A DNA stretch of 64,000 bases from contig NZ_JACHMM010000001.1 of NCBI RefSeq assembly GCF_014204975.1, positions 1,550,001 to 1,614,000 of the forward strand. Direction: 5' to 3'. The stretch is from Jiangella mangrovi (lineage in GTDB: Bacteria; Actinomycetota; Actinomycetes; Jiangellales; Jiangellaceae). A program made the position numbers and the translations under genes. How positions within the stretch are numbered: the stretch's first letter is position 1; each line of letters begins with the position of its first letter. Below, in pieces: positions 1 through 64,000 of this stretch. The notes beneath the pieces were generated by a model. That model was not told where the DNA came from. It ran no database searches and saw only the letters and a list, made by a program, of their open reading frames with translations.

Positions 1-2
1 GC

Positions 3-899
3 GTGGTCCAGCATTGGGCCACCACCGACGCCGCCGTCTTCGACGAGATGATCCAGCCGTTCAAGGACGCCCACCCGGACATCACCGTCGAGTACACGGC
101 GCTGCGGCCCAACGACGCCGTCCAGCAGGTGCTCACGCTCGTGCAGACCGGCCGCGACCTGGGCGTCGACTCCATCGCGATGTCGGTGCCGTACGTCGGC
201 CCGCTGCTGCAGCGCGACCTCATCCGTGACGTCGACTGGGCGCTGCTGGGCATCCCCGAGGACCAGGTCCTCGAGGTCGGCGACGAGATCAGCCTGTACC
301 GCAACTACCGCATGGTCAGCGGCCTAGTCTACAACGCCGACTTGATCAGCGAGGACGAGCTCCCGGACACCTGGGAGGAGCTGGTCGACGCCAAGTGGGA
401 GGGCAAGATCGTCGTCGACCCGCGCGGCACCTATCTCTCCCGGCTTGCGCCGGCCTGGGGCGAGGACGAGACCGTGGACTGGTACACGCGCCTGATGGAG
501 ACCGCGAAGCCGCTGGTCGTCCAAGGCGCCACCGCCAGCCTGCAGAAGGTCGCCGTCGGCGAGGCGCTCATGAGCACCAGCGCGCACGACTCCGAGGTGC
601 TGGAGCAGCAGGCCGCCGGCGCGCCGCTGGAGATCAAGTACCTCGACCTCGCGCCGACCCAGGACTACTACAGCTTCATCATGAGCGACGCCGTGCACCC
701 GAACGCGGCCGCGTGCTTCCTGTCCTGGTACGCCTCCGAGGAGGGCCAGGCCCAGCAGCTGGAGTTCGAGTTCAAGGGCAACGAGACCGCGCCGTCGGAC
801 GTCCCGGACACCACCGAGCTGGTGAACCTCGAGACCGAGGAGGACGCCACCACGGTCGCGGAGGTCGGCGAGACCCTCGCCGGGCTCACCGCCTCGTAG
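3..899 (+). CDS. ABC transporter substrate-binding protein, iron/polyamine-type (5' end cut)
   Basis: The last 298 residues of a binding protein are visible; the signal peptide and true start lie left of the window. The stretch VDPRGTYLSRLAPAWG near visible residue 140 and the later FKGNETAPSD block match the AfuA/FbpA/PotD-like class II binding proteins, which present a ligand to a two-module permease at the outer face of the membrane. A 13-base gap separates it from the ATPase gene, so it belongs to the operon that runs to 6660. The gene at 29484-30551 is a clear paralogue sharing the DPRG and EGATA-type blocks. The ligand cannot be read from the sequence; the catabolic neighbours make an organic ligand as likely as iron. 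Confidence 0.85.
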   Translation: MVQHWATTDAAVFDEMIQPFKDAHPDITVEYTALRPNDAVQQVLTLVQTGRDLGVDSIAMSVPYVGPLLQRDLIRDVDWALLGIPEDQVLEVGDEISLYRNYRMVSGLVYNADLISEDELPDTWEELVDAKWEGKIVVDPRGTYLSRLAPAWGEDETVDWYTRLMETAKPLVVQGATASLQKVAVGEALMSTSAHDSEVLEQQAAGAPLEIKYLDLAPTQDYYSFIMSDAVHPNAAACFLSWYASEEGQAQQLEFEFKGNETAPSDVPDTTELVNLETEEDATTVAEVGETLAGLTAS

Positions 900-912
900 G
901 GGCGGCCGCGAC

Positions 913-2058
913 ATGGGCGCCATCAGGGTCGAGCACCTGTTCCACGCGTACGACGACGGCGGCCGCGAGGTCCGCGCCGTCGACGACGTGAGCTTCGACG
1001 TCGAGCAGAACGCGTTCTACACGCTGCTCGGCCCGAGCGGCTGCGGCAAGACGACGACGCTGCGCTGCATCGCCGGGCTGGAGGAGCCGTCGTCGGGCGA
1101 GATCGAGCTGGACGGGGTCGCCGTCGTGTCGGCGCGGGGCATCGTGCCGACGAACAAGCGGCCCATCGGCATGGTCTTCCAGGACTACGCCGTCTGGCCG
1201 CACATGACGGTGGCCGAGAACGTCGCGTTCCCGCTGAAGGTGGCGGGCGACCTGTCCGGCCGGGAGATCCAGGCCAAGGTCATGGACGCGCTCGCGCTCA
1301 TGGGCATGGAGCAGTACGTGCAGCGCCGCGCCACCCAGCTCTCCGGCGGCCAGCAGCAGCGGCTGTCGCTGGCCCGGGCGCTGGTGCGCGACCCGAAGGT
1401 GCTGCTGCTCGACGAGCCGCTCTCCAACCTCGACGCGAAGCTGCGCGAGCAGATGCGCGCCGAGCTGCGCCAGCTGCAGCGCCGCATCAAGGTGACGACG
1501 GTGTTCGTGACGCACGACCAGGTCGAGGCGCTGTCCATGTCGAACACGATCGCCGTCATGAACCACGGCAAGATCGTCCAGGAGGGCTCGCCCCGCGAGA
1601 TCTACCTGCAGCCCAACAGCCGGTTCGTGGCGTCGTTCGTCGGCGCCACGAACTTCGTCACCGGTGTCGTCGACGCCTACGACGACGACACCCGCTCGGC
1701 GTACCTGTCGACGCCGGCCGGCCCGCTGCGCTGCATCACCCAGGACCCGCCCGAGGTGGGCTCCGCCGTCACCGTCGCGATCCGGCCCGAGGCGGTCGAG
1801 ATCGGCTACGAGCGCGACGGCGGGGAGAACCTGCTCCACGGCGAGGTCGAGGTCGGGCTGTTCGTCGGCGACGCCGTCGACTACCGGGTCCGCGTCGGCG
1901 ACCAGGACTTCCGCGTCACCGGGCCGCAGCGCTCGCGGTTCCACCGCAAGGACGCCGTGGTCCTGCACGTGCCCGCGGACGAGTGCGTCGTCATCCCGGA
2001 CGACCCGGAGGTGCCGGCCGGCGTCCAGGCCTCCATCCAGGACCAGGGGGCGCGCTGA
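913..2058 (+). CDS. ABC transporter ATP-binding protein (FbpC/PotA/MalK type)
   Basis: This is a 381-residue ATPase that powers import. Walker A is GPSGCGKTT near residue 40, followed by a Q-loop (MVFQDYAVWPHMT), the signature LSGGQQQR near 145, Walker B LLLDEPLSNLDA near 165 and the switch histidine in VFVTHDQVEAL. About 130 further residues form the regulatory TOBE region typical of iron, polyamine and sugar importers. The gene sits between the binding protein and the permease, and its stop overlaps the next start as ATGA, so translation is probably coupled. Its closest relative in the window is the ATPase at 28366-29487. Family assignment is secure; the substrate is unknown. Confidence 0.93.
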   Translation: MGAIRVEHLFHAYDDGGREVRAVDDVSFDVEQNAFYTLLGPSGCGKTTTLRCIAGLEEPSSGEIELDGVAVVSARGIVPTNKRPIGMVFQDYAVWPHMTVAENVAFPLKVAGDLSGREIQAKVMDALALMGMEQYVQRRATQLSGGQQQRLSLARALVRDPKVLLLDEPLSNLDAKLREQMRAELRQLQRRIKVTTVFVTHDQVEALSMSNTIAVMNHGKIVQEGSPREIYLQPNSRFVASFVGATNFVTGVVDAYDDDTRSAYLSTPAGPLRCITQDPPEVGSAVTVAIRPEAVEIGYERDGGENLLHGEVEVGLFVGDAVDYRVRVGDQDFRVTGPQRSRFHRKDAVVLHVPADECVVIPDDPEVPAGVQASIQDQGAR

Positions 2059-3830
2059 TGGCCGCCGGGACGCAGGCGCCGCCGTCGCCGCCCCCGGCCC
2101 CCACCCGCACGCCGCGCGTGCGCCGTCGCCGCAGGGTCGGCGGCAGGACGGTGATCGGCGGACTGGCCATCCTGGTCGTGATCTACCTGGTGGCCGGGCC
2201 GCTGCTGATGCTCGTCCTGACCAGCTTCCAGGACACGTCGCTGGGGCTGGTGATCCGCCCGCCGTTCCCGTGGTCGCTGCAGAACTACACCGACGTGTTC
2301 GCCGACTCCGGCACCTGGTCGGCGATCTTGTCGACGCTGATCTTCTCCGCCGGCAGCCTGCTGGTCGCGTTCGCCGTCAGCATCACCTGCTCCTGGCTGG
2401 TGGAACGGACCGACCTGCCGGCGCGCAACGCGGTGTTCGTGCTGCTGGTGGCGCCGTCGGGCATCCCGGCGCTGATCCTGGCCATCTCGTGGAGCCTGCT
2501 GCTCAACCCGAACAACGGGCTCATCAACACGCTGCTGCGGCTGCCGTTCGGCGCCGAGGGGCCCGGCCCGCTGAACGTGTACAGCCTGCCGTGGATGATC
2601 CTGGTCCAGGGCATGAGCCTCGTCCCGATGACGTTCCTGCTGATCACGGCCTCGCTGCGCGGGGTCAACGCGTCGCTGGAGGAGGCCGCGCGGGCGTCCG
2701 GCTCGGGCTTCGCGACCATCGTCCGGCGCATCACGCTGCCGGTGCTGCGCCCGGCGCTCATCGGCGCGCTGATCTACCAGTTCGTCACGGTGGTGACGGC
2801 GCTGGACGTGCCGCTGGTGCTCGGGCTGTCCGGCGGCGTGTCCGTGCTGAGCACCGAGATCTACGTCGCCTCGAACCCCGTCGGCGGGCTGCCGAACTAC
2901 GGCGTCTCCGGCACGTACGGGATGTTCCTGCTGGTCATCTCGCTGATCCCGCTGCTCTTCTACAACCGGATCATCGGCCGCTCGCAGGACTACGCGACCA
3001 TCACCGGCAAGACGTTCCGGCCGAAGACCATCGCGCTGAAGCGCTGGAAGATCCCGGCCGTGCTGTTCTGCTGGGGCTACATCGCGGTCTCGTTCATCAT
3101 TCCGCTGCTGGTGCTGCTGTGGGCGAGCTTCCAGCCCTACCTCGGTGTGTGGGGCCTGGACGCGCTGGACCGGCTGACGGCGGCCGGCTACGGCGAGGCG
3201 CTGGGCGGCGCGCAGTTCCTCGACGCGCTGCGCAACACGTTCATCCTGGGCATCGCGGCGGCGCTGGGCGGCATGGTGCTGGCGATGGCGCTGTCGTGGG
3301 TCATCGTGCGGTCGCGGTCGAAGTACCGGGCGCTGGTCGACATCCTGGCGTTCGTGCCGCACGCGCTGCCCGGTGTGGTCATCGGCCTGTCGACGCTCGT
3401 GCTCTACCTGATCCTGCCGATCCCGATCTACGGCACCGTCTGGATCATCGTCGTGGCCATGGCGACGCAGTACATCAGCCTCGGCACCCGGCTCACGACC
3501 GCCGGCATCACGCAGATCCAGGTCGGCCTCGAGGAGGCGGCCGAGACTTCCGGCGCCTCGGGCCGGCAGATCTGGCAGCGCGTGCTCGGCCCGCTGCTGC
3601 GCCCGGTGTTCCTCAACGGGTTCCTGATGATCTTCCTGGCCAGCATCCAGAACCTCACGCTGCCGCTGATGCTCGGCTCCAACGACAACGTCGTGCTGTC
3701 GACGCTGATCTGGCGGCGCTGGGACTACGGCGACGTCACCGGCGCGGCGGTGCTGAGCGTGACCATGGCGACCATCACCGTGATCGCCGCGACCCTGCTG
3801 CGCCGGACCACCGGCACCCGCGGGCTCTGA
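2058..3830 (+). CDS. Iron-type ABC transporter permease, two fused modules
   Basis: This is a 590-residue membrane protein. I chose the ATG at 2058 because it overlaps the ATPase stop as ATGA. A basic Pro/Arg-rich N-terminus precedes the first helix (VIGGLAILVVIYLVAG). Two permease modules follow, each with its own EAA-type loop: EEAARASGSGFATIVRRITL in the first half and EEAAETSGASGRQIWQRVL in the second, both contacting the ATPase. Length and layout match FbpB/CysT-like fused permeases with about 12 membrane helices. The permease at 26645-28366 has the same architecture and is a paralogue. The stop overlaps the following amidohydrolase start (TGATG). Confidence 0.92.
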   Translation: MAAGTQAPPSPPPAPTRTPRVRRRRRVGGRTVIGGLAILVVIYLVAGPLLMLVLTSFQDTSLGLVIRPPFPWSLQNYTDVFADSGTWSAILSTLIFSAGSLLVAFAVSITCSWLVERTDLPARNAVFVLLVAPSGIPALILAISWSLLLNPNNGLINTLLRLPFGAEGPGPLNVYSLPWMILVQGMSLVPMTFLLITASLRGVNASLEEAARASGSGFATIVRRITLPVLRPALIGALIYQFVTVVTALDVPLVLGLSGGVSVLSTEIYVASNPVGGLPNYGVSGTYGMFLLVISLIPLLFYNRIIGRSQDYATITGKTFRPKTIALKRWKIPAVLFCWGYIAVSFIIPLLVLLWASFQPYLGVWGLDALDRLTAAGYGEALGGAQFLDALRNTFILGIAAALGGMVLAMALSWVIVRSRSKYRALVDILAFVPHALPGVVIGLSTLVLYLILPIPIYGTVWIIVVAMATQYISLGTRLTTAGITQIQVGLEEAAETSGASGRQIWQRVLGPLLRPVFLNGFLMIFLASIQNLTLPLMLGSNDNVVLSTLIWRRWDYGDVTGAAVLSVTMATITVIAATLLRRTTGTRGL

Positions 3831-5470
3831 TGGGCGCGGAACCGGGACGAGACCTCCTCCTGCGCGGCGGCCGCGTCTGGGGCGCCCCACCGGACGCCGA
3901 CGCCGTGCTGGTGCGCGGGCGCCGCATCGCCGCCGTCGGCCGGGGCGAGGACCTGCTGTCGGCGGGGGCCGACGTGGCCGACCTCGCCGGGCGGTGGGTG
4001 CTGCCGGGGTTCACCGACAGCCACACGCACTTCCACCGGACGGCGATGCTGGCGGAGTACTTCCTCGACTTCGCCGAACTGCACCCCGCCGACTCCGTCG
4101 CGGCGCTGCTCGACGTGGTGGCCGCCCGCTACGCCGTCACCCCGGAGGGCGCCTGGATCCAGGGCGACAACCTCGCGCCCGCCGCGCTGGCCGAGCGCCG
4201 GTTCCCGACCCGCTGGGAACTGGACGCCGTCGCGCCGGACCGCCCGGTCCTGCTGCGCGGCACCGGCAAGCACGTCGTCGCCGCGAACTCGCTGGCGCTG
4301 CGGCTGGCCGGCATCGATGCCACGACGCCGGATCCACCCGGCGGCGCGATCGAGCGCGACGAGGCCGGCGAGCCGACGGGCGTCCTGCACGAACGGGCCA
4401 AGCTGCGCCTCGACACGACCCGCACGGACACCGTCGTGCCCGGGCTGTCCGAGGCGGACCGGATGCGGGCGCTGGCGGCGGGCATCGCCCGGCTGCACGA
4501 GCTGGGCATCACCGCGATCCACGAGATCACCCGCACGGCCGACGAGTTCGCCGACTACCAGCGCCTCCGCGCGTCGTCCGGGCTGGGCGTCCGGGTGCGG
4601 GCGTACGTGCGCGTGGTCGAGGGCCAGGCGTCGCTCGACGACCTCGCGGCGGTCGGCGTGCGCTCCGGCCTCGGCGACGACCTGCTCCGGTTCGGCGGTG
4701 TGAAGGTGAGCGTCGACGGGTCCGACGAGCACCGCAACGCCGCGCTGCACGAGGACTACCCCGGCCATCCGGGCCACCGCGGCCTGATCCGCATCGAGGC
4801 CGCCGAGCTCGACGCCGTCGTCCGCCGCGCGCACGGCCTGGGCCTGCAGACCGCCGTCCACGCCATCGGGCCGCGCGCCGTCGACCTGGCGCTCGACGCG
4901 TTCGCCGGCATCGGCGACCCGCACGGCGTCCGCCGGCTGCGGCACCGCATCGAGCACGCCTACCTGCCGCCGCGGCCCGGGCAGCTGGAGACGATGCGCG
5001 ACCTCGGGCTGGTGCTGTCGACCCAGCCGGCGTTCCTCGAGGCGGGCGGCGACGGCTGGCGGGAGATCTTCGGCGCCGACGCGGGGCCGCGGTTCCTGCC
5101 GCTGCGCACCGCCCTCGACCTCGGCCTCGTCGTGCAGGCCAACAGCGACGTGCCGTGCGCCCGGCTGGACCCGCTGGTCGGCATCCGGGCCGCCGTCCGG
5201 CGCACCACGCGCGCGGGAACCCACCTGGGCGCGGCCGAGGCGGTCACCGTCGCCGAGGCCGTCGCCATGTACACGCGGGCGCCCGCCTGGACGGCGTTCG
5301 AGGAGGACCGGCGCGGCGCGGTCGAGGCCGGGATGCTGGCCGACCTCACCGTCGTCTCCGGCGACCCCGTGGCCGAGCTCGACACGTTCACCGTCGACGC
5401 CACTGTCGTCGACGGCCGGCTGGTCTCCAGCCGGTTCACCGATCCCACGACGGAGGGTGCGTCACTGTGA
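3830..5470 (+). CDS. Amidohydrolase family 3 (YtcJ-like) metal-dependent hydrolase
   Basis: This 546-residue protein probably hydrolyses a C-N bond in the cytoplasm. The N-terminal beta strands (LLLRGGRVWG) and the metal-binding TDSHTHFHRTAML (HxH near residue 60) mark the amidohydrolase superfamily. Later blocks VKVSVDGSDEHRNAA, AVHAIGPRAVD, RIEHAYLPP and QANSDVPCARLDPL carry the remaining expected His and Asp ligands. The layout matches YtcJ/N-substituted formamide deformylase-like enzymes. It overlaps the permease gene upstream and the MFS gene downstream (GTGA), so enzyme and carriers are made together, which suggests that the imported compound, or a product of it, is its substrate. The exact substrate is unknown. 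Confidence 0.85.
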   Translation: MGAEPGRDLLLRGGRVWGAPPDADAVLVRGRRIAAVGRGEDLLSAGADVADLAGRWVLPGFTDSHTHFHRTAMLAEYFLDFAELHPADSVAALLDVVAARYAVTPEGAWIQGDNLAPAALAERRFPTRWELDAVAPDRPVLLRGTGKHVVAANSLALRLAGIDATTPDPPGGAIERDEAGEPTGVLHERAKLRLDTTRTDTVVPGLSEADRMRALAAGIARLHELGITAIHEITRTADEFADYQRLRASSGLGVRVRAYVRVVEGQASLDDLAAVGVRSGLGDDLLRFGGVKVSVDGSDEHRNAALHEDYPGHPGHRGLIRIEAAELDAVVRRAHGLGLQTAVHAIGPRAVDLALDAFAGIGDPHGVRRLRHRIEHAYLPPRPGQLETMRDLGLVLSTQPAFLEAGGDGWREIFGADAGPRFLPLRTALDLGLVVQANSDVPCARLDPLVGIRAAVRRTTRAGTHLGAAEAVTVAEAVAMYTRAPAWTAFEEDRRGAVEAGMLADLTVVSGDPVAELDTFTVDATVVDGRLVSSRFTDPTTEGASL

Positions 5471-6660
5471 GCGAGGTAGCGGCACGGTACCGGTTCCTGG
5501 CCTACGCCATCGGCGGCTTCGGGCTGAGCATGAACGCCGTGCTCTACCTGCTGATCCCCCTGCGGGCCGACGAGCTCGGCGCGAACGTGGGCGTCATCGG
5601 CCTGCTGGTCGGCACGAAGGCGCTGTTCGAGACCGTGCTGTCGGTGCCCATGGGCGCGTTCATGGACCGCGTCGGCGCCAAGCGGTCGATCCAGATCGGG
5701 ACCGCGGGCACCGCGCTCATCGGCGTCGGCATGATGCTCGCGCCGTCGCTCTGGATGCTGTTCGTCCTGCAGGTGTTCATGGGCATCATCCGGCCGCTCG
5801 GCTGGATCGGCGGCCAGTCCTACGCCGCCGGCATCCGCGGCGGGAAGAACCGCAGCCACGACGCCGGCCGCTTCAGCTCCGTCGCGAACCTCGGCCAGAT
5901 CGTCAGCCCGATCATCGCCGGCGCGCTGGTCGCCTGGCAGGACCCGCAGCTGGGCTTCGCGATGGTCGTGGCGCTCGGCGTGATCTTCTTCCTGGTCAGC
6001 CTCGCGCTGCTGGACATCGGCCGCGCGCCGGCGTCGGCCGACACCGGCTCCGGCTTCGCCGCCGCACTCGGGCTGATGAAGCTCCCCCGCATCCAGACCG
6101 TCATGTTCCTGACCTTCAACCGGCTCTGGATCCCGGCGGCGTGGTCGTCGTTCTTCCCGCTCTACCTGGTCGACGAGGGCAACTCGCCCACCGTCGCCGG
6201 CAGCGTCATCTCGGCCATGGCGATCGTCGCGACCATCACGTCGTTCTACACCGGCCGGATCGCCAAGCTCGGCACCCCGGTCGCCGTCACCTCCGTGGCG
6301 CTGGCCCTGGGCTGCCTGGGCGTCGCGGTGTCGCCGGTGTTCGACACGATGCCGCTGTTCTACCTGGCGGCCGCGCTGGTCGGCATCGGTCAGGGGCTGA
6401 GCCTGCCGATGCTCATCACGCTGATGAGCGACGCCGCACCGCCGGAGCAGCGCAGCCTCGCGCTGGGCCTGCGCTCCGGCGTCAACCAGGCGGCGGCCAC
6501 CGTCGCGCCGGTGGCGATCGGCCCGCTCATCGGCGCGGCCGGGCTGGTGGTCGGTTTCCCCGTGGCCGCCGCGATCGGGCTGGTCTTCGTCCTGGCCGCC
6601 ACCTGGAGCGCCCGCCGCGAGGACCCCGTCGACGACCCCGCCGACACGCCCTCGCACTGA
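5467..6660 (+). CDS. MFS transporter
   Basis: This 397-residue carrier has about 12 membrane helices. The GTG at 5467 overlaps the amidohydrolase stop as GTGA and has GGAGG nine bases upstream. The conserved loop between helices 2 and 3 reads GAFMDRVGAKRS, the usual MFS signature region, and the C-terminal half repeats the pattern (GLRSGVNQAAATVAPVAIG). It ends the + strand operon of ABC transporter, amidohydrolase and carrier, and is followed by a repeat/hairpin region separating it from the convergent gene. It could export the hydrolysis product or import a related compound; nothing in the sequence decides between these. Confidence 0.88.
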   Translation: MSEVAARYRFLAYAIGGFGLSMNAVLYLLIPLRADELGANVGVIGLLVGTKALFETVLSVPMGAFMDRVGAKRSIQIGTAGTALIGVGMMLAPSLWMLFVLQVFMGIIRPLGWIGGQSYAAGIRGGKNRSHDAGRFSSVANLGQIVSPIIAGALVAWQDPQLGFAMVVALGVIFFLVSLALLDIGRAPASADTGSGFAAALGLMKLPRIQTVMFLTFNRLWIPAAWSSFFPLYLVDEGNSPTVAGSVISAMAIVATITSFYTGRIAKLGTPVAVTSVALALGCLGVAVSPVFDTMPLFYLAAALVGIGQGLSLPMLITLMSDAAPPEQRSLALGLRSGVNQAAATVAPVAIGPLIGAAGLVVGFPVAAAIGLVFVLAATWSARREDPVDDPADTPSH

Positions 6661-6699
6661 GGGGCGTGCCGCTGGCCGGGGCATTGCCATGGCCCCGCT

Positions 6700-6840
6700 G
6701 GAGGTCTGCTGTCACATGAGCCTGCAGAGCTCCAACGCGCGCGCGTGTTCGAGCTTTGCGGTCACATGAGCCAGCAGACCTCCAACGCGCGCGCGTGTTC
6801 GGGCTTTGCGGTCACATGAGCCAGCAGAGCTCCAACGCGC
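6700..6840. repeat. Tandem 50-bp direct repeats with interleaved inverted repeats
   Basis: The phrase GTCACATGAG recurs at 6711, 6761 and 6811, giving a 50-bp period with two full copies and one partial copy. Each unit carries AGCTCCAACGCGC or a close variant. GGAGGTCTGCTG at 6700-6711 is matched by its complement CAGCAGACCTCC at 6772-6783. The array fills the gap between two convergent genes. Spacers are absent, so it is not a CRISPR array. Confidence 0.85.
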
Positions 6841-6878
6841 GTTGGAGCTCTGCTGTCGGATCGGACAGCAGAGCTCCA
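6822..6878. terminator. Bidirectional terminator candidate with two mutually exclusive stems
   Basis: Positions 6822-6855 form a perfect 34-bp palindrome (arms CAGCAGAGCTCCAACGC and its complement). Its right arm can instead pair with 6864-6878, making a 15-bp stem (6843-6857 with 6864-6878) around a 6-base loop. It lies between the convergent genes ending at 6660 and 6903, which suits transcription termination in both directions. No strong T-run follows. Confidence 0.6.
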
Positions 6879-6902
6879 GCGGGCGGAACGGGGTCCGGAG
6901 GA

Positions 6903-8252
6903 TCAGGAGTAGATGTAGGGCTCCGGGTCCTTGGCGTACTCCTCGTAGGTGCCGTCGGCGCTGATGCCGGGGATCTCCGGCACCCAGTCGTCGGTCAGCA
7001 GCTCGTCCGGGTCGCCGAAGGTGGCCGCCAGGTCGCGGACCTCGGGGTCGTCGTACGCGGACAGCCGGCCGTTCTCGATGACCGTGTGCACCGAGCCGTC
7101 CAGCGCCTCGACCACCAGCGTCGGGAACAGCAGGTGGACGTGGAGGTGGCCGTAGAGCAGGCCGTGGTCGGCGGCCCAGTCCTCCTCGGTGGAGCGCCAG
7201 CGGGTGCCGATGCCGCAGTGGATGACGCCGCCGCGGCGGCGCTCCCACTCGAAGCCGTCGGACGACAGGTACTCGACGTTGGACGGGCGGCGGATCTTCG
7301 GGTTGGTGCCGATCGCGACCTCCCACAGCCAGAACAGGCCCGGCTCGGGGAAGCAGGGGTACTGGGTCCCGGCCGACTCCTCCTCGAGCTCGCGCCAGCC
7401 GTTGCCGTACTCGCCGCCGCCGTCGATGCGGACCATCCGCGACTTCTCGAGCTCGACCTCGATGCGCGGGAACGGCCGGCCGTAGTGGCTCATGGTGCCG
7501 GCGATGACGCCGCGGGTGTCGTCGTTGGGCTCGATGGGCGTCGGCGGGTGCGCCATGAGGTGGCCCCACTTCGGCTTCAGCCCGTAGTCGTGCCGGCCGT
7601 CGTGGAACGGCTTCTCGAGGATGGTGGTGGTGAGGTCGGTGCCCTCGGGGTCGGTGAGCCGGATCCGCCCGCCGATGTTGTTCGTGATGCGCTGGTACGT
7701 GCGCTCGTTGATGAGCTTGTGCAGCTCGCGCGGGAACACGTTGGCGGAACTCGCCAGGTGCTCCTCGGTGCTCCACGGGAACGCCTCGTACCGGCCCGAC
7801 GACTTCGGGACCGGCCCGCCGGCGCCCTGGATGAGCAGGTCGTAGCCGCGCTTCTCGGCCAGCTCCTCGACCCACATGGCGCGGTCGCCGCGGCGCAGCT
7901 TCAGCTGCGACGACTCGCGCCGCATCATCATGGTGATCTCGTCGAGCGGCTCGAACTTGCGGTTCGGCTCGTCGTCGGTGACCAGCACGTCGACGGACGC
8001 ACCCATGTCGTGCAGCGCGCCGACGATGGCCTCGACCACGTTGCCGTCGACGATGCGGGGAACGGAGATGAGCACACGGTCGCCCGGCTGGGTGGAGCCG
8101 TAGCCGATGAAGCCGGCCGCCGACCGCCGCACCTCGGGGTCGCGCACGACGTGGCGGGCCACCTCGTGCAGGTCGACGGTGTCCTTCCAGACCCGCAACC
8201 TGCCGTCCGTGCCGGTGATGCTCCCGTGCTCAGGTACATCGGTACCGCACAT
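6903..8252 (-). CDS. Uncharacterised protein, distantly like 2,5-dihydroxypyridine dioxygenase / M29 peptidases
   Basis: This is a 449-residue soluble protein with no signal peptide. An AAGGAG-type ribosome site lies six bases before the ATG at 8252. Residues about 55-95 (PGDRVLISVPRIVDG, then ALHDMGASVDVLV) resemble the N-terminal nucleotide-binding-like fold shared by NicX and M29 aminopeptidases. Near residue 370 the segment GHLHVHLLFPTLVVEALDG, followed by ENGRL, recalls the NicX metal site, though there an HxD occurs where this protein has HxH. It is 21 bases behind the bicupin gene and almost surely co-transcribed with it. The family link is my inference from short motifs; plain hypothetical protein is the safe label. 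Confidence 0.4.
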   Translation of the reverse strand: MCGTDVPEHGSITGTDGRLRVWKDTVDLHEVARHVVRDPEVRRSAAGFIGYGSTQPGDRVLISVPRIVDGNVVEAIVGALHDMGASVDVLVTDDEPNRKFEPLDEITMMMRRESSQLKLRRGDRAMWVEELAEKRGYDLLIQGAGGPVPKSSGRYEAFPWSTEEHLASSANVFPRELHKLINERTYQRITNNIGGRIRLTDPEGTDLTTTILEKPFHDGRHDYGLKPKWGHLMAHPPTPIEPNDDTRGVIAGTMSHYGRPFPRIEVELEKSRMVRIDGGGEYGNGWRELEEESAGTQYPCFPEPGLFWLWEVAIGTNPKIRRPSNVEYLSSDGFEWERRRGGVIHCGIGTRWRSTEEDWAADHGLLYGHLHVHLLFPTLVVEALDGSVHTVIENGRLSAYDDPEVRDLAATFGDPDELLTDDWVPEIPGISADGTYEEYAKDPEPYIYS

Positions 8253-8273
8253 GTAGCGCTCCTTCCCGATCGT

Positions 8274-9371
8274 TCAGTCGGTCGGAGGCCGCCCGTCCAG
8301 CGGGTCGGGCCAGACGAACCCGGTGAGGTCCGGTCCGTCCAGCTGCGGCGGCTCCTCCAGCAAGGGCAACGGGTCCAGCAGCGTCGACATGAGGTCGAAG
8401 ATCGAGTCGGCGTTGTGCACCCGGATGAGTCGGGTGGTGGCCTCGGGGTCGTCGTTGAAGTGCTGGTGCCAGCACCAGTGGTCCACGACGATGAGGTCGC
8501 CCTCCGCCCACGTGTAGGAGTCCTCGTCGATGTCGCTGTGGCCGTGCCCCTTGACGACGTAGAGGTACGCGTCGCCGCCGTGGCGGTGCCGGGCCTGCCA
8601 CCGTCCGGGCGCCAGCTCGTGCATGACGGCGGTCAGCCCGGACGTGCGGTAGCCGATGGACTCGTCGACGAGGAACATGCTGCGCGCACCGCGCTTGGTG
8701 ACCCGCGGCGTGACGTCGTCCCAGGCGGTGTGCAGGCGCGAGTCGCTGGTGTCGACGCGCGAGTTCAGCAGCCGGGTGAGTCGACGGGCGTAGGGGTCGG
8801 CCGGGTCCAGCCGGTCGCCGAGCAGGTTCGACGCGGCCGACTTCGGCGGCGGGGGCAACTGGGCGAACGGCTCGTCGCCGGCGTCCTCGAGCAGGGCCAG
8901 CCCGAAGTACTCGAACATCGGCCCGACGCTCCAGGACATGTACCGCGCGTCCTTGGCGGACTCGTTGCCGTGACGGTGCCAGCTCCACGCCGGGATGTAG
9001 ACGGTGTCCCAGGGCTTCCAGTCGACGCGGACGCCGTTGATCTCGGTCCAGCCGGTGCCGGCGGTGACCCACATGACGGCGTCCCACGAGTGCCGGTGGA
9101 TGGTCGACGTGGCGCCGGCCGGGATCTCGTGCAGGTCGGTCGCCATGACGTCGGTGGGCCGGACCCCGTCGGCGCCCATGTAGACGCCGCGGCGCATCCG
9201 GCGCAGCGGGCTGTCCTCGATGACCACGTCGGCCTCGCGGACCACGGCCGTGCGCCGCTTGCGGGCCTCCTCGACCACGGACGCGCGGCGCTTGTTCTGC
9301 ACGTCGTAGTGGGTGGCGCCTTCGCTGTAGTCCTCGGCGCCGCTGAAACGGCCGTCCAACCTGCTGCTCAC
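8274..9371 (-). CDS. Bicupin protein, gentisate 1,2-dioxygenase-like
   Basis: This 365-residue protein has two cupin barrels. The first (about residues 85-140) has HRHSWDAVMWVTAGTG with WSWHRHGNES; the second (about 250-310) has ARHRHGGDAYLYVVKGHG with WCWHQHFNDDPEA. Each supplies the His/Glu-type ligands for one metal ion, so both sites may be occupied. The two-barrel arrangement is that of gentisate and related ring-cleaving dioxygenases, but the family also holds non-catalytic sensors. It has its own promoter at 9415-9442 and leads a two-gene unit with the NicX-like gene. The HQHFND signature recurs in the single cupin at 13344-13883. Confidence 0.72.
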   Translation of the reverse strand: MSSRLDGRFSGAEDYSEGATHYDVQNKRRASVVEEARKRRTAVVREADVVIEDSPLRRMRRGVYMGADGVRPTDVMATDLHEIPAGATSTIHRHSWDAVMWVTAGTGWTEINGVRVDWKPWDTVYIPAWSWHRHGNESAKDARYMSWSVGPMFEYFGLALLEDAGDEPFAQLPPPPKSAASNLLGDRLDPADPYARRLTRLLNSRVDTSDSRLHTAWDDVTPRVTKRGARSMFLVDESIGYRTSGLTAVMHELAPGRWQARHRHGGDAYLYVVKGHGHSDIDEDSYTWAEGDLIVVDHWCWHQHFNDDPEATTRLIRVHNADSIFDLMSTLLDPLPLLEEPPQLDGPDLTGFVWPDPLDGRPPTD

Positions 9372-9414
9372 GTCTTACCTCCGGGCGGTAGGCACAACGC
9401 GGGTGATGAGGGCG

Positions 9415-9442
9415 ACGATACTTTATTTGTTATCTACGTCAA
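9415..9442 (-). promoter_or_regulatory. Probable promoter of the bicupin/NicX-like unit
   Basis: On the minus strand TTGACG (9437-9442) is followed after 16 bases by TATCGT (9415-9420). The AT-rich spacer is unusual for this GC-rich region and contains GATAAC and, running into the -10 box, GTATC. These are half-sites like those at other promoters of the locus, but the exact 13-bp motif is absent. Confidence 0.55.
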
Positions 9443-9446
9443 TGGT

Positions 9447-9483
9447 CCGTTCGCCGCGCCGGCACGTTCGGCGCGGCGAACGG
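9447..9483 (-). terminator. Hairpin terminator downstream of the peroxiredoxin gene
   Basis: A perfect 14-bp stem (CCGTTCGCCGCGCC at 9447-9460 with its complement at 9470-9483) closes a 9-base loop, 17 bases past the bcp stop codon and just before the next promoter on the same strand. It would insulate the bicupin promoter. Confidence 0.7.
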
Positions 9484-9500
9484 GGTCCCGGTGGAACCGC

Positions 9501-9971
9501 TCAGGCCAGCCCGAGCTCCGTGCGCAACGCCGCGACGTGGCCGTCGGCCTTGACGTCGTACTGCGCCAGCTCGACGAGGCCGTCCGGGCCGACCACCACG
9601 GTCGACCGGATGACGCCCATGACCGTCGTGCCGTCCTTGACCTTCTCGCCGTACGCGCCCCATGCCTCCAGCGTGCCCTTCGAGGCGTCCGAGGCCAGCG
9701 GGAACGTCAGCTGCTCCTTCTCGGCGAACTCCACGAGCGCGTCGACGGGGTCCGGCGAGATGCCCACGACGTCGTACCCCGAGCCCGCCAGCGAGGCGAG
9801 GGAGTCGCGGAAGTCGCAGGCCTGCGTCGTGCAGCCCGAGGTCATGGCCTTCGGGTAGAAGTAGACGATCACGTGCCGGCCGCGGTAGTCGGCCAGGCTC
9901 ACGCTGCCGCCGTCGGCGGTGGGAAGGGTGAAGTCGGGCGCGACGTCGCCGGCCGCGAGGCGGGTGGCCAT
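9501..9971 (-). CDS. bcp: Thioredoxin-dependent peroxiredoxin, BCP/PrxQ type
   Basis: This 156-residue thiol peroxidase reduces H2O2 and organic hydroperoxides in the cytoplasm using thioredoxin. The peroxidatic cysteine lies in YFYPKAMTSGCTTQACDF; the second Cys, five residues on, is the usual PrxQ resolving cysteine. Length is normal for the family. I use the ATG at 9971, after which the protein opens with APDFTLP, the typical N-terminal strand. It lies behind tctB with a 38-base gap and may be co-transcribed with it. Its link to the catabolic genes is unclear; protection from oxidants made by the dioxygenases or the molybdenum enzyme is one possibility. Confidence 0.93.
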   Translation of the reverse strand: MATRLAAGDVAPDFTLPTADGGSVSLADYRGRHVIVYFYPKAMTSGCTTQACDFRDSLASLAGSGYDVVGISPDPVDALVEFAEKEQLTFPLASDASKGTLEAWGAYGEKVKDGTTVMGVIRSTVVVGPDGLVELAQYDVKADGHVAALRTELGLA

Positions 9972-10009
9972 GCGGGCTCCTCCTGGTGCGAGTGGTGGGT
10001 GTGCGATGA

Positions 10010-10600
10010 CTAGCTGATGCCCAGGCCGACGAACAGGTAGCCCGTCCACGGCTGCAGGCCCATGAGCGACACGACCAGCCCGTAGGCGGCCGCGGCGCCG
10101 GCCAGGCCCGCGATGACCGCGGTGTACGGCTTCTCCTTCGCGGTCAGCATGATGGCCGCGATGAGCACGCCGGTGGTGACGACGAAGCCGGCGATCAGGA
10201 TCCCCACGTAGAACAGCACGCAGAACGCGGCCATCGCGAGGAACCGGGTGCGCCGGACCCCCTTGATGGCGATCAGCGTGTCGTAGGAGTCCTTCTCGAG
10301 CTCGTCCTCCAGCTCCTCCGCCAGGTGCTGGTGCTCGCCCTCGTGGCCCTCGGTGCGCGCGTCGGCGCGGTCGAGCACCGCCTCGGCGAGGTGCGGCAGG
10401 TGCGCCTCCTCGTGGGCGGCCTTGTCGCGCCGGACGTACAGGGTCACGATCTGCACGATCAGCGCCACGCCCGCGACGGCGGCCGTGATGGCCGGCACCC
10501 GGCCGGCGTTGTTGGAGTACGACGCCATGGTGGCGAGGTACCAGACCGTGAATCCCAGCAGGATCCACGAGACGATCAGCTCGAAGCGGCGCTCGTTCAT
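10010..10600 (-). CDS. tctB: Tripartite tricarboxylate transporter small membrane subunit TctB
   Basis: This 196-residue membrane protein has four predicted helices (roughly residues 8-26, 34-55, 120-140 and 150-195). An acidic, His-containing cytoplasmic loop of about 60 residues (EGHEGEHQHLAEELEDELEK) separates helix pairs and is longer than usual for TctB. TctB is the poorly conserved small subunit that pairs with TctA in secondary uptake driven by an ion gradient. Its start overlaps the TctA stop (ATGA), so expression is coupled. Assignment rests on position and topology more than on motif. Confidence 0.82.
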   Translation of the reverse strand: MNERRFELIVSWILLGFTVWYLATMASYSNNAGRVPAITAAVAGVALIVQIVTLYVRRDKAAHEEAHLPHLAEAVLDRADARTEGHEGEHQHLAEELEDELEKDSYDTLIAIKGVRRTRFLAMAAFCVLFYVGILIAGFVVTTGVLIAAIMLTAKEKPYTAVIAGLAGAAAAYGLVVSLMGLQPWTGYLFVGLGIS

Positions 10601-12150
10601 CGGTTGCTCCCACCTGCCTGCTCACCGGCGGCGACGGCGTCGGCCGGCGGTCCGCCCGGGGTGTTCCTCCGGTCCTTCAGCGCCTTGCGGGCCGAGCCCC
10701 AGACGACGGCAAGGAGCGTCAGGCCCAGGATCGCGGCCGTGATGGGCCGCAGGACGAAGCCGGAGCCGTAGAGCTGCAGGGCCAGCCCGAGGTTCTGGTC
10801 GACGATCGGTCCCAGCACGAAGCCGAGGATCACGCCGGCCAGCGAGTAACCCAGCGCCCGCAGCACGTAGCCGACGAAGCCGGCGACGACCGCGATGAGC
10901 ACGCTCAGCATGAACCGGGTGTCGACGAAGGCGCCGATGAGCGAGATCGCGACCAGCGGCGGCGCCAGCAGCTGCGGGCGCATGAAGGCCAGCTTCGCGA
11001 ACAGCGGCGCCATGGCCAGGCCGAGGAAGCTGGCCAGGACGTTGCTCAGCGCGCAGATCCACGCGATGAGGAAGACGATGTCCATGTGGTTGTCGATCAT
11101 CTGCGGACCGGGCACGTAGCCGAGGATCAGCAGGATGACGATGACCAGCGCCATGCCGGACGAGCCCGGGATGCCGAAGGCCAGGGTCGGGACGAACGAG
11201 CCGCCCTCCTTGGCGTTGTTGGCCGACTCCGGCGCCAGCACGCCGATGGGGTTGCCCTTGCCGAACGAGTCGGGGTCCTTCGAGCGCGCCTTGGCGTAGC
11301 CGTAGGCGCCGAACATGGCGACCGTGCCGCCCATGCCCGGGACCAGGCCGCAGATCGAGCCGATGATGCCGCCCTGGATGACCATCTTCCAGTTCTTGAC
11401 GGTGTCCCAGACGCCGTCGATGACCCGGCTGCCCTTCGCGCCCTTGATCTGCGCCGGCGCCTGCGCGGCGATGGCCTGGCCGCGCGTGTACAGGACGAGC
11501 ATCTCGGTGATGGCGAACAGGCCCATGGTCATCGCGGTGATGCCCAGGCCGCTGTTGAGCTCGAGGTGGCCGAACGTCATGCGGGAGATGCCGGTGATCG
11601 GGTCGAGCCCGATGAACGACAGCATGAGGCCGAGCGCGCCTGAGATGATGCCCTTGATCTTGGTGCGGGCGCTCGAGACACCCATGACCATGATGCCGAC
11701 GATGCCGAGCGCGAAGATCTCCGGTGGCCGGAGGTACGTGATGAGCTGCAGCGCGATCGGGATCGCCAGCAGCAGGATGACGACGCCGAACATGCCGCCG
11801 AAGGCGCTGGACGCCGCCGAGACGCCGAGCGCGCGGCCGGCCTGGCCCTTCCGGGCCATCGGATAGCCGTCGAACGTCGTGACGACCTGCTCCCCCGATC
11901 CCGGGACGTTGAACAGGATCGAGGTGATCGAGCCGCCGAACGACTGTGCGCCGTACGCGCCGAGGATGAATGCCAGGCCCTGGACCGGCTCCATTCCGAT
12001 GATCACCGGCATCAGCAGTGCCAGCGTGGCGAGCCCGGCGAGGCCGGGGAGGAAGCCGAAGACGAGTCCGATGGCCATGCCGATGGTGAGGTACACCAGC
12101 GACATGGGCTCGAGCAGCATCGTCAGACCGTCGAGGAGGGCCTGGCCCAT
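10597..12150 (-). CDS. tctA: Tripartite tricarboxylate transporter large permease TctA
   Basis: This 517-residue permease has about 12 membrane helices. Typical TctA sequences are present: FGFLPGLAGLATLALLMPV near residue 35, GAYGAQSFGGSITSILFNVP near 65 and, in the second half, GLVPGMGGTVAMFGAYGYAK and APESANNAKEGGSFVPTLAFG. The duplicated GxxPG motifs are thought to form the transport site. TctA works with TctB and the binding protein TctC (12263-13300) to import carboxylates. Possible cargo includes aromatic or heterocyclic acids, given the neighbours; that is inference. Confidence 0.95.
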   Translation of the reverse strand: MGQALLDGLTMLLEPMSLVYLTIGMAIGLVFGFLPGLAGLATLALLMPVIIGMEPVQGLAFILGAYGAQSFGGSITSILFNVPGSGEQVVTTFDGYPMARKGQAGRALGVSAASSAFGGMFGVVILLLAIPIALQLITYLRPPEIFALGIVGIMVMGVSSARTKIKGIISGALGLMLSFIGLDPITGISRMTFGHLELNSGLGITAMTMGLFAITEMLVLYTRGQAIAAQAPAQIKGAKGSRVIDGVWDTVKNWKMVIQGGIIGSICGLVPGMGGTVAMFGAYGYAKARSKDPDSFGKGNPIGVLAPESANNAKEGGSFVPTLAFGIPGSSGMALVIVILLILGYVPGPQMIDNHMDIVFLIAWICALSNVLASFLGLAMAPLFAKLAFMRPQLLAPPLVAISLIGAFVDTRFMLSVLIAVVAGFVGYVLRALGYSLAGVILGFVLGPIVDQNLGLALQLYGSGFVLRPITAAILGLTLLAVVWGSARKALKDRRNTPGGPPADAVAAGEQAGGSNR

Positions 12151-12220
12151 AAGCGGAGCTCCGTTACCTGCGAGTGTGCGGTTCCGTGCCGATCGCGTCG
12201 AGCGCTGCCGGCGTACGGGT

Positions 12221-12252
12221 GCGGGGCGCGCGTTGTGGACCGCGCGCCCCGC
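12221..12252 (-). terminator. Attenuator-like hairpin between tctC and tctA
   Basis: A perfect 12-bp GC stem (GCGGGGCGCGCG at 12221-12232 with its complement at 12241-12252) closes an 8-base loop, ten bases past the tctC stop on the minus strand. Placed between the binding-protein gene and the permease gene, it could reduce read-through so that more binding protein than permease is made. Confidence 0.6.
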
Positions 12253-12262
12253 AGCCGTGGTC

Positions 12263-13300
12263 TCAGTCGGCCAGCAACTCGGCCAGCGACTCGATCGACT
12301 CGTTGACCGTGCTCGAGAGCTCCATGGTGTCCGCGCGGTTCAGCGCGTTCACCGGGTAGCTCGCGGCTTCCATCTCGTCGGCGTAGCCGCTCTCCGACGC
12401 CGCCGCGAAGATCGCGTCGGCCAGGAAGTCGGCGCGGTCGTCCGGCACCCCGGGCGGACCGACGACCATCCGCTCGAGGTCGTAGATCGAGGCCAGCGGA
12501 GCCAGCTGCTCCTGCTGCGACTCGTCGCCGAACTCGCCGATGACGGGCACGTCGGGCAGCTGCTCGAGCGGCTCGTTGCTGACGGCGACCACGCCGTGCG
12601 CACCGGACCCCTCGACCATGAGCACGCCGGCGCCGCCGGAGTTCACCGACACGTCGACCTCACCGGCCAGCAGCGCGGCGTCGGCCTCGTTGCTGCCCGG
12701 GTAGCCGCCGATGATCTCGTGCGGGAAGTCGAAGACGTTGGAGATCGCCACCGCGACGTAGTACGCGTCGGACCCCACGCCGCCGAGACCGAACTTCACG
12801 GTGTCGCCGGCGTCGAGGATGTCCTGGAACTCCGTGTACTGCGAGTCCGGAGCGGTGTACACCAGCGGGGGCAGTGCGCCCAGCCGGCCGTACTGCGTCC
12901 AGTCGGTGCTCTTGAACGTGACGCCGTCGGTCCCGGTGACCTCGGCGAAGACCGCACCGGGGTAGTTGATGAGACCGATGGTCAGACCGTCCGGCTCCGC
13001 CTGGTAGACGGCGTTGGCGCCGATCAGCCCGCCGCCACCCGGCTGGTTCTCCACCCGGATGGTGGTGTCCGGCAGCTGCTCCTCGAGGTAGGGCACCAGG
13101 AGTCGCAGGTAGGAGTCGAAGCCGCCGCCCGGGTTGTAGGGCACGATCATGGTGATCGTCTTGCCCTCGTAGAAGGCGCCGGGATCCTCGTCCTCGCTGC
13201 CGGCGGTCGGCGACGCGTCGCCGCCGCATGCTGCCAGCACCAGCGCCGTGGCGACGGCGGTGCCGGTCAGCATCAGGCCTTTCGCGTATGTCCCTCGCAT
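12263..13300 (-). CDS. tctC: Tripartite tricarboxylate transporter substrate-binding lipoprotein TctC
   Basis: This 345-residue Bug-family binding protein begins with a lipoprotein signal ending in VLAACGG (Cys near 25). The mature part has the Bug hallmark GKTITMIVPYNPGGGFD, then ENQPGGGGLIGANAVYQ; these loops bind the carboxylate group of the ligand. I prefer the ATG at 13300 over the GTG at 13315 because a GGGGA ribosome site is well spaced before it. It stands upstream of tctA/tctB and downstream of a cupin gene, in one likely unit from 13883. Confidence 0.92.
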   Translation of the reverse strand: MRGTYAKGLMLTGTAVATALVLAACGGDASPTAGSEDEDPGAFYEGKTITMIVPYNPGGGFDSYLRLLVPYLEEQLPDTTIRVENQPGGGGLIGANAVYQAEPDGLTIGLINYPGAVFAEVTGTDGVTFKSTDWTQYGRLGALPPLVYTAPDSQYTEFQDILDAGDTVKFGLGGVGSDAYYVAVAISNVFDFPHEIIGGYPGSNEADAALLAGEVDVSVNSGGAGVLMVEGSGAHGVVAVSNEPLEQLPDVPVIGEFGDESQQEQLAPLASIYDLERMVVGPPGVPDDRADFLADAIFAAASESGYADEMEAASYPVNALNRADTMELSSTVNESIESLAELLAD

Positions 13301-13343
13301 GTGAAGGTTCCCCACTTCGCTCGCGGTGGCAGGCCGGGACGGC

Positions 13344-13883
13344 CTACTCGCCCTTGTCGCCCTCGGGGAAGCGCTCGATGGCGTGAACGCCGAGAGCCTT
13401 CATCGAGAAGGTGTCCTGGACGGCGAGGTAGCGGCAGGTCTCCGAGTCGCTGTCGTTGAAGTGCTGGTGCCACATCCACACCGGGAAGCTGAACAGGTCG
13501 CCCTCTTCCCAGTCGATGCGCTGCTCGTTGACGCCGTCCCAGCTGATGATGGAGTGGCCGAAGCCCTTGACGATGTAGATGACGGCCTCGGTGGTGTGCC
13601 GGTGGTTGACCGACGCGCCGCCGGGCGGGAGCTCGCTCAGGTGCGGCTGCAGGCGGATGTCGTGGCCGAGACGGTAGAACCGGGCCTTGGTGTTCCGGTA
13701 CTCCCGCGGAGTCAGGTCCGTGGTGCGGAGGTCCTTGATGAGGACGGCCTCCGTGGGCGGGTTCTTCTTGTTCCACGTCTCACGCTGGCCCATCTCGCTG
13801 TTGTGGGCCCCGCTCAGCGGTTGATCACGACGCTCGATGTCCTTGAGGTCCGGCACGGACTTGCTCTGCGGTTCCACGGTCAT
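13344..13883 (-). CDS. Single-domain cupin protein
   Basis: This 179-residue cytoplasmic protein has one cupin barrel. Motif 1 is SVNHRHTTEAVIYIVKGFG and motif 2 is SFPVWMWHQHFNDSDSE, giving three histidines and a glutamate for a metal. I use the ATG at 13883 because AGGAAGAAGG precedes it at good distance; longer readings lack a ribosome site. The WHQHFND block is nearly that of the second barrel of the bicupin at 8274-9371, so the two share ancestry. It is the first gene of a unit with tctCAB and carries the regulon-type operator at its promoter. A dioxygenase or isomerase role is plausible but unproven. Confidence 0.75.
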   Translation of the reverse strand: MTVEPQSKSVPDLKDIERRDQPLSGAHNSEMGQRETWNKKNPPTEAVLIKDLRTTDLTPREYRNTKARFYRLGHDIRLQPHLSELPPGGASVNHRHTTEAVIYIVKGFGHSIISWDGVNEQRIDWEEGDLFSFPVWMWHQHFNDSDSETCRYLAVQDTFSMKALGVHAIERFPEGDKGE

Positions 13884-13981
13884 GCGTTGGCCTTCTTCCT
13901 GTGCGTCCGACCTGGATCGGGATGGGAGCCTCCGCGACGCCCGAGCATGACGCGCGTCACTTTTCCGGGGCTCTTCGCTAG

Positions 13982-14009
13982 AGGATACATGATACAGACG
14001 GTGGGTCAA
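13982..14009 (-). promoter_or_regulatory. Promoter and operator for the cupin-tctCAB unit
   Basis: Minus strand: TTGACC (14004-14009), 16-base spacer, TATCCT (13982-13987). The 13-bp element GTATCATGTATCC occupies 13983-13995 and covers most of the -10 box, a position suited to repression. The element recurs at other promoters of the locus. Confidence 0.6.
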
Positions 14010-14060
14010 CGGTCCTGGCCGACTCGTTATCTCTGTCGACAAACGATGTCTGACCTGCTT

Positions 14061-14906
14061 CTATGACGTTACAGCAACGTCAACGTCGGCCAGCCAGCGC
14101 TTGATTCGCGCGACGGACTCGACGGGCGCCTCCCAGAAATAGCCGTGCTTGACGCCGGGCAGCACCGACAGCGTCGCCGAGGGCAGCGCGCGGGCCAGGT
14201 ACAGCGACTGGTCCACGTGGGACCCCGTTCCGCCGGCGTGCGCGTCCGCGTCGCCGACGAGCACGAAGGCGGGGTGCGCGATGAGCCGCAGCAGCTCGAC
14301 GGTGTCGTGCTGCTGCCGCGCGGTGACGTGCTGGAAGTAGTCGACCAGCGTGGGCCGGCCCTCCCAGAACGCGTCGAACAGCCAGTCGACCGGCTCCGGG
14401 TGGGCCAGCGCGTAGGACTCGGTGAAGAAGGTGTCGCGCTGCGACTTGCGGACGTAGCCGTCGTAGCCGAGCTCGACCATGCCGGCCGCCATCTTCGCGG
14501 GGATGCCGCGGGTGTGGCCGTCCTCGGCGCCGGGCAGCGGTCCGGGCCCGCTGGCGGCCAGGATCAGCCCGCCGACGCGGGCGGCGCCGTCCAGCGCCAT
14601 CCACTGCGCGACGCGGCCGCCCATCGAGTGCCCCACCACGTGCGCCGTCGAGATGCCCAGAGCCGACAGCAGCCCCAGCGCGTCGGCGGCCAGCATCCGG
14701 GTCGAGAACGCCCCGGCCGGGCCGGTGGTGCGCCCGGTGCCGCGGTGGTCGTAGGTGATGACGGTGTAGTCGCGGGCAAGGTCGTTGACCATCCCCGGCC
14801 ACCACGTGGAGCCGTTGTAGCCCGTCCCCGCCACCAGCAACAACGCCGGACCCGTGCCCGTCACCTGATAGGCGATGTCCAGATCCCCCACCCGAACCCT
14901 GCTCAT
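14061..14906 (-). CDS. Alpha/beta hydrolase
   Basis: This 281-residue serine hydrolase is cytoplasmic, with no signal peptide. The nucleophile elbow is VVGHSMGGRV near residue 92, the oxyanion region VAGTGYNGSTWW near 25, the acid is probably Asp in VGDADAH and the base His in GVKHGYFWE. GGAGGTCGG sits right before the ATG at 14906. The fold includes esterases, C-C hydrolases of meta-cleavage routes and N-formylmaleamate deformylase (NicD). A NicD-like job would fit beside an isochorismatase-type amidase and a NicX-like protein, but the fold alone cannot settle the reaction. It has its own promoter. Confidence 0.82.
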   Translation of the reverse strand: MSRVRVGDLDIAYQVTGTGPALLLVAGTGYNGSTWWPGMVNDLARDYTVITYDHRGTGRTTGPAGAFSTRMLAADALGLLSALGISTAHVVGHSMGGRVAQWMALDGAARVGGLILAASGPGPLPGAEDGHTRGIPAKMAAGMVELGYDGYVRKSQRDTFFTESYALAHPEPVDWLFDAFWEGRPTLVDYFQHVTARQQHDTVELLRLIAHPAFVLVGDADAHAGGTGSHVDQSLYLARALPSATLSVLPGVKHGYFWEAPVESVARIKRWLADVDVAVTS

Positions 14907-14927
14907 CCGACCTCCGCCGCGACGACT

Positions 14928-14974
14928 GGATTTGATTAAATATCCAAGCTAGTGGCGGGTGTGTTCCAGGTCAA
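14928..14974 (-). promoter_or_regulatory. Promoter and imperfect palindrome before the alpha/beta hydrolase gene
   Basis: Minus strand: TTGACC (14969-14974), 17-base spacer, TAGCTT (14946-14951). Directly downstream, at the expected transcript start, lies an AT-rich imperfect palindrome at 14928-14945 with outer arms GGAT and ATCC. Confidence 0.55.
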
Positions 14975-15390
14975 TGGTTCGTGAGGACGGGGTTGAACGG
15001 CCGCTCAGGCGGCGCGGCGTCGCTCGTGGCCTGTCGCGCGGGCGAACAGTGTGGGATCGCTGCGCCGACGAAGTGAGATCACGGTCGTGGACACGACACT
15101 GATGCCTCATCGATTCCGCAGCGATGCCGCAGTGATCGCCGCACGGTGACCCGGCGCTACCCCGTCGCGCCGCGTGGCTGCCCGCGCCCGGGCGCACGGC
15201 CCGGCTTGTCACGGGTGCCGAACCCGCGACCGGGCGGCGCCAAGGGTGCCGTTCGCTGGGCTCGGCAACGGTGTGGGATCGCTCCGCCGACTGGGTGGCA
15301 CTACTGTCGCCCCGGCAACAGCTACGCCACCCGCGCCCGGCAGCACCGAGTGCTTGGCTCGCTGAGCCTCATGTCTAGGCGTCCGGCAGC
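14975..15390. other. Non-coding stretch with a 20-bp imperfect direct repeat
   Basis: No reading frame here has convincing protein features. TGTGGGATCGCTGCGCCGAC at 15050-15069 recurs with one mismatch at 15272-15291. No hairpin, tRNA or recognisable RNA element was seen. Confidence 0.4.
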
Positions 15391-16608
15391 TCAGGCGGTG
15401 TCGACCCGCAGGCGGCGGATCACGACGGCGACGACGAGGGCGATGACGCCGAACACGGCCAGGGCCCAGGCGCCGCCGAACGCCGTCGCCAACGCACCGG
15501 CCACGAGGGCGAACAGCGGCCGCAGCCCCAGGTGCGCCATCGAGAAGACCGCCATGACCCGGCTGCGGAAGTCGTCGGGCGAGAGCATCTGCAGCGAGCC
15601 GCTCAGCAGCGGGATGCTCAGCGAGAACCCGATGCCGATGGGCAGCGCCCCCAGCGCCAGGACGGGCAGGCTGCCGCCCACCGCGACCACCGCGGCGCCG
15701 AGCGCCTGCAGCGCGAACGCCGTCGTGAGCATCCAGCGCCGCGGGAGCACCTTCTCGATGAGCCCGAACGTCACCAGTCCCAGCATGGCGCCGATGCTGT
15801 TGCCCATGATGATCACGCCGGCGGCGTCGGGCAGGTCCAGCTCGTGCGAGAGCGTGGGCGCCAGGGTGCGCAGGGCCTCGACGGCGGCGTTGGTGAGCAC
15901 GACGGCGAGCAGGATGGCCGGCATGAGCGGGGTGCGGGCGACGAACCGCAGCCCCTCGACGACGCCGCCGGAGCTCTTCTTCTTCACCGCGCCGCGGTCG
16001 GCCGTGGCGTCGAGGCGGATGAGGAGCATCGCCACGATCGGGCCCAGGCAGCTGACGGCGTTGAACGTGAACGCCCACGTCGGGGTGGCCGCCAGCAGGA
16101 TGACCGACGCGATGCCCGGGCCGGCGATCTGCCCGAACTGGAACTGCACCACGTTCAGCGCCGTCGCGCGGGCGACCTGCGCGCGCGGGACCAGTAGGGC
16201 GATCAGCGCGAGCATCGGCGGCTTCGTGAACGCGTTGGCTGTGCCCAGCAGGAAGCACGTGGCCACCAGCACCCAGGGCGTCAGCGAGCCCGACCCGCTC
16301 AGCACGGCCATCACCGCGGCCACCACGAGGGCGACGGACTGGGTGACGACGACCATGCGGCGGCGCTCGACGCGGTCGCCGAGGGCGCCGGCGGGCAGGC
16401 TGAAGAGCAGGTTGGGGATGAAGATGGCGAAGTTGACCACGCCGACCATGAACGGCGAGCCGGTGAGCGAGAGCATGAGGACGGAGGCGCAGACGTTGCT
16501 GGCCCAATTGCCGGGGCTCGAGACGATGCCGGCCCACCAGTAGATCGCGAAGTCGCGCCGCCGCAGCGGGCCGCGGGACTCGTCGTCCCCCGTGGGCAGG
16601 TCCGTCAT
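15391..16608 (-). CDS. MFS transporter (MFS_3/EntS-like)
   Basis: This 405-residue carrier has about 12 helices. The N-terminus (RRDFAIYWWAGIVSSPGNW) and the helix 2-3 loop PAGALGDRVERRR are typical of the MFS_3 exporter group. I chose the ATG at 16608; another ATG at 16626 would add six residues and has no better ribosome site. It is transcribed divergently from the small gene at 16711, and a perfect 11-bp palindrome within the shared gap (16670-16682) could control both. It may export toxic intermediates or take up a related compound; the sequence does not say which. Confidence 0.87.
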   Translation of the reverse strand: MTDLPTGDDESRGPLRRRDFAIYWWAGIVSSPGNWASNVCASVLMLSLTGSPFMVGVVNFAIFIPNLLFSLPAGALGDRVERRRMVVVTQSVALVVAAVMAVLSGSGSLTPWVLVATCFLLGTANAFTKPPMLALIALLVPRAQVARATALNVVQFQFGQIAGPGIASVILLAATPTWAFTFNAVSCLGPIVAMLLIRLDATADRGAVKKKSSGGVVEGLRFVARTPLMPAILLAVVLTNAAVEALRTLAPTLSHELDLPDAAGVIIMGNSIGAMLGLVTFGLIEKVLPRRWMLTTAFALQALGAAVVAVGGSLPVLALGALPIGIGFSLSIPLLSGSLQMLSPDDFRSRVMAVFSMAHLGLRPLFALVAGALATAFGGAWALAVFGVIALVVAVVIRRLRVDTA

Positions 16609-16669
16609 CCTTGCACCAACTCCCATGGAAGACGCTCGGACTTCGGACAGGCAGCGCGGATCTGATTTT

Positions 16670-16682
16670 CTATCTAAGATAC
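16670..16682. promoter_or_regulatory. Palindromic operator between divergent genes
   Basis: CTATCTAAGATAC reads GTATC-TTA-GATAG on the minus strand; TATCTAAGATA is a perfect palindrome. It lies midway between the MFS gene (minus) and the 101-residue gene (plus), and shares its half-site and 3-base spacing with the other locus operators. Confidence 0.55.
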
Positions 16683-16710
16683 TTAGCACACCCACGAGAG
16701 GAGTGGCACC

Positions 16711-17016
16711 ATGTCCGACACTGCCGGTCCAGGCCTGCGCGCGCTGGTCTACGCCGAGCTCCCGCCCAACGCGACGCCGACGGGCACCGCCTGCCACCCC
16801 ATCCACCGGCACGTGCTCGCGCACGCCGAGGGTGACATCGTGGAGCTGACCAAGCAGAAGATGAGCGCGGAGTTCGGCGACGAGCCGCACGTCGTGCTGA
16901 CCATCAAGGACGGCGACCTCGACCCGGCCACCGACGGCGACCTGGTGGGCCCGCTGGCGCTCACCGCCGGCGGCCTGCTGGTGTTCGGCGTGGCCTACCG
17001 ACTGGAGGATGCGTGA
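16711..17016 (+). CDS. Conserved hypothetical protein, 101 residues
   Basis: This is a small soluble protein of a family I do not recognise. It has a good ribosome site (GAGAGGAG) before the ATG at 16711, and an ordered-looking sequence with alternating strands (VVLTIKDGDLDPATDG, then GGLLVFGVAYRL). There are no cysteines suggesting metal binding apart from one in GTACHPIHRHV, where two nearby His could coordinate a metal. Its stop overlaps the next gene's GTG, so the pair is translationally coupled. Its place inside the catabolic locus and next to the operator suggests a role with those enzymes, perhaps as an accessory subunit; that is a guess. Confidence 0.6.
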   Translation: MSDTAGPGLRALVYAELPPNATPTGTACHPIHRHVLAHAEGDIVELTKQKMSAEFGDEPHVVLTIKDGDLDPATDGDLVGPLALTAGGLLVFGVAYRLEDA

Positions 17017-17171
17017 ACGTGAGCGACGAGTACTGCCCGGAGTGCGACTCCGCGAAGAAGGTCGAGCTGAGCCGCGCCGACGAGGTCGACTCGCGCGGCT
17101 TCGTGGCCGTGCTCTACCAGTGCGAGGAGTGCGGGACCGCCTGGGACGCCTACGCCCGCCCGGAGAGCTGA
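17013..17171 (+). CDS. Small zinc-ribbon protein, 52 residues
   Basis: This short gene overlaps the preceding stop (GTGA); a second GTG two codons in is also possible. The protein begins SDEYCPECDSAKKVEL and has CEECGTAWDAY near the end, giving two CxxC pairs, the pattern of a zinc ribbon. It is highly charged with no membrane segment. The spacing (about 28 residues between pairs) suits a single zinc knuckle that might bind a protein partner or RNA. Together with the 101-residue gene it forms a two-gene + strand unit set inside otherwise minus-strand genes. The function is unknown. Confidence 0.65.
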   Translation: MNVSDEYCPECDSAKKVELSRADEVDSRGFVAVLYQCEECGTAWDAYARPES

Positions 17172-17189
17172 CCCCGGGCGGACGACGGG

Positions 17190-17924
17190 TCAGCGGGTGG
17201 TGGCCGCCGCAGTGGGGCCGTTCTCGGAGACCAGCTTCTGCAGCTCCTCGGACACGTGCGAGAGGTGCGTCGAGAGCCACTTCTTGCCGCCCTCGAGGTC
17301 GCCCTTCTCGAGGTGCGACAGCAGGCCGGGGTGGCCGCCGTGCTCCTCGGTGACGCGCAGGAGCAGCAGGTAGCGCCCGACCGAGCCGCGCAGGTGCTTG
17401 GCCTCGCCCAGGGCGCGCGGCCGCTCGGCCAGCGCGTACAGCTTCTCGTAGAAGTCCTTGCGGATCTCGAGGCCGTCGGCGAGGTCGGCGGCGGACTCCA
17501 TGGCCTCGGCGGACTTGCGCAGGTCGCGCAGGATGTCCTCGTTGAGGTGCGGCATGGCCCGCTCGAGCAGGTAGGTCTCGAGCAGGATGCGCAGCTCGTA
17601 GATCTCGGCGATCTCGTCGGGGAGCAGCACCGAGACGGTGACGCCGCGGTGGGCGTGGATGCGCACCAGGCCCTCACCCTCGAGCTGGCGCAGGCTGGCG
17701 CGGACCGGCATGCGGCTCACCCCGAGCGTGGCCGCGATGTTGTCGAGGTTCAGCCGCTGCCCCGGCGGGAAGTGACCCTGCAGGATCGCCTCGCGGATGA
17801 ACGACTGCGTCATGTCCTCGACGGTCTGGAACGTGCCGCGGACGGACTGGGCGAGCCGGTCGAGGACCTCCTGGCCCGCCGCTGACTGACCATTGTCCGC
17901 GGCGGCTGCCTTCGCCTTCGCCAT
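17190..17924 (-). CDS. GntR-family transcriptional regulator, FCD type
   Basis: This 244-residue DNA-binding regulator has a winged helix at about residues 30-95 (FIREAILQGHFPPGQRLNLD, then LGVSRMPVRASLRQLEGEGL), followed by an all-helical FCD ligand domain (DEIAEIYELRILLETYLLERA and the HLSHVSEEL end). The FCD fold binds small carboxylates, often with a metal held by Asp and His. I use the ATG at 17924, preceded by AGGGGAAG. It has its own promoter and lies in the middle of the locus, so it is the best candidate for the protein that binds the GTATC-N3 sites. Its ligand would be a pathway metabolite. Confidence 0.9.
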   Translation of the reverse strand: MAKAKAAAADNGQSAAGQEVLDRLAQSVRGTFQTVEDMTQSFIREAILQGHFPPGQRLNLDNIAATLGVSRMPVRASLRQLEGEGLVRIHAHRGVTVSVLLPDEIAEIYELRILLETYLLERAMPHLNEDILRDLRKSAEAMESAADLADGLEIRKDFYEKLYALAERPRALGEAKHLRGSVGRYLLLLRVTEEHGGHPGLLSHLEKGDLEGGKKWLSTHLSHVSEELQKLVSENGPTAAATTR

Positions 17925-17940
17925 GATTCTTCCCCTGCCT

Positions 17941-17969
17941 CCCGTATTTCTCGGGAATACAATAGTCAA
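17941..17969 (-). promoter_or_regulatory. Promoter of the GntR gene with a possible autoregulatory site
   Basis: Minus strand: TTGACT (17964-17969), 17-base spacer, TACGGG (17941-17946). The spacer contains the inverted repeat GTATTCCCGAGAAATAC (17944-17960), whose GTATT/AATAC arms resemble the locus operator but are seven bases apart rather than three. It overlaps the end of the upstream hydroxylase gene. Confidence 0.5.
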
Positions 17970-20245
17970 TCGCTGTTCATCAGGCGCCATACGCGCTCGG
18001 GAGTGAGCGGAAGTCGGTCGGGCCAGCGCCCGACAGCACGCGCCACCGCCGACGCCACGGCCCCTCCGATGGGGTTGAGCGTGCCCTCGCCCGCACCTTT
18101 AGCGCCATACGGTCCCACACCGTCCCTGCGCTCGGCAATCATCAGGTCGATCTTGCGGGGCAGGTCCTTGACCCGCGGCACGCGATAGTCGACGACGTTG
18201 GCGTTGGCCAGCTGCGGCCCGTCGTAGACCAGTTCCTCGTGCAACGCGCTGCCCAGGCCCTGCGTGGCGGCACCGAGATCCTGCCCCTCGACGGCCCTCG
18301 GGTTGATGGCGAAACCGACGTCGGCGACGGTGACCAGCTGGTCGACGGCGACGACTCCGGTCTCGGGGTCGATCTCCACCGCGACGCCGACCATGCCGAC
18401 CTCCCAGAACGGCGGCATCTTCTGCGTGGCGCCGTCGCGGCGCAGCAGCCCGACACCGGTGACCTCGCCGGCCGAGCCGCCGAACCACTGGCGGACGACG
18501 GAGCCGAAGTCGAGCTCGCGCCCGTCCGGGCCGGCGACCGCTCCGGGGAGGTCGCGCACGGCGTCGGCGCTGCACTCGAACAGCTCGGCGGCCATGTCGC
18601 GCAGCCGGGACCGGGCGTCGGCGCAGGCCCGCTGCAGCGCCAGGCCGACCAGCGTGGTGGTGCGGCTGGCGCCCGTGGTGCGCTCGTACGGCGTGACCGA
18701 CGTGTCGGACTGGACGACCTTGACGACGGCGAGGTCGACGCCCAGCTCCTCGGCGGCGACCTGGGCGAGCAGCGACCGGCTGCCCTGGCCCATCTCGGTC
18801 GAGCCGCTGAGCACCAGCACCGAGCCGTCGATCTGGATGCGCACCTGCGCGGTCGAGATCGGGTACGCGCCGGCGTCGGACGCGGAGCAGCCGAAGCCGA
18901 TGCCGTAGTACGGGACGTCCTTGCGGTCGCGCTCGAGCGACTCGACGACCATCTCCAGGTCGGCGGGGATGTCGGCGTCGATGCCGCGCTTTCCGGGCAG
19001 GATCTCCTCGCCCTTGCGCACCAGGTTGCGACGGCGGATGTCGGCGCCGGAGATGCCCAGCTGCTCGGCCGCGCGGTCGAGGTTGGTCTCGCCGGCCAGG
19101 TTGCCCTGCGGCGCGCCGAAGCCGCGGTACGACGACGCCGGCGACGTGTTCGTGTAGACCGACAGGCCCTTGGCGCGCAGGTTCGGCACCCGGTACGGGC
19201 CGAAGCAGCGGTTCACGGCCTTGGCCATGACCAGCGGGCTGTTGTCGGCGTAGGCGCCGGAGTCCATGACCAGGTCGAACTCGCGGGCGAGGAGGGTGCC
19301 GTCGGCGGCGAACCCGCTCTTGACCCAGACCTTCGCGGAGTCGACGCGGGTGGTGTAGATGGCCTCCTCGACGGTGAGCGTCAGCTTCACCGGGCGGCCG
19401 GTGACCCAGGACGCCACCGACGCCAGCGGCTCGACCTTCGTGTACGACTTCGAGCCGTAGCCGCCGCCGAGGTACGGCGACGTCACGCGCACGCGCGACA
19501 GCGGCAGGTCGAAGACGCGGGCGAGGTCGTCGCGGACCATGTACGGGTGCTGTGCCGTCGAGACGACGGTCAGCGCGCCCTCGGCGTACGACGCCACGGC
19601 GTTGTACGGCTCCATGGCGTAGGCGTAGAGCATGGGGAAGTACACGGTGTTCTCGACGACGACGGCGCTCTCGGCGAACGCGGCGTCGACGTCGCCCCAG
19701 CCCACGGTGACCTCGTGCGCGATGTTCGACAGGACCTCCTCGGCCCCGTCGCCCTCTTCGACGTGCGAGAGGTTCTTGAACGACTCGTCGCCCGTGGCCT
19801 CGTAGCTCTGCTCGTGCACCAGCGGGGCGCCGTCGGCCAGCGCGGCCTCGACGTCCATGACCGCCGGCAGGTCCTCGTAGGACACCAGGACCAGCTCGAC
19901 GGCGTCCGCCGCGGCCGCGACGGTCTCGGCCACCACGACGGCCACCGGCTCGCCGTAGTAGCGCACCTTGTCCGGCGCCAGGATCCAGTGGTCGGTGATG
20001 ATGTGGCCGAACCGCGCGTGCAGCGACGCGATGTCCTCGGCGGTCACGACGGCGACGACGCCGGGGCTCGCCAGGGCCGCCTCGACGTCGATGCCGGTGA
20101 TGCGCGCGTGCGCCCGGTCCGAGCGCACGACCTTCGCGTGCGCCATGCCGGGCATCGTCACGTCGACGCAGTACTCCGCCGCGCCGGTGACCTTCTCGAC
20201 CAGGTCGGGACGCCTGACCGACTTCCCGACGATGTTCTCACCCAT
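17966..20245 (-). CDS. Xanthine dehydrogenase-family large subunit (molybdopterin-binding)
   Basis: This 759-residue catalytic subunit belongs to a molybdenum hydroxylase. Residues about 10-120 form the a/b hammerhead domain (VTGAAEYCVDVTMPGMAHAKV), and the rest bind molybdopterin: LGGGYGSKSYTKVEPLAS, YRGFGAPQGNL, and the C-terminal GAKGAGEGTLNP, in which Glu is the conserved base that deprotonates water during hydroxylation. The ATG at 20245 has GGAGGT four bases upstream and overlaps the 2Fe-2S gene. Such enzymes hydroxylate N-heterocycles or oxidise aldehydes; nicotinate, purine and CO dehydrogenases are relatives. The substrate cannot be read here. Confidence 0.94.
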   Translation of the reverse strand: MGENIVGKSVRRPDLVEKVTGAAEYCVDVTMPGMAHAKVVRSDRAHARITGIDVEAALASPGVVAVVTAEDIASLHARFGHIITDHWILAPDKVRYYGEPVAVVVAETVAAAADAVELVLVSYEDLPAVMDVEAALADGAPLVHEQSYEATGDESFKNLSHVEEGDGAEEVLSNIAHEVTVGWGDVDAAFAESAVVVENTVYFPMLYAYAMEPYNAVASYAEGALTVVSTAQHPYMVRDDLARVFDLPLSRVRVTSPYLGGGYGSKSYTKVEPLASVASWVTGRPVKLTLTVEEAIYTTRVDSAKVWVKSGFAADGTLLAREFDLVMDSGAYADNSPLVMAKAVNRCFGPYRVPNLRAKGLSVYTNTSPASSYRGFGAPQGNLAGETNLDRAAEQLGISGADIRRRNLVRKGEEILPGKRGIDADIPADLEMVVESLERDRKDVPYYGIGFGCSASDAGAYPISTAQVRIQIDGSVLVLSGSTEMGQGSRSLLAQVAAEELGVDLAVVKVVQSDTSVTPYERTTGASRTTTLVGLALQRACADARSRLRDMAAELFECSADAVRDLPGAVAGPDGRELDFGSVVRQWFGGSAGEVTGVGLLRRDGATQKMPPFWEVGMVGVAVEIDPETGVVAVDQLVTVADVGFAINPRAVEGQDLGAATQGLGSALHEELVYDGPQLANANVVDYRVPRVKDLPRKIDLMIAERRDGVGPYGAKGAGEGTLNPIGGAVASAVARAVGRWPDRLPLTPERVWRLMNSD

Positions 20246-20762
20246 GCGCACCTCCCCGCAGCTCCTGTGCCACGTGCTCGACCGCCTCGACGATCGGCTC
20301 GTAGCCCGTGCACCGGCAGATGTTGCCCTCGAGGTGCTCGACGATGGCCTCGCGGTCGGGGACCTCGTCGCCGTCGAGCAGGGCCTTCGACATCATGAGG
20401 AAGCCCGGCGTGCAGAACCCGCACTGCAGGGCGAAGTTGTCGACGAACGACTCCTGCAGCGGGTGCAGGGTCTGGCCGTCGGAGAGACCCTCGACGGTGG
20501 TGACGGCCGCACCGTCGGCGTCGGCGGTCAGGAACGTGCAGGAGCTCACCGGGCGGCCGTCGACCAGCACGGTGCAGACGCCGCACACCTGCAGCTCGCA
20601 GCTGACCTTCGTCCCCGTGAGGCCGAGGTCCTCGCGCAGGAAGTCGACCAGCATGGACCTCGGCTCGACCTGCCGGCTGACGCTGACGCCGTTGACGTCG
20701 ACGGTCACCGGCATGCGGGGCGGCCCGGAGGTCGCCACCGGCTCGGACACGGACTCCGTCAT
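20238..20762 (-). CDS. (2Fe-2S)-binding subunit of the molybdenum hydroxylase
   Basis: This 174-residue electron-transfer subunit carries the plant-ferredoxin-type cluster in CELQVCGVCTVLVDGRPVSSC near residue 55 and the second, helical cluster in CGFCTPG (near 115) and CRCTGYEP (near 150). Both clusters are complete, so electrons can pass from molybdenum to FAD. A roughly 18-residue extension precedes the usual start (PVTVDVNGVSV). Its start overlaps the FAD subunit's stop (ATGA) and its stop overlaps the large subunit, so the three subunits are translationally coupled in the order M-S-L. Confidence 0.95.
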   Translation of the reverse strand: MTESVSEPVATSGPPRMPVTVDVNGVSVSRQVEPRSMLVDFLREDLGLTGTKVSCELQVCGVCTVLVDGRPVSSCTFLTADADGAAVTTVEGLSDGQTLHPLQESFVDNFALQCGFCTPGFLMMSKALLDGDEVPDREAIVEHLEGNICRCTGYEPIVEAVEHVAQELRGGAHG

Positions 20763-21562
20763 GAGCTCACCTGCTCCAGCTTGGCCAGGGCGCGCCGGAC
20801 GTACACCGCCGTCACGTGCCGCTTGTACTCCTCGGACCCGGCGAGGTCCGGGGTGGGATCGACCCGGGAGGCGATGTCGTCGGGGTCGATCTCCTCGAGC
20901 GAGCCGAACGACCACGCCAGCGGCACCTCGCCGACGGCGCCGACGCCCAGCCGGTACCAGCCGGCGGCGTCGTCGGCCAGCACCGCGACGCCGACCGTCG
21001 GGCGCTCCATGGTCTGGAACTTCACGTAGGCGCCGCGCAGCCCGGCGCGCAGCGGGATGCGGATGTCGACGAGGATCTCGTCGGGCTCCTTCTCGGCGTA
21101 GTACGGGCCGACGACGAACTCCTCGACCGTCACCGTGCGCCGCCCACCGGGGCTGACCAGCGTGACCGACGCCTCGAGCGCCATGAGCAGCGTCGCGACG
21201 TCGGACTTCGGCTCGGCGAAGCAGAGGTTGCCGCCGATGGACCCCTGGCTGCGCACCCGGGCGTTGCCGATGTGCTTCTCCATGCGGGCGAAGACCGGCA
21301 GCCGCTCGAGCAGCAGCGGGTGCGCGGCGAGGTCGGCGTGCCGCTCGGCCGCGCCGATGACCAGCACGCCGTCGTCGACGCGGACCCCGGTGAGCTCCGG
21401 GATCCGCTTGAGGTCGACGAGGGCGTCGGGCCGGTGCAGGCCGGCGCGCATGGCGAGCAGGAGCTCGGTGCCGCCGCAGTACGGCACCGAGTCCTCGGTC
21501 AGCTCGCGCAGCGCCTCCTCGAGCGTGGTGGGCCGCACCAGCGCGAACGGCGGAAGCGTCAT
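20759..21562 (-). CDS. FAD-binding subunit of the molybdenum hydroxylase
   Basis: This 267-residue flavoprotein subunit passes electrons to the final acceptor. The FAD-binding blocks are present: YCGGTELLLAMRAG near residue 30 and VRSQGSIGGNLCFAEPKSD near 105, followed by the CO_deh_flav_C domain (ERPTVGVAVLADDA). Length is typical for CoxM/CutM-like subunits. It starts three bases inside the end of the CoxG-like gene and overlaps the 2Fe-2S gene, fixing it within the large minus-strand operon that starts at 25367. Confidence 0.94.
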   Translation of the reverse strand: MTLPPFALVRPTTLEEALRELTEDSVPYCGGTELLLAMRAGLHRPDALVDLKRIPELTGVRVDDGVLVIGAAERHADLAAHPLLLERLPVFARMEKHIGNARVRSQGSIGGNLCFAEPKSDVATLLMALEASVTLVSPGGRRTVTVEEFVVGPYYAEKEPDEILVDIRIPLRAGLRGAYVKFQTMERPTVGVAVLADDAAGWYRLGVGAVGEVPLAWSFGSLEEIDPDDIASRVDPTPDLAGSEEYKRHVTAVYVRRALAKLEQVSS

Positions 21563-22020
21563 GCGGCGCCCAGCACCTTCTCGGCGTTGGCGAAGAACTC
21601 GCCGATGATCTTCTCGGCCTTCTTGTTGATGGTGCCGCCGCCCATGGCCGCGACCTTGCCGGTCACCTCGTACACGCCGTTGACGCGCACCGTGGTGCCG
21701 CCGTCGGCCGCCGGCTCGAGGTCGAGCGTGGCGTCGACGACGAGCCGGGAGCCGACCTGGCGATCCTCACCCTCGGCGTGCACCGTGACGTGCTCCTCGG
21801 TGCGGACGTCGCTCAGCGTGATGGCGAGATCGGCGCGGAGCTTGAACGGGCCGAGGCGGTCCAGCAGCACCGCCGTGTACTTCTCCAGGTGCGTCTGCTC
21901 CTCGGCCTGCTCGAGCACGCTGATCCACGACACCAGCACGGGCACGTCGATCAGCGTCTCCCACGCCCGCGCGGGCGGCGCGGACACCGTCAGCTCGCGG
22001 CCGAACTCACTTCGAGGCAT
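21559..22020 (-). CDS. CoxG-like SRPBCC-fold protein
   Basis: This 153-residue protein has the START/SRPBCC fold. The opening GRELTVSAPPARAWETLID and the ending AMGGGTINKKAEKIIGEFFANAE match the CoxG family, which accompanies molybdenum hydroxylases and is thought to help tether or mature the enzyme at the membrane. There is no membrane helix of its own. Its stop overlaps the start of the FAD subunit gene, and a 22-base gap separates it from the LLM flavin enzyme upstream. A hydrophobic pocket that binds the substrate is another possibility for this fold. Confidence 0.85.
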   Translation of the reverse strand: MPRSEFGRELTVSAPPARAWETLIDVPVLVSWISVLEQAEEQTHLEKYTAVLLDRLGPFKLRADLAITLSDVRTEEHVTVHAEGEDRQVGSRLVVDATLDLEPAADGGTTVRVNGVYEVTGKVAAMGGGTINKKAEKIIGEFFANAEKVLGAA

Positions 22021-22042
22021 GCGGCCCCCTTCTTCTCAGCCG

Positions 22043-23023
22043 TCAGCCCTTGAGCTTGGGCAGGACCTCGTTGCCGAGCAGCTCGATCTGGTCGAACCAC
22101 TTGTCGAACTTGAAGCGGAAGTCGAACACCAGGTGCTCGACACCGGCTGCTTCGAACTTACGGCATTCCTCGACGGCGCCGTCCACGTCACCCGCGATCA
22201 GTTGGCCCTCGAGGTCCTCGACGGTCTCGAACTGGCCCGACGGGGGCTTGACCGACCACTTGGACTTGTTCGCCCAGGCCAGCAGGCCCGGGATGTTGAC
22301 GTGCTTCAGGGCCTCCTCGCGGGAGCGCTCGATGGAGGTCGGCGGGATGACGGCGATGGTCGGGCGCGGCTTGCCGGCGGCGGCCGACAGCTCGTCGATG
22401 GTCTCGACGCGCTTCTTCAGCGTGGCCATGGCGATGCGGCCGGGCATCCAGCCGTCGCAGAACTCCACGGCGAGACGGGCCGAGCGCGGGGTCGCGCCGC
22501 AGTACCAGAACGGGATGCGCCCGCCCAGCGGCTTCGGCTCGATGCTGACGTCCTCGAACGAGAAGTTGTCGTCCTTGTAGGTGACCTCGTTCTCGGTGAA
22601 GACCCGCTTGAGGATCTCGGCGTTGGAGCGGACCAGCTCGACGCGGTCGCGGTCGCCCCAGCCGATGGCCTCGAACTCGTGGTCGAACGTGCCCGCGCCG
22701 AAGCCCAGGATCAGGCGGTCCGCGCCGAGCAGGTGCGACATCGTGCCGGCCATGAGCGCGGTCACCAGCGGGTGGCGGAACGGGATCAGCGAGCCGGTGC
22801 CCAGCTCGATCCGCTCGGTGACGGCGCCGATCGCGGTGAGCGTCGTCAGCGCGTCGTAGAAGGTCCGGTTCGGCTTCTCCATCTCGCCGTGCGGCTCGAA
22901 GACCAGGTGGTCGCGCACCCAGACGGAGTCGAACCCGAGCTCCTCGGCGCGCTGGGAGCCCCGGAGCAGCTTGTCGCGGTCGGCCTGCTCACCGAAGTGA
23001 GGCAGCAAGAGTCCATATTTCAT
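22043..23023 (-). CDS. LLM-class (luciferase-like) flavin-dependent oxidoreductase
   Basis: This 326-residue TIM-barrel enzyme has the luciferase-like start MKYGLLLPHFGEQADRDKLL, the strand VWVRDHLVF, the core TGSLIPFRHPLVTALMAGTM and the loop LILGFGAGTFDHEFEAIG, which surround the cofactor (FMN or F420). PFWYCGATPRSARLAVEFCD near residue 185 is the usual phosphate-binding loop. Members catalyse monooxygenation with reduced flavin or hydride transfer with F420. Its place before CoxG and the molybdenum hydroxylase suggests a second oxidation step on the same compound. The cofactor cannot be fixed from sequence by eye. Confidence 0.88.
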   Translation of the reverse strand: MKYGLLLPHFGEQADRDKLLRGSQRAEELGFDSVWVRDHLVFEPHGEMEKPNRTFYDALTTLTAIGAVTERIELGTGSLIPFRHPLVTALMAGTMSHLLGADRLILGFGAGTFDHEFEAIGWGDRDRVELVRSNAEILKRVFTENEVTYKDDNFSFEDVSIEPKPLGGRIPFWYCGATPRSARLAVEFCDGWMPGRIAMATLKKRVETIDELSAAAGKPRPTIAVIPPTSIERSREEALKHVNIPGLLAWANKSKWSVKPPSGQFETVEDLEGQLIAGDVDGAVEECRKFEAAGVEHLVFDFRFKFDKWFDQIELLGNEVLPKLKG

Positions 23024-23035
23024 CCGTCATCGTCC

Positions 23036-24424
23036 TTAGTCGGTGGAGTGGGCGGTGGCGAGGCGGCCGTAGCCGGGCTTACCGACGACGGCGCCGTCGG
23101 CGAAGACGTCCGCGCCGCGGACGAGCGTGCGTTCGAACCGGACGCCGATGCTCCGGCCGTCGTACGGCGTCCACCCGATGCGGGACAGGACGTCGTCGTT
23201 CGTGATGGTCCACGGGCTGTCGAGGTTGGCGATCACCAGGTCGGCGTCGTAGCCCACGGCGATGCGGCCCTTCACGCCGGACAGGCCGAACGCGTCGGCG
23301 GGCCGGCGGGCGGCGGCCTCGACGGCGCGCTCCAGCGGGAGCTTGCCCTGGCGCACCGCGTCGAGCAGCAGCGGGTAGTAGTACTGGATGCCGGGAGTGC
23401 CGGTGTGGGCGCTCCACATCTTGGTCCAGCCGATCTCCTTCTCCTCGCGCGTGTGCGGCGCGTGGTCGGAGGAGATCATGTCGATGGTGCCGTCGAGCAG
23501 GCCCTCCCAGACCGCCTCGCGGTGGTTGTCGGGCACCCAGTACGACAGGACGTACGGACCCTGGGTCTCGACGTCGCGCCAGGTCGACAGGAACAGCGCC
23601 CAGTGGTTGACCTCGCCGGTGACGTCGACGCCGCGGGCCTTGGCCCGGCGGACGGCGTCGATGGAGCGCGCGGTCTGCATGTGGGCGATGTGGATGGGGC
23701 AGCCCGACGCCTCGGACAGCCGCAGCACCACGTCGATGGCGGTGTCCCAGATGACGCCGTCGCGGGCGGCGTAGGCGCTGGCGTAGCCCTGCGGGGTGTT
23801 GTCGCCGCGGGCCAGCACCTCGCCCTCGATGTAGTCCATCAGCGCCTGGTCGTGCGGGTGGATGATGAACCGCTTCCCGGTGGGCTTGATGAGGTCCATC
23901 ATCTGCAGCAGGTGGCCGTGGTCGTGCATGCCGGTGCCCGCCGGGTGCGGGTACGTGCGGCCGGTGTCGACGACCATGTAGATCTTGTAGGCGTTGATGC
24001 CGGCCTCGGCCATCGACGCGATGTCCTCGAACTTCGTCGGCGCCGGGTTGTGGTTGTAGTCGACGATCGACTTCTCCGCGTACAGCGCCAGGACCTCGTC
24101 GAGGGTCTTGCGGTCCGTGGTCGGCGGGTCGAGGTTCGGCATGCCGAAGATGGTCGTCACACCGCCCACCGCGGCCTGCTCGGTGGTGGTGATGATGTCT
24201 TCCTTGTGCGTGTACCCGGGCTCGCGGGTGTGCACGTGGACGTCGACCATGCCCGGCAGGACCAGCCGGCCGGTGGCGTCGACGACGGTCGCGTCGTCGC
24301 CGATCGCGGTGCCCGGCGCGACCAGGCCGGCGATGGTGCCGTCGTCGGCGATGAGGATGTCGGCACGGACCGTGCCGTCCGGAGTGACGACGTCGCCTCC
24401 GTTGATCCGGGTCGTCACTGCCAT
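23036..24424 (-). CDS. Dihydroorotase/hydantoinase-type cyclic amidohydrolase
   Basis: This 462-residue metal-dependent hydrolase opens cyclic amides or ureides. All expected ligands are visible: HVHTREPGYTHKED (HxH near 62), the carbamylated lysine in INAYKIYMVVD near 150, His in FIIHPHDQALM and CPIHIAHMQT, and Asp in MISSDHAPHTREE near 320. It is therefore probably active, with a binuclear centre. Dihydroorotase, allantoinase, hydantoinase and related ring-opening enzymes share this layout. Being in an operon with oxidising enzymes rather than pyrimidine genes argues against a biosynthetic dihydroorotase. It begins one base after the alpha/beta hydrolase stop codon. Confidence 0.9.
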   Translation of the reverse strand: MAVTTRINGGDVVTPDGTVRADILIADDGTIAGLVAPGTAIGDDATVVDATGRLVLPGMVDVHVHTREPGYTHKEDIITTTEQAAVGGVTTIFGMPNLDPPTTDRKTLDEVLALYAEKSIVDYNHNPAPTKFEDIASMAEAGINAYKIYMVVDTGRTYPHPAGTGMHDHGHLLQMMDLIKPTGKRFIIHPHDQALMDYIEGEVLARGDNTPQGYASAYAARDGVIWDTAIDVVLRLSEASGCPIHIAHMQTARSIDAVRRAKARGVDVTGEVNHWALFLSTWRDVETQGPYVLSYWVPDNHREAVWEGLLDGTIDMISSDHAPHTREEKEIGWTKMWSAHTGTPGIQYYYPLLLDAVRQGKLPLERAVEAAARRPADAFGLSGVKGRIAVGYDADLVIANLDSPWTITNDDVLSRIGWTPYDGRSIGVRFERTLVRGADVFADGAVVGKPGYGRLATAHSTD

Positions 24425-24425
24425 G

Positions 24426-25367
24426 TCACTGCCCCTCCAGGTAGGTCACGCTCTCGGCCGGGCCGTCCTGGGTGGTGATGACGACGTCGCCGTTGTTCAG
24501 GTGGGTGTCGAACCACTGCACGATCGCCGGGGTGACGGTCTCCCAGTACTTGTCGTACGCGGCGTAGTGCGTGGTGTGGCGCTGCATGACCAGGCTGCGC
24601 GGGCCCTTGGCGGCCTCGTAGATCGCGACGGCGTGGTCGGTCGGCGTGGTCGCGTCGCCCTCGATGCCGATGACCATGAGCGGCGTGGTCAGCGTGCGGG
24701 CGGCGGAGAGCGGGTCGTACTCGAGGATCTCGTCGGCCGCGGCCAGCGAGACGGCGGTCGGGATGCGGCTGTCGACGTCGGCCTTGACCGTGGTGGCGCG
24801 CCGCTCGGGTGTCGGGACCATGATCTCCTCGCGCGGGTGGACCAGCCGGCCCTTGCCGGTGGTGACCCGCTCGCGGCGGTCCTCGTCGAGGCCCTTGAGG
24901 AAGTCGAGCCACTCGTACTCCGAGCGCATGCGGTGCAGCCAGTCGCGGCCGTTGGCGACGGGGAGCTGGCTGACGGCGGCCCGGACGCGGTCGTCGACGG
25001 CGGCCAGCAGGACGGCGTTGCCGCCGCCGGTGCCGCCGGAGCCGAACACGCCGATGCGGTCGGAGTCGACGTCGTCGCGCGTGGTCAGGTAGGTGACGGC
25101 GTTGCGCAGGTCCTGCAGCTGGACGGCCGGGGAGAGCTTCTTCTCGCCCTCGGAGTCACCGAATCCCCGGTAGTCGAAGACCAGGACGGCGAACCCCGCG
25201 GCGGTGAGCGCCTCGTGGTACCGGACGTAGAGCTTGGCGTCCTTCAGACCCAGCCAGCCGGGCCCCTGCACGATGGCCCGCAGCGGCCCGTCGGACTGAT
25301 CCGGCGTGCGCCAGGACGCCGAGATCCGGCTGCCCTCGCTGTAGAAGACGACGTCTTCGATCCGCAT
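24426..25367 (-). CDS. Alpha/beta hydrolase (dienelactone hydrolase/X-Pro peptidase-like)
   Basis: This 313-residue protein starts at the ATG at 25367 after a clear GGAGG. The fold is visible in IVQGPGWLGLKDAKLYVRYH, AVLVFDYRGFGDSEGEKK and the elbow region IGVFGSGGTGGGNAVLLAA near residue 110. The nucleophile position reads GSGGTGG, so the serine lies two residues earlier than a standard G-x-S-x-G would place it and catalysis needs checking. Asp in VIGIEGDATTPTDH and His in MQRHTTHYAAYD complete a possible triad. It heads the large minus-strand operon down to 17966 and carries a locus-type operator in front. Confidence 0.78.
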   Translation of the reverse strand: MRIEDVVFYSEGSRISASWRTPDQSDGPLRAIVQGPGWLGLKDAKLYVRYHEALTAAGFAVLVFDYRGFGDSEGEKKLSPAVQLQDLRNAVTYLTTRDDVDSDRIGVFGSGGTGGGNAVLLAAVDDRVRAAVSQLPVANGRDWLHRMRSEYEWLDFLKGLDEDRRERVTTGKGRLVHPREEIMVPTPERRATTVKADVDSRIPTAVSLAAADEILEYDPLSAARTLTTPLMVIGIEGDATTPTDHAVAIYEAAKGPRSLVMQRHTTHYAAYDKYWETVTPAIVQWFDTHLNNGDVVITTQDGPAESVTYLEGQ

Positions 25368-25381
25368 CGAACCTCCATTTT

Positions 25382-25425
25382 GGATAATTGATACAGAGTC
25401 TAAAGTGCGTTGCCTGATCGGGCAA
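25382..25425 (-). promoter_or_regulatory. Promoter and operator of the eight-gene catabolic operon
   Basis: Minus strand: TTGCCC (25420-25425), 17-base spacer, TAGACT (25397-25402). The operator GTATCAATTATCC (25382-25394) starts two bases further on, at the expected transcript start. The promoter overlaps the 3' end of the preceding MFS gene. Confidence 0.55.
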
Positions 25426-26638
25426 GACGCTGGAAGGGGACGACTGCGGCCGCCCCCACGAGGCACGCGAGACCGGAGACGAGCAGTCCGACCCGGGCGC
25501 CCCACCACTCGCAGAGCCAGCCGACCAGCGGTCCGCCGATGGGCGTCCCGCCGAGGAAGACCAGCCCATGGATCGCCATGACCCGTCCGCGCATCTCCGG
25601 CGTGGTGCGCAGCTGCACCAGGGTCCGGGCCAGCGTGTTGAAGATCATGTTCGTGACGCCCAGGAGCACGACCGCCCCCAGCGCCACGCCCAGCACGGGC
25701 GACACCGCGATGGCCAGCGTCGCCACCCCGAACGCCGCGCAGGCCACGATCGCCCCGCGCATCGTCACCGTCACGGCGGCCGCGCTGGCGAACCCGCCCG
25801 CCACGGCGCCCAGACCGAGCGCCGCCGTCAGCCAGCCGTAGATGCGCGCGTCGCCGCCGAACACGTCCGTCGCGAGGATCGGGAACACCACCCGGAAGTT
25901 CTGCCCGAACACCGAGACCACGGTCACCAGCAGGATCGCCAGCCGCAGCTCCGGGTGGTGCCACACGTAGCGCAGCCCCTCGCGGGCCTGGCCGGGTGCC
26001 CGCGGCACCGGCGTGCGCCGTCGCAGCGTCCCCACGTCCATGAGCCACAGGGCGATCATGACGGCGATGAACGACACCGCGTTGATCACGAACGTCACGC
26101 CCACCCCGACCAGGACGATCAGCCCGCCGGCCAGCGCCGGGCCGACCAGCCGGCCGGCGTTGTTCACCAGGCTGTTCAGCGCCTGGGCGTTGACGATGTT
26201 CTCCTCGCCCACCAGCTCCGCCACGAACGTGTGCCGCGCGGGGTTGTCGAACACCGTCACGATGCCCAGCCCGGCCGCCAGCGCGTACACGATCGGCAGC
26301 GTCGCCGTGCCGGTGAGCGAGAAGATCGCCAGTGCGGCCGCGAGGAGCGCCTGAGCCGCCTGCGTCACCATGAGCAGCCGCCGGGTGTCCACCCGGTCGA
26401 CCACCACTCCGCCCCACACCCCGCCGACCAGGACGGGCAGGAACTGGCAGACCATCGAGACACCGAGCGCGAACGCGCTCCCGGTCAGCTCGAGGACCAG
26501 CCAGTCCTGCCCGATCCGCTGCATCCAGGTGCCGACCACCGAACAGCTGTGCCCCACGAAGAAGCGCCGGTAGTTGCGCTCCGCGAGCGAGCGGAAGACG
26601 CGTCCGCGCGCCGCCCGGAATCTCGTCACCCCCCGCAT
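25400..26638 (-). CDS. MFS transporter (EntS/MFS_3 type)
   Basis: This 412-residue carrier has about 12 helices. The start RSLAERNYRRFFVGHSCSVV, the charged loop VDRVDTRRLLMV and the NAQALNSLVNNAGRLVGPAL stretch are standard for the enterobactin-exporter-like MFS_3 group. It follows the ABC permease gene after six bases and closes the minus-strand unit that begins with the gamma-glutamyltransferase-like gene. It resembles the MFS protein at 15391-16608 in general family but is not obviously a recent duplicate. Export of a metabolite or antibiotic-like compound is the usual role of this group. Confidence 0.88.
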   Translation of the reverse strand: MRGVTRFRAARGRVFRSLAERNYRRFFVGHSCSVVGTWMQRIGQDWLVLELTGSAFALGVSMVCQFLPVLVGGVWGGVVVDRVDTRRLLMVTQAAQALLAAALAIFSLTGTATLPIVYALAAGLGIVTVFDNPARHTFVAELVGEENIVNAQALNSLVNNAGRLVGPALAGGLIVLVGVGVTFVINAVSFIAVMIALWLMDVGTLRRRTPVPRAPGQAREGLRYVWHHPELRLAILLVTVVSVFGQNFRVVFPILATDVFGGDARIYGWLTAALGLGAVAGGFASAAAVTVTMRGAIVACAAFGVATLAIAVSPVLGVALGAVVLLGVTNMIFNTLARTLVQLRTTPEMRGRVMAIHGLVFLGGTPIGGPLVGWLCEWWGARVGLLVSGLACLVGAAAVVPFQRLARSGNAL

Positions 26639-26644
26639 CGCCGG

Positions 26645-28366
26645 TCATCCCCGTGGAACCCGGGCCGTGACCCGATGGGAGAGGGCCGCCAGGATCAGCG
26701 TGATGACGACCATGACGATCGACAGCGCGGCCGTGCCGGCGGTGTCGCCATTGTCCCACCGGTTCCAGATGACGGTCGACAGCATGCGGCTGTCCGCCCC
26801 GCTCAGCACCAGCGGGATCGACAGGTTCTTCACGCTCAGCAGCGCGACCAGAAGGAACCCGTTGACGTAGGCCGGGAAGGCCAGCGGCAGCAGGATGCGG
26901 CGGAAGGTCTGCGCCCCCGACGCGCCGCTCGCCGTCCCCGCTTCCTCCAGCTCGCGCTTGATGCTGCCGATGCCGGTGTTCATCTGCCGCGTGGCCAGGC
27001 TGATGTAGCGCGTCATCAGGCCGACGACGATGATCCAGATGGTCCCGTAGATGGGGATCGGCACGTACAGGTAGATGAGCGCCACGCTCAGGCCCATGAC
27101 CAGCGCCGGGATCGCGTGCGGGATGAACGCCAGGAAGTCCAGCACCGAGCGGAACGACGTCCGGCTGCGGATGATGAACCACGACACCACCGCGGCCAGC
27201 GTGAGGGTGGCGAGCCCGGCCCCCGCGGCCGCCAGGAGCGTGTTGCTCAGGGCCCCGGTGACGAGGTCGTTGCCGACGAGGTCGCGGTAGGCGGCCACGG
27301 AGCTGTTGCCGATCGACTCCCACGACGGCACCGAGTAGAACGGCTGCAGGCTGGTGTACAGCAGGATCAGCGTCGGCAGCACGAACTCCAGCAGCACGAA
27401 CCCGCCGAGCAGCACCCAGCCGACCACCTTCATCCGCAGCGAGAGCGTGGTGCGGCGCTGGCGGTAGGAGTTCCCCGACACCGTCGCGTACCGCTCACTG
27501 CGGCTGATGACGCGCTGGTAGTAGAGCAGCGGCGGCACGACCACGGCGATGAGCAGCAGCCCGTAGGCGCTGGCCAGGCCGTAGTCGGGCAGACCGGTGC
27601 TCGGGCTGATCTGCAGGAACACCTCGGTCGGCAGCACGATGATGCCGTTGCGCAGGCCGAGCGTCACCGGCACGTCGAACGACTCGATGGTGGTGGCCAG
27701 CTGGTACACGAAGGTGCTGAGGATCGCCGGCAGCAGCAGCGGCAGGGTGATGCGCCGGGCGATCTTCCGCGGGTGCGCGCCGCTCATGGTGCCGGCGTCC
27801 TCGAGCGTGGCGTCGATGGCCCGGAACGCGGCCGTCAGGAGCAGGAACGTCACCGGCACCAGGCCGAGGCCCTCGACCAGGACCATGCCCCACAGGCTCA
27901 GCACGTTGAGGGGCCCGTCGCCCTCCCAGCCCAGGAGCGGGCGCAGCATCTCGTTGATGACGCCGTTGCTCGGGTTCAGCAGCAGGGTCCAGGCGATCGC
28001 CGAGATGAACCCGGGCGTGCCCAGTCCGGCGATGATCATGACGAACGCGAAGCCGCGGAACGGGAAGTCGGTGCGCTCGATGAACCACGCGGCCGCCAGG
28101 CTGATCGCGAACGCCAGCACCAGCGAGCCGAGACTCAGGACGAGCGTGTTCATCAGCAGCTCGTAGGTCCGCGACTCCAGGAAGACCGCGCGGAAGTTGT
28201 CCAGCGACCAGGTGCTGACGGCGTCGAACGGCAGCCCGCCGCGCGCGTCCCGGAAGCTGGCGAAGACCAGGATCCCGATCGGGACGATGACCACGTAGGC
28301 CAGCACCAGCAGGACGACCAGACGCGGCGCCGCCAGGCGCAGGCTGCTCGCCGTGGCGCCGCGCAC
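26645..28366 (-). CDS. Iron-type ABC transporter permease, two fused modules
   Basis: This 573-residue permease has about 12 helices in two modules, with EAA-type loops LEDAGTMSGAHPRKIARRI and LEEAGTASGASGAQTFRRIL. The GTG at 28366 shares its G with the TAG stop of the ATPase gene, giving tight coupling. The same order of features, including NLSIPLVLSGADSRMLSTV near the C-terminus, appears in the permease at 2058-3830, so the two transporters are paralogues. It works with the ATPase and lipoprotein encoded just upstream. Confidence 0.92.
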   Translation of the reverse strand: MRGATASSLRLAAPRLVVLLVLAYVVIVPIGILVFASFRDARGGLPFDAVSTWSLDNFRAVFLESRTYELLMNTLVLSLGSLVLAFAISLAAAWFIERTDFPFRGFAFVMIIAGLGTPGFISAIAWTLLLNPSNGVINEMLRPLLGWEGDGPLNVLSLWGMVLVEGLGLVPVTFLLLTAAFRAIDATLEDAGTMSGAHPRKIARRITLPLLLPAILSTFVYQLATTIESFDVPVTLGLRNGIIVLPTEVFLQISPSTGLPDYGLASAYGLLLIAVVVPPLLYYQRVISRSERYATVSGNSYRQRRTTLSLRMKVVGWVLLGGFVLLEFVLPTLILLYTSLQPFYSVPSWESIGNSSVAAYRDLVGNDLVTGALSNTLLAAAGAGLATLTLAAVVSWFIIRSRTSFRSVLDFLAFIPHAIPALVMGLSVALIYLYVPIPIYGTIWIIVVGLMTRYISLATRQMNTGIGSIKRELEEAGTASGASGAQTFRRILLPLAFPAYVNGFLLVALLSVKNLSIPLVLSGADSRMLSTVIWNRWDNGDTAGTAALSIVMVVITLILAALSHRVTARVPRG

Positions 28367-29487
28367 TACGCGCCCGCCCCGTCGGCCGGCAGTACCCGGC
28401 AGGCCGCCACCGGCAGGTGCATGACGGCGTCGGGACCCTGGACGGCGTTGCGCGAGAACGAGCGCGCCATGAGCTCCTGGTCGCCCTCGGCGGCCAGGCG
28501 CAGGTCGGTGATGGCGCCGGTGAACGAGGCCAGCCGCACCTCGACCGGCCAGGTGTTGGGCAGCGCCTCGGCCGCGTCGGCGCCGTCGTCGTCCTTGCGC
28601 GGGCGCACCTCGACGTCCTCGGGACGGATCGCGAGGACGACGTCGCCGCCCACAGGCGTGCCGGCGCTGCCGACGGCGCGGACCGAGCCGAAGCCGGTGC
28701 GGACCGTGACGCCGTCGTCGTCCGCCGCCGTCACCGTCCCAGGCACCAGGTTGGTCGCCCCGACGAAGCCGGCCACGAACTCCGTCGCCGGCTGCGCGTA
28801 CACCTCCTGGGGCGTGCCCTCCTGCTCGATCCTGCCGTCGCGGAGCACGGCGATCCGGTCCGACATGGCCAGCGCCTCGACCTGGTCGTGCGTCACGAAC
28901 AGGGTGGTGATGCTCAGCCGCTGCTGCAGCAGGCGGATCTCCTGGCGCATGTGCTCGCGCAGCTTCGCGTCGAGGTTGGACAGCGGCTCGTCGAGCAGCA
29001 GCACCCGCGGCCTCCGGACCAGGGCCCGCGCCAGCGACAGCCGCTGCTGCTGGCCGCCGGAGAGCTGTGTGGCCATGCGGCCCTCGTAGCCGGAGAGGCC
29101 GACGAGGTCCAGCGCCTCGCCGACCGCCTGCTCGACACTCCCCTTCGACCGGCGCTCGCCGTCGACCTCCAGCGGGAACGCCGTGTTGTCGAAGACGGTC
29201 ATGTGCGGCCACACGGCGTAGTTCTGGAACACCATGCCGATGTCGCGGCGGTGGCCCGGCACGATCTTCCCGTCGCCGAACACCACGTCGTCGCCGAGCG
29301 TGATGCGTCCGCTGTCGGGTCGCTCCAGGCCGGCCACGCAGCGCAGCGTGGTCGTCTTCCCGCAGCCGCTGGGGCCGAGGAGGGCGTAGAGCTCGCCCTC
29401 CTCGGCCTCGAAGCTCAGCCCGTCGACGGCGTTGACGTGCTGCCCGCGGTCGGGGAAGCGCTTGTGCAGGCCCTCGACACGGATCAC
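28366..29487 (-). CDS. ABC transporter ATP-binding protein (FbpC/PotA type)
   Basis: This 373-residue ATPase has Walker A GPSGCGKTT, MVFQNYAVWPHMT around the Q-loop, the signature LSGGQQQR, Walker B LLLDEPLSNLDA and the H-loop LFVTHDQVEALAMS. A TOBE region of about 130 residues follows. The GTG at 29487 overlaps the stop of the lipoprotein gene (GTGA), with GGCGGG as ribosome site. Nearly all motif surroundings match the ATPase at 913-2058, supporting duplication of a whole transporter. Confidence 0.93.
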   Translation of the reverse strand: MIRVEGLHKRFPDRGQHVNAVDGLSFEAEEGELYALLGPSGCGKTTTLRCVAGLERPDSGRITLGDDVVFGDGKIVPGHRRDIGMVFQNYAVWPHMTVFDNTAFPLEVDGERRSKGSVEQAVGEALDLVGLSGYEGRMATQLSGGQQQRLSLARALVRRPRVLLLDEPLSNLDAKLREHMRQEIRLLQQRLSITTLFVTHDQVEALAMSDRIAVLRDGRIEQEGTPQEVYAQPATEFVAGFVGATNLVPGTVTAADDDGVTVRTGFGSVRAVGSAGTPVGGDVVLAIRPEDVEVRPRKDDDGADAAEALPNTWPVEVRLASFTGAITDLRLAAEGDQELMARSFSRNAVQGPDAVMHLPVAACRVLPADGAGA

Positions 29488-30551
29488 GAACGACCCGCCC
29501 AGACGTCGCTGATGAGGGCGGCGGTCTCGGTCGCGAGCGCCGCGTCCTCCTCGGTTTCGATGGTCGCGACCTCGGCGCCCTGGGCCTCCTCGGGGGTGTC
29601 GACGTTGCCCTTGAACGCGAACTCCTGCTTGGCGTCGCGGCCCGCCTCCGAGTACAGCCAGCCGATCCAGCAGGCGCCGGCGTTCGGGTGCGGCGCGCCC
29701 GCGGGCACCGCCGCGTAGTAGTCGACGGCCGGGACGACGTCGAGGTAGTGGATCTCGACCGGGGCCCCGTTGCCCTGCTGCTCGTCGGTCTCGGCGGACC
29801 GGCCGTTCGTGGTCAGCAGGTTCTCGCCGCTGGCGACGGTGAGCAGACCGGCCGTGGCGCCCTCGACGACCACCGGCTCGACGGTCTCCCGCAGCCGGCG
29901 GACGTAGTCGAGCGTCTCGTCCTGCCCCCACACCAGCGAGAGCAGCTGCAGCTGGTCGCCGCGCGGGTCCACGACCACCTCGCCCTTCCACTTCGGGTCG
30001 ATCAGCTCTTCCCAGGTGGACGGCAGGTCGGCCTCGTCGACCTCGTCCGTGTTGTACGAGAGCCCGACGGCGATGCGCTCGGAGCGGACCATGTTGCTGG
30101 CGGTGACGTGCTCCTCGGCGACGCCGACGGCGGTCCAGTCGACGTCGGTGTCCAGGAGCCCGCGCTCGACGAGGGGGCCGGCCTTGTCCTGGGTCAGCGA
30201 CAGGAAGTCCGTCTCGACGCCGCGGCCCGCGGCGCCCTCGGTGATCAGCCGCTGGGTGATGTCGTCGGGGCGCAGGTTCACCGACTCGAGCTCGATGCCG
30301 GGGTAGTCCTTCGAGAACGCGTCGAAGATGTTGCGGTAGGCCTCTTCGTCCTCGCTGTTCCAGGCGATGAGGGTGCCTTCCTCGGCGCCGGCGGCGCAGA
30401 CGTCGTCGAGCGAGCCCTCGACCACGCCGGACGACTCCGGCGTCGTGGTCTGCTCATCGCCGTCGTCCGACCCGCCACAACCGGCGACGACGAGGACGGA
30501 GCTGGTCAGGACGACGGCCGCGCGCAGGGCGGCCCTGGGGGTGCGGTTCAT
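29484..30551 (-). CDS. ABC transporter substrate-binding lipoprotein
   Basis: This 355-residue binding protein has a lipoprotein signal ending in VLVVAGCGG (Cys near 25), then an acidic linker and the binding domain. Blocks LIAWNSEDEEAYRNIFDAF, VVVDPRGDQLQLLSLVWGQD and VVEGATAGLLTVASGE parallel those of the protein cut by the left window edge. The last 30 residues are acidic. It forms one unit with the ATPase, permease and MFS genes and lies 18 bases after the gamma-glutamyltransferase-like gene, which hints that its ligand could be a peptide-like or gamma-glutamyl compound. Confidence 0.9.
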   Translation of the reverse strand: MNRTPRAALRAAVVLTSSVLVVAGCGGSDDGDEQTTTPESSGVVEGSLDDVCAAGAEEGTLIAWNSEDEEAYRNIFDAFSKDYPGIELESVNLRPDDITQRLITEGAAGRGVETDFLSLTQDKAGPLVERGLLDTDVDWTAVGVAEEHVTASNMVRSERIAVGLSYNTDEVDEADLPSTWEELIDPKWKGEVVVDPRGDQLQLLSLVWGQDETLDYVRRLRETVEPVVVEGATAGLLTVASGENLLTTNGRSAETDEQQGNGAPVEIHYLDVVPAVDYYAAVPAGAPHPNAGACWIGWLYSEAGRDAKQEFAFKGNVDTPEEAQGAEVATIETEEDAALATETAALISDVWAGRS

Positions 30552-30569
30552 GATCCGCCTTTCAAGGGG

Positions 30570-32186
30570 TCAGGACGGGCTGGTGGCCACCAACGCCGTG
30601 CCGCCGTCCGCGCGCGGGTCCGCGACGCCCTCCCAGCCGGCGCCGTGCGCGTTCCACAGCACGTGCGCCTTGCCGAAGTAGGAGTCGTAGTTGCGCAGGT
30701 GTTGCTGGACGGGGCGCCCGGCCGCGGTCAGCGAGCGGACGACGTCGGAGGGGAACCGGCCCTCGAGTTGGATGCGGCCGTCCCGCTGGGCGTTGATCCT
30801 CGGGGCGGACACGGCTCTGTGGGGGTCCCAGGAACGGTCGATCAGGTGGGAGAGCACCTGGACGATGCTGGTGACGATGCGGGTGGATCCCGTGGCGCCG
30901 AAGACGCCGACGAGGTCGCCGCCGGCGTCGGTGACGAAGCCCGGCGACATCGACGCGGGGCGGGTGCCGCCGGGTCGCAGGGAGTTCCACCGTCCGGGCC
31001 GTGGGTCGTACCCGTGGAGGAAGTTGTTGTACATGAAGCCCAAGCCCGGCGTGAACACGCCGCTGCCGGACGCGAGGGTGTGCGTGACGGCCGCGGCGTT
31101 GCCGGCGGCGTCGACCACGGCGACGTGGGTCGTAGAGGGCGGCTCGGTGTCGTTCTCGTCGTCGGCCGCGCCGGCGCGCAGGGCGGCGGCGAGCTCGCGG
31201 GCGTGCTCCTTCGACAGCAGGTCGTCGATGGGGAGCGCGGTGTCGCGCGAGCCGGCGAGGTGGGTGAACTTGTCGCCGATGGCCGCGACCAGCGCGTCGG
31301 CGGTGCCGGCGACCCCGTCGGCGGACAGCCAGTCCGGCAGGCCGTCGGGGAACAGCACCTCGAGCACGTTGAGCGCCTGGAGCACACTGAAGCCGCCGCT
31401 GGGCAGGGGCGGCACGGCGATGCCGTAGCCGCGGTAGCTGCCGCGTAACGGAGCGGAGACCTCCGGCACGAACGCCGTGAGGTCGGCCTCGGTGAGCGCG
31501 CTGCCGCCGGCGCGCAGGTCCGCCGCGATCGCCCGTCCGACCTCGCCGGTGTAGAAGTCGGCGGCGCCGGCCTTCATCAGCCGGCGCAAGGTCTCGGCGA
31601 GGTCGCCGTTGCGGATGCGGCTCCCGACCGCCACCAGGTCGCCGTCGGGCGCGAACATGGCCCGGCCCGGCTCGCTGTAGAGCAGCCGGGTCTGGGCGCC
31701 GGGCTTGTCCGGCCCGTCGGCGCTGGTCCACTGCTCGCGGTTCGCGTGCGTGACGAGGTAGCCGTCGGTCGCGACGCCCAGCGCCGGCTCCAGCACGCCC
31801 GCCCACGGCAGCGAGCCGAAACGTTCCAGCGCGGTGGCGAGCCCCGCCACCGTGCCCGGCGTGGCGATGCTGCCGTAGCCGATCTCGTTCTCGCCGCCTT
31901 CGAGCACGAAGCCGTAGTCGTAGGCGAACTCGCTGCGCAGCTTGTCGCTGTGCTCGCCCTCGACGGCCGCGAGCGGCGCCCGGCCGAAGAAGTCCAGCGT
32001 CGTGACCTCGCCGTCCGCGGTGCGCACCGACATGACGCCGTAGCCGCCGAAGCCGCACATCAGCGGGTCGACGACGCCCTGCACGACCGCGGCGGTCACG
32101 CACGCGTCGACCGCGTTGCCACCCGCCTCGAGGACGTCACGCGCGGCTTCCGCGGCGAGTGGCTGCGGGCAGACGACGATGCTCAT
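30570..32186 (-). CDS. Gamma-glutamyltransferase-family (Ntn-hydrolase) enzyme
   Basis: This 538-residue protein is of the autoprocessing gamma-glutamyltransferase family. The N-terminal part starts right at the family block QPLAAEAARDVLEAGGNAVDA, with no signal peptide, so unlike classic GGT it seems cytoplasmic. The processing site and nucleophile are Thr in PPSTTHVAVVDAAGNAAAVT near residue 350; cleavage there would make two chains. FTPGLGFMYNNFL and the glycine-rich GGTRPASMSPGF follow as expected. It leads the operon with the second ABC transporter and has a promoter with the locus operator. Relatives include cephalosporin acylases and amide hydrolases, so the substrate need not be a glutamyl compound. 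Confidence 0.87.
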   Translation of the reverse strand: MSIVVCPQPLAAEAARDVLEAGGNAVDACVTAAVVQGVVDPLMCGFGGYGVMSVRTADGEVTTLDFFGRAPLAAVEGEHSDKLRSEFAYDYGFVLEGGENEIGYGSIATPGTVAGLATALERFGSLPWAGVLEPALGVATDGYLVTHANREQWTSADGPDKPGAQTRLLYSEPGRAMFAPDGDLVAVGSRIRNGDLAETLRRLMKAGAADFYTGEVGRAIAADLRAGGSALTEADLTAFVPEVSAPLRGSYRGYGIAVPPLPSGGFSVLQALNVLEVLFPDGLPDWLSADGVAGTADALVAAIGDKFTHLAGSRDTALPIDDLLSKEHARELAAALRAGAADDENDTEPPSTTHVAVVDAAGNAAAVTHTLASGSGVFTPGLGFMYNNFLHGYDPRPGRWNSLRPGGTRPASMSPGFVTDAGGDLVGVFGATGSTRIVTSIVQVLSHLIDRSWDPHRAVSAPRINAQRDGRIQLEGRFPSDVVRSLTAAGRPVQQHLRNYDSYFGKAHVLWNAHGAGWEGVADPRADGGTALVATSPS

Positions 32187-32265
32187 CGCGCCTCCGGAGA
32201 TCGGTGCGGGCGGGTCGGACGATGCAACGGTGGAGCGAGAGCCACGGGCTTGGCTATTAGATGTT

Positions 32266-32306
32266 GTATCCGCAATACGCTAAGGGCGTTCGACTCGTGC
32301 CGTCAA
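32266..32306 (-). promoter_or_regulatory. Promoter and operator of the gamma-glutamyltransferase/ABC transporter operon
   Basis: Minus strand: TTGACG (32301-32306), 18-base spacer, TAGCGT (32277-32282). The operator GTATTGCGGATAC (32266-32278) overlaps the -10 box and transcript start. The -35 box lies in the end of the isochorismatase gene. Confidence 0.55.
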
Positions 32307-33022
32307 TGTGCGGCTTGCGAGCGCAACCAGGTCGTCACCTCGTCGAGCGAGATGACGTCGGCGTACTTCTGGTCCATGTCGAACAGGTTGATCGCACGCG
32401 AGGCCTCGTGCCGGTCGTAGACGCAGTCCTCGACGACGATGACGTTGAACCGGTGGCTGCGCCCGTCGACCACCGTGGCGCGGACGCAGCCGCTGACGCT
32501 CTCGCCGCAGACGATGAGCGTGTCGACGCCCTGGCCGATGAGGTGCGCGGCGAGAGGGGTGCCGAAGAAAGCGCTCGGCCCCGTCTTCTTCAGCACCACC
32601 TCGCCCGGGAGCGGCGCGGCCTGGTCGACGATGTCGAGCCGGCGCCGGTGCCGGTCGGCCTCCTCGGGCGTGCGCACCGGCGGCGCGTGCCGGCCGCCGA
32701 TCTTCGCGCCCCACGCGGGGATGCCGGACTCCTCCGCCGACAGCGCGGTCAGGTGGACCACCTCGACGCCGCACTCGCGCGCGGTCGCCAGCAGCTGCTC
32801 GATCCGCTCCAGCGCCGCCCAGCCGTCCTCGCCCGTGCTGCCCGGCCAGGTCCTGATCGCCTCGAGCAGCGGCTCGGGCTCGTCGCCCACCGCCTTGCGA
32901 TAGTTGTCGACGCTCAGCACCACGGCCTTGCGGCCGAACCCGTACCGTGTGGTGGACGGCGACGCGGCCAGATGGGCCTTGTCGCGCTCACTGAGGAAGG
33001 CGTCCCACACCCGCTCGGCCAT
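32303..33022 (-). CDS. Isochorismatase-family amidohydrolase
   Basis: This 239-residue cysteine hydrolase shows the family triad: Asp in AVVLSVDNYRKA near residue 30, Lys in GEVVLKKTGPSAFFGTPL near 145 and the nucleophile Cys in GESVSGCVRATVVDG near 180. The cis-peptide neighbourhood before the Cys is conserved. I use the ATG at 33022, preceded by GGAG. Known relatives hydrolyse N-carbamoylsarcosine, nicotinamide, biuret or maleamate (NicF). With the NicX-like protein and alpha/beta hydrolases nearby, a maleamate-amidase-like step is attractive but inferred. It is transcribed divergently from the His-rich cupin gene. Confidence 0.85.
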   Translation of the reverse strand: MAERVWDAFLSERDKAHLAASPSTTRYGFGRKAVVLSVDNYRKAVGDEPEPLLEAIRTWPGSTGEDGWAALERIEQLLATARECGVEVVHLTALSAEESGIPAWGAKIGGRHAPPVRTPEEADRHRRRLDIVDQAAPLPGEVVLKKTGPSAFFGTPLAAHLIGQGVDTLIVCGESVSGCVRATVVDGRSHRFNVIVVEDCVYDRHEASRAINLFDMDQKYADVISLDEVTTWLRSQAAH

Positions 33023-33073
33023 GCACAGCTCCGTCCCGCCGGACCGCGGCGACGACAGTGGCCGCAGTGGATT

Positions 33074-33155
33074 GGATACGAGATATAAACCTCCGGACAC
33101 AGTTCCGTCAACCGTATCTTTTATCCTTGACACGCCGAACCGGGTGCATCATCGT
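33074..33155. promoter_or_regulatory. Divergent control region with two inverted operator copies
   Basis: Towards the isochorismatase gene (minus): TTGACG (33106-33111), 17-base spacer, TTATAT (33083-33088), with ATATCTCGTATCC (33074-33086) on the -10 box. Towards the cupin gene (plus): TTGACA (33127-33132), 17-base spacer, CATCGT (33150-33155), with GTATCTTTTATCC (33114-33126) immediately before the -35 box. The two operators face opposite ways, 27 bases apart. Confidence 0.6.
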
Positions 33156-33203
33156 GGGCAGAACCCGGACTAGCGCGCCCCATCGAGCGAGGAGCACTCC
33201 GCA

Positions 33204-33842
33204 ATGACCGATCACGACGCGCCGGAGCAGCCCGGCGGCCACGGGCATGGTCACGGCCACGGACACGGGCACGACCACGACCCGAGCAACCCGCGCCGCA
33301 CCGGCAAGCTGCACTACCACGAGGACGAGGTCCGCCCGCTCGAGGCGCAGCCGCTCATCCACCGCCAGCCGCACCTCGACCTGTACGCGGACGGTGACCG
33401 CCAGCACCCGGCCCGCGACATCGACCTGCCGCTGCGGACGATCCAGCTGCACATCTCCGAGCTCGCGCCCGGCCAGCAGACCCGCCTGCACAAGCACCAC
33501 AACGAGGCCGCGATCTACATCATGAAGGGCGTCGGCCACTCCGAGGTCCAGGGCGTCAAGGTCCCCTGGGAGCAGGGCGACTTCCTGTTCATCCCGACCA
33601 TGCAGTGGCACACCCACGTGAACTCCGGCGACGGGCCCGTCCTCTACATGGGCATCACCAACAAGCGCATGCTCGACTGGCTCGGCCTGGACCGCAAGAT
33701 CGAGGCCGGCAAGCACGTGCCCATGGAGGAGGTCGAGAAGGAGATCGCCTCCAAGAGCTACTCGCCGTACTCCCACTACAGCGTCGACCCCGAGACCGGG
33801 GTCCGCTTCGGCCCGCCCGGATTCATCGTCCGCGGCGACTGA
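33204..33842 (+). CDS. Cupin protein with His-rich N-terminus
   Basis: This 212-residue protein begins with a metal-binding-like tract HGHGHGHGHGHDHD (about residues 13-26), followed by one cupin barrel: RLHKHHNEAAIYIMKGVG and FIPTMQWHTHVNSGDGP supply the His/Glu ligands. A ribosome site (GCGAGGAG) precedes the ATG. It is the only + strand gene in this part of the locus and shares its control region with the isochorismatase gene. The tract might load or store nickel, zinc or iron for the barrel. It is followed by a bidirectional terminator that marks the end of the catabolic locus. Confidence 0.78.
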   Translation: MTDHDAPEQPGGHGHGHGHGHGHDHDPSNPRRTGKLHYHEDEVRPLEAQPLIHRQPHLDLYADGDRQHPARDIDLPLRTIQLHISELAPGQQTRLHKHHNEAAIYIMKGVGHSEVQGVKVPWEQGDFLFIPTMQWHTHVNSGDGPVLYMGITNKRMLDWLGLDRKIEAGKHVPMEEVEKEIASKSYSPYSHYSVDPETGVRFGPPGFIVRGD

Positions 33843-33863
33843 GACGTCGGCTCCACACCGGCG

Positions 33864-33903
33864 ACGGGCGCCGGTCACCCTGCTGGGGGTGGCCGGCGCC
33901 CGT
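33864..33903. terminator. Bidirectional terminator between cupin and topA
   Basis: An 11-bp perfect stem (ACGGGCGCCGG at 33864-33874 with its complement at 33893-33903) encloses an inner CACCC/GGGTG pairing. A moderately T-rich stretch follows on the + strand. It lies between two convergent genes. Confidence 0.75.
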
Positions 33904-33929
33904 TCTCGTTCGTCCGGGTGGCGACGGGG

Positions 33930-36551
33930 TCAGCTGCGGCTGCGCGCCCGCGCGGCCCGCTTCTTCGGCGCCGGGCCCTTGGCCCGCTTCTCGGCGATGA
34001 GCTCGACCGCGCGCTCGTGGGTCAGCTGCTCGATGTCGGTGTCGCGCGGCACGGTGACGTTGACCTCGCCGTCGGTGATGTAGGGGCCGAACCGGCCGTC
34101 CTTGACCACCAGCGGCTTGTTCGACACCGGGTCGGTGCCCAGCTCGCGCAGCGGCGGGGTGGCCGCCCGGGCGCCGCGGCGGCCCTTGGGCTGGGCGAAG
34201 AGCTTCTCGGCGTCCTCGACGGTGACGGTGAACAGCGAGGCCTCGTCGGGGAGGGACCGGGTGTCGGTGCCCTTCTTCACGTACGGGCCGTAGCGGCCGT
34301 TGCTGGCCACGATCTCCACACCCTCGGGGTCCTTGCCGACCACGCGCGGCAGGGTGAGCAGCTGCAGCGCCTCGTCCAGCGACACCGTCTCGACGGCCAT
34401 GGTGCTGAACAGCGACGCCGTGGGCGGCCGCTCGTTCTTCGGGGCGTCGTCGGGGAGGATCTCGGTGACGTAGGGGCCGTAGCGGCCGGACTTCGCGACC
34501 ACGGTGCGCCCGCTGGCGGGGTTGACCCCCAGCTCGCGGTCGCCGTTGCCGCGGCTGACCAGCTCGCGCGCCTTCTCGGAGTCGAGCTCGTCGGGCGGAA
34601 GGTCCTCGGGGATGCTGCCGCGGTTGCCCTCGGCGTCCTCGAGATAGGGACCGTAGCGCCCGACCCGCACCGTGAAGCCGTCGCCGATGGGGAAGGACGA
34701 GATCTCGCGTGCGTCGATCTCGCCGAGGTTGTCGGCGAGCTTCTTGAGCCCGTCGACGCTGTCGTCGCCGTGCCAGAACTGCGCCAGCTCGTCGGCGCGG
34801 TCGGCGCGGCCGCCGGCGATCTCGTCGAGGACGTCCTCCATCTTGGCGGTGAACTCGTAGTCGACCAGGCGGGTGAAGTGCTCTTCGAGCAGCCGCACCA
34901 CGGCGAACGCCAGCCAGGCCGGCACCAGCGCGGTGCCGCGCTTGAACACGTAGCCGCGGTCGAGGATGGTGCGGATGATCGACGCGTACGTGGACGGGCG
35001 GCCGATCTCGCGGTCTTCGAGCTCCTTGACCAGCGTGGCCTCGGTGTAGCGGGCCGGCGGCTTGGTGCTGTGGCCCTCGGGCTCGATGCCGGCGGCCGTG
35101 AGCCCCTGGCCCTCGGTGAGCTGCGGCAGCCGGCGCTCGCGGTCGTCGAGCTCGGCGTCGGGGTCGTCGGCGCCCTCGACGTAGGCCTTGAGGAAGCCGT
35201 GGAAGGTGATGGTGCGGCCCGACGCCGTGAGCTCGACGGCCTCGCCCGTGGCGGCCGTGGCGCCGACCCGGACGGTCAGCGTCTCGCCCTTGGCGTCGCG
35301 CATCTGCGAGGCGACGGTGCGCATCCAGATCAGCTCGTAGAGCCGGTACTCGTCGTCGCGCAGGCCGGTCTCGGCCGGGGTGCGGAAGCTGTCGCCCGCC
35401 GGGCGGATGGCCTCGTGCGCTTCTTGGGCGTTCTTGACCTTGCTGGTGTACTTGCGCGGCGCGTCGGGCAGGTACTCGGTGCCGTACAGCTCCGCCACCT
35501 GCGCCCGCGCCGCGTTGAGCGCGGAGTCCGAGAGCGTGATGGAGTCGGTACGCATATAGGTGATGAAGCCGTTCTCGTACAGCCGCTGCGCCACCTGCAT
35601 GGTGCGGGCCGCGCCGTAGCCCAGCTTGCGCGAGGCCTCCTGCTGCATGGTGGTGGTGCGGAACGGCGCGTACGGCTTGCGGGTGTACGGCTTGGCCTCG
35701 ACGGAGCGGACGGTGTAGTCGGCGTCGCCGAGCGCGGCGGCCAGGGCCCGGGCGCGCTGCTCGTCGAGCACGGCGACCTCGCGGGTCCTGACCTCGCCGC
35801 GGGCGTCGAAGTCGCGGCCGGTGGCCACGCGGACGCCGTCGACGGTGGCCAGCCGCGCCTCGAAGGCGTGAGGGTCGTCGGACGTGCCGGTGTCGAGCGT
35901 GGCGGTGAGGTCCCAGTACTCCGCCGACCGGAACGCCATGCGCTCGCGTTCGCGGTCGACCACGAGCCGCGTGGCGACACTCTGGACCCGTCCCGCCGAC
36001 AGGCCCTGCATGACCTTGCGCCACAGCACCGGCGAGACCTGGTAGCCGTAGAGGCGGTCGACGATGCGCCGCGTCTCCTGGGCGTCGACGAGGTCCTCGT
36101 CGATGTCGCGGGGGTTCTCGACGGCGGCCCGGATGGCGTCGCGCGTGATCTCGTGGAAGACCATGCGGCGCACCGGGACCTTCGGCTTCAGCTCCTCGCG
36201 CAGGTGCCACGCGATGGCCTCGCCCTCGCGGTCCTCATCGGTGGCGAGCAGGAGCTCGTCGGCCTCCTTGAGCATGGTCTTGAGCTTCTTGACCTGGTCC
36301 TTGGCACGGCCGGCCGGGACGATGTAGAGCGGCTCGAACCCGCCGTCGACGTCGACGCCGACCGGGTTGCCGTACCGCTCGCGTTCGGCGGCGGGGACCT
36401 CGGTCTTCTTCGACGGGAGATCGCGGATGTGCCCGAAGGACGACTCGACCATGTATCCGTCACCAAGGTAGCCGGCGATGGTCTTCGCCTTCGCCGGCGA
36501 CTCCACGACGACCAGACGGCGGCGGGCCGTGCCGTTCGTGGATCGAGCCAT
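33930..36551 (-). CDS. topA: DNA topoisomerase I
   Basis: This 873-residue type IA topoisomerase relaxes negative supercoils. The Toprim domain opens with RRLVVVESPAKAKTIAGYL and contains ATDEDREGEAIAWHL for Mg2+. The catalytic Tyr lies in ENGFITYMRTDSITLSDSAL near residue 320. The C-terminal third carries repeated GRYGPY/GRFGPY motifs (at least four), the actinobacterial form that lacks zinc fingers, and a Lys/Arg-rich tail (KKRAARARSRS) for DNA binding. Length is normal. It is a housekeeping gene, so the accessory-looking catabolic locus ends before it. Confidence 0.98.
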   Translation of the reverse strand: MARSTNGTARRRLVVVESPAKAKTIAGYLGDGYMVESSFGHIRDLPSKKTEVPAAERERYGNPVGVDVDGGFEPLYIVPAGRAKDQVKKLKTMLKEADELLLATDEDREGEAIAWHLREELKPKVPVRRMVFHEITRDAIRAAVENPRDIDEDLVDAQETRRIVDRLYGYQVSPVLWRKVMQGLSAGRVQSVATRLVVDRERERMAFRSAEYWDLTATLDTGTSDDPHAFEARLATVDGVRVATGRDFDARGEVRTREVAVLDEQRARALAAALGDADYTVRSVEAKPYTRKPYAPFRTTTMQQEASRKLGYGAARTMQVAQRLYENGFITYMRTDSITLSDSALNAARAQVAELYGTEYLPDAPRKYTSKVKNAQEAHEAIRPAGDSFRTPAETGLRDDEYRLYELIWMRTVASQMRDAKGETLTVRVGATAATGEAVELTASGRTITFHGFLKAYVEGADDPDAELDDRERRLPQLTEGQGLTAAGIEPEGHSTKPPARYTEATLVKELEDREIGRPSTYASIIRTILDRGYVFKRGTALVPAWLAFAVVRLLEEHFTRLVDYEFTAKMEDVLDEIAGGRADRADELAQFWHGDDSVDGLKKLADNLGEIDAREISSFPIGDGFTVRVGRYGPYLEDAEGNRGSIPEDLPPDELDSEKARELVSRGNGDRELGVNPASGRTVVAKSGRYGPYVTEILPDDAPKNERPPTASLFSTMAVETVSLDEALQLLTLPRVVGKDPEGVEIVASNGRYGPYVKKGTDTRSLPDEASLFTVTVEDAEKLFAQPKGRRGARAATPPLRELGTDPVSNKPLVVKDGRFGPYITDGEVNVTVPRDTDIEQLTHERAVELIAEKRAKGPAPKKRAARARSRS

Positions 36552-36713
36552 GGATGCTCCTCACTCCCCGGGCGCGCTGAACCGACCCCTTCGGTCCATG
36601 TACATCTCCCCCGCGTCAACGCACGGTATCCGACGTTGTTCCCGAGACGCGAAGAGGATAACCGCACGGAGATCCCCGCCGCGAATGATCAACACGTCCG
36701 TCTCCTGGTGAAA

Positions 36714-37430
36714 TCAGGCCGTCCGGGCCCGTTCGCCGAAGACCGCGGACCCGATGCGGACCAGTGTGGCGCCCTCGGCGACGGCCGCCTCGAGGTCGCC
36801 GCTCATGCCCATGGAGAGCACCGGGAGCCCGGTTCCGACGGCGTCGGCGGCGCGGTCGCGCAGCTCGCGCAGCGCCCGGTAGGACGCCCGCACGGCCGCC
36901 TCATCCGGCGACTGCAGACCCACCGTCATCAGGCCGCGGACCCGCAGCCGGTCGTGCGCGGCGACCTGCTGGACGACGGCGACGGCGTCCGCCGGGGACG
37001 CGCCGGACTTGCTCGGCTCGCCCGACGTGTTGACCTGCACCAGCACGTCGAGGGTGCGGTCCAGCGTCTCGAGCCGGCGCTGCAGCCGGCCGGCCAGCTC
37101 GGCGCCGTCGACGGACTGCACGCAGCCGACGTAGCGGAGCACCTGGTTCACCTTGTTGGACTGCAGGTGGCCGATGAAGTGCCGCTCGAACGCGTGGCCG
37201 GCCGCCAGCGCCGTCAGCTCCTCGTCCTTCTCGGCCAGCTCCTGCACGCGGTTCTCGCCGATGAGACGGGCGCCGGCGGCGACGGCCTCGGCGATGCGGG
37301 CGGCCGGCTGGGTCTTCGTGGCCAGCAGCAGCTCGACCTCGTCCGGGGCGCGTCCGGCCGCCACGCAGGCGGCGTCGACCCGTTCCCGCACCGCCGCCAG
37401 ATTGCCCCGGATGTCCGCCTCGGCCGGCAT
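36714..37430 (-). CDS. YggS/PLPBP-type pyridoxal phosphate homeostasis protein
   Basis: This 238-residue single-domain PLP-binding barrel belongs to the alanine racemase-like fold type III. The PLP lysine is in LLLATKTQPAARI near residue 37; HFIGHLQSNKVNQVL, VLVQVNTSGEPSKSG and LSMGMSGDLEAAVAEGATLV with IGSAVFGER complete the family signature. Such proteins buffer PLP and affect amino-acid metabolism. In actinobacteria the gene usually sits by ftsZ and sepF, so a copy here beside topA could be a second, paralogous member. The ATG at 37430 gives the usual length. Confidence 0.9.
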   Translation of the reverse strand: MPAEADIRGNLAAVRERVDAACVAAGRAPDEVELLLATKTQPAARIAEAVAAGARLIGENRVQELAEKDEELTALAAGHAFERHFIGHLQSNKVNQVLRYVGCVQSVDGAELAGRLQRRLETLDRTLDVLVQVNTSGEPSKSGASPADAVAVVQQVAAHDRLRVRGLMTVGLQSPDEAAVRASYRALRELRDRAADAVGTGLPVLSMGMSGDLEAAVAEGATLVRIGSAVFGERARTA

Positions 37431-37466
37431 CGGTCCCCTTCCGCCTCGACCTCTAGTGTTCTGTGC

Positions 37467-38324
37467 GTGACGGTACTGGTCGGCTGGATCCTGGCGCTCG
37501 GGATGGTCGTCGTGGTGCCCCTCGGGCTGCGGCTCCTCGGCGACGACCGGCAGCGGCTCGGGGCGGTCGGCCAGGTCTGGCCGTTCGCCGGGCTGCTCGG
37601 CGGGCTGTCGCTGCTGCTCGACCGCGGCGACACCTTCGCCGTCGTGCTGGCCTGCTGCTATGCGGCCGTGGCGGCCTGGCTCGCGGTGCTCGCCCTGTCG
37701 CGGCTGCCGCGCCGCCGGTCGCTGGCGCCGGTCGAGGTCGCCGTGCTCACCGCCATGGTGTCGCCGACGATCGCGGCCAGCTCGCTGATCGCCGAGCGCG
37801 GCGGCTGGGAGCTGCTCGGCTTCGGCATGACGACCCAGCTGCTGACCGTGGCGCACTTCCACTACGCCGGGTTCGCGGCGGCCCTCGTCGCCGGGCTCAC
37901 CGCGAGCCGGGCGCCGTCGCCGTCGTCGTCCGTGGCCGCCCTGACGGTGCCCGCGGGCATCGCGCTGGTCTTCCTCGGCTACTTCACCGGCGACGGCGTC
38001 GAGCTGGCCGGCGCCGTCGTCCTGACGGCCGGCATGTGGCTGCTCGGCTGGACCGTCTGGCGCGACGTCGCCCCCTCGGCGCGCAGCCGCCCGACGCGGG
38101 CGCTGTTCGCCGTCAGCGCGGCCGTGCTCGCCGCGACCATGCTGCTGGCGCTCAGCTGGGCCGCGGGGCAGGTCTGGGACGCCGTCCCGCACCTGTCGCT
38201 GACCTGGATGGCCGCGACGCACGGCCTGGCCAACGCGCTCGGCTTCGCGGTCTGCGGCCTGCTCGCGTGGCGCCGGCTTCAGCGGGCGGGCGACACCCCG
38301 GCCACGAACGTCATGTCCGGGTAG
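37467..38324 (+). CDS. YndJ-like membrane protein
   Basis: This 285-residue protein has about nine membrane helices and no large soluble part. The motif [17 protein letters not shown] near residue 135 is the hallmark of the YndJ family, whose function is unknown; the His pair in a helix could bind a metal or haem. The GTG at 37467 is likely leaderless: TAGTGT at 37454-37459 stands seven bases before it and there is no ribosome site. The end overlaps the convergent aldo/keto reductase remnant by about 45 bases. Confidence 0.8.
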
Positions 38325-39269
38325 CGGTCGCCGGACGGGACCAGCGAGTCCAGCGCGTCGAGGTCGGCCGCGTCGAGCGTGATCTCGAGCGCGCCCAGGT
38401 TCTCCTCGAGGTACGTCCGCCGATTCGTGCCGGGGATCGGCACGACGTCGTCGCCGCGGGAGAGCACCCAGGCCAGCGCCACCTGGCCCGGCGTCGCGCC
38501 CTTGGCGGCCGCCAGCTCGCGCACGTGGCCGACCAGCACGAGGTTCTGCTGGAAGGCCTCGCCCTGGAACCGCGGGTTGTGCCGCCGGTAGTCGTCAGTG
38601 CCGAAGTCGTCGGGCGACTTCAGGGCGCCGGTGAGGAAGCCGCGCCCGAGCGGGCGGTACGGCACCAGGCCGATGCCCAGCTCGCGGCAGGTGCCGACGA
38701 CACCGTCCTCGACGTCGCGGCTCCACAGCGACCACTCCGACTGCACCGCCGCGATCGGGTGGACGGCGTGCGCCCGGCGGATGGAGTCGGGCGCGGCCTC
38801 GGACAGCCCGAGGTGGCGGACCTTGCCCGCCCTGGACCAGCTCGGCCATGGCGCCGACGGTGTCCTCGATGGGCGTCTTCGGGTCGACCCGGTGCAGGTA
38901 GTAGAGGTCGACGTGGTCGACGCCGAGGCGGCGCAGCGACCCGTCGATGGACGCCCGGACGTACTCGGGACGGCCGTCGAAGCCGCGCTTCAGCGGGTCG
39001 GCAGGGTCGCGAACGATGCCGAACTTGGTGGCCAGGACGACCTCGTCGCGGCGACCGGCGATGGCCCGGCCGACCAGCTCCTCGTTGACGTGCGGGCCGT
39101 ACATGTCCGCGGTGTCGAGGAGCGTCACGCCGAGGTCGAGCGCCCGGTGGATGGTCGCGACGGACTCCGTGTCGTCGCCGGGGCCGTAGGACTGGCTCAT
39201 ACCCATGCAGCCCAGGCCGAGGGCCGAGACCGTCGGGCCGGACCGGCCGAGGGTGCGCTGAGGGATCAC
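38279..39269 (-). pseudogene. Aldo/keto reductase, frameshifted
   Basis: The N-terminal 145 residues are intact: [20 protein letters not shown], the catalytic Asp and Tyr in [10 protein letters not shown], Lys in VVLATKFGI and His in [11 protein letters not shown]. After MAELVQ the frame breaks. One extra C in the run at 38830-38832 shifts reading; removing it restores [17 protein letters not shown] and joins the intact C-terminal part ([29 protein letters not shown]). The GTG at 39269 overlaps the MerR stop (GTGA). Either a true inactivating mutation or a sequencing error in a C-run would explain this; the otherwise perfect conservation favours an error or a very recent event. Confidence 0.85.
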
Positions 39270-39664
39270 GGTGTCGCTGTACCTCCGTACTTGGCGATCT
39301 TGAAGTCGACGACGTCGAGGGCGATGCGCAGGGCCTCCATGCGCACGCGCACGGTCTCGCGGTGCTCGACGAGGAGCGCGAGCCGGTCCGGCTCCGTCCC
39401 TGGGCCGGCCGCGACCAGCTCGAAGTAGCGCTGGATGTCGCGGATGGGCATGTCGAGCTGGCGCAGCCGGGTGATGAACACGACCCGGTCGACGTCGTCA
39501 GGGGTGTAGTGCCGGCGCCCGGCGCTGTCGCGCGGGACGTCGAGCAGGCCGATGCGCTCGTAGTAGCGCAGGGTGTGCGCCGTCACGCCGGTGCGCTCGG
39601 CCACCTCGGAGATGGTCTCTGTCGGTTGGGCGATCGGTGTGTCACGTACGTCGAGCGTCGTCAC
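39266..39664 (-). CDS. MerR-family transcriptional regulator
   Basis: This 132-residue activator has a winged helix ([30 protein letters not shown]), then the second helix pair and a short dimerisation helix; no cysteine cluster for metals is present, so it likely senses an organic or redox signal. The GTG at 39664 is leaderless, seven bases after TACGGT. It is followed by, and overlaps, the aldo/keto reductase gene, a common pairing in which MerR turns on its own operon. Longer upstream readings run into the promoter and are not used. Confidence 0.88.
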
Positions 39665-39671
39665 AGCTACG

Positions 39672-39702
39672 ACCGTAGGACTTCGAGCGCACTCGAAGTC
39701 AA
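39672..39702 (-). promoter_or_regulatory. MerR-type promoter with 19-bp spacer and operator dyad
   Basis: Minus strand: TTGACT (39697-39702), 19-base spacer, TACGGT (39672-39677). The dyad ACTTCGAG-N4-CTCGAAGT fills the spacer (39680-39699). The overlong spacer with a central dyad is the classic MerR arrangement, in which the bound activator untwists DNA to align the boxes. Confidence 0.85.
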
Positions 39703-39782
39703 GTAGCCGAAGTACGCTTCTCAGCTGAGGCTCAGGAGGCCGGTAGCCGAAGTACACTTCTCAGCTGAGGCTCAAGAGGCCG
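39703..39782. repeat. Two tandem copies of a 40-bp repeat
   Basis: Positions 39703-39742 and 39743-39782 differ at only two bases. Each copy contains the 10-bp palindrome CTCAGCTGAG and GAAGTA. The array fills the gap between the MerR promoter and the end of the CAP-domain gene. Confidence 0.9.
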
Positions 39783-39783
39783 G

Positions 39784-40530
39784 TCATTCGTAGCCGAACG
39801 TCTGGGTCCAGTAGGGGCCGCGGTCGCTGTCGGCCTCGCCGACGCCGATGGCCACGAAGTCGCAGTTCAGGATGTTCTTCCGGTGACCGGGACTGTCCAT
39901 CCAGCCCTCGACGACGTCCTCGGCGCTGCGGTATCCCCAGGCGATGTTCTCGCCGCCCCAGCCGTCGTAGCCGGCCCGTTCGGCGCGTTCACCTGGGCCG
40001 ACGCCCTCAGGGGTGACGTGGTCGAAGTAGTCGCGCTCGGCCATGTCCTCGCTGTGCAGGACCGCCGCCTCGTGCAGCCGGTCGTCGGCGCGGAGCGGCT
40101 CGCAGCCCTCGTCCGCGCGAGCCTCGTTGGTGAGGTCGAGGACCTCCTGCTCGCGCTCGGAGAAGCCGCCCACGGGCTGGTCCGGCTCGTCGCTGGGCTC
40201 GGGCTCCTCGGTGGGCTCGGGCTCCTGGGACTCCTCGGGCTCCGGCTCGGTGGTGCGGGTGGGCTCGGGCTCCGGGGTGTCGGCCGGCTCGTCCGGAGCC
40301 TCGGTGGCGGTCGGCGTTGGCGTCGGTGTGGGTGTCGGCGTGGCGGTGGGGGTGGCCGCGGCCGCGCTGGGCGTGGGCGTCTCGGTGGGCGGGTACTTCT
40401 CCCAGGGCCATGGCTCGGTGGTCTCCTCGCTGGGGACCGCGAGAGGGTCCTGCGTGCCACAGCCGGTGAGTGCGAGGACGCCGGCGACGAGGGCTGCGCA
40501 GGCCGCGGTGGACACCCGCCCTGACCGCAT
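39784..40530 (-). CDS. CAP-domain (SCP/PR1-like) lipoprotein
   Basis: This 248-residue exported protein starts at the ATG at 40530, which has GGAGG five bases ahead. The signal peptide ends in the lipobox VLALTGC (Cys near 24). Then comes a long disordered linker rich in Thr-Pro and Glu-Pro (about residues 40-125), which would span the cell wall, and a CAP domain with EREQEVLDLTNEARADEGC, the His-bearing YFDHVTPEG, GENIAWGY and HRKNILNCDF. Bacterial CAP proteins are of uncertain function; protease and lipid-binding roles have been proposed. The neighbouring gene encodes another lipoprotein with a Thr-Pro linker. Confidence 0.9.
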   Translation of the reverse strand: MRSGRVSTAACAALVAGVLALTGCGTQDPLAVPSEETTEPWPWEKYPPTETPTPSAAAATPTATPTPTPTPTPTATEAPDEPADTPEPEPTRTTEPEPEESQEPEPTEEPEPSDEPDQPVGGFSEREQEVLDLTNEARADEGCEPLRADDRLHEAAVLHSEDMAERDYFDHVTPEGVGPGERAERAGYDGWGGENIAWGYRSAEDVVEGWMDSPGHRKNILNCDFVAIGVGEADSDRGPYWTQTFGYE

Positions 40531-40611
40531 GCTCGCCTCCGTCCGCTCGACCCAGGGCATTCTCCCCAGGTGGAAGCGGCCGAAACCTCCGCGTTCCGGG
40601 CGTCTCGCCCC

Positions 40612-41601
40612 TCAGTACGTACCCAGCCAGGCCCACACGACGGTGCCGACGCGGTCCAGCTGAGCGGGGTCGACGACGTCCGGCACGTCGGCGGCCGAGT
40701 GGTAGCCGTCGTACGGGATGCTGCCCAGCCGCGCCGACGGCAGGTCCACCTTCTCGAACGACCAGTGGTCGCTGGAGCGGTTCTCGCAGGTCTGCACCGG
40801 AACCGCGGCCGTCGCGGCGGCGGCGACCAGCGCGTCCCGCAGCGCCGTGGTGCCGCGCCCGCCCGTGCACACCGGCACGTGGTCCGCGGCCACGCCGACG
40901 CGGTCGAGCGACACCATGCCGGTGGTCGCGGCCGCCTGCTCCGCCGTCAGCTCACGGACGTAGAACTGCGACCCGAAGTGGTGCAGGGAGTCGCCGTCGC
41001 CGCGCGGTTCCTCGGCCCCGAACGCGACGAACCGCACCGGCAGTCCCGGCGGCTGGGCAGCGGCCATGCGAGCGAGCTCGATCATGACCCCGATGCCGGA
41101 CGCGTTGTCCTCGGCGCCCGGCGCCTGCGGGACGGTGTCGAGGTGCGCGCCGACGACGACGTGCGGCCGCGCGGGATCGAAGCCGGGCGGGTCGGCGATG
41201 AGGTTGGCCGACGTGCCCGCGGCGACGTCGACGCCCCAGGAGTTGCCGGCCGGCACCTCGAACGGCTGACTGGACAGCTGATAGCCCAACGGCGCCAGGG
41301 TGTCGGCGACGTACTGCGCGGCCTGGCCGAACGCCGGTGACGTCGCCTCGCGCGGCCCGATGGTCCCCGCCAGGTGCTCGACGACGGCGTACGCGGCGGC
41401 CGGGTCGAACACCGGCGGGGTGGGCGTGGGGGTCGGCGTCGGAGTGGGCGTCGGACTCGGCGTCTCAGTGGGCGACGGCGTCCTGGTCACCGAGAGCGAC
41501 GGGGACGGCGTCGGCGCGGAGGCGGGCTCGTCGCCGTCGCCGCTGCATGCGGACACCGTCAGCACGAGAGCAGCGGCCGTCGCGAGGCGATACCTGGCCA
41601 C
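40612..41601 (-). CDS. M28-family zinc aminopeptidase-like lipoprotein
   Basis: This 329-residue exported peptidase has the lipobox LVLTVSAC near residue 19 and a Thr-Pro linker at about 30-65. The peptidase domain shows the M28 zinc ligands and base in order: HVVVGAHLDTVPQ (HxD), GAEDNASGIGVM, AFGAEEPRGDGD (Glu-Glu) and SIPYDGYHSAADVPDVVD (final His). All are present, so it is probably active on extracellular peptides. The GTG at 41601 appears leaderless, with TACCAT just upstream. It overlaps no neighbour; the aminotransferase gene ends 34 bases upstream. Confidence 0.88.
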   Translation of the reverse strand: MARYRLATAAALVLTVSACSGDGDEPASAPTPSPSLSVTRTPSPTETPSPTPTPTPTPTPTPPVFDPAAAYAVVEHLAGTIGPREATSPAFGQAAQYVADTLAPLGYQLSSQPFEVPAGNSWGVDVAAGTSANLIADPPGFDPARPHVVVGAHLDTVPQAPGAEDNASGIGVMIELARMAAAQPPGLPVRFVAFGAEEPRGDGDSLHHFGSQFYVRELTAEQAAATTGMVSLDRVGVAADHVPVCTGGRGTTALRDALVAAAATAAVPVQTCENRSSDHWSFEKVDLPSARLGSIPYDGYHSAADVPDVVDPAQLDRVGTVVWAWLGTY

Positions 41602-41635
41602 TCTGCATGGTACGTCGCCGTGCGCGGGACACCCC

Positions 41636-42928
41636 CTAGTCGCAGGGGCGCTCCGCGCTGGTGGCGTAGGTGCGCGTGGTGCCCTCGGTGACCAGCCGCT
41701 CGACGGCGGCCAGCAGGCGGTCGACGTCGTCGGCGGTGGAGCCGAGCCCGAAGCTCGCCCGCAGCGCACCGCCGTCGGCGCTGAGCTTGGAGAGCAACGG
41801 GTGCGCGCAGAACCGCCCGTCGCGCACGCCGATGCCGTGCTCCGCGGACAGGTACTCGGCCACCTGGCGCGCCGGGTAGCCGTCGACGGTGAACGCGACG
41901 ACGCCGATGGCGGAGCCGCTGTCGGGCCACAGCCGCAGCGTCCGCACGCCGTCGATGCGGTCCAGTCCGGCCAGCAGCCGCCGGCGCAGCGCCGACTCGT
42001 GCACCTCGGCGCACCCCTCGGGCAGTGCCGCCACGGCCTCGCAGGCGCGGGCCAGCGCCGCCGCGCCGATGACGTTCGGCGAGCCGCCCTCGTGCCGGGC
42101 CGGGGCGGGCGCCCAGTCCGTGGCCGTCACCGTGACCTCGCGGACGGCGCCGCCGCCGGCCAGGTACGGAGGTGCGGCGTCGAGCCAGTCGCGCCGGCCG
42201 ACCAGGACGCCGGCGCCGAACGGCGCGTAGAGCTTGTGCCCGGAGAACGCGACGTAGTCGATCTCACCGGCGACGACGTCGATGCGCCGGTGCGGCGCGA
42301 GCTGGGCGGCGTCGACGGCGATGCGGGCGCCGTGGCGGTGCGCCAGCCCGGCCAGCGCGCCCAGCGGCAGCTGCTCCCCCGTCACGTTCGAGGCGCCGGT
42401 CACGGCGAGCAGGGCGGCCGGGCGCCGGGCCAACTCGACCTGGAGCCGGCTCAGGGTCTGCGCCAGCGTCGCGGCCGCGGGCACCACGCGGTGCGCGAGC
42501 CGCTGCCAGGGCAGCAGGTTCGCGTGGTGCTCGATGTCGAGGACCACCACCTCGCCGCCGTCCGGGACGCAGCCGGCCAGCAGGTTCAGCGCGTCGGTGG
42601 TGTTGCGGGTGAACACGACGACGTCGTCCGGGCGGGCGCCGACGAACCGGGCGACGGTGCCGCGGGCGTCCTCGTAACGCTGGGTCGACAGCTGCGAGGC
42701 GTACCCGGCGCCGCGGTGCACGCTGGCGTAGGTCGGCAGGATCGCGGCGACGTGGTCGGCGACGGCCTGCAGCGCCGGCGCGCTGGCCGCGTAGTCGAGG
42801 TTGACGTAGCGGGTGTCGCCCCCGCCGGCCAGCGGCGCGCGCAGGTCGCCGCCGACGACCGGCAGCAGCGGCCGGGTGGGCGCGGCCGGCAGCGGGGTGG
42901 CGAGGCGGGGCAGGTCGGTCACGGTCAC
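41636..42928 (-). CDS. Class V aminotransferase, cysteine desulfurase-like
   Basis: This 430-residue PLP enzyme has the SufS/CsdA-type fold: YVNLDYAASAPAL, TRNTTDALNLLAG, LDIEHHANLLPW, IAVDAAQLAPH and the PLP lysine in YVAFSGHKLYAPFGAGVL near residue 235. A Cys in GVRDGRFCAHPLL near 375 falls where the desulfurase nucleophile would be. Two GTG starts are possible: 42928 (GGAGG four bases before) and 42922 (better spacing). A SAM-IV-like riboswitch precedes it, so expression should fall when S-adenosylmethionine is plentiful, tying it to sulfur amino-acid metabolism rather than housekeeping Fe-S assembly. Confidence 0.88.
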   Translation of the reverse strand: MTVTDLPRLATPLPAAPTRPLLPVVGGDLRAPLAGGGDTRYVNLDYAASAPALQAVADHVAAILPTYASVHRGAGYASQLSTQRYEDARGTVARFVGARPDDVVVFTRNTTDALNLLAGCVPDGGEVVVLDIEHHANLLPWQRLAHRVVPAAATLAQTLSRLQVELARRPAALLAVTGASNVTGEQLPLGALAGLAHRHGARIAVDAAQLAPHRRIDVVAGEIDYVAFSGHKLYAPFGAGVLVGRRDWLDAAPPYLAGGGAVREVTVTATDWAPAPARHEGGSPNVIGAAALARACEAVAALPEGCAEVHESALRRRLLAGLDRIDGVRTLRLWPDSGSAIGVVAFTVDGYPARQVAEYLSAEHGIGVRDGRFCAHPLLSKLSADGGALRASFGLGSTADDVDRLLAAVERLVTEGTTRTYATSAERPCD

Positions 42929-43073
42929 GGGTCCTCCAGGACTCGGGACCCTGGGCCGGGTCCGCGCTTGCCGTCTCGGAACCGAGCCGGCCAGGTCGTC
43001 ACCCGGGGCACCCCACCGCGGCGGAGGGTTGCCGGCCAGCGAGCCGGGGCTTGGCGCTGGCGCTCATGACCTT
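42929..43073 (-). ncRNA. SAM-IV-like riboswitch with translational expression platform
   Basis: Read on the minus strand from 43073, the leader has GGTCATGAGCGCCAGCG, then AAGCCCCGGCTCGCTGGCC, GGCAACCCTCC and GGTGGGGTGCCCCGGGTGA, the conserved core I associate with actinobacterial SAM-IV aptamers. The outer stem pairs 43068-43072 with 42993-42997. Downstream, GGACCC (42958-42963) or GGACCC (42929-42934, at the ribosome site) can each pair with the single GGGTCC (42946-42951). This gives two exclusive folds, one of which hides the ribosome site. Recognition is from memory of the consensus, not a search. Confidence 0.82.
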
Positions 43074-43220
43074 TCGACCGGAAGCCTAACCGGCGAGAGT
43101 CGACAACGTCCATCCCTCGAACGAAATCGTCTCACCGATCGAGATCTCCGACCGGCTCGCGGTGGGCCCGCCCGGCGATGCAGAATGCCGGAGACGTCCC
43201 GTCGACGAGAGTGGAATTAC

Positions 43221-45599
<2,379 letters not shown>

Positions 45600-45875
45600 C
45601 GGCACGCCGATGGTTGGCTCTGCCCACTTCATCACCGCAGGTCAACCTGGCTGATTGGGCCGAACCACGCCCTTGCCTCGCCTGTGCGGCCGGGTCTAGC
45701 GTCGCGTGCGGAGGGACCGGCGCAGGGGGCACGAGCAGCCGGTGCTCCCGCCCGGCCGGGGGGCATGAGAGTCCACGCACGAGCACGCGCACCACCGATG
45801 CGATCCGCGATCGATCCGCAGCGCAAACTCCGCAGCACGAACGTGGAACTCCCATGACATCCAACGGGGGATGAC

Positions 45876-46362
45876 ATGAAACGCATCATCATCATCCTGG
45901 TGGCCGTACTCGGACTGCTCGGATTCGCCAGCACAGCGGCCGTCGCACAGAGCGGCCACTTCATCGAGGGCGGCGGCAACGCCCCCGAGTGTTCCGACAT
46001 CGGCACCCAGGTGACCTGCGACGGCAAGGTCGCCCGGTCTCGGCGGCACCACCTTCGAGATCACCGTGGAGGCGACCGGCATCGCCGAAGTCGTCTGCAT
46101 CAACCCGGCAGGCCACCGCGCCCCCGGGCAGGACACCGAGGTCACGGTGGCCGGCACGACGACACCGCTGCCGACGCCGCGCAACGGCCAGTTCGTCTTC
46201 GACATCACCAGCGACGACCCTGAGCCGCTGCCGCCGACGCCCACCTGCCCGAACAACCAATGGACGCCGAACATCGTCGACGTCGCCTTCACCGAGGCCA
46301 CGCTGACGCTCCTCGAGGACGGAGTGGTCTCCGACGTGGTGACCGTGCCGGTCCAGTCGTGA
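45876..46362 (+). pseudogene. Small secreted protein, frameshifted
   Basis: GGGGGATGAC precedes the ATG. A signal peptide (IIIILVAVLGLLGFASTAAVA) leads into QSGHFIEGGGNAPECSDI and VTCDGKVA. There one extra C in the run at 46033-46035 breaks the frame. Without it, reading continues through GLGGTTFEITVEATGIAEVV, the PGQDTEVTVAG block and TEATLTLLEDGVVSD to the stop at 46362, about 160 residues in all. Cys residues in both halves suggest disulfide bonds in the intact protein. I recall similar actinobacterial secreted proteins of unknown function. A sequencing error is as likely as a real lesion. Confidence 0.75.
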
Positions 46363-46380
46363 CAGTCCGATCGACCGGCC

Positions 46381-46408
46381 AGGGGCCGGGCCTGCAGGTC
46401 CGGCCCCT
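46381..46408. terminator. Hairpin terminator between convergent genes
   Basis: A 9-bp stem (AGGGGCCGG at 46381-46389 with its complement at 46400-46408) closes a 10-base loop, between the secreted-protein remnant and the OB-fold membrane protein gene. Confidence 0.7.
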
Positions 46409-46418
46409 TCTCGGGACC

Positions 46419-47033
46419 TCAGGGCCGGTAGCCGAGCTTCGGGTCGAACGCCGTCACCCAGAAGACCCCGTGGTCGGCGTCGTAGTCGTGGATCATCGCG
46501 GTGCTGCCGGGGCGCAGCGCCTCGACGCCGTCGTGGCGGACCTCGATGACGACGGCGGCACCGTCGGCGCCGGTGACCTCGGCCTGGCCGGCGTCGGGGC
46601 CGACCGCGCCGGTGCGCACCACGCACACGCTGCCGACCAGCCGGGCCGGGTCGGCGACCGCGCCGGCGCGCAGGATCCGCCGGATCGGCCGGGCCAGCGC
46701 CACGGTGCTGGCGGCGGCCAGCGCCAGCCCCAGCACCACGATGGCCGCAGACGCCAGCACGCCCGGCGGCCGCACCGCGATGTCGCCGCCGCGGGCCAGC
46801 GTGCCGATCATCGTGGCCAGCCAGGTCAGCACGATGAACAGCGACCCCGCGACATTCAGCGGGACGCCGTCGAGCCCCGCCGCGGCGCGCAGCCCGGGCG
46901 CCGCGTCACCGGCCTGCGGCGTGGTGCCGCCGACCATGACCAGCAGCCAGTAAACGACCACCGCGATGGTGAGGAAGGTGAACGGGACGACCGGTACGGC
47001 CATGGCGGCGTCGAACAGATCGTTGATCGCCAC
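46419..47033 (-). CDS. OB-fold-containing membrane protein (YqiJ/DUF1449-like)
   Basis: This 204-residue protein has three to four membrane helices in the first 130 residues (VPVVPFTFLTIAVVVYWLLV, then SLFIVLTWLATMIGTLA and VLASAAIVVLGLALAAASTV). A soluble C-terminal beta domain (LVGSVCVVRTGAVGPDAGQA, VEALRPGSTAMIHDYD) looks like an OB fold of the NfeD kind. I use the GTG at 47033, with GGAAGG seven bases upstream. Such proteins often accompany flotillin-like proteins in membrane-domain organisation, but no flotillin gene is next to it here. Confidence 0.7.
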   Translation of the reverse strand: MAINDLFDAAMAVPVVPFTFLTIAVVVYWLLVMVGGTTPQAGDAAPGLRAAAGLDGVPLNVAGSLFIVLTWLATMIGTLARGGDIAVRPPGVLASAAIVVLGLALAAASTVALARPIRRILRAGAVADPARLVGSVCVVRTGAVGPDAGQAEVTGADGAAVVIEVRHDGVEALRPGSTAMIHDYDADHGVFWVTAFDPKLGYRP

Positions 47034-47131
47034 TTTCCAGCCTTCCGAAACGTGCAGGTGGTCCACGCGGACTATAGCTCCGAGCCCGCCCGCGGCACCG
47101 GCCTTTTTCGTCAACGACCTAAGGTCGTCCA

Positions 47132-48175
47132 GTGCGCGCGATGGTGTACGAGAGGTTTCGCGAACGGCCGGTCGTCCGTGACGTCCCGGAGCCGGTCTGC
47201 CCGCCGGGCGGCGCGGTCATCCGGGTGGAGGCCACCGGCCTCTGCCGGAGCGACTGGCACGGCTGGATGGGCCACGACGACGACGTCACGGTGCCGCACG
47301 TGCCGGGGCACGAGCTCGCCGGCGTGCTCGCCGAGGTCGCGCCGGACGTCCGGGGCCACGGCTGGCGGCCGGGCGAGCGGGTCACCGTCCCGTTCGTCTG
47401 CGCGTGCGGCGACTGCGAGCAGTGCCGGGCCGGCGACCACCAGGTCTGCGAGCGGCAGACGCAGCCGGGCTTCACCCACTGGGGCTCGTTCGCCGAGTAC
47501 GTGGCGATCGAGCACGCGGCGGTCAACCTGGTCCGGCTGCCCGACGCCGTCGACTTCGCCACCGCGGCCGGGTTGGGCTGCCGCTTCGCGACGGCGTACC
47601 GGGCGGTCGTGCAGCAGGGCCGGGTCGCGGCCGGCGAGTGGGTGGCCGTGCACGGCTGCGGCGGGCTGGGGCTGTCGGCGGTCATGATCGCCGCGGCGCA
47701 CGGCGCGCGGGTGGTCGCCGTCGACGTCTCCGCACCGGCCCTCGAGCTGGCCCGGCGCGTGGGCGCCGCGGTCGCCGTCGACGCGAGCAGCGGGACCGAC
47801 GTCGTGGCCGCGGTCCACGAGGCGACGGGCGGCGGCGCGCACCTGTCGCTGGACGCCCTCGGCAGCACGACGACGTTCCTGAACTCCGTGCGCGGGCTGC
47901 GCCGCCGCGGCCGGCACGTCCAGGCCGGTCTGCTGCTGGCCGAGCACGCGACCCAGGCCGTGGCCATGGGTCCCGTGGTCGCGGCCGAGCTGGAGCTGCT
48001 GGGCAGCCACGGCATGGCGGCGCACCACTACCCGGCCATGCTGGCCGAGATCGCGGCGGGCACGCTGCGCCCGGACCTGCTGCTCGGCCGCGAGCTCACC
48101 CTCGAGGAGGGCGTCGACGCGCTGGTGGCGATGTCGGACGGCTCGCCGACCGGCGTGACGGTGCTGCGTCCGTAG
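47132..48175 (+). CDS. Zinc-dependent alcohol dehydrogenase, MDR family
   Basis: This 347-residue medium-chain dehydrogenase acts in the cytoplasm. Catalytic zinc ligands are in ATGLCRSDWHGWMG and VPGHELAGVL. The four structural-zinc cysteines are in VCACGDCEQCRAGDHQVC near residue 95. The nucleotide fold is VAVHGCGGLGLSAVMIAAA followed by VVAVDVS, where the acidic residue favours NAD+. The GTG at 47132 looks leaderless, with TAAGGT at 47120-47125. The gene stands alone between the membrane protein and the DUF1906 pair. The alcohol substrate is unknown. Confidence 0.93.
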   Translation: MRAMVYERFRERPVVRDVPEPVCPPGGAVIRVEATGLCRSDWHGWMGHDDDVTVPHVPGHELAGVLAEVAPDVRGHGWRPGERVTVPFVCACGDCEQCRAGDHQVCERQTQPGFTHWGSFAEYVAIEHAAVNLVRLPDAVDFATAAGLGCRFATAYRAVVQQGRVAAGEWVAVHGCGGLGLSAVMIAAAHGARVVAVDVSAPALELARRVGAAVAVDASSGTDVVAAVHEATGGGAHLSLDALGSTTTFLNSVRGLRRRGRHVQAGLLLAEHATQAVAMGPVVAAELELLGSHGMAAHHYPAMLAEIAAGTLRPDLLLGRELTLEEGVDALVAMSDGSPTGVTVLRP

Positions 48176-48236
48176 CCCGCGGAGCTGGCCGAAGGGACCT
48201 ATCGCCGGTCGCCGCCGCGATGATATGACTGTCGGC

Positions 48237-49061
48237 ATGACCCGGAGACGCCACGCGGTCATCGCCGCCACCGTCCTGTTCGCCGCCGCCTCCTTCACCG
48301 CCGCCGGCCCCGTCAGCGCCGGAGACGCCCGCATCCCGGCGCCCACCATCGCCACCGGCCTCGGCTTCGACACCTGCACCGCGCCGTCGGTCGCCGCGCT
48401 CGACGCGTGGTGGGGGACGTCGCCGTACACCACGGTCAACATCTACTTCGGCGGCATCAACCGCGGCTGCCGGCAGCCGAACCTGACGCCGTCGTGGGTC
48501 CAGACGGTCAGCGGCATGGGCTGGCACCTGCTGCCCACGTACATGGGCCACCAGCCCATCTGCATGCTGGGCAGCAAGGAGCACCGCTACACCGCGGCCG
48601 ACGCCACCACCATCGGCGCGGCCAACGCGCAGGACGCCCTCGCGCAGGCCGAGCACCTCGGGCTGCTGCCGGGCAGCGCGCTGTACGCCGACGTCGAGCA
48701 CTACGACCGCAGCGACGCCTCGTGCGTCACGGCCGTGCGCCGCTACGTGTCGGCGTGGACCACCACGCTGCAGGCGGCCGGCTACCTGGCCGGGGTGTAC
48801 GTGCACCAGGACTCCGGGCTGCGCGACCTCTCCGCCGTCTACGACTCCCCCGAGTATGCCCGCCCCGACGCCGTCTGGATGGCCCGCTGGGACGGCAACC
48901 CGGCCCTCACCGGCTGGCCGACGGCGCCGGACAGCCAGTGGGCCAACCACCAGCGGGCCAAGCAGTACCTGGGCGACCACAACGAGACCCACGGCGGCGT
49001 CACCATCAACATCGACAGTGACTCGCTGGACGCGCCCGTCGCCACGGTCGCGAATCCATAA
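48237..49061 (+). CDS. Secreted DUF1906 (Rv2525c-like, glycoside hydrolase-like) protein
   Basis: This 274-residue exported protein starts at the ATG at 48237, placed seven bases after TATGAC, which fits a leaderless transcript; an ATG at 48225 would add four residues. After a signal peptide (RRRHAVIAATVLFAAASFTA) the mature part is one DUF1906 TIM-barrel-like domain: LGFDTCTAPSVAAL, VNIYFGGINRGC, ALYADVEHYDRSDASCV and GVYVHQDSGLRDLSA. Asp and Glu at the strand ends (YADVEHYD) are the likely active site. Substrate is probably a cell-wall polymer. The next gene is a close paralogue. Confidence 0.87.
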   Translation: MTRRRHAVIAATVLFAAASFTAAGPVSAGDARIPAPTIATGLGFDTCTAPSVAALDAWWGTSPYTTVNIYFGGINRGCRQPNLTPSWVQTVSGMGWHLLPTYMGHQPICMLGSKEHRYTAADATTIGAANAQDALAQAEHLGLLPGSALYADVEHYDRSDASCVTAVRRYVSAWTTTLQAAGYLAGVYVHQDSGLRDLSAVYDSPEYARPDAVWMARWDGNPALTGWPTAPDSQWANHQRAKQYLGDHNETHGGVTINIDSDSLDAPVATVANP

Positions 49062-49133
49062 AGACCCCGCGACATCCCTGTTCACAGCCGGTTTTCGGGA
49101 GCACACTCGAATCATGGCGACGGGGGGTCGATC

Positions 49134-50459
49134 ATGCTCGGCTGGACACGCTCACTCGGCAGGGCCACGGCTGCGGCCGCGGCATCGGCGGTCCTGGTGG
49201 CCGCATCGGTCACGGGGGCCGCGGCACTGCCCGACTCTCCGGTCTCCTATCCGTCCGGCGCGTCGTCGACCCTCGCGCCGGGGCTGGGCTTCGACACCTG
49301 CACCGCGCCGTCCATCGCGGCGCTGCAGGCCTGGCGGGCCTCGCCATACCGCACCGTCAACATCTACTTCGGCGGGGTGAACCGCGGCTGCGCCCAGCCC
49401 AACCTCACCGCCGCCTGGGTCCGCGACGCGACGGCGACCGGCTGGCGGCTGCTGCCGACCTACTTCGGGCGCCAGCCGTCGTGCATGCTGGGCAGCAAGC
49501 CGTACCGGTACACCGCCGCCAACGCCACCACCTACGGCGCGTCGGAGGCGCAGGACGCCGTGGCCAAGGCCCGGGCGCTCGGCCTGCTCCCCGGCAGCGC
49601 GCTCTACGCCGACGTCGAGCACTACGACCGCACCGACGCCTCGTGCGTCACCGCCGTGCGCCGCTACGTCTCGGCCTGGACCACCACGCTGCACGCCTCC
49701 GGCTACCTCGCCGGGGTCTACGTGCACCAGGACTCCGGGCTGCGCGACCTGTCGGCGTCGTACGGCAACGCCACCTGGGCCCGCCCGGACGCCGTCTGGA
49801 TGGCCCGCTGGGACGGCAGCCCGTCGCTCACCGGCTGGCCGACCGCCCCCAACGCGCAGTGGGCGGGGCACCAGCGGCTGAAGCAGTACCGCGGCGACCA
49901 CAACGAGACCTGGGGCGGCGTGACGCTGAACATCGACAGCGACTCGCTCGACGCACCCGCGGCCACGGTCGCGCGGACCTACCGCGTGACCAGCTCGACC
50001 GCCCTCAACGCCCGCACCGGCCCGGGCTCGGCGTACCCGGTGGTGCGCAGCCACGCGCCGGGCAGCGCACTGGCGGTCATGTGCCAGGGCCTCGGTACCC
50101 GCGTGGGCACGAGCTCGGTGTGGAACCGGCTGTCCAATGGCACCTGGGTGGCCGACTACTACGTCTCGACGCCGTCGAGCACCACGTTCTCGCCGACGCT
50201 GCAGCGGTGCATGTACCCGGGCCAGGTCACCAGCGCGACGCCGCTGAACGCCCGCACGGGCCCGGGCACCGGCTACCCGGTCACCGGCACCGCCCTCCCG
50301 ACCGGCGCGCTGGCCTGGGTGATGTGCCAGAAGGCGGGGACGGCGGTCGGCACCAGCACCGTCTGGAACCGGATGCTCGACGGCCGCTGGGTGGCCGACT
50401 ACTACGTGTCCAACCGGTCGAACACGACGTACAGCGCACCGATCCCGCGCTGCCCGTGA
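49134..50459 (+). CDS. Secreted DUF1906 protein with two C-terminal SH3-like modules
   Basis: This 441-residue paralogue of the upstream gene is about 75 percent alike over the shared domain by eye. It has a signal peptide (ATAAAAASAVLVAASVTGAAA), a DUF1906 domain (to about residue 280) and two bacterial SH3 repeats, each with LNARTGPGS/TGYPV, a Cys pair region (VMCQGLGTRVGT, VMCQKAGTAVGT) and GxWVADYYVS. SH3 modules usually bind peptidoglycan, so this copy may be wall-anchored while its sister is free. A GGGGGG-type ribosome site lies before the ATG. Confidence 0.88.
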   Translation: MLGWTRSLGRATAAAAASAVLVAASVTGAAALPDSPVSYPSGASSTLAPGLGFDTCTAPSIAALQAWRASPYRTVNIYFGGVNRGCAQPNLTAAWVRDATATGWRLLPTYFGRQPSCMLGSKPYRYTAANATTYGASEAQDAVAKARALGLLPGSALYADVEHYDRTDASCVTAVRRYVSAWTTTLHASGYLAGVYVHQDSGLRDLSASYGNATWARPDAVWMARWDGSPSLTGWPTAPNAQWAGHQRLKQYRGDHNETWGGVTLNIDSDSLDAPAATVARTYRVTSSTALNARTGPGSAYPVVRSHAPGSALAVMCQGLGTRVGTSSVWNRLSNGTWVADYYVSTPSSTTFSPTLQRCMYPGQVTSATPLNARTGPGTGYPVTGTALPTGALAWVMCQKAGTAVGTSTVWNRMLDGRWVADYYVSNRSNTTYSAPIPRCP

Positions 50460-50471
50460 GACGGCCGGGCG

Positions 50472-52070
50472 TCAGTAGGCGCGCCACTCCTCGCGCACGT
50501 ACTCGAGCACCACGGGGTCGAGCAGCGTCGAGACCTCGGCGTCGGTGACCCGGCGGTCCGGCGGGAACACCGTCGCCGCGCGCAGCACGTCCTCGGACAG
50601 GTAGCGCAGCGGCGGCGCATCGGCGGGCACCTGCAGTGCCGGGCCCGCCTGCGTGCCGGGCGTCGTCAGCAGGAAGCCCCAGTCGCCGAAGCTGGGCACC
50701 GACGCGAGGTACGGCGTGACGCCGAACCCGGCCGCCCGGACCGTCGCCTCGATGCAGGCGAACGAGCGCGGTGCGAAGTACGGCGAGCCCGCCTGCACGA
50801 CCATGCGCCCGCCGTCGGCCACCAGCTCGCGGACCAGGCCGTAGAACTCCAGCGAGTACAGCTTCGAGGTGGCGGTGGAGTCCGGGTCGGGCATGTCCAC
50901 GATCACGACGTCGTACGGCTCGGCGCCGGCGTCGCCGCGCTCGCGGACCCAGCCGAACGCGTCGGCTGCGATCGCCTCGACTCGCGGGTCGGCGAACGCG
51001 TCCCGGTTCAGTTCACGCAGGCTCGCGTGCGTGCGGGCCAGCTCGAGGACGGCCGGGTCGAGCTCGACCAGCGTGACCTCCTCGACGGACGGGTAGCGCA
51101 GCACCTCGCGCAGGGCCAGCCCGTCGCCGCCGCCGAGGATCAGCACGCGGCGGTGCGGTCCGGCGAGCGCCGGATGCACCAGCGACTCGTGGTAGCGGTA
51201 CTCGTCGGGCGAGGCGAACTGGAGGTCGCCGTTCAGGAACAGGCGGACGTCGTCGGTCCCGGACAGCCGGTGCCGCTCGGTGAGCACGATCTCCTGGTAC
51301 TCCGACCGCTCGGCGTGCGCGATCGGGTCGCGGAACAGCCGCTGCCGCGCGTCGACCTCGAGGTCGTCGGCCCGCACCAGCAGCACGGCCAGGACTGCGC
51401 CCACCGTCAGCACCAGGGCCGCGATGACCGTCCAACCGCGCCGCGACACCGTTCGCCGGAAGAGCCAGGCCACCACGACGGTGCCGGCGACGAGGTTCAG
51501 CACGCCGGCCGCGATGGTGCCGCGCACCAGCCCGAGCGCCGGCAGCAGGACGAACGGGAAGGCCAGCCCGCCGAGCAGCGCGCCGAGGTAGTCCGCGGCG
51601 AACATGTCGGCGACGGCGCTGCCGGCATCCTGCGCGCGGATGCGCTGCAGCATGGTCATGAGCAGCGGGATCTCGGCGCCGATCAGCACACCGATCAGGG
51701 CGGCCAGCACGACCATGAGCGGCGTGTAGAGCTCGGTGGTCGCGAACGCCCGGTACAGCACCAGCACCGCGGACCCGCCGAGCAGCGCGAGCAGCGACTC
51801 GACCAGCACGAACGACACCGCCGGCGCCCGCTGCAGCGGCTTGGCCAGCAGCGACCCGATGCCCATGGCGAACACCATGACCGAGACGACGATCGATGCC
51901 TGGACGACGGTGTCGCCGATCAGATAGCCGCCGAGCGCGATCAGCGCCAGCTCGTAGACCAGCCCGCAGGCCGCGCAGACCAGCGCCGCGGCCAGGATGA
52001 CCGCGCGCGCCGGCCGCGAGAAGCCGCCGGCCGGCGCCTCCCGCGGCGTCGTCGTCGAGGTGGTGGACGT
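50472..52070 (-). CDS. Membrane-bound spermidine synthase-like protein (polyamine aminopropyltransferase family)
   Basis: The protein has seven or more N-terminal membrane helices and a C-terminal Rossmann-type transferase domain: YQEIVLTERHRL, HESLVHPAL, VLILGGGDGLALREVLRYP, VTLVELDPAVLELAR and VVIVDMPDPDST. The first standard start (ATG 51878) falls inside the second helix. Reading on in frame to a stop at 52089-52091 gives the conserved ARAVILAAALVCAACGLVY helix but no ATG, GTG or TTG. An ACG at 52070 has GGAGG seven bases before it and is the most likely start, giving 532 residues. It is the last gene of a five-gene operon. Confidence 0.85.
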   Translation of the reverse strand, partial: TSTTSTTTPREAPAGGFSRPARAVILAAALVCAACGLVYELALIALGGYLIGDTVVQASIVVSVMVFAMGIGSLLAKPLQRAPAVSFVLVESLLALLGGSAVLVLYRAFATTELYTPLMVVLAALIGVLIGAEIPLLMTMLQRIRAQDAGSAVADMFAADYLGALLGGLAFPFVLLPALGLVRGTIAAGVLNLVAGTVVVAWLFRRTVSRRGWTVIAALVLTVGAVLAVLLVRADDLEVDARQRLFRDPIAHAERSEYQEIVLTERHRLSGTDDVRLFLNGDLQFASPDEYRYHESLVHPALAGPHRRVLILGGGDGLALREVLRYPSVEEVTLVELDPAVLELARTHASLRELNRDAFADPRVEAIAADAFGWVRERGDAGAEPYDVVIVDMPDPDSTATSKLYSLEFYGLVRELVADGGRMVVQAGSPYFAPRSFACIEATVRAAGFGVTPYLASVPSFGDWGFLLTTPGTQAGPALQVPADAPPLRYLSEDVLRAATVFPPDRRVTDAEVSTLLDPVVLEYVREEWRAY

Positions 52071-52088
52071 GGCCCGGCCTCCGTGCCG

Positions 52089-52532
52089 CTAGACGATGGC
52101 CAGCGCGATGATGCCGGAGACCACGATGCGCAGCACGCCGAGCACCCAGCTGGCCGGGTGCGGGGTCTCGTGGACGAGGTCGTGGCGCCCCCGGCCCGGG
52201 ATGAGCAGGTCGACCAGCAGGAACACCAGCGTGCTCACCACCAGCCCGATGAGGCTGTAGACGACCGTGCCGGCCAGGCCGTCGGCGACGTCGTCGGCGC
52301 TGGCGTAGATGGCCGCGACGACGATCAGCCCCTGCGCGAGGAACCCGGTCGAGACCAGCACCGCGGCGTTGTGGTTGCGCTCGACGAAGATGAGGTCGCG
52401 CAACCTGCCCGGTGTCAGCACGTCGATGAGCACGAAGCCGAGCAGCAGCATCGCCAGGCCGACCCCGCAGTAGGCCAGCACGACGCCGGCCTCCTCGGCC
52501 AGCTCGCCGACGTCGATGTCGCCGATCATCAT
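52089..52532 (-). CDS. DUF350 membrane protein
   Basis: This 147-residue protein has four membrane helices (EEAGVVLAYCGVGLAMLLLG, NAAVLVSTGFLAQGLIVVAA, VVYSLIGLVVSTLVFLLVD and WVLGVLRIVVSGIIALAI), the DUF350 pattern of two repeated two-helix units with ERNHNAAV between. Tandem ATGs at 52532 and 52529 are both possible; GAGAGG lies before them. The function is unknown. It belongs to the operon with DUF4247, DUF2617, DUF4178 and the spermidine synthase-like gene. Confidence 0.85.
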   Translation of the reverse strand: MMIGDIDVGELAEEAGVVLAYCGVGLAMLLLGFVLIDVLTPGRLRDLIFVERNHNAAVLVSTGFLAQGLIVVAAIYASADDVADGLAGTVVYSLIGLVVSTLVFLLVDLLIPGRGRHDLVHETPHPASWVLGVLRIVVSGIIALAIV

Positions 52533-52554
52533 CGGTCTCGTCCTCTCACAGCAG

Positions 52555-52968
52555 TCACTTGCCGAACCCGGAGCCGCCACCGGCGAATCCGCTGCGGTAG
52601 CCGCCGCCGAACGCGCCCCAGATCGGGATGATCACCGGGCCCCAGCGGTCGTAGCCGTCGCGGACGTCGGTGACCTCGATGTCGGAGCCGTCGCCGCCGG
52701 CCGCCGGCACGATGTGCACCATGGTGTCCTCGTAGCCGAGGTAGCGGCCGGTGGTGTCCTGGTGGTCGCGGCCCGCGGTGGCGGCGTCCTCGACGATCGC
52801 CGCGACGGTGTCGACGGAGTCGTCGGAGCGGTAGGTGGAGTAGTCGCCGTCCTGGCTGACCAGCTCGTAGTTGTCGGAGATGACCCGGCGCACGTCGTCG
52901 TCGGCGCTCCCGCAGGCCGACAGCGTCAGCGCGGCGGCCACCAGCCCGGCTACGAGCGCGCGCCTCAT
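52555..52968 (-). CDS. DUF4247 lipoprotein
   Basis: This 137-residue exported protein has a lipobox VAAALTLSACG (Cys near 19). The mature part (VRRVISDNYELVSQDGDYSTY, DHQDTTGRYLGYEDTMVHIV) matches my memory of the DUF4247 family found beside DUF350 genes. It ends in a Gly/Phe-rich tail (GGGYRSGFAGGGSGFGK). Its ATG overlaps the stop of the DUF2617 gene (ATGA). The function is unknown. Confidence 0.82.
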   Translation of the reverse strand: MRRALVAGLVAAALTLSACGSADDDVRRVISDNYELVSQDGDYSTYRSDDSVDTVAAIVEDAATAGRDHQDTTGRYLGYEDTMVHIVPAAGGDGSDIEVTDVRDGYDRWGPVIIPIWGAFGGGYRSGFAGGGSGFGK

Positions 52969-53441
52969 CGGGTCAGCTCCGTCCGGGTGCCGACCAGCTG
53001 GCCGGCGCCGGGGTAGACGTGCCAGGTCGACCAGGCGACGGCGTCGGCGTCCAGCCGGTCGGCGCGCAGGGCGGTGACGGCATCGGGGTCGCCCGGGAAC
53101 GCGGCGACGACGGCGTCCGGCTCGGCCGCCAGGCGGCGCAGCTCGGCAGCCCGGGCGCGCAGCGTCGCGAGCGGCAGCTCCTCGACGGCGGCGTGGAACC
53201 GGTAGTGCCACCCGCCGGCCCGGCGGCGCACCTCGCCGGGGAGCTCCGCGGGCACACCCGGCAGACAGGCCACCGTCTCGACCAGCCCGCCGAGCACCAC
53301 CTGGTGCGAGGCGCCCAGCACCCGCAGCTCCAGCGGTCCGGCCGCCCGGACGGCGAGCGCCGGCACGACCGGGTGGTCGAGGGTCCAGGCGAGGTCGGCC
53401 GCCCGCGTGTCGACGTAGGGTACGTCCAGGGTCGCGAGCAC
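52965..53441 (-). CDS. DUF2617 family protein
   Basis: This 158-residue soluble protein has no signal or helix. Features fitting DUF2617 are VPYVDTRAADLAWTLD, LRVLGASHQVVLGG, WHYRFHAAVEELP and the ending WSTWHVYPGAGQLVGTRTE. The GTG at 53441 starts one base after the DUF4178 stop and the end overlaps DUF4247, so all are read together. A His and two Trp in the C-terminal block are worth noting as possible ligand contacts. The function is unknown. Confidence 0.82.
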   Translation of the reverse strand: MLATLDVPYVDTRAADLAWTLDHPVVPALAVRAAGPLELRVLGASHQVVLGGLVETVACLPGVPAELPGEVRRRAGGWHYRFHAAVEELPLATLRARAAELRRLAAEPDAVVAAFPGDPDAVTALRADRLDADAVAWSTWHVYPGAGQLVGTRTELTR

Positions 53442-53442
53442 G

Positions 53443-54051
53443 TCAGCGCGGCGCCGGGTCGCTGCCGGGGTAGATCGTGAGGGTGCCGGGCGGCACGCGC
53501 TCGCCGCGGGCCACCTCCCACTCGCCGCCCTCGAACCGTTCGAACGAGAGGTACGTCCCGCGCGGGCCCTCGAAGTCGACGTACTCGACCCGTCCGGTGG
53601 ACCCGAGGCCCGTCGTGCCCTCGGAGGTGAACTGCGCGGTGCCGTGCTCGTCGCGGCGGTACTCGACGCCGTCGTGGCTGAGCGTCGCCGCGCTGGGCTT
53701 CAGCCCGCTGTTGCGCAGCTTCAGCCACTTGACGACCTCGAGGTCGGGGTCCTCCTCGACCGACAGCCAGCTCCGGCTGCCGTCGACGTCGTCGAGGAAG
53801 TGCTCGCTCCACTGGTAGCCGCCCTCGCGCAGCCGCAGCGAGCCGCGCACGAACAGCCGTTCGCCGAGCAGCTCGACCATGTCGCCGGCGCGCAGCGTGC
53901 GGGGGTCGCCGAAGGTGCTCTCGCCCGGATCGAACGGGTCGCGGGGCACGGGCGCCGGTGCCGGCGCGGACCGGGACCGCAGTGCCCGGACGACCCAGAC
54001 GGCGACGAGCACGATCGCCAGGACGACGATGACGGCCAGAACGGTCCTCAC
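53443..54051 (-). CDS. DUF4178 protein with N-terminal membrane anchor
   Basis: This 202-residue protein has one N-terminal helix (TVLAVIVVLAIVLVAVWVV), a Pro-rich linker and a DUF4178 beta-rich domain (LRAGDMVELLGERLFVRGSL, GGYQWSEHFLDD, GSRSWLSVEEDPDLEVVKW). The GTG at 54051 appears leaderless: TAGGGT stands seven bases upstream. It is the first gene of the five-gene operon, so this promoter probably drives DUF2617, DUF4247, DUF350 and the spermidine synthase-like gene too. Confidence 0.82.
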   Translation of the reverse strand: MRTVLAVIVVLAIVLVAVWVVRALRSRSAPAPAPVPRDPFDPGESTFGDPRTLRAGDMVELLGERLFVRGSLRLREGGYQWSEHFLDDVDGSRSWLSVEEDPDLEVVKWLKLRNSGLKPSAATLSHDGVEYRRDEHGTAQFTSEGTTGLGSTGRVEYVDFEGPRGTYLSFERFEGGEWEVARGERVPPGTLTIYPGSDPAPR

Positions 54052-54188
54052 CCCGTCGACCCTACATTGGCCCGATCCGCCGGCCGACCACGGCGTCGGC
54101 GTGCGACACGGCCGGTTCGGGCTGCGAGGGTTCACCCGCGCGCTCTAATCTGGCGCTGCCAACTCTGGCGACCCCACGGAGGACCCTC

Positions 54189-54374
54189 ATGGCAGGCAAG
54201 TTCGAGCTCTACAAGGACAAGTCCGACCAGTACCGCTTCCGCCTGAAGGCCGGCAACGGCGAGACGATCGCCGTCGGCGAGGCGTACACGAGCAAGAGCA
54301 GCGCGCTCAACGGCATCGACTCGATCCGGCGCAACGCCGTGGACGCCGTGATCGACGACCAGACCGACGACTGA
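54189..54374 (+). CDS. YegP family protein (DUF1508)
   Basis: This 61-residue protein consists of one DUF1508 repeat: KFELYKDKSDQYRFRLKAGN followed by AVGEAYTSKSSALNGIDSIR. Classical YegP has two such repeats, so this is the short single-repeat form common in actinobacteria. GGAGG precedes the ATG. The function is unknown. A strong hairpin follows the stop. Confidence 0.93.
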   Translation: MAGKFELYKDKSDQYRFRLKAGNGETIAVGEAYTSKSSALNGIDSIRRNAVDAVIDDQTDD

Positions 54375-54390
54375 CCCGCCGCACGTCCGA

Positions 54391-54426
54391 AGAGCCCCGG
54401 CCCCGCACCCTGTGGGCCGGGGCTCT
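54391..54426 (+). terminator. Hairpin terminator after the YegP gene
   Basis: A perfect 13-bp stem (AGAGCCCCGGCCC at 54391-54403 with its complement at 54414-54426) with a 10-base loop and a short CGTCGTCT tail lies just before the -10 box of the next gene. Confidence 0.8.
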
Positions 54427-54447
54427 CGTCGTCTAGCGTTCTCGCCC

Positions 54448-54825
54448 ATGGCAGCCCTGCGCGAGATCGTGGTCGACTGCGAGAACGCCCCCGGCCTGGC
54501 CCGGTTCTGGGCGGCGGTGCTCGACGGCTACGACGTCCTCCCCTACGACGACGCCGAGATCGAGCGGCTGGCCGGCCTCGGCTTCACCCCCGAGACCGAC
54601 CCGACGGTGGGGGTCGGCGGCCCCGGCCCGACGCTGTTCTTCCAGCAGGTGCCGGAGCCGAAGTCGGTGAAGAACCGCGTGCACCTCGACGTCGAGGCGC
54701 CGGACCGCGCGGCCGAGGTCGACCGCCTGGTCGCCCTCGGGGCGAGCGTGCACAGCGTCCACGACCGGTGGACGGTGCTGCTCGACCCCGAGGGCAACGA
54801 GTTCTGCGTCTCCCAGCCCGGCTGA
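54448..54825 (+). CDS. VOC (glyoxalase/dioxygenase superfamily) protein
   Basis: This 125-residue protein has two beta-alpha-beta-beta-beta units: LREIVVDCENAPGLARFWAAVL at the start and NRVHLDVEAPDRAAEVDRLV with VLLDPEGNEFCV at the end. It matches the small glyoxalase-like group in which metal ligands are often lost; His in NRVHLDV and Glu in GNEFC could remain. The ATG at 54448 is preceded by TAGCGT (54434-54439) without a ribosome site, so the message is probably leaderless. The function is unknown. Confidence 0.88.
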   Translation: MAALREIVVDCENAPGLARFWAAVLDGYDVLPYDDAEIERLAGLGFTPETDPTVGVGGPGPTLFFQQVPEPKSVKNRVHLDVEAPDRAAEVDRLVALGASVHSVHDRWTVLLDPEGNEFCVSQPG

Positions 54826-54838
54826 CCCGCGCCGGTCG

Positions 54839-57082
54839 TCAGTCCGCCGCCCGGGCCGCCTCGGCCGCCCGCTGCCGCAACGCGCGCCGGGCCGGCAGCA
54901 GCGTCGCGCCCAGCGTGAGCACCACGGCCACGGCCACGACGCCCAGGTAGACCAGCGGCGAGCCCGACGGCGTCGTCGAGTCGGCCCGCGCCAGGCTGAA
55001 CGGCACCAGCGTCGCGGCCGAGGCGAGCGTCCCGAGCGTGATGCCGACGGCCGCCACCAGCACGCCCTCGGCGCCGACCATGCGCATCACCTGCGCGCGG
55101 GTGGCGCCGGTGAGCCGCTGCAGCCCGAACTCGCGCCGCCGCGCGCCGGTGCTCGCCGACAGCACGTTGATCACCGAGATCGCGGCGTAGGCGACGATCA
55201 TGATGACGACGGTGTAGTTGGCGAACGCCATGGTCCGCTGCAGGTGGCCGTAGTCGTCGAAGAGCGCGTCGCGGCCGGCGACGGTCAGCCCGGGCGTCGC
55301 GGCGGCCAGCTCTTCGACGGCCGCGACGACGGCGTCCGGGTCGCCCTCGGCAGCCACCAGGACCTCGTGCACCCCACCGGCCGCGGTGTGCGGCGCCAGC
55401 AGGTCCGCCGGCAGCAGCAGCGTGTCGTAGTCGTCGGCGGCGTCGAACGTCGCGGCCACGCGCACCGTCGCCGCCGCTCCGTCGCCCAGCCGCAGGGTCA
55501 GCTCGTCGCCGATTCCGACGCCGAGCGTGTGGGCGTGGTCCGCGGCCAGCGCGACGGTGTCGCCGGTCAGGCCGGTCAGCGCACCCTCGACCGGCGTGAC
55601 CGGGGTGGTCGCGGCCGCGCCCGCCGCCGTCACGCCCTGCAGCGTCCAGCCCTCGTCGCTCTGCGCGTCGTCGTGCGGGGTCTCGACGAAGCCGGTGCTG
55701 CGGACCAGCGCCGAGGCGCCGGCCACCCCGGGGAGGGCGGCGACGCGCTCCACCAGCTCGGGCCCGGCGGGGTCCGCGGACGTCACGACGGCGTCGGCCA
55801 CCAGCCCGCGCGCGAAGGCGTCGCGGTTCGCCGCGTCCTCGGTGGACTGCAGGTAGAGCGTGCCGGTGGCGATGCCGGTCAGCATGATGATGGGGGCGAC
55901 GACGGCGGCCGTGCGGCTCGTGCGGCCGCGGGTGTTGAGGACCGCCAGGTGTCCGGCGGTCCCGGCGACCGCGCGGAGCGGCCACTGCAGCAGCGCCGTC
56001 AGGCCCCGGATCAGCACCGGGCTGAGCAGCGCCATCCCGATGGCCCACAGGATCACGGCGGGACCGGCGGTGCTCGACGTCAGCGGGCCGCTCATGACCG
56101 TCACCGTGACGATCCCGAGCGCGACCCCGCCGCTCAGCGCCAGCAGGCCGAACAGCCACCGCCAGGGGCTCATGCCGCGGATGTCGAGGGCGGCCTCGGT
56201 CAGCGCCTGCGTGGGCCGGACGGCGGCCGCTCGGCGACCGGCGATGAGCGCCCCGCCGACGGCCGCGACGAGGGCCGCGCCGACCGCCGTCACGACCGGG
56301 ATCCAGCCCTGCCGGAACTCGATGCCCGCCGGGACCACGCCCGCGTCCGCCATCCGCTCGAACAGGAGCTCGCCGAGGAAGCGGCCCGGGACCAGCGCCG
56401 CCGCCGTCGCGACGAACCACAGCAGCAGCGTCTCGCCGAGCACCATGCGCCGCAGCTGGCCGGGCGTCGCGCCGGCCGTGCGCAGCAGCGCCAGCTCGCG
56501 GCCGCGCTGCTGGATCGAGAGCGCCAGCATCGACGCCACGCCGAACATCGACACCATGGTCGCCCAGCCGCCGAAGACGCCGGCCAACGCGATGAGGTCC
56601 TCGCTGCTGGACCGGGCCGTCAGCACCTCGGCCTGCCCGCGGGCGTCGCCGGTCAGCGTCGTCGCGGGCACGCCGTCCAGCGCTGCGTCGATGCGCTCCT
56701 TCAGCGCGCCCGTGCCGACACCCGGCGCGGCGGTGACGGCGATCGCGTCGACCGTGCCCGACGGAGCCGGGGCGTCCAGGACCCGTCCCTCGGCCGAGGC
56801 CACGCCGTCGACAGCGGACACCGTCGCGACCAGGTCGTCGTCGAGGCGCACCCGCTCGGGCAGCAGCGCCGACTCGTCCGTGCCCGGGATGTCGTAGCGC
56901 TGCTCCCCCGCGACGACGACGTCCGCCCCGGCCAGTTCCTGCGGCGGCACCGCGGTGCGGATGCCGGTCTCCATGAGCCCGCCGCAGGCCATGACGATGG
57001 CGGCGCCGAGCACCATCGCCACGAACGCCGCCGCGAAGGTTCCCGCGCGATGGCGCAGGGTCCGTACCGCCAGACCGAACAT
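54839..57082 (-). CDS. FtsX-like ABC transporter permease (MacB/LolC type)
   Basis: This 747-residue protein has two FtsX units: an N-terminal helix (FAAAFVAMVLGAAIVMACGG), an extracellular domain, three helices near 165-290 (GGWATMVSMFGVASMLALSI), a central helix region, a second extracellular domain with DDYDTLLLPADLL, and three C-terminal helices (TVVIMIVAYAAISVINVLSA). The cytoplasmic motifs RRGRELALLRTAGATPGQLRR and RRREFGLQRLTGATRAQV are the usual coupling loops. The partner ATPase normally next door is absent here. An inverted repeat lies in its leader. Confidence 0.92.
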   Translation of the reverse strand: MFGLAVRTLRHRAGTFAAAFVAMVLGAAIVMACGGLMETGIRTAVPPQELAGADVVVAGEQRYDIPGTDESALLPERVRLDDDLVATVSAVDGVASAEGRVLDAPAPSGTVDAIAVTAAPGVGTGALKERIDAALDGVPATTLTGDARGQAEVLTARSSSEDLIALAGVFGGWATMVSMFGVASMLALSIQQRGRELALLRTAGATPGQLRRMVLGETLLLWFVATAAALVPGRFLGELLFERMADAGVVPAGIEFRQGWIPVVTAVGAALVAAVGGALIAGRRAAAVRPTQALTEAALDIRGMSPWRWLFGLLALSGGVALGIVTVTVMSGPLTSSTAGPAVILWAIGMALLSPVLIRGLTALLQWPLRAVAGTAGHLAVLNTRGRTSRTAAVVAPIIMLTGIATGTLYLQSTEDAANRDAFARGLVADAVVTSADPAGPELVERVAALPGVAGASALVRSTGFVETPHDDAQSDEGWTLQGVTAAGAAATTPVTPVEGALTGLTGDTVALAADHAHTLGVGIGDELTLRLGDGAAATVRVAATFDAADDYDTLLLPADLLAPHTAAGGVHEVLVAAEGDPDAVVAAVEELAAATPGLTVAGRDALFDDYGHLQRTMAFANYTVVIMIVAYAAISVINVLSASTGARRREFGLQRLTGATRAQVMRMVGAEGVLVAAVGITLGTLASAATLVPFSLARADSTTPSGSPLVYLGVVAVAVVLTLGATLLPARRALRQRAAEAARAAD

Positions 57083-57090
57083 CGGATGCT

Positions 57091-57126
57091 CCCGAGGTCT
57101 CGTCGCGCCGGGTGCGCGACCTCGGG
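57091..57126 (-). promoter_or_regulatory. Inverted repeat in the leader of the FtsX-like gene
   Basis: CCCGAGGTC (57091-57099) pairs with its complement at 57118-57126, and an inner GTCGCGC/GCGCGAC pairing is also possible. It lies just after a TAGCGT box on the minus strand and ends nine bases before the start codon. It could be an operator or a translation-limiting leader. Confidence 0.5.
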
Positions 57127-57199
57127 ATCGACGCTACGGAGCGGGCGACGCGACACCCATGGCGCTGACCGGCGGCTCCACAGGGGGGTCAGCCCCACC

Positions 57200-57766
57200 T
57201 CAGAAGCTGCGGCGGGCCTGCCAGTCGGTGCGGAGCAGGCCCATGACGATGGTGTCGACCCGCTCGCCGTCCCAGAGCAGCGACTCGCGCAGCCGCCCCT
57301 CGACCACGAACCCGGCCTTCTCGTACGACCGCTGCGCCCGCGGGTTGAACGCGTAGACCTCGAGATCGACGCGGTGCAGCCCGACCTCCTCGAACAGGTG
57401 GGCCAGCATGAGCTCGATCGCCTCGGGGCCGATGCCGCGGCCGCGGTAGGACTCGACGAGGTCGATGCGGAAGCCGCCGGCCTCGTTGTCGGCGTCGACG
57501 TCGTTGACGGAGATGCCGCCCGCGTACTCGCCCGTCCCGACGTCCTCGATGGCCCAGTCGAGCCGGTCGTCCTGCTCGGCCCGGCTGGCGCAGTAGGCGT
57601 CGATCTCGGCACGGGTGAACGTGCGGTGGGTGCCGGTGAGCCGCATGGACTCGGCGTCGAACAGCGACTCGTAGACCGCGGCGGCGTGCTGCGGACCCAG
57701 CGGGACCAGCCGGATGCGCTCGCCGGTGAGGGTGGGCGTGGCCGCGACGGCGGCTGCGTTGATCAC
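57200..57766 (-). CDS. GNAT-family N-acetyltransferase (RimJ/RimL-like)
   Basis: This 188-residue acetyltransferase starts with LTGERIRLVPLGPQHAAAVYE. The acetyl-CoA site is IDLVESYRGRGIGPEAIEL, with LHRVDLEVYAFNPRAQRSYE and the final KAGFVVEGRLRESLLWDG as in the RimJ/RimL group, which acetylates protein N-termini or small molecules. The GTG at 57766 seems leaderless (TAGACA upstream). It lies 117 bases upstream, in its own strand direction, of nothing in the same operon: the FtsX-like gene downstream has its own leader. Confidence 0.9.
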   Translation of the reverse strand: MINAAAVAATPTLTGERIRLVPLGPQHAAAVYESLFDAESMRLTGTHRTFTRAEIDAYCASRAEQDDRLDWAIEDVGTGEYAGGISVNDVDADNEAGGFRIDLVESYRGRGIGPEAIELMLAHLFEEVGLHRVDLEVYAFNPRAQRSYEKAGFVVEGRLRESLLWDGERVDTIVMGLLRTDWQARRSF

Positions 57767-57828
57767 GCGCCCTGTCTACCCCTGACCGGGGGACGCGGCA
57801 ACGCAATTAGACTGGAGGGGAGCAAGGC

Positions 57829-57863
57829 GAAGGCCCCTCGGAGTAAGGGTCCGAGGGGCCTTC
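57829..57863. terminator. GTAAGGG-loop hairpin, left copy
   Basis: A perfect 14-bp stem (GAAGGCCCCTCGGA at 57829-57842 with its complement at 57850-57863) holds the 7-base loop GTAAGGG. A near-identical hairpin lies at 61982-62016. There is no T-run. A TAGACT box at 57809-57814 stands about 15 bases before it on the + strand. Confidence 0.65.
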
Positions 57864-58299
57864 TCAGTCGACCGGAACCATCACGACCGGTTGAACCGGC
57901 CGGATGCTCGCCACCTCCGATGACGGTGGCTCGAGTCGGCAAGGCTCACGGTTGCCCGTGGGTGCCTCGCAGCCCTTCCGGTCTGCCGTCCGGCTCCGTC
58001 AGCCGCCCCGCGCATCGGAGTGCGGTTCGCCGGGTTGCCCCGACGTGGCGAACTGCCGTTATCCGTCCGGCCCGCCCTCGACTCCTTCGGCGCGTTTGGC
58101 CAGGTCACCCCGGCTTTCCGGCTCCGAACTCGTCGATGACGATGAGGTATTTCTAGTCCTGTCGTCAGAGCCGCACAAGAGGGTTTCACCAAGATTTTCT
58201 CCGTCGGCCGCCGCCCACAAGGATGTCCACAAGGTACTGAGCGCGAAGGGCCGCGTTACCCACACCCCTGTGCACAGAAACTGTGGACAACTTCGCGGA
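57864..58299. other. Non-coding stretch with DnaA-box-like sites
   Basis: No convincing reading frame. GTTCGCC and GGCGAAC form a small inverted repeat near 58023-58050. TGTGGACAA at 58282-58290 is a perfect complement of the actinobacterial DnaA box TTGTCCACA, and ATGTCCACA at 58223-58231 differs from it by one base. Confidence 0.4.
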
Positions 58300-61200
58300 T
58301 CACCGCCGGTTCAGTACCCGCGTGACGGCTGCGACGACGGTCGTGGCGAGCACCGCGCCGGAGAAGACCAGCCCGTAGGCGACCACCAGATCGAGGCCGC
58401 GGGGGTCCCAGGCGTTGTCCTGGCCGAGGCTGAGGATCGGGATGAGCAGGTCCAGCGTGTAGCCGATCGGGTTGAACGTGGGGTGGACGTTCACCTCGAC
58501 GGGGTCCAGCTCGCGGCCCCAGAAGTACGCAGTCCCGAACGCCAGCAGCCCGACGAACCAGATGGCGGCCAGGCCCGGCCGGTAGCCGAACCCGACGGTG
58601 ACGTCCTGCAGGTAGCCCCAGCCCTTCATCAGCAGCTGGCCCAGCGACGACGTTCCCAGCAGGTCGCGGCGGTGGCGGTGCCGGGCGAGCAGGACGGTGC
58701 GCGCGGCGGCGTCGTCGCCGGAGCGGCGGTAGTGGTTGGCCAGCTGCTCGTACACCTGGTGCTGGTAGCCGGTGGGGTCGCGGCGCAGCCACGCCAGCGC
58801 GGTCTCGACGTCGGCGTCGCCGGGGTCGTCGAAGGTCAGCCCCGACAGCATGACCATGGAGGTGTCAGTGGGGTCCATGACCAGCGTGCGGACCTCGGAG
58901 TCGCGCAGGTCGACGGCGATCTCGCCGGCCGGCAGCTCGACGGTGCCGGCCTGCATCTCGGACAGGTCGATGACCGCCCGCCGGCCGCGCGAGGTGGGCG
59001 CGGTCTCGATGCTGAGGTCGTTCATGAGCACCCGCCGGGCCACCACCGCCTCGTGCAGCGTGACCAGCGGCCGCACCTGCTCCGTCCCGCCCGGGCGCCC
59101 GGCCGCCGGCGGCTCCTGGCTGATCGAGACCTGCTCGCAGGAGAGCTCGCCGATGTTCGCGCGGTCGAGGCGGACGTCGCCGACGATGGTGAGCGGCCCG
59201 TTGCCGGTGGAGCGCCGCGAGCCCAGCTCGACCGCGCCGGACACCCGCAGGTTCGGCGCGAACACCGCGGTGCGGCCGGGGTTGCGCAGGGTCGTGCGGC
59301 CGCGGACCAGCAGCCGGCCCGCCAGCGCGGCCTCGGCCAGCGAGAGCTGCCCGGTCAGCTCGACGTCGCGGCACTCGAGGTTGCCCTCGACCTTGAGCCC
59401 GGCCGCCGCCACGACCTCCTCGACGGGCGTGCGGCCGTCGGCGCGGACGCCGGTCTCGCCGTGCAGCGCCGTCAGCACCACGCTGAACCCGACCTCGGCC
59501 CGCCGAAGCGCCATGCCGCCGGTGAGCTCGGCCTCGCGGACGACCAGCGAGCCGCCCACCGTGCTGCCGGCGACGTCGACGGCGAACCGCCCGGGGTGGC
59601 GGAAGCGGCCGCCGTCGACGATGAGGTCGCCGCCCACCCGCGAGCGCGCCACGATGACCGCGCCGTCGACGTCGAGCGCGGTCAGCCGGAACACCCCGCA
59701 GGTGACGTCGGGGAGCAGCAGCGCCGTCTGGCCGGGCGCGACGAACTCGCCGTGGCGCAGGCTGAGCCCGGCCGCGAACGTCGAGCCGGTGAGCCGCAGC
59801 GCGCCGCGGAAGACGCCGCCGTCGACCAGGAACTCGTCGGACATGGTCTGGATGGCGCTGAAGACGATGGGCCCGTCGGTGGACCCCACCCCGTGCCCGC
59901 TCAGCGTCGACGCGCTGAGCACGAAGCGGCGGCGCACGTGCGCCTGGTCGAACGAGACGGTGCCCTGGATCTCGGCCCGCTCGATGGACACCTTGCCGCC
60001 CACCTGCACGCCGGTACCGTCGAGCACCCGGTGGTCGGGCCGGCGCAGCACGGCGCCGTCGAGCACGAGGTCGCCGCCGACCTTGCCGTCGCGCATGACG
60101 ATGCCGCCGTCGGCCCAGAAGCCGCCGAGGTCGGACGAGTACGGGTCGTCGCCCACCACGAAGTCGCCGCGGACCTCGATGCGCGGCGCGATGAGCGCGT
60201 TGCCGTCGGGGTTGTAGATCTGCGCGCCGGTCAGCACGACGCTGTCGGCGACCGCAGCCGTCAGCCGCACGGCGCCGTCGCACACCATGCCGCGGGCGGT
60301 GAGCCGGCCGTCGACCCGCAGGCCGATGGCGTCGACGCCCATGCCGGAGGACTCGATGTAGGCGCCGCGCAACAGCACGTCGCTGCGCACACGTGCCTGG
60401 AACAGCCGGAGCTGGCCCTGGACGCGTGCGCCGTCCATGGCCAGGCTCTTGCCGAGGTCGGCGTGGGCGAGGTCGACGTCGCCGCGGCAGCGGAACCGGC
60501 GGCCCAGCACCAGCCGCTCACCGATGACGGCGCGCGACGCGGCCAGCGCGCGGTAGCCGCCGTCGAGGTGCGCCCCGCCCAGGAAGACCGCCGCGCCGAC
60601 CCGGATGCCCTTGATGTTCAGCCCGCCCATGGCCGTCAGCCGCTCGAGGTTGAGGTCGCGCCGCACCGTCGCCGACTGCAGGCTGACCGCCCAGGAGTCG
60701 TCCGGGTTGGTGACCCGGGTGCCGACCAGCCGCGCGGACGTCGCCTCGAGGTCATCGAGCATGACCCGGCCGACCAGGCGGGCGCGGTCGGCCACCAGCG
60801 ACCCGACAGCGGCGCCGATGCCGACCAGCGCGTAGCCGCCGGGGTTGCTGATCTCGACGCCGCGCAGCGCGAGGGTGTCGCGGACGACGCCGCGCGGGAT
60901 CAGCATGCGCCCGATGATGCGGGCGCCGTTCTCGACCTCGAGCCGGTCGGCCTCGATGTCGCTGGCCACCAGCGCGTCTCCGCCCGGGTTGGCCAGCACC
61001 GCGGCGTCGAACACGACGCTGCCGGCGATGGTGGCGTGCCCGAGGTCGACGGTGCCGCTGCAGCGCAGCCCGTGGCCCTGGACGCCGCCCGCGACCAGCC
61101 GACGGGCGTCGAGGGCGACGCCGTGGCGGTTGCGCAGGACGGCGTCGGTGAGGTCGACCCGGCCGGACACCGTCGCGCCGGACAGCACGATGGGTCCGCG

Positions 61201-61845
61201 GGCCCGGGCGCCGACCAGGCCCAGCCCGCCGTCGACGCGCAGCCGCTCGGCGTTGACCGCCTCGCCCGACGCGGCGAACAGCCGGGCGCGGGTGAGCAGG
61301 AGGTCGCCGCCGACACTGAGGTTGCGCGCGTGCACGAGCGTGGCGTGCCCGGTGAACCGGCTGTCCTCGAACGACGCCGACCGGTGCACGTGGGTGTCGA
61401 CCATGCTGACCGAGCCGACCAGGCACTCGCGGACGGCGATGGCGTTCTGCACGTCGACGGACTCGGTGCGCAGGTCCGGCACGCGGCAGCGGATCAGCTC
61501 GACGCCGGCCGCCGTCAGCTCGGCCAGCATGAGGATGTCGTCGATCCAGCACATGTCCAGCCGCAGCGGGCGCTCGAGACGGCCGTAGCGCAGCTGCAGC
61601 CCGCCGGTGATGCGGGCGCCGGTGAGCCGGACGGCGGCGCCGGGCACGCCGCCGGTGTCGCGCAGCAGCTCGTCGATGACCTTGGCCCGGACGGTGCGCG
61701 CCTCGTCCCAGGCATCGGCGGACTCGACGGAGCGGGGATCGATGTCGCGCCCGAGGTCCGCCTCGCCGCCCCGCGCCACGGCCGACCGCAGCGCCGACTC
61801 GGCACGGCTGAGCCTGTCGCGCACCCTGCCTCCTGGTCCGGCCAT
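58300..61845 (-). CDS. Giant repeat-rich (beta-helix-like) protein with C-terminal membrane helices
   Basis: This 1181-residue protein runs mostly as short alternating strands ending in G, with a period near 20 residues, for example LRVDGGLGLVGARARGPIVL, ANPGGDALVASDIEADRLEV and VGGDLVLDGAVL. This points to a long right-handed parallel beta-helix like those of polymer-forming or pentapeptide-like proteins. Near residue 1050 a helical segment (YQHQVYEQLANHYRRSGDDA) follows, then three helices (LAAIWFVGLLAFGTAYF, IGYTLDLLIPILSLG, LVVAYGLVFSGAVLATTVVA). Streptomyces relatives are, as I recall, called membrane-associated oxidoreductases without proof. I prefer the ATG at 61845 (AGGGG upstream) to the TTG at 61872. 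Confidence 0.8.
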   Translation of the reverse strand: MAGPGGRVRDRLSRAESALRSAVARGGEADLGRDIDPRSVESADAWDEARTVRAKVIDELLRDTGGVPGAAVRLTGARITGGLQLRYGRLERPLRLDMCWIDDILMLAELTAAGVELIRCRVPDLRTESVDVQNAIAVRECLVGSVSMVDTHVHRSASFEDSRFTGHATLVHARNLSVGGDLLLTRARLFAASGEAVNAERLRVDGGLGLVGARARGPIVLSGATVSGRVDLTDAVLRNRHGVALDARRLVAGGVQGHGLRCSGTVDLGHATIAGSVVFDAAVLANPGGDALVASDIEADRLEVENGARIIGRMLIPRGVVRDTLALRGVEISNPGGYALVGIGAAVGSLVADRARLVGRVMLDDLEATSARLVGTRVTNPDDSWAVSLQSATVRRDLNLERLTAMGGLNIKGIRVGAAVFLGGAHLDGGYRALAASRAVIGERLVLGRRFRCRGDVDLAHADLGKSLAMDGARVQGQLRLFQARVRSDVLLRGAYIESSGMGVDAIGLRVDGRLTARGMVCDGAVRLTAAVADSVVLTGAQIYNPDGNALIAPRIEVRGDFVVGDDPYSSDLGGFWADGGIVMRDGKVGGDLVLDGAVLRRPDHRVLDGTGVQVGGKVSIERAEIQGTVSFDQAHVRRRFVLSASTLSGHGVGSTDGPIVFSAIQTMSDEFLVDGGVFRGALRLTGSTFAAGLSLRHGEFVAPGQTALLLPDVTCGVFRLTALDVDGAVIVARSRVGGDLIVDGGRFRHPGRFAVDVAGSTVGGSLVVREAELTGGMALRRAEVGFSVVLTALHGETGVRADGRTPVEEVVAAAGLKVEGNLECRDVELTGQLSLAEAALAGRLLVRGRTTLRNPGRTAVFAPNLRVSGAVELGSRRSTGNGPLTIVGDVRLDRANIGELSCEQVSISQEPPAAGRPGGTEQVRPLVTLHEAVVARRVLMNDLSIETAPTSRGRRAVIDLSEMQAGTVELPAGEIAVDLRDSEVRTLVMDPTDTSMVMLSGLTFDDPGDADVETALAWLRRDPTGYQHQVYEQLANHYRRSGDDAAARTVLLARHRHRRDLLGTSSLGQLLMKGWGYLQDVTVGFGYRPGLAAIWFVGLLAFGTAYFWGRELDPVEVNVHPTFNPIGYTLDLLIPILSLGQDNAWDPRGLDLVVAYGLVFSGAVLATTVVAAVTRVLNRR

Positions 61846-61872
61846 CTCACCCCTGCCGTTCTCGGTGATCAA

Positions 61873-62248
61873 TGTAACGGGTGAGGCATTGCGGACGTTT
61901 GGGGATCGACCAACTCGAATCGATCCCGGCGATACGCCGTGTCGTTACGCACCGTTCATCCGCGGATGCGATAAGAATCGTGAAGACCCCTCGGGGTAAG
62001 GGTCCGAGGGGTCTTCTACCTGCACGTACACCGGCACAGACGGGTCGATACGGTCCGTGACCCACAGGTTGTGGATCAGTTGTGGAAACCCGCGCCGAAC
62101 CGTGACAAACGATGCACCGCACGGTCAACGACATCTCGCCTGTCGGGCGGCGCACGCCACACTCACTCGCTCCGAGTCCCTCACGCTCTCGACCGACGAC
62201 TCGTGGGTGCCTCCGGCCCCAGTCGCCGCCGGTGTGCGCCGCCCTCCA
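61873..62248. other. Non-coding stretch between the beta-helix gene and the META-domain gene
   Basis: It holds the second GTAAGGG hairpin (61982-62016) and two TGTGGA-type repeats at 62070-62078 (TGTGGATCA) and 62082-62088. No reading frame here shows protein-like features. Confidence 0.45.
61982..62016. terminator. GTAAGGG-loop hairpin, right copy
   Basis: A 13-bp stem (GAAGACCCCTCGG at 61982-61994 with its complement at 62004-62016) encloses a loop containing GTAAGGG. It matches the hairpin at 57829-57863 except for compensated changes in the stem, so the structure is conserved rather than just the letters. Confidence 0.65.
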
Positions 62249-63052
62249 TCAGGCCGCCGCCACCGCCTGCAGTCCGAACCCGCTGGGCGCCTCGAGCGAG
62301 AGCCGGTTGCCGGTGATCTCGAACCGCGCCTCGCCGGTGAGCACCTGCAGCACGATGTCCTGCACGTAGGCGGCGCCGTCGGCGCAGGCGGCGTCGCTCA
62401 CCACGATGTCGGCGAACGTGACGGCGTCGCCGTCGACGGTGGCCGTGCCGCTGAGCTCGTTGCAGCCGGTGTGCCCGGTGACGGCGCCGTCGTCGAAGCG
62501 CAGGTGAGCGGCGAATCCGGCCGGCATGGACGAGGCCACCTCACCGTCAGTGAGGCCGTCGACGTCCCACTGACGCCCGGTCAGCTCGACCGGCGGCTCG
62601 ACCACCTCGAGGTCGGTCAGCGAGATCACGAGTTCCCCCGCGGTGAGCACGAACGTGTTCGCGTCGGCGAGCTCCCAGGTGGGCTCCGCGGCCAGCAGGT
62701 CACTGAGCCACTGGTCGGCGTCCATGCGCTCGCCCGGGCAGCCCATCTCGGTCATGGCGAGGCCGCCGCCGGTGCCGAGCCGGCCGCCGTCGAGCGACAC
62801 CGGCCCGTTGGCGCTGTTGCAGCCCGCCGAGGCCAGCAGCCGCCCGTCGTCGGTGAACTGCAGGTTCAGCGGGCCGCCGCCCGGGATGCCGACGTCCTCG
62901 GTGGAGACGAACGTGCGCCCGGCGAGGGCTCCGGAGTCGCCACCGCCCGTGGCGCCGGAGCCGTCGCCGTCGTCGCCCGCCGCGGTGTCGCCGCAGCCGG
63001 CCAGGAACAGCACGACGCCCAGCAGCGGGAGGAGGGCTGCTGGGCGTCGCAT
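62249..63052 (-). CDS. Lipoprotein with two META (HslJ-like) domains
   Basis: This 267-residue exported protein has lipobox VVLFLAGCGD (Cys near 20) and a Gly/Asp linker. Two META domains follow: LAGRTFVSTEDVGIPGGG with GCNSANGPVSL and TEMGCPGERMD, then LTGRQWDVDGLTDGEV with GHTGCNELSGTATV. The GCN motif and later Cys can form the disulfide usual for this fold. META proteins are stress-linked in other bacteria, but their molecular role is unclear. It starts one base after the stop of the single-META gene upstream and is co-transcribed with it. Confidence 0.9.
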   Translation of the reverse strand: MRRPAALLPLLGVVLFLAGCGDTAAGDDGDGSGATGGGDSGALAGRTFVSTEDVGIPGGGPLNLQFTDDGRLLASAGCNSANGPVSLDGGRLGTGGGLAMTEMGCPGERMDADQWLSDLLAAEPTWELADANTFVLTAGELVISLTDLEVVEPPVELTGRQWDVDGLTDGEVASSMPAGFAAHLRFDDGAVTGHTGCNELSGTATVDGDAVTFADIVVSDAACADGAAYVQDIVLQVLTGEARFEITGNRLSLEAPSGFGLQAVAAA

Positions 63053-63053
63053 G

Positions 63054-63560
63054 TCAGCCGAGGTCCGTGGACGGGGCGTCGGACGCCGTCAGGCTGAGGG
63101 TGTCGCCCTCGGCGTTGGTGACCGTGAGCACGTCGCCCGCGACCTCGACGGTGACGTCGCCGTTGAGCACCTGCAGCATCGAGGAGTCGATCTTGCCGAG
63201 CTCGCCCGAGCAGCCGCGGCGGGTGGAGATGAGCGGCGTGAAGCTGATGCTGGAGTCGCTCACCTCGGCCGACCCGCTGAAGCCGTTGCAGCCGGTGGAG
63301 CCGGTGACGTCGCCGTTCTCGTCGATCTGGAAGTAGGCGTCGGCGTCGGCCGGGCGCTCGACCGTCGCGCCCTGGGCCGTCACCTCGTCGAGCACCCAGC
63401 GGCTGCCGACGATCGGCACACCCGGCTCGGTGGAGCTGTCGGATTCAGAGGAGTCGCCGGGGACCGCGGTGGTGTCGTCGCCGGCGTCTTCGCTGCCACA
63501 GGCGGCCAGCAGCGCGATGCCGGCCACCGCGGCGAGAGTTCCTAGTCGTCGCATATCCAT
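63054..63560 (-). CDS. Single META-domain lipoprotein
   Basis: This 168-residue exported protein has lipobox GIALLAACGS (Cys near 21), an acidic Ser/Asp/Glu linker, and one META domain: VGSRWVLDEVTAQGATVE, GSTGCNGFSGSAEV and STRRGCSGELGKIDSSML. ATGs at 63560 and 63554 are both possible starts. It forms a two-gene unit with the double-META gene, probably by partial duplication. A separate gene runs away from it on the + strand from 63662. Confidence 0.9.
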   Translation of the reverse strand: MDMRRLGTLAAVAGIALLAACGSEDAGDDTTAVPGDSSESDSSTEPGVPIVGSRWVLDEVTAQGATVERPADADAYFQIDENGDVTGSTGCNGFSGSAEVSDSSISFTPLISTRRGCSGELGKIDSSMLQVLNGDVTVEVAGDVLTVTNAEGDTLSLTASDAPSTDLG

Positions 63561-63661
63561 GGGACGGACGCGGGCCGCCGGGCGTTCCTGGGTTGCGCGA
63601 AGTTACCGACTAGTAGCACCATGGAGTTACTCGCCGGTAGTAATTGCGACGGAGGATCCCG

Positions 63662-64000
63662 ATGGGCCACTACAAGTCCAACCTGCGCGACATCGAGTTC
63701 GCGTTGTTCGACGTCTTCGGCAGCGGCGAGCAGCTGGGCGGCGGACGCTACGCGGAGTTCGACACCGACACGGTGCGCAGCATCCTCGCCGAGGTCGACC
63801 GCATGAGCCGCGAGGACCTCGCCGCGTCGTACACCGACTCCGACCGCCACCCGCCGGTCTACGACGCCGCCGAGCGCTCCGTCGTGCTGCCCGAGTCGTT
63901 CAAGAAGAGCTTCGCCACGCTCATGGACTCCGAGTTGTGGCGCTTCGCGCTGCCCGAGGGCCTCGGCGGCACGCCGCTGCCGCCGTCGGTCTTCTGGGGC
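63662..64000 (+). CDS. Acyl-CoA dehydrogenase, N-terminal part (3' end cut)
   Basis: This frame opens at the ATG at 63662, after GGAGG, and stays open to the window edge (113 codons). The start GHYKSNLRDIEFALFDVFGS, then YAEFDTDTVRSILAEVDRMS and VVLPESFKKSFATLMDSELW match the N-terminal helical region of the larger acyl-CoA dehydrogenases that begin HYKSNLRD. The FAD-binding and catalytic regions lie outside the window. It would oxidise an acyl-CoA thioester in fatty-acid or related breakdown. Confidence 0.82.
   Translation, partial: MGHYKSNLRDIEFALFDVFGSGEQLGGGRYAEFDTDTVRSILAEVDRMSREDLAASYTDSDRHPPVYDAAERSVVLPESFKKSFATLMDSELWRFALPEGLGGTPLPPSVFWG

Follow-up and report, generated by a model that had tools for sequence, protein, structure and literature searches.

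The window analysed here is a 64,000-nucleotide stretch of the Jiangella mangrovi genome, and it carries on its minus strand a gene for a large protein with a predicted N-terminal cap, a long beta-helix and a C-terminal membrane domain (CTD) (Table 1). The gene starts with an ATG at position 61845, and the purine-rich stretch GGGGTGAG lies immediately 5' of this codon. The original prediction gave the length and coordinates of this reading frame as we find them; the strand is here specified as minus. A longer plus-strand open reading frame (57904-61884) is taken to be a high-GC shadow of the minus-strand gene. Pfam matches among the five neighbours in the window were META, META, GNAT and FtsX, with no match for 63644-64000. 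A sigma-70 scan, which is unsuited to the host organism, found no promoter.

Table 1. Coordinates of the gene, the parts of its product and the adjacent META-domain genes in the window
Feature	Coordinates	Strand	Evidence
Whole gene, 1181 aa	58300..61845	minus	ORF list and translation; start region common to relatives
N-terminal cap, residues 1-70, predicted helices 4-25 and 43-60, low pLDDT	61636..61845	minus	AlphaFold2
Predicted beta-helix solenoid, residues ~71-990	58876..61635	minus	AlphaFold2, periodicity, Pfam Pentapeptide_3, VIA alignment
Alpha-helical hairpin, residues 1013-1062, YEQLA...AR.VLLA..R.RR-type motif, weakly TPR-like	58660..58809	minus	Alignment, AlphaFold2
Pre-membrane helix, residues 1068-1090, WGYLQD.TVG(F/Y)GYRP-type motif	58576..58644	minus	Alignment, AlphaFold2
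Transmembrane helix 1 (TM1), residues 1091-1110	58516..58575	minus	Hydropathy; AlphaFold2 helix 1090-1108
Middle segment, residues 1124-1148, predicted short helix 1126-1139	58402..58476	minus	Alignment, AlphaFold2
Transmembrane helix 2 (TM2), residues 1151-1178, then positive C-terminal tail	58312..58395	minus	Hydropathy, charges; AlphaFold2 helix 1151-1180
META-domain protein, two META matches, first gene upstream, lipoprotein-like start by eye	62249..63052	minus	Pfam, conserved linkage
Second META-domain protein, lipoprotein-like start by eye	63054..63560	minus	Pfam, conserved linkage

A homologous gene was found in 11/11 genomes of the same genus and in 8/10 other genomes of the same family; the two in which it was not found have completeness values of 81% and 75%. 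Within the Jiangellaceae it occurs as a single copy and in synteny, and all 19 loci examined (L002-L020) contain a META-domain gene at a distance of 60-776 bases on the same strand, located upstream in 13 and downstream in six. In seven pairs drawn from seven of eight loci, dN/dS was 0.12-0.26 for residues 1-70, 0.19-0.38 for residues 71-985 and 0.08-0.20 for residues 986-1181 (L035 was left out here and from two alignments because its frame is broken). The value for the CTD was below that of the solenoid in 7/7 pairs and below that of the cap in only 6/7. Because the frame is matched across genus and family genomes and dN/dS is low, we conclude that it is a real gene.

The original prediction described about 1000 residues of short glycine-ended repeats. 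The repeat region comprises ~900 residues with 13% Gly, and its hydrophobic periodicity exceeds that of shuffled sequences (z 6.6-7.6 at lag 11, 1.8-4.1 at lags 5-6 and 2.6-4.3 at lags 47-48); it contains a super-repeat of 46-48 residues marked by NPGG-type loops at residues 239, 286, 334 and 380. No tandem repeat was found at the DNA level. As had been predicted, AlphaFold2 returned a beta-helix, and not the globular enzymatic fold that had been named as the opposite outcome. The 10-residue mean pLDDT is mostly >90 over residues 170-870, with dips to 64-65 at residues 651-660 and 801-810, and is only 47-90 on either side of this region. By eye, a stretch similar to the N-terminus is present in Streptomyces, Rhodococcus, Rhizobium and Acaryochloris proteins.

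Judging from their titles, we take nearly all of the 50 VIA matches listed to be beta-helix proteins. The best alignments among them are to beta-helix proteins of the autotransporter and tailspike kind, Vag8 (Z 24.6 over 358 residues, rmsd 3.8) and the Sf6 tailspike (Z 23.2 over 325 residues, rmsd 3.5); proteins of this kind are secreted or part of a virion, have 10-16% identity to the target in these alignments and have only the fold in common with it. Sequence searches against solved structures gave nothing usable (2xt2, E 0.82; two matches in a second search, E 0.38 and 0.55). Pfam Pentapeptide_3 (PF13576) matched the whole protein above the cut-off, in two stretches (48.2 bits vs 27). A genome-wide PF13576 search listed another place only (28.7 bits) and missed the gene; thus, the single stretches are weak and the whole-protein score is their sum. 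Pentapeptide proteins also resemble the target in structure, with QnrB1 as the top Foldseek match (E 0.015) and HetL aligned by VIA over 230 residues (Z 17.8, rmsd 3.0). However, compared with QnrB1, MfpA and HetL, the target is far longer, has a membrane CTD and has periods of 11 and 47-48, and a regular 5-residue period was not found (z 3.4 at lag 5; -1.8, -1.6 and -0.7 at lags 10, 15 and 20; 7.6 at lag 11).

It had also been suggested that the protein is bactofilin-like, in which case the solenoids would stack end to end as membrane filaments. Bactofilins share a beta-helix and membrane association with the target (PMC12448750), and the solenoid-encoding part of one relative's split gene is annotated as a polymer-forming cytoskeletal protein. 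However, the match of the target to Pfam Bactofilin (PF04519; E 0.0011) is below the cut-off (19.6 vs 27.9 bits), as is that of the annotated relative (16.8 bits), and a whole-genome PF04519 search gave no match at E <= 0.001. Moreover, unlike the bactofilin type, a single domain of ~100 residues, the target has its beta-helix flanked on either side by further domains, namely the cap and the C-terminal membrane hairpin, and the open frames of relatives uncut by the fetched stretch range widely from 496 to 1216 aa. Bactofilins are not among the VIA matches listed, an absence that excludes nothing. Altogether, membership of the bactofilin family is not supported, and we regard such a polymer as quite improbable.

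The CTD is the part of the protein that can be traced furthest among relatives. Its motif set (YEQLA-like, GYRP-like, LD..LP, Q and then TM2), drawn up here as the feature set of the family, is present in the target and its relatives, with single positions varying in the most distant sequences (L060, L062, L067 and L068). Identical CTDs were removed from the set of relatives, as were L001 and L039, which are copies of the target. Among 23 aligned CTDs, D1132, P1136 and Q1142 of the middle segment are invariant; in a wider alignment with 19 rows listed, counting by eye gave 17/19, 19/19 and 16/19, respectively. We found no convincing Pfam family for the CTD sequences: TPR_14 matched 4/23 below the cut-off (best E 0.051), MS_channel_1st_1 matched 4/23 weakly (best E 0.013) and DUF7372 matched one of the 23 weakly (E 0.00067). 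The CTD has a pLDDT <50 in the full-length AlphaFold2 model and a mean pLDDT of 52 in a CTD-only AlphaFold model made with eight sequences; Foldseek with the CTD-only model returned mostly TPR proteins, all at E >1 and not interpretable.

Three membrane helices had been proposed. Only two segments are strongly hydrophobic, and the middle segment contains no 19-residue hydropathy window >1.2; it is probably interfacial or re-entrant. In 52/52 CTD sequences, many of which are close relatives, the stretch ahead of TM1 carries a higher net charge than the loop, with means of +5.1 before TM1, -2.8 in the loop and +2.5 in the tail. This charge pattern calls for an even number of crossings and hence for two membrane helices instead of three; two helices with both ends in the cytoplasm fit these sequences better. 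The proposed absence of a signal peptide was borne out by hydropathy, with no 19-residue window >1.2 before residue 100. Given the lack of a signal peptide, a strongly positive flank ahead of TM1 and a positive tail behind TM2, the solenoid most likely lies at the cytoplasmic face of the membrane, as originally placed. In the rhizobial relatives L060 and L068, apparent signal peptides were seen by eye, and the solenoids of these two proteins may thus face the periplasm.

The order helix, short helix, helix, with the middle segment at the position of a pore helix, is also that of a two-helix pore-loop ion channel related to K+ channels, which the solenoid would gate. When we compared the CTDs with Ion_trans_2 (PF07885) by hhalign, using 29 of 30 sequences (the fetched stretch of L090 was too short), the probability was 1.5-1.7% with alignment on TM2 only, compared with 0.3-0.4% when one profile was reversed and 2.2-2.5%, i.e. 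above the real value, when both were. Moreover, Ion_trans_2 is absent from the Pfam families listed for the 23 CTDs, and the loop reads LGQ...W and lacks the GYG of a selectivity filter. Thus, K+ channel homology is unsupported by the profile comparison, and we regard a channel of this kind as extremely unlikely.

Relatives were seen in three phyla (Actinomycetota, Pseudomonadota and Cyanobacteriota), including Streptomyces, Rhodococcus, rhizobia and one cyanobacterium; scanning viral contigs with a CTD profile confirmed no relative. Outside the Jiangellaceae, relatives lie near unrelated genes, among them parAB and genes for pentose-phosphate enzymes, Na+/H+ antiporters, caspases and trypsin-like proteins. 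In Sinorhizobium, two small genes separate the relative from a caspase-family gene 1.5 kb upstream; in Acaryochloris, where the gene is split, a Trypco1 gene is directly upstream and a caspase-family gene lies 1.8 kb downstream, beyond a transposase; and the Mesorhizobium relative is directly downstream of a gene for a Trypsin_2 and Exo_endo_phos protein. A fourth relative (L101) and an S8 peptidase gene are divergently oriented. Such neighbours would suit a membrane effector in cell death or defence, with the solenoid acted on by peptidases or a signal, whereupon the two-helix CTD would open or oligomerise and damage the membrane; trypsin, caspase, Trypco and pentapeptide parts are described in such systems (PMC7159879 and PMC8195603), the membrane hairpin carries conserved polar residues, and the weak MS_channel_1st_1 matches point in the same direction. 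However, neighbours of the conflict type occur in only 3/17 annotated plasmid loci (raw count; L064 and L069, without annotation, are outside this set), Pfam revealed no peptidase or Trypco gene in the five window neighbours searched, the models contain no pore and, unlike a patchy defence island, the Jiangellaceae gene is single-copy and syntenic. We therefore consider a cell-death effector unlikely.

Some Streptomyces relatives are annotated as 'membrane-associated oxidoreductase' or 'oxidoreductase'. They resemble the target in the N-cap, beta-helix and NPGG-type loops by eye and have the same CTD at ~40-48% identity, but they are about half as long and have another genome context. No enzyme or oxidoreductase domain was detected in the target (Pfam, NCBIfam) or in the Streptomyces protein P0006 (Pfam), and the label is backed by no domain detectable in these sequences. 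We analysed the neighbourhoods of 20 Streptomyces-type loci (genus inferred) by tblastn. A same-strand gnd gene precedes the relative within 5.6 kb in four of the 20, directly adjoining it in L113 and L117 and separated from it by one or two genes in L121 and L111, and pgi is present in the three gnd loci whose stretch extends far enough; moreover, 11/20 adjoin hisD, from which the relative is divergent. In PMC6302529, SCO6657, probably a family member by its position and name alone, is listed with a pentose-phosphate isoenzyme cluster. These associations would be expected of a tether for pentose-phosphate or histidine enzymes, or of a true oxidoreductase as annotated. However, in addition to the missing domain, the same paper gives no significant expression change for SCO6657 (log2 0.32, p 0.39), and none of these genes is among the Jiangella neighbours tested, making either role very unlikely.

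In S. coelicolor, hisD and SCO2055 have a bidirectional promoter region (PMC3293853), and from its hisD-divergent position we identify SCO2055 as a family member in this species. SCO2055 appears in Table 1 of a ChIP-seq study of the envelope stress factor sigma-E (PMC6767563), where an entry denotes ChIP binding plus a predicted promoter and not a phenotype; the same promoter region is also reported as an ArgR target (PMC3293853 and PMC5839063). In L118, an identical 26 bases of the SCO2055 promoter precede the family gene. By raw counts, a strict sigma-E-like pattern was missing from 12/12 Jiangellaceae upstream regions, including that of the Jiangella gene, and from 8/11 hisD-clade loci, with one occurrence outside the clade (L128). 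We found no functional study of the SCO2055-type or probable SCO6657-type proteins in the literature, and the family is widespread, often misnamed and apparently unstudied.

In total, the predicted architecture has good support from the sequence, with the model backing the solenoid and the charge pattern backing the topology: an N-cap would be followed by a long cytoplasmic beta-helix, then by a TPR-like hairpin of helices and finally by a two-helix hairpin in the membrane, whose conserved polar middle segment would lie on the outer face. The solenoid may serve as an extended binding platform kept against the membrane on its inner side, and the conserved CTD would place this platform, probably oligomerise it and couple it to the envelope side. 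Because sigma-E binds the promoter of the S. coelicolor relative and the META linkage is conserved in the Jiangellaceae, the role could be to help maintain the cell envelope or respond to stress, with the protein working as an adaptor or scaffold instead of an enzyme. We tentatively favour this reading, in which a cytosolic scaffold or adaptor tethered to the membrane serves the cell envelope, and give it slightly less than an even chance; the originally suggested scaffold role remains a fair guess. Going further, the family might comprise pan-bacterial solenoid-controlled devices, in which a cytosolic beta-helix sensor of variable length drives a conserved two-helix hairpin with an Asp-Pro-Gln re-entrant segment to open or assemble in the membrane. 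Actinobacteria would use such devices for envelope stress, and caspase/trypsin cell-death systems would have recruited them in rhizobia and cyanobacteria; we hold this to be quite unlikely.

These observations describe a family of beta-helix proteins, often labelled oxidoreductase, that end in a conserved membrane domain. The hisD-divergent clade leads to SCO2055 and from there to sigma-E, and thus offers a role that can for the first time be tested in a laboratory organism. Should the CTD turn out to be an oligomeric membrane device, it would represent a new kind of membrane module, one coupled to a solenoid.

Matches to the protein are present in 11 of 11 genomes of its own genus and in 8 of 10 other genomes of its family, the two without a match being 81% and 75% complete. 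Its named relatives, at 74-96% identity, belong to Jiangella and Haloactinopolyspora, and the gene is present in a single copy in its own genome. All three regions tested by dN/dS, i.e. the N-cap, the solenoid and the last 196 residues, are under purifying selection. Because the minus-strand protein is matched across relatives and is under purifying selection, we take the longer plus-strand frame antisense to it for a shadow frame of a high-GC gene. In total, we conclude that the protein is real and conserved. The orthologue in Jiangella ureilytica is broken across two frames near residue 883, which reflects either an error in the draft assembly or a genuine break of the frame.

Coordinates of the gene, its surroundings and related places
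Feature	Position	Strand	Remark
Gene under study	window 58300-61845	-	open reading frame, 1181 residues
Antisense open reading frame	window 57904-61884	+	1326 aa
Two META-domain genes in tandem	window 62249-63560	-	directly upstream of the gene
TM1 of the C-terminal domain	residues 1091-1110		
Middle segment	residues 1124-1148		
TM2 of the C-terminal domain	residues 1151-1178		
Broken orthologue, J. ureilytica (L035)	3757-7298		
Pentapeptide_3 place in another gene (L129)	G000:C1:2942124-2942240		28.7 bits

AlphaFold2, run on the protein together with seven relatives, predicts a beta-helix, the 10-residue mean pLDDT being mostly above 90 over residues 170-870, with dips to 64-65 at residues 651-660 and 801-810 and values of 47-90 in the flanks. 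Helices in the model are confined to the N-terminus, residues 104-112 (low confidence) and the C-terminus. Hydrophobicity is periodic at 11 and 47-48 residues, and not at 10, 15 or 20 residues; NPGG-type loops lie at 239, 286, 334 and 380, a spacing of 46-48 residues, and irregularly thereafter. Pfam Pentapeptide_3 scored 48.2 bits on the whole protein (cut-off 27); a genome-wide search with this family did not list the gene, the sole place listed being in another gene. Foldseek with the model gave no match at E <= 0.001, while VIA-align Z was 16.7-24.6 over the 50 rows listed, taken from Foldseek's own list; judged by title, nearly all of these are beta-helix proteins, and they include the pentapeptide protein HetL (Z 17.8). 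These matches show a common fold, not a function. The original prediction also entertained a bactofilin-like device; Pfam Bactofilin scores under its family cut-off here, and we regard a polymer-forming role as quite unlikely.

The C-terminal domain (CTD) was modelled poorly by AlphaFold2, and Pfam found no family above cut-off over it, relatives giving weak, scattered matches only. In the last 196 residues dN/dS was 0.08-0.20 versus 0.19-0.38 in the solenoid, lower in seven of seven pairs, and it was below the N-cap value in six of seven. A 23-sequence CTD alignment has 18 invariant columns, among them D1132, P1136 and Q1142 (columns converted to residues of this protein), which sit in the short segment between two strongly hydrophobic helices; among 19 printed rows of a wider alignment, counted by eye, they were conserved in 17, 19 and 16, respectively. 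Mean net charge is +5.1 before TM1, -2.8 in the loop and +2.5 after TM2, and the charge before TM1 exceeded the loop value in all 52 sequences compared, of which many are closely related. Judged from sequence, such charges are typical of a hairpin whose two ends are both cytoplasmic; therefore, the additional membrane helix proposed originally, which corresponds to the middle segment, is most likely placed in or at the outer face. Topology may differ in the rhizobial relatives L060 and L068, because both have apparent signal peptides (by eye) and a weaker charge bias. Otherwise, the main features of the original prediction were borne out: this is a conserved beta-helix protein, most likely membrane-tethered.

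Of 396 genomes sampled across the phylum, 13 have a CTD match: its own, one from another family and 11 of a genus inferred to be Streptomyces. In the CTD tree, Jiangellaceae form one clade (100/100), separate from the two main Streptomyces clades. In all 19 Jiangellaceae loci compared, a match to the META-domain proteins is encoded on the same strand, 60-776 bases from the family gene, upstream in 13 and downstream in six; across other Jiangellaceae genera gene order is altered and the linkage is not.

Plasmid relatives occur in Streptomyces, Rhodococcus, Nonomuraea, Embleya, Sinorhizobium, Rhizobium, Mesorhizobium, Shinella, Roseomonas, Microvirga and Acaryochloris. Among 17 annotated plasmid loci, three have caspase, trypsin-like or Trypco1 genes no more than 2 kb from the family gene, one (L101) has it transcribed divergently from an S8 peptidase gene, and two, on linear Streptomyces plasmids (L102, L103), have it directly upstream of parA-parB; the remaining loci, by eye, have no shared neighbour, Na+/H+ antiporter genes near two aside. 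A defence effector is, on balance, unlikely. The two antiporter cases are Rhizobium sp. SL42 and Shinella, where glycine-zipper genes and Na+/H+ antiporter or efflux genes surround the family gene. Three copies (L101, L104, L108) lie 5-18 kb from an end of a linear plasmid. In three plasmid relatives (L061, L067, L103) the gene is split into a solenoid frame and a CTD-containing frame; those of L103 are ~385 bases apart, a hint that the two parts can exist as distinct proteins.

Among 20 Streptomyces-type loci, the family gene is divergent from hisD in 11, downstream of gnd on the same strand in four (directly in two, one or two genes away in the other two) and in neither arrangement in five. 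In the hisD clade it heads a co-directional run with genes for a LON substrate-binding domain protein and a tRNA-editing-domain protein, a TPR gene preceding the LON-domain gene in nine of the 11 loci. Several relatives are annotated 'oxidoreductase' or 'membrane-associated oxidoreductase'; domain searches detected no domain supporting this, and a metabolic tether or enzyme appears very unlikely. In PMC6302529, SCO6657, assumed from position and name to be a member, is grouped with the pentose-phosphate isoenzyme cluster, its own expression change not being significant.

Published studies place hisD (SCO2054) and SCO2055 at a bidirectional promoter region (PMC3293853) that is also reported as an ArgR target (PMC3293853, PMC5839063), and list SCO2055 as a sigma-E target by ChIP-seq (PMC6767563). 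Because 26 bases of its promoter recur upstream of the family gene in locus L118, SCO2055 is, by promoter match and position, very probably a member. A strict sigma-E-like pattern was found in 3 of 11 hisD-clade, 1 of 9 other Streptomyces-type and 0 of 12 Jiangellaceae regions; on these raw counts, we do not take sigma-E control to be conserved in the family. In the open-licence literature we found no paper on the function of 'membrane-associated oxidoreductase' proteins, SCO6657 or SCO2055-2057.

Altogether, we consider an ion channel highly improbable and tentatively favour, at somewhat short of an even chance, a scaffold or adaptor on the cytosolic face acting in envelope maintenance.
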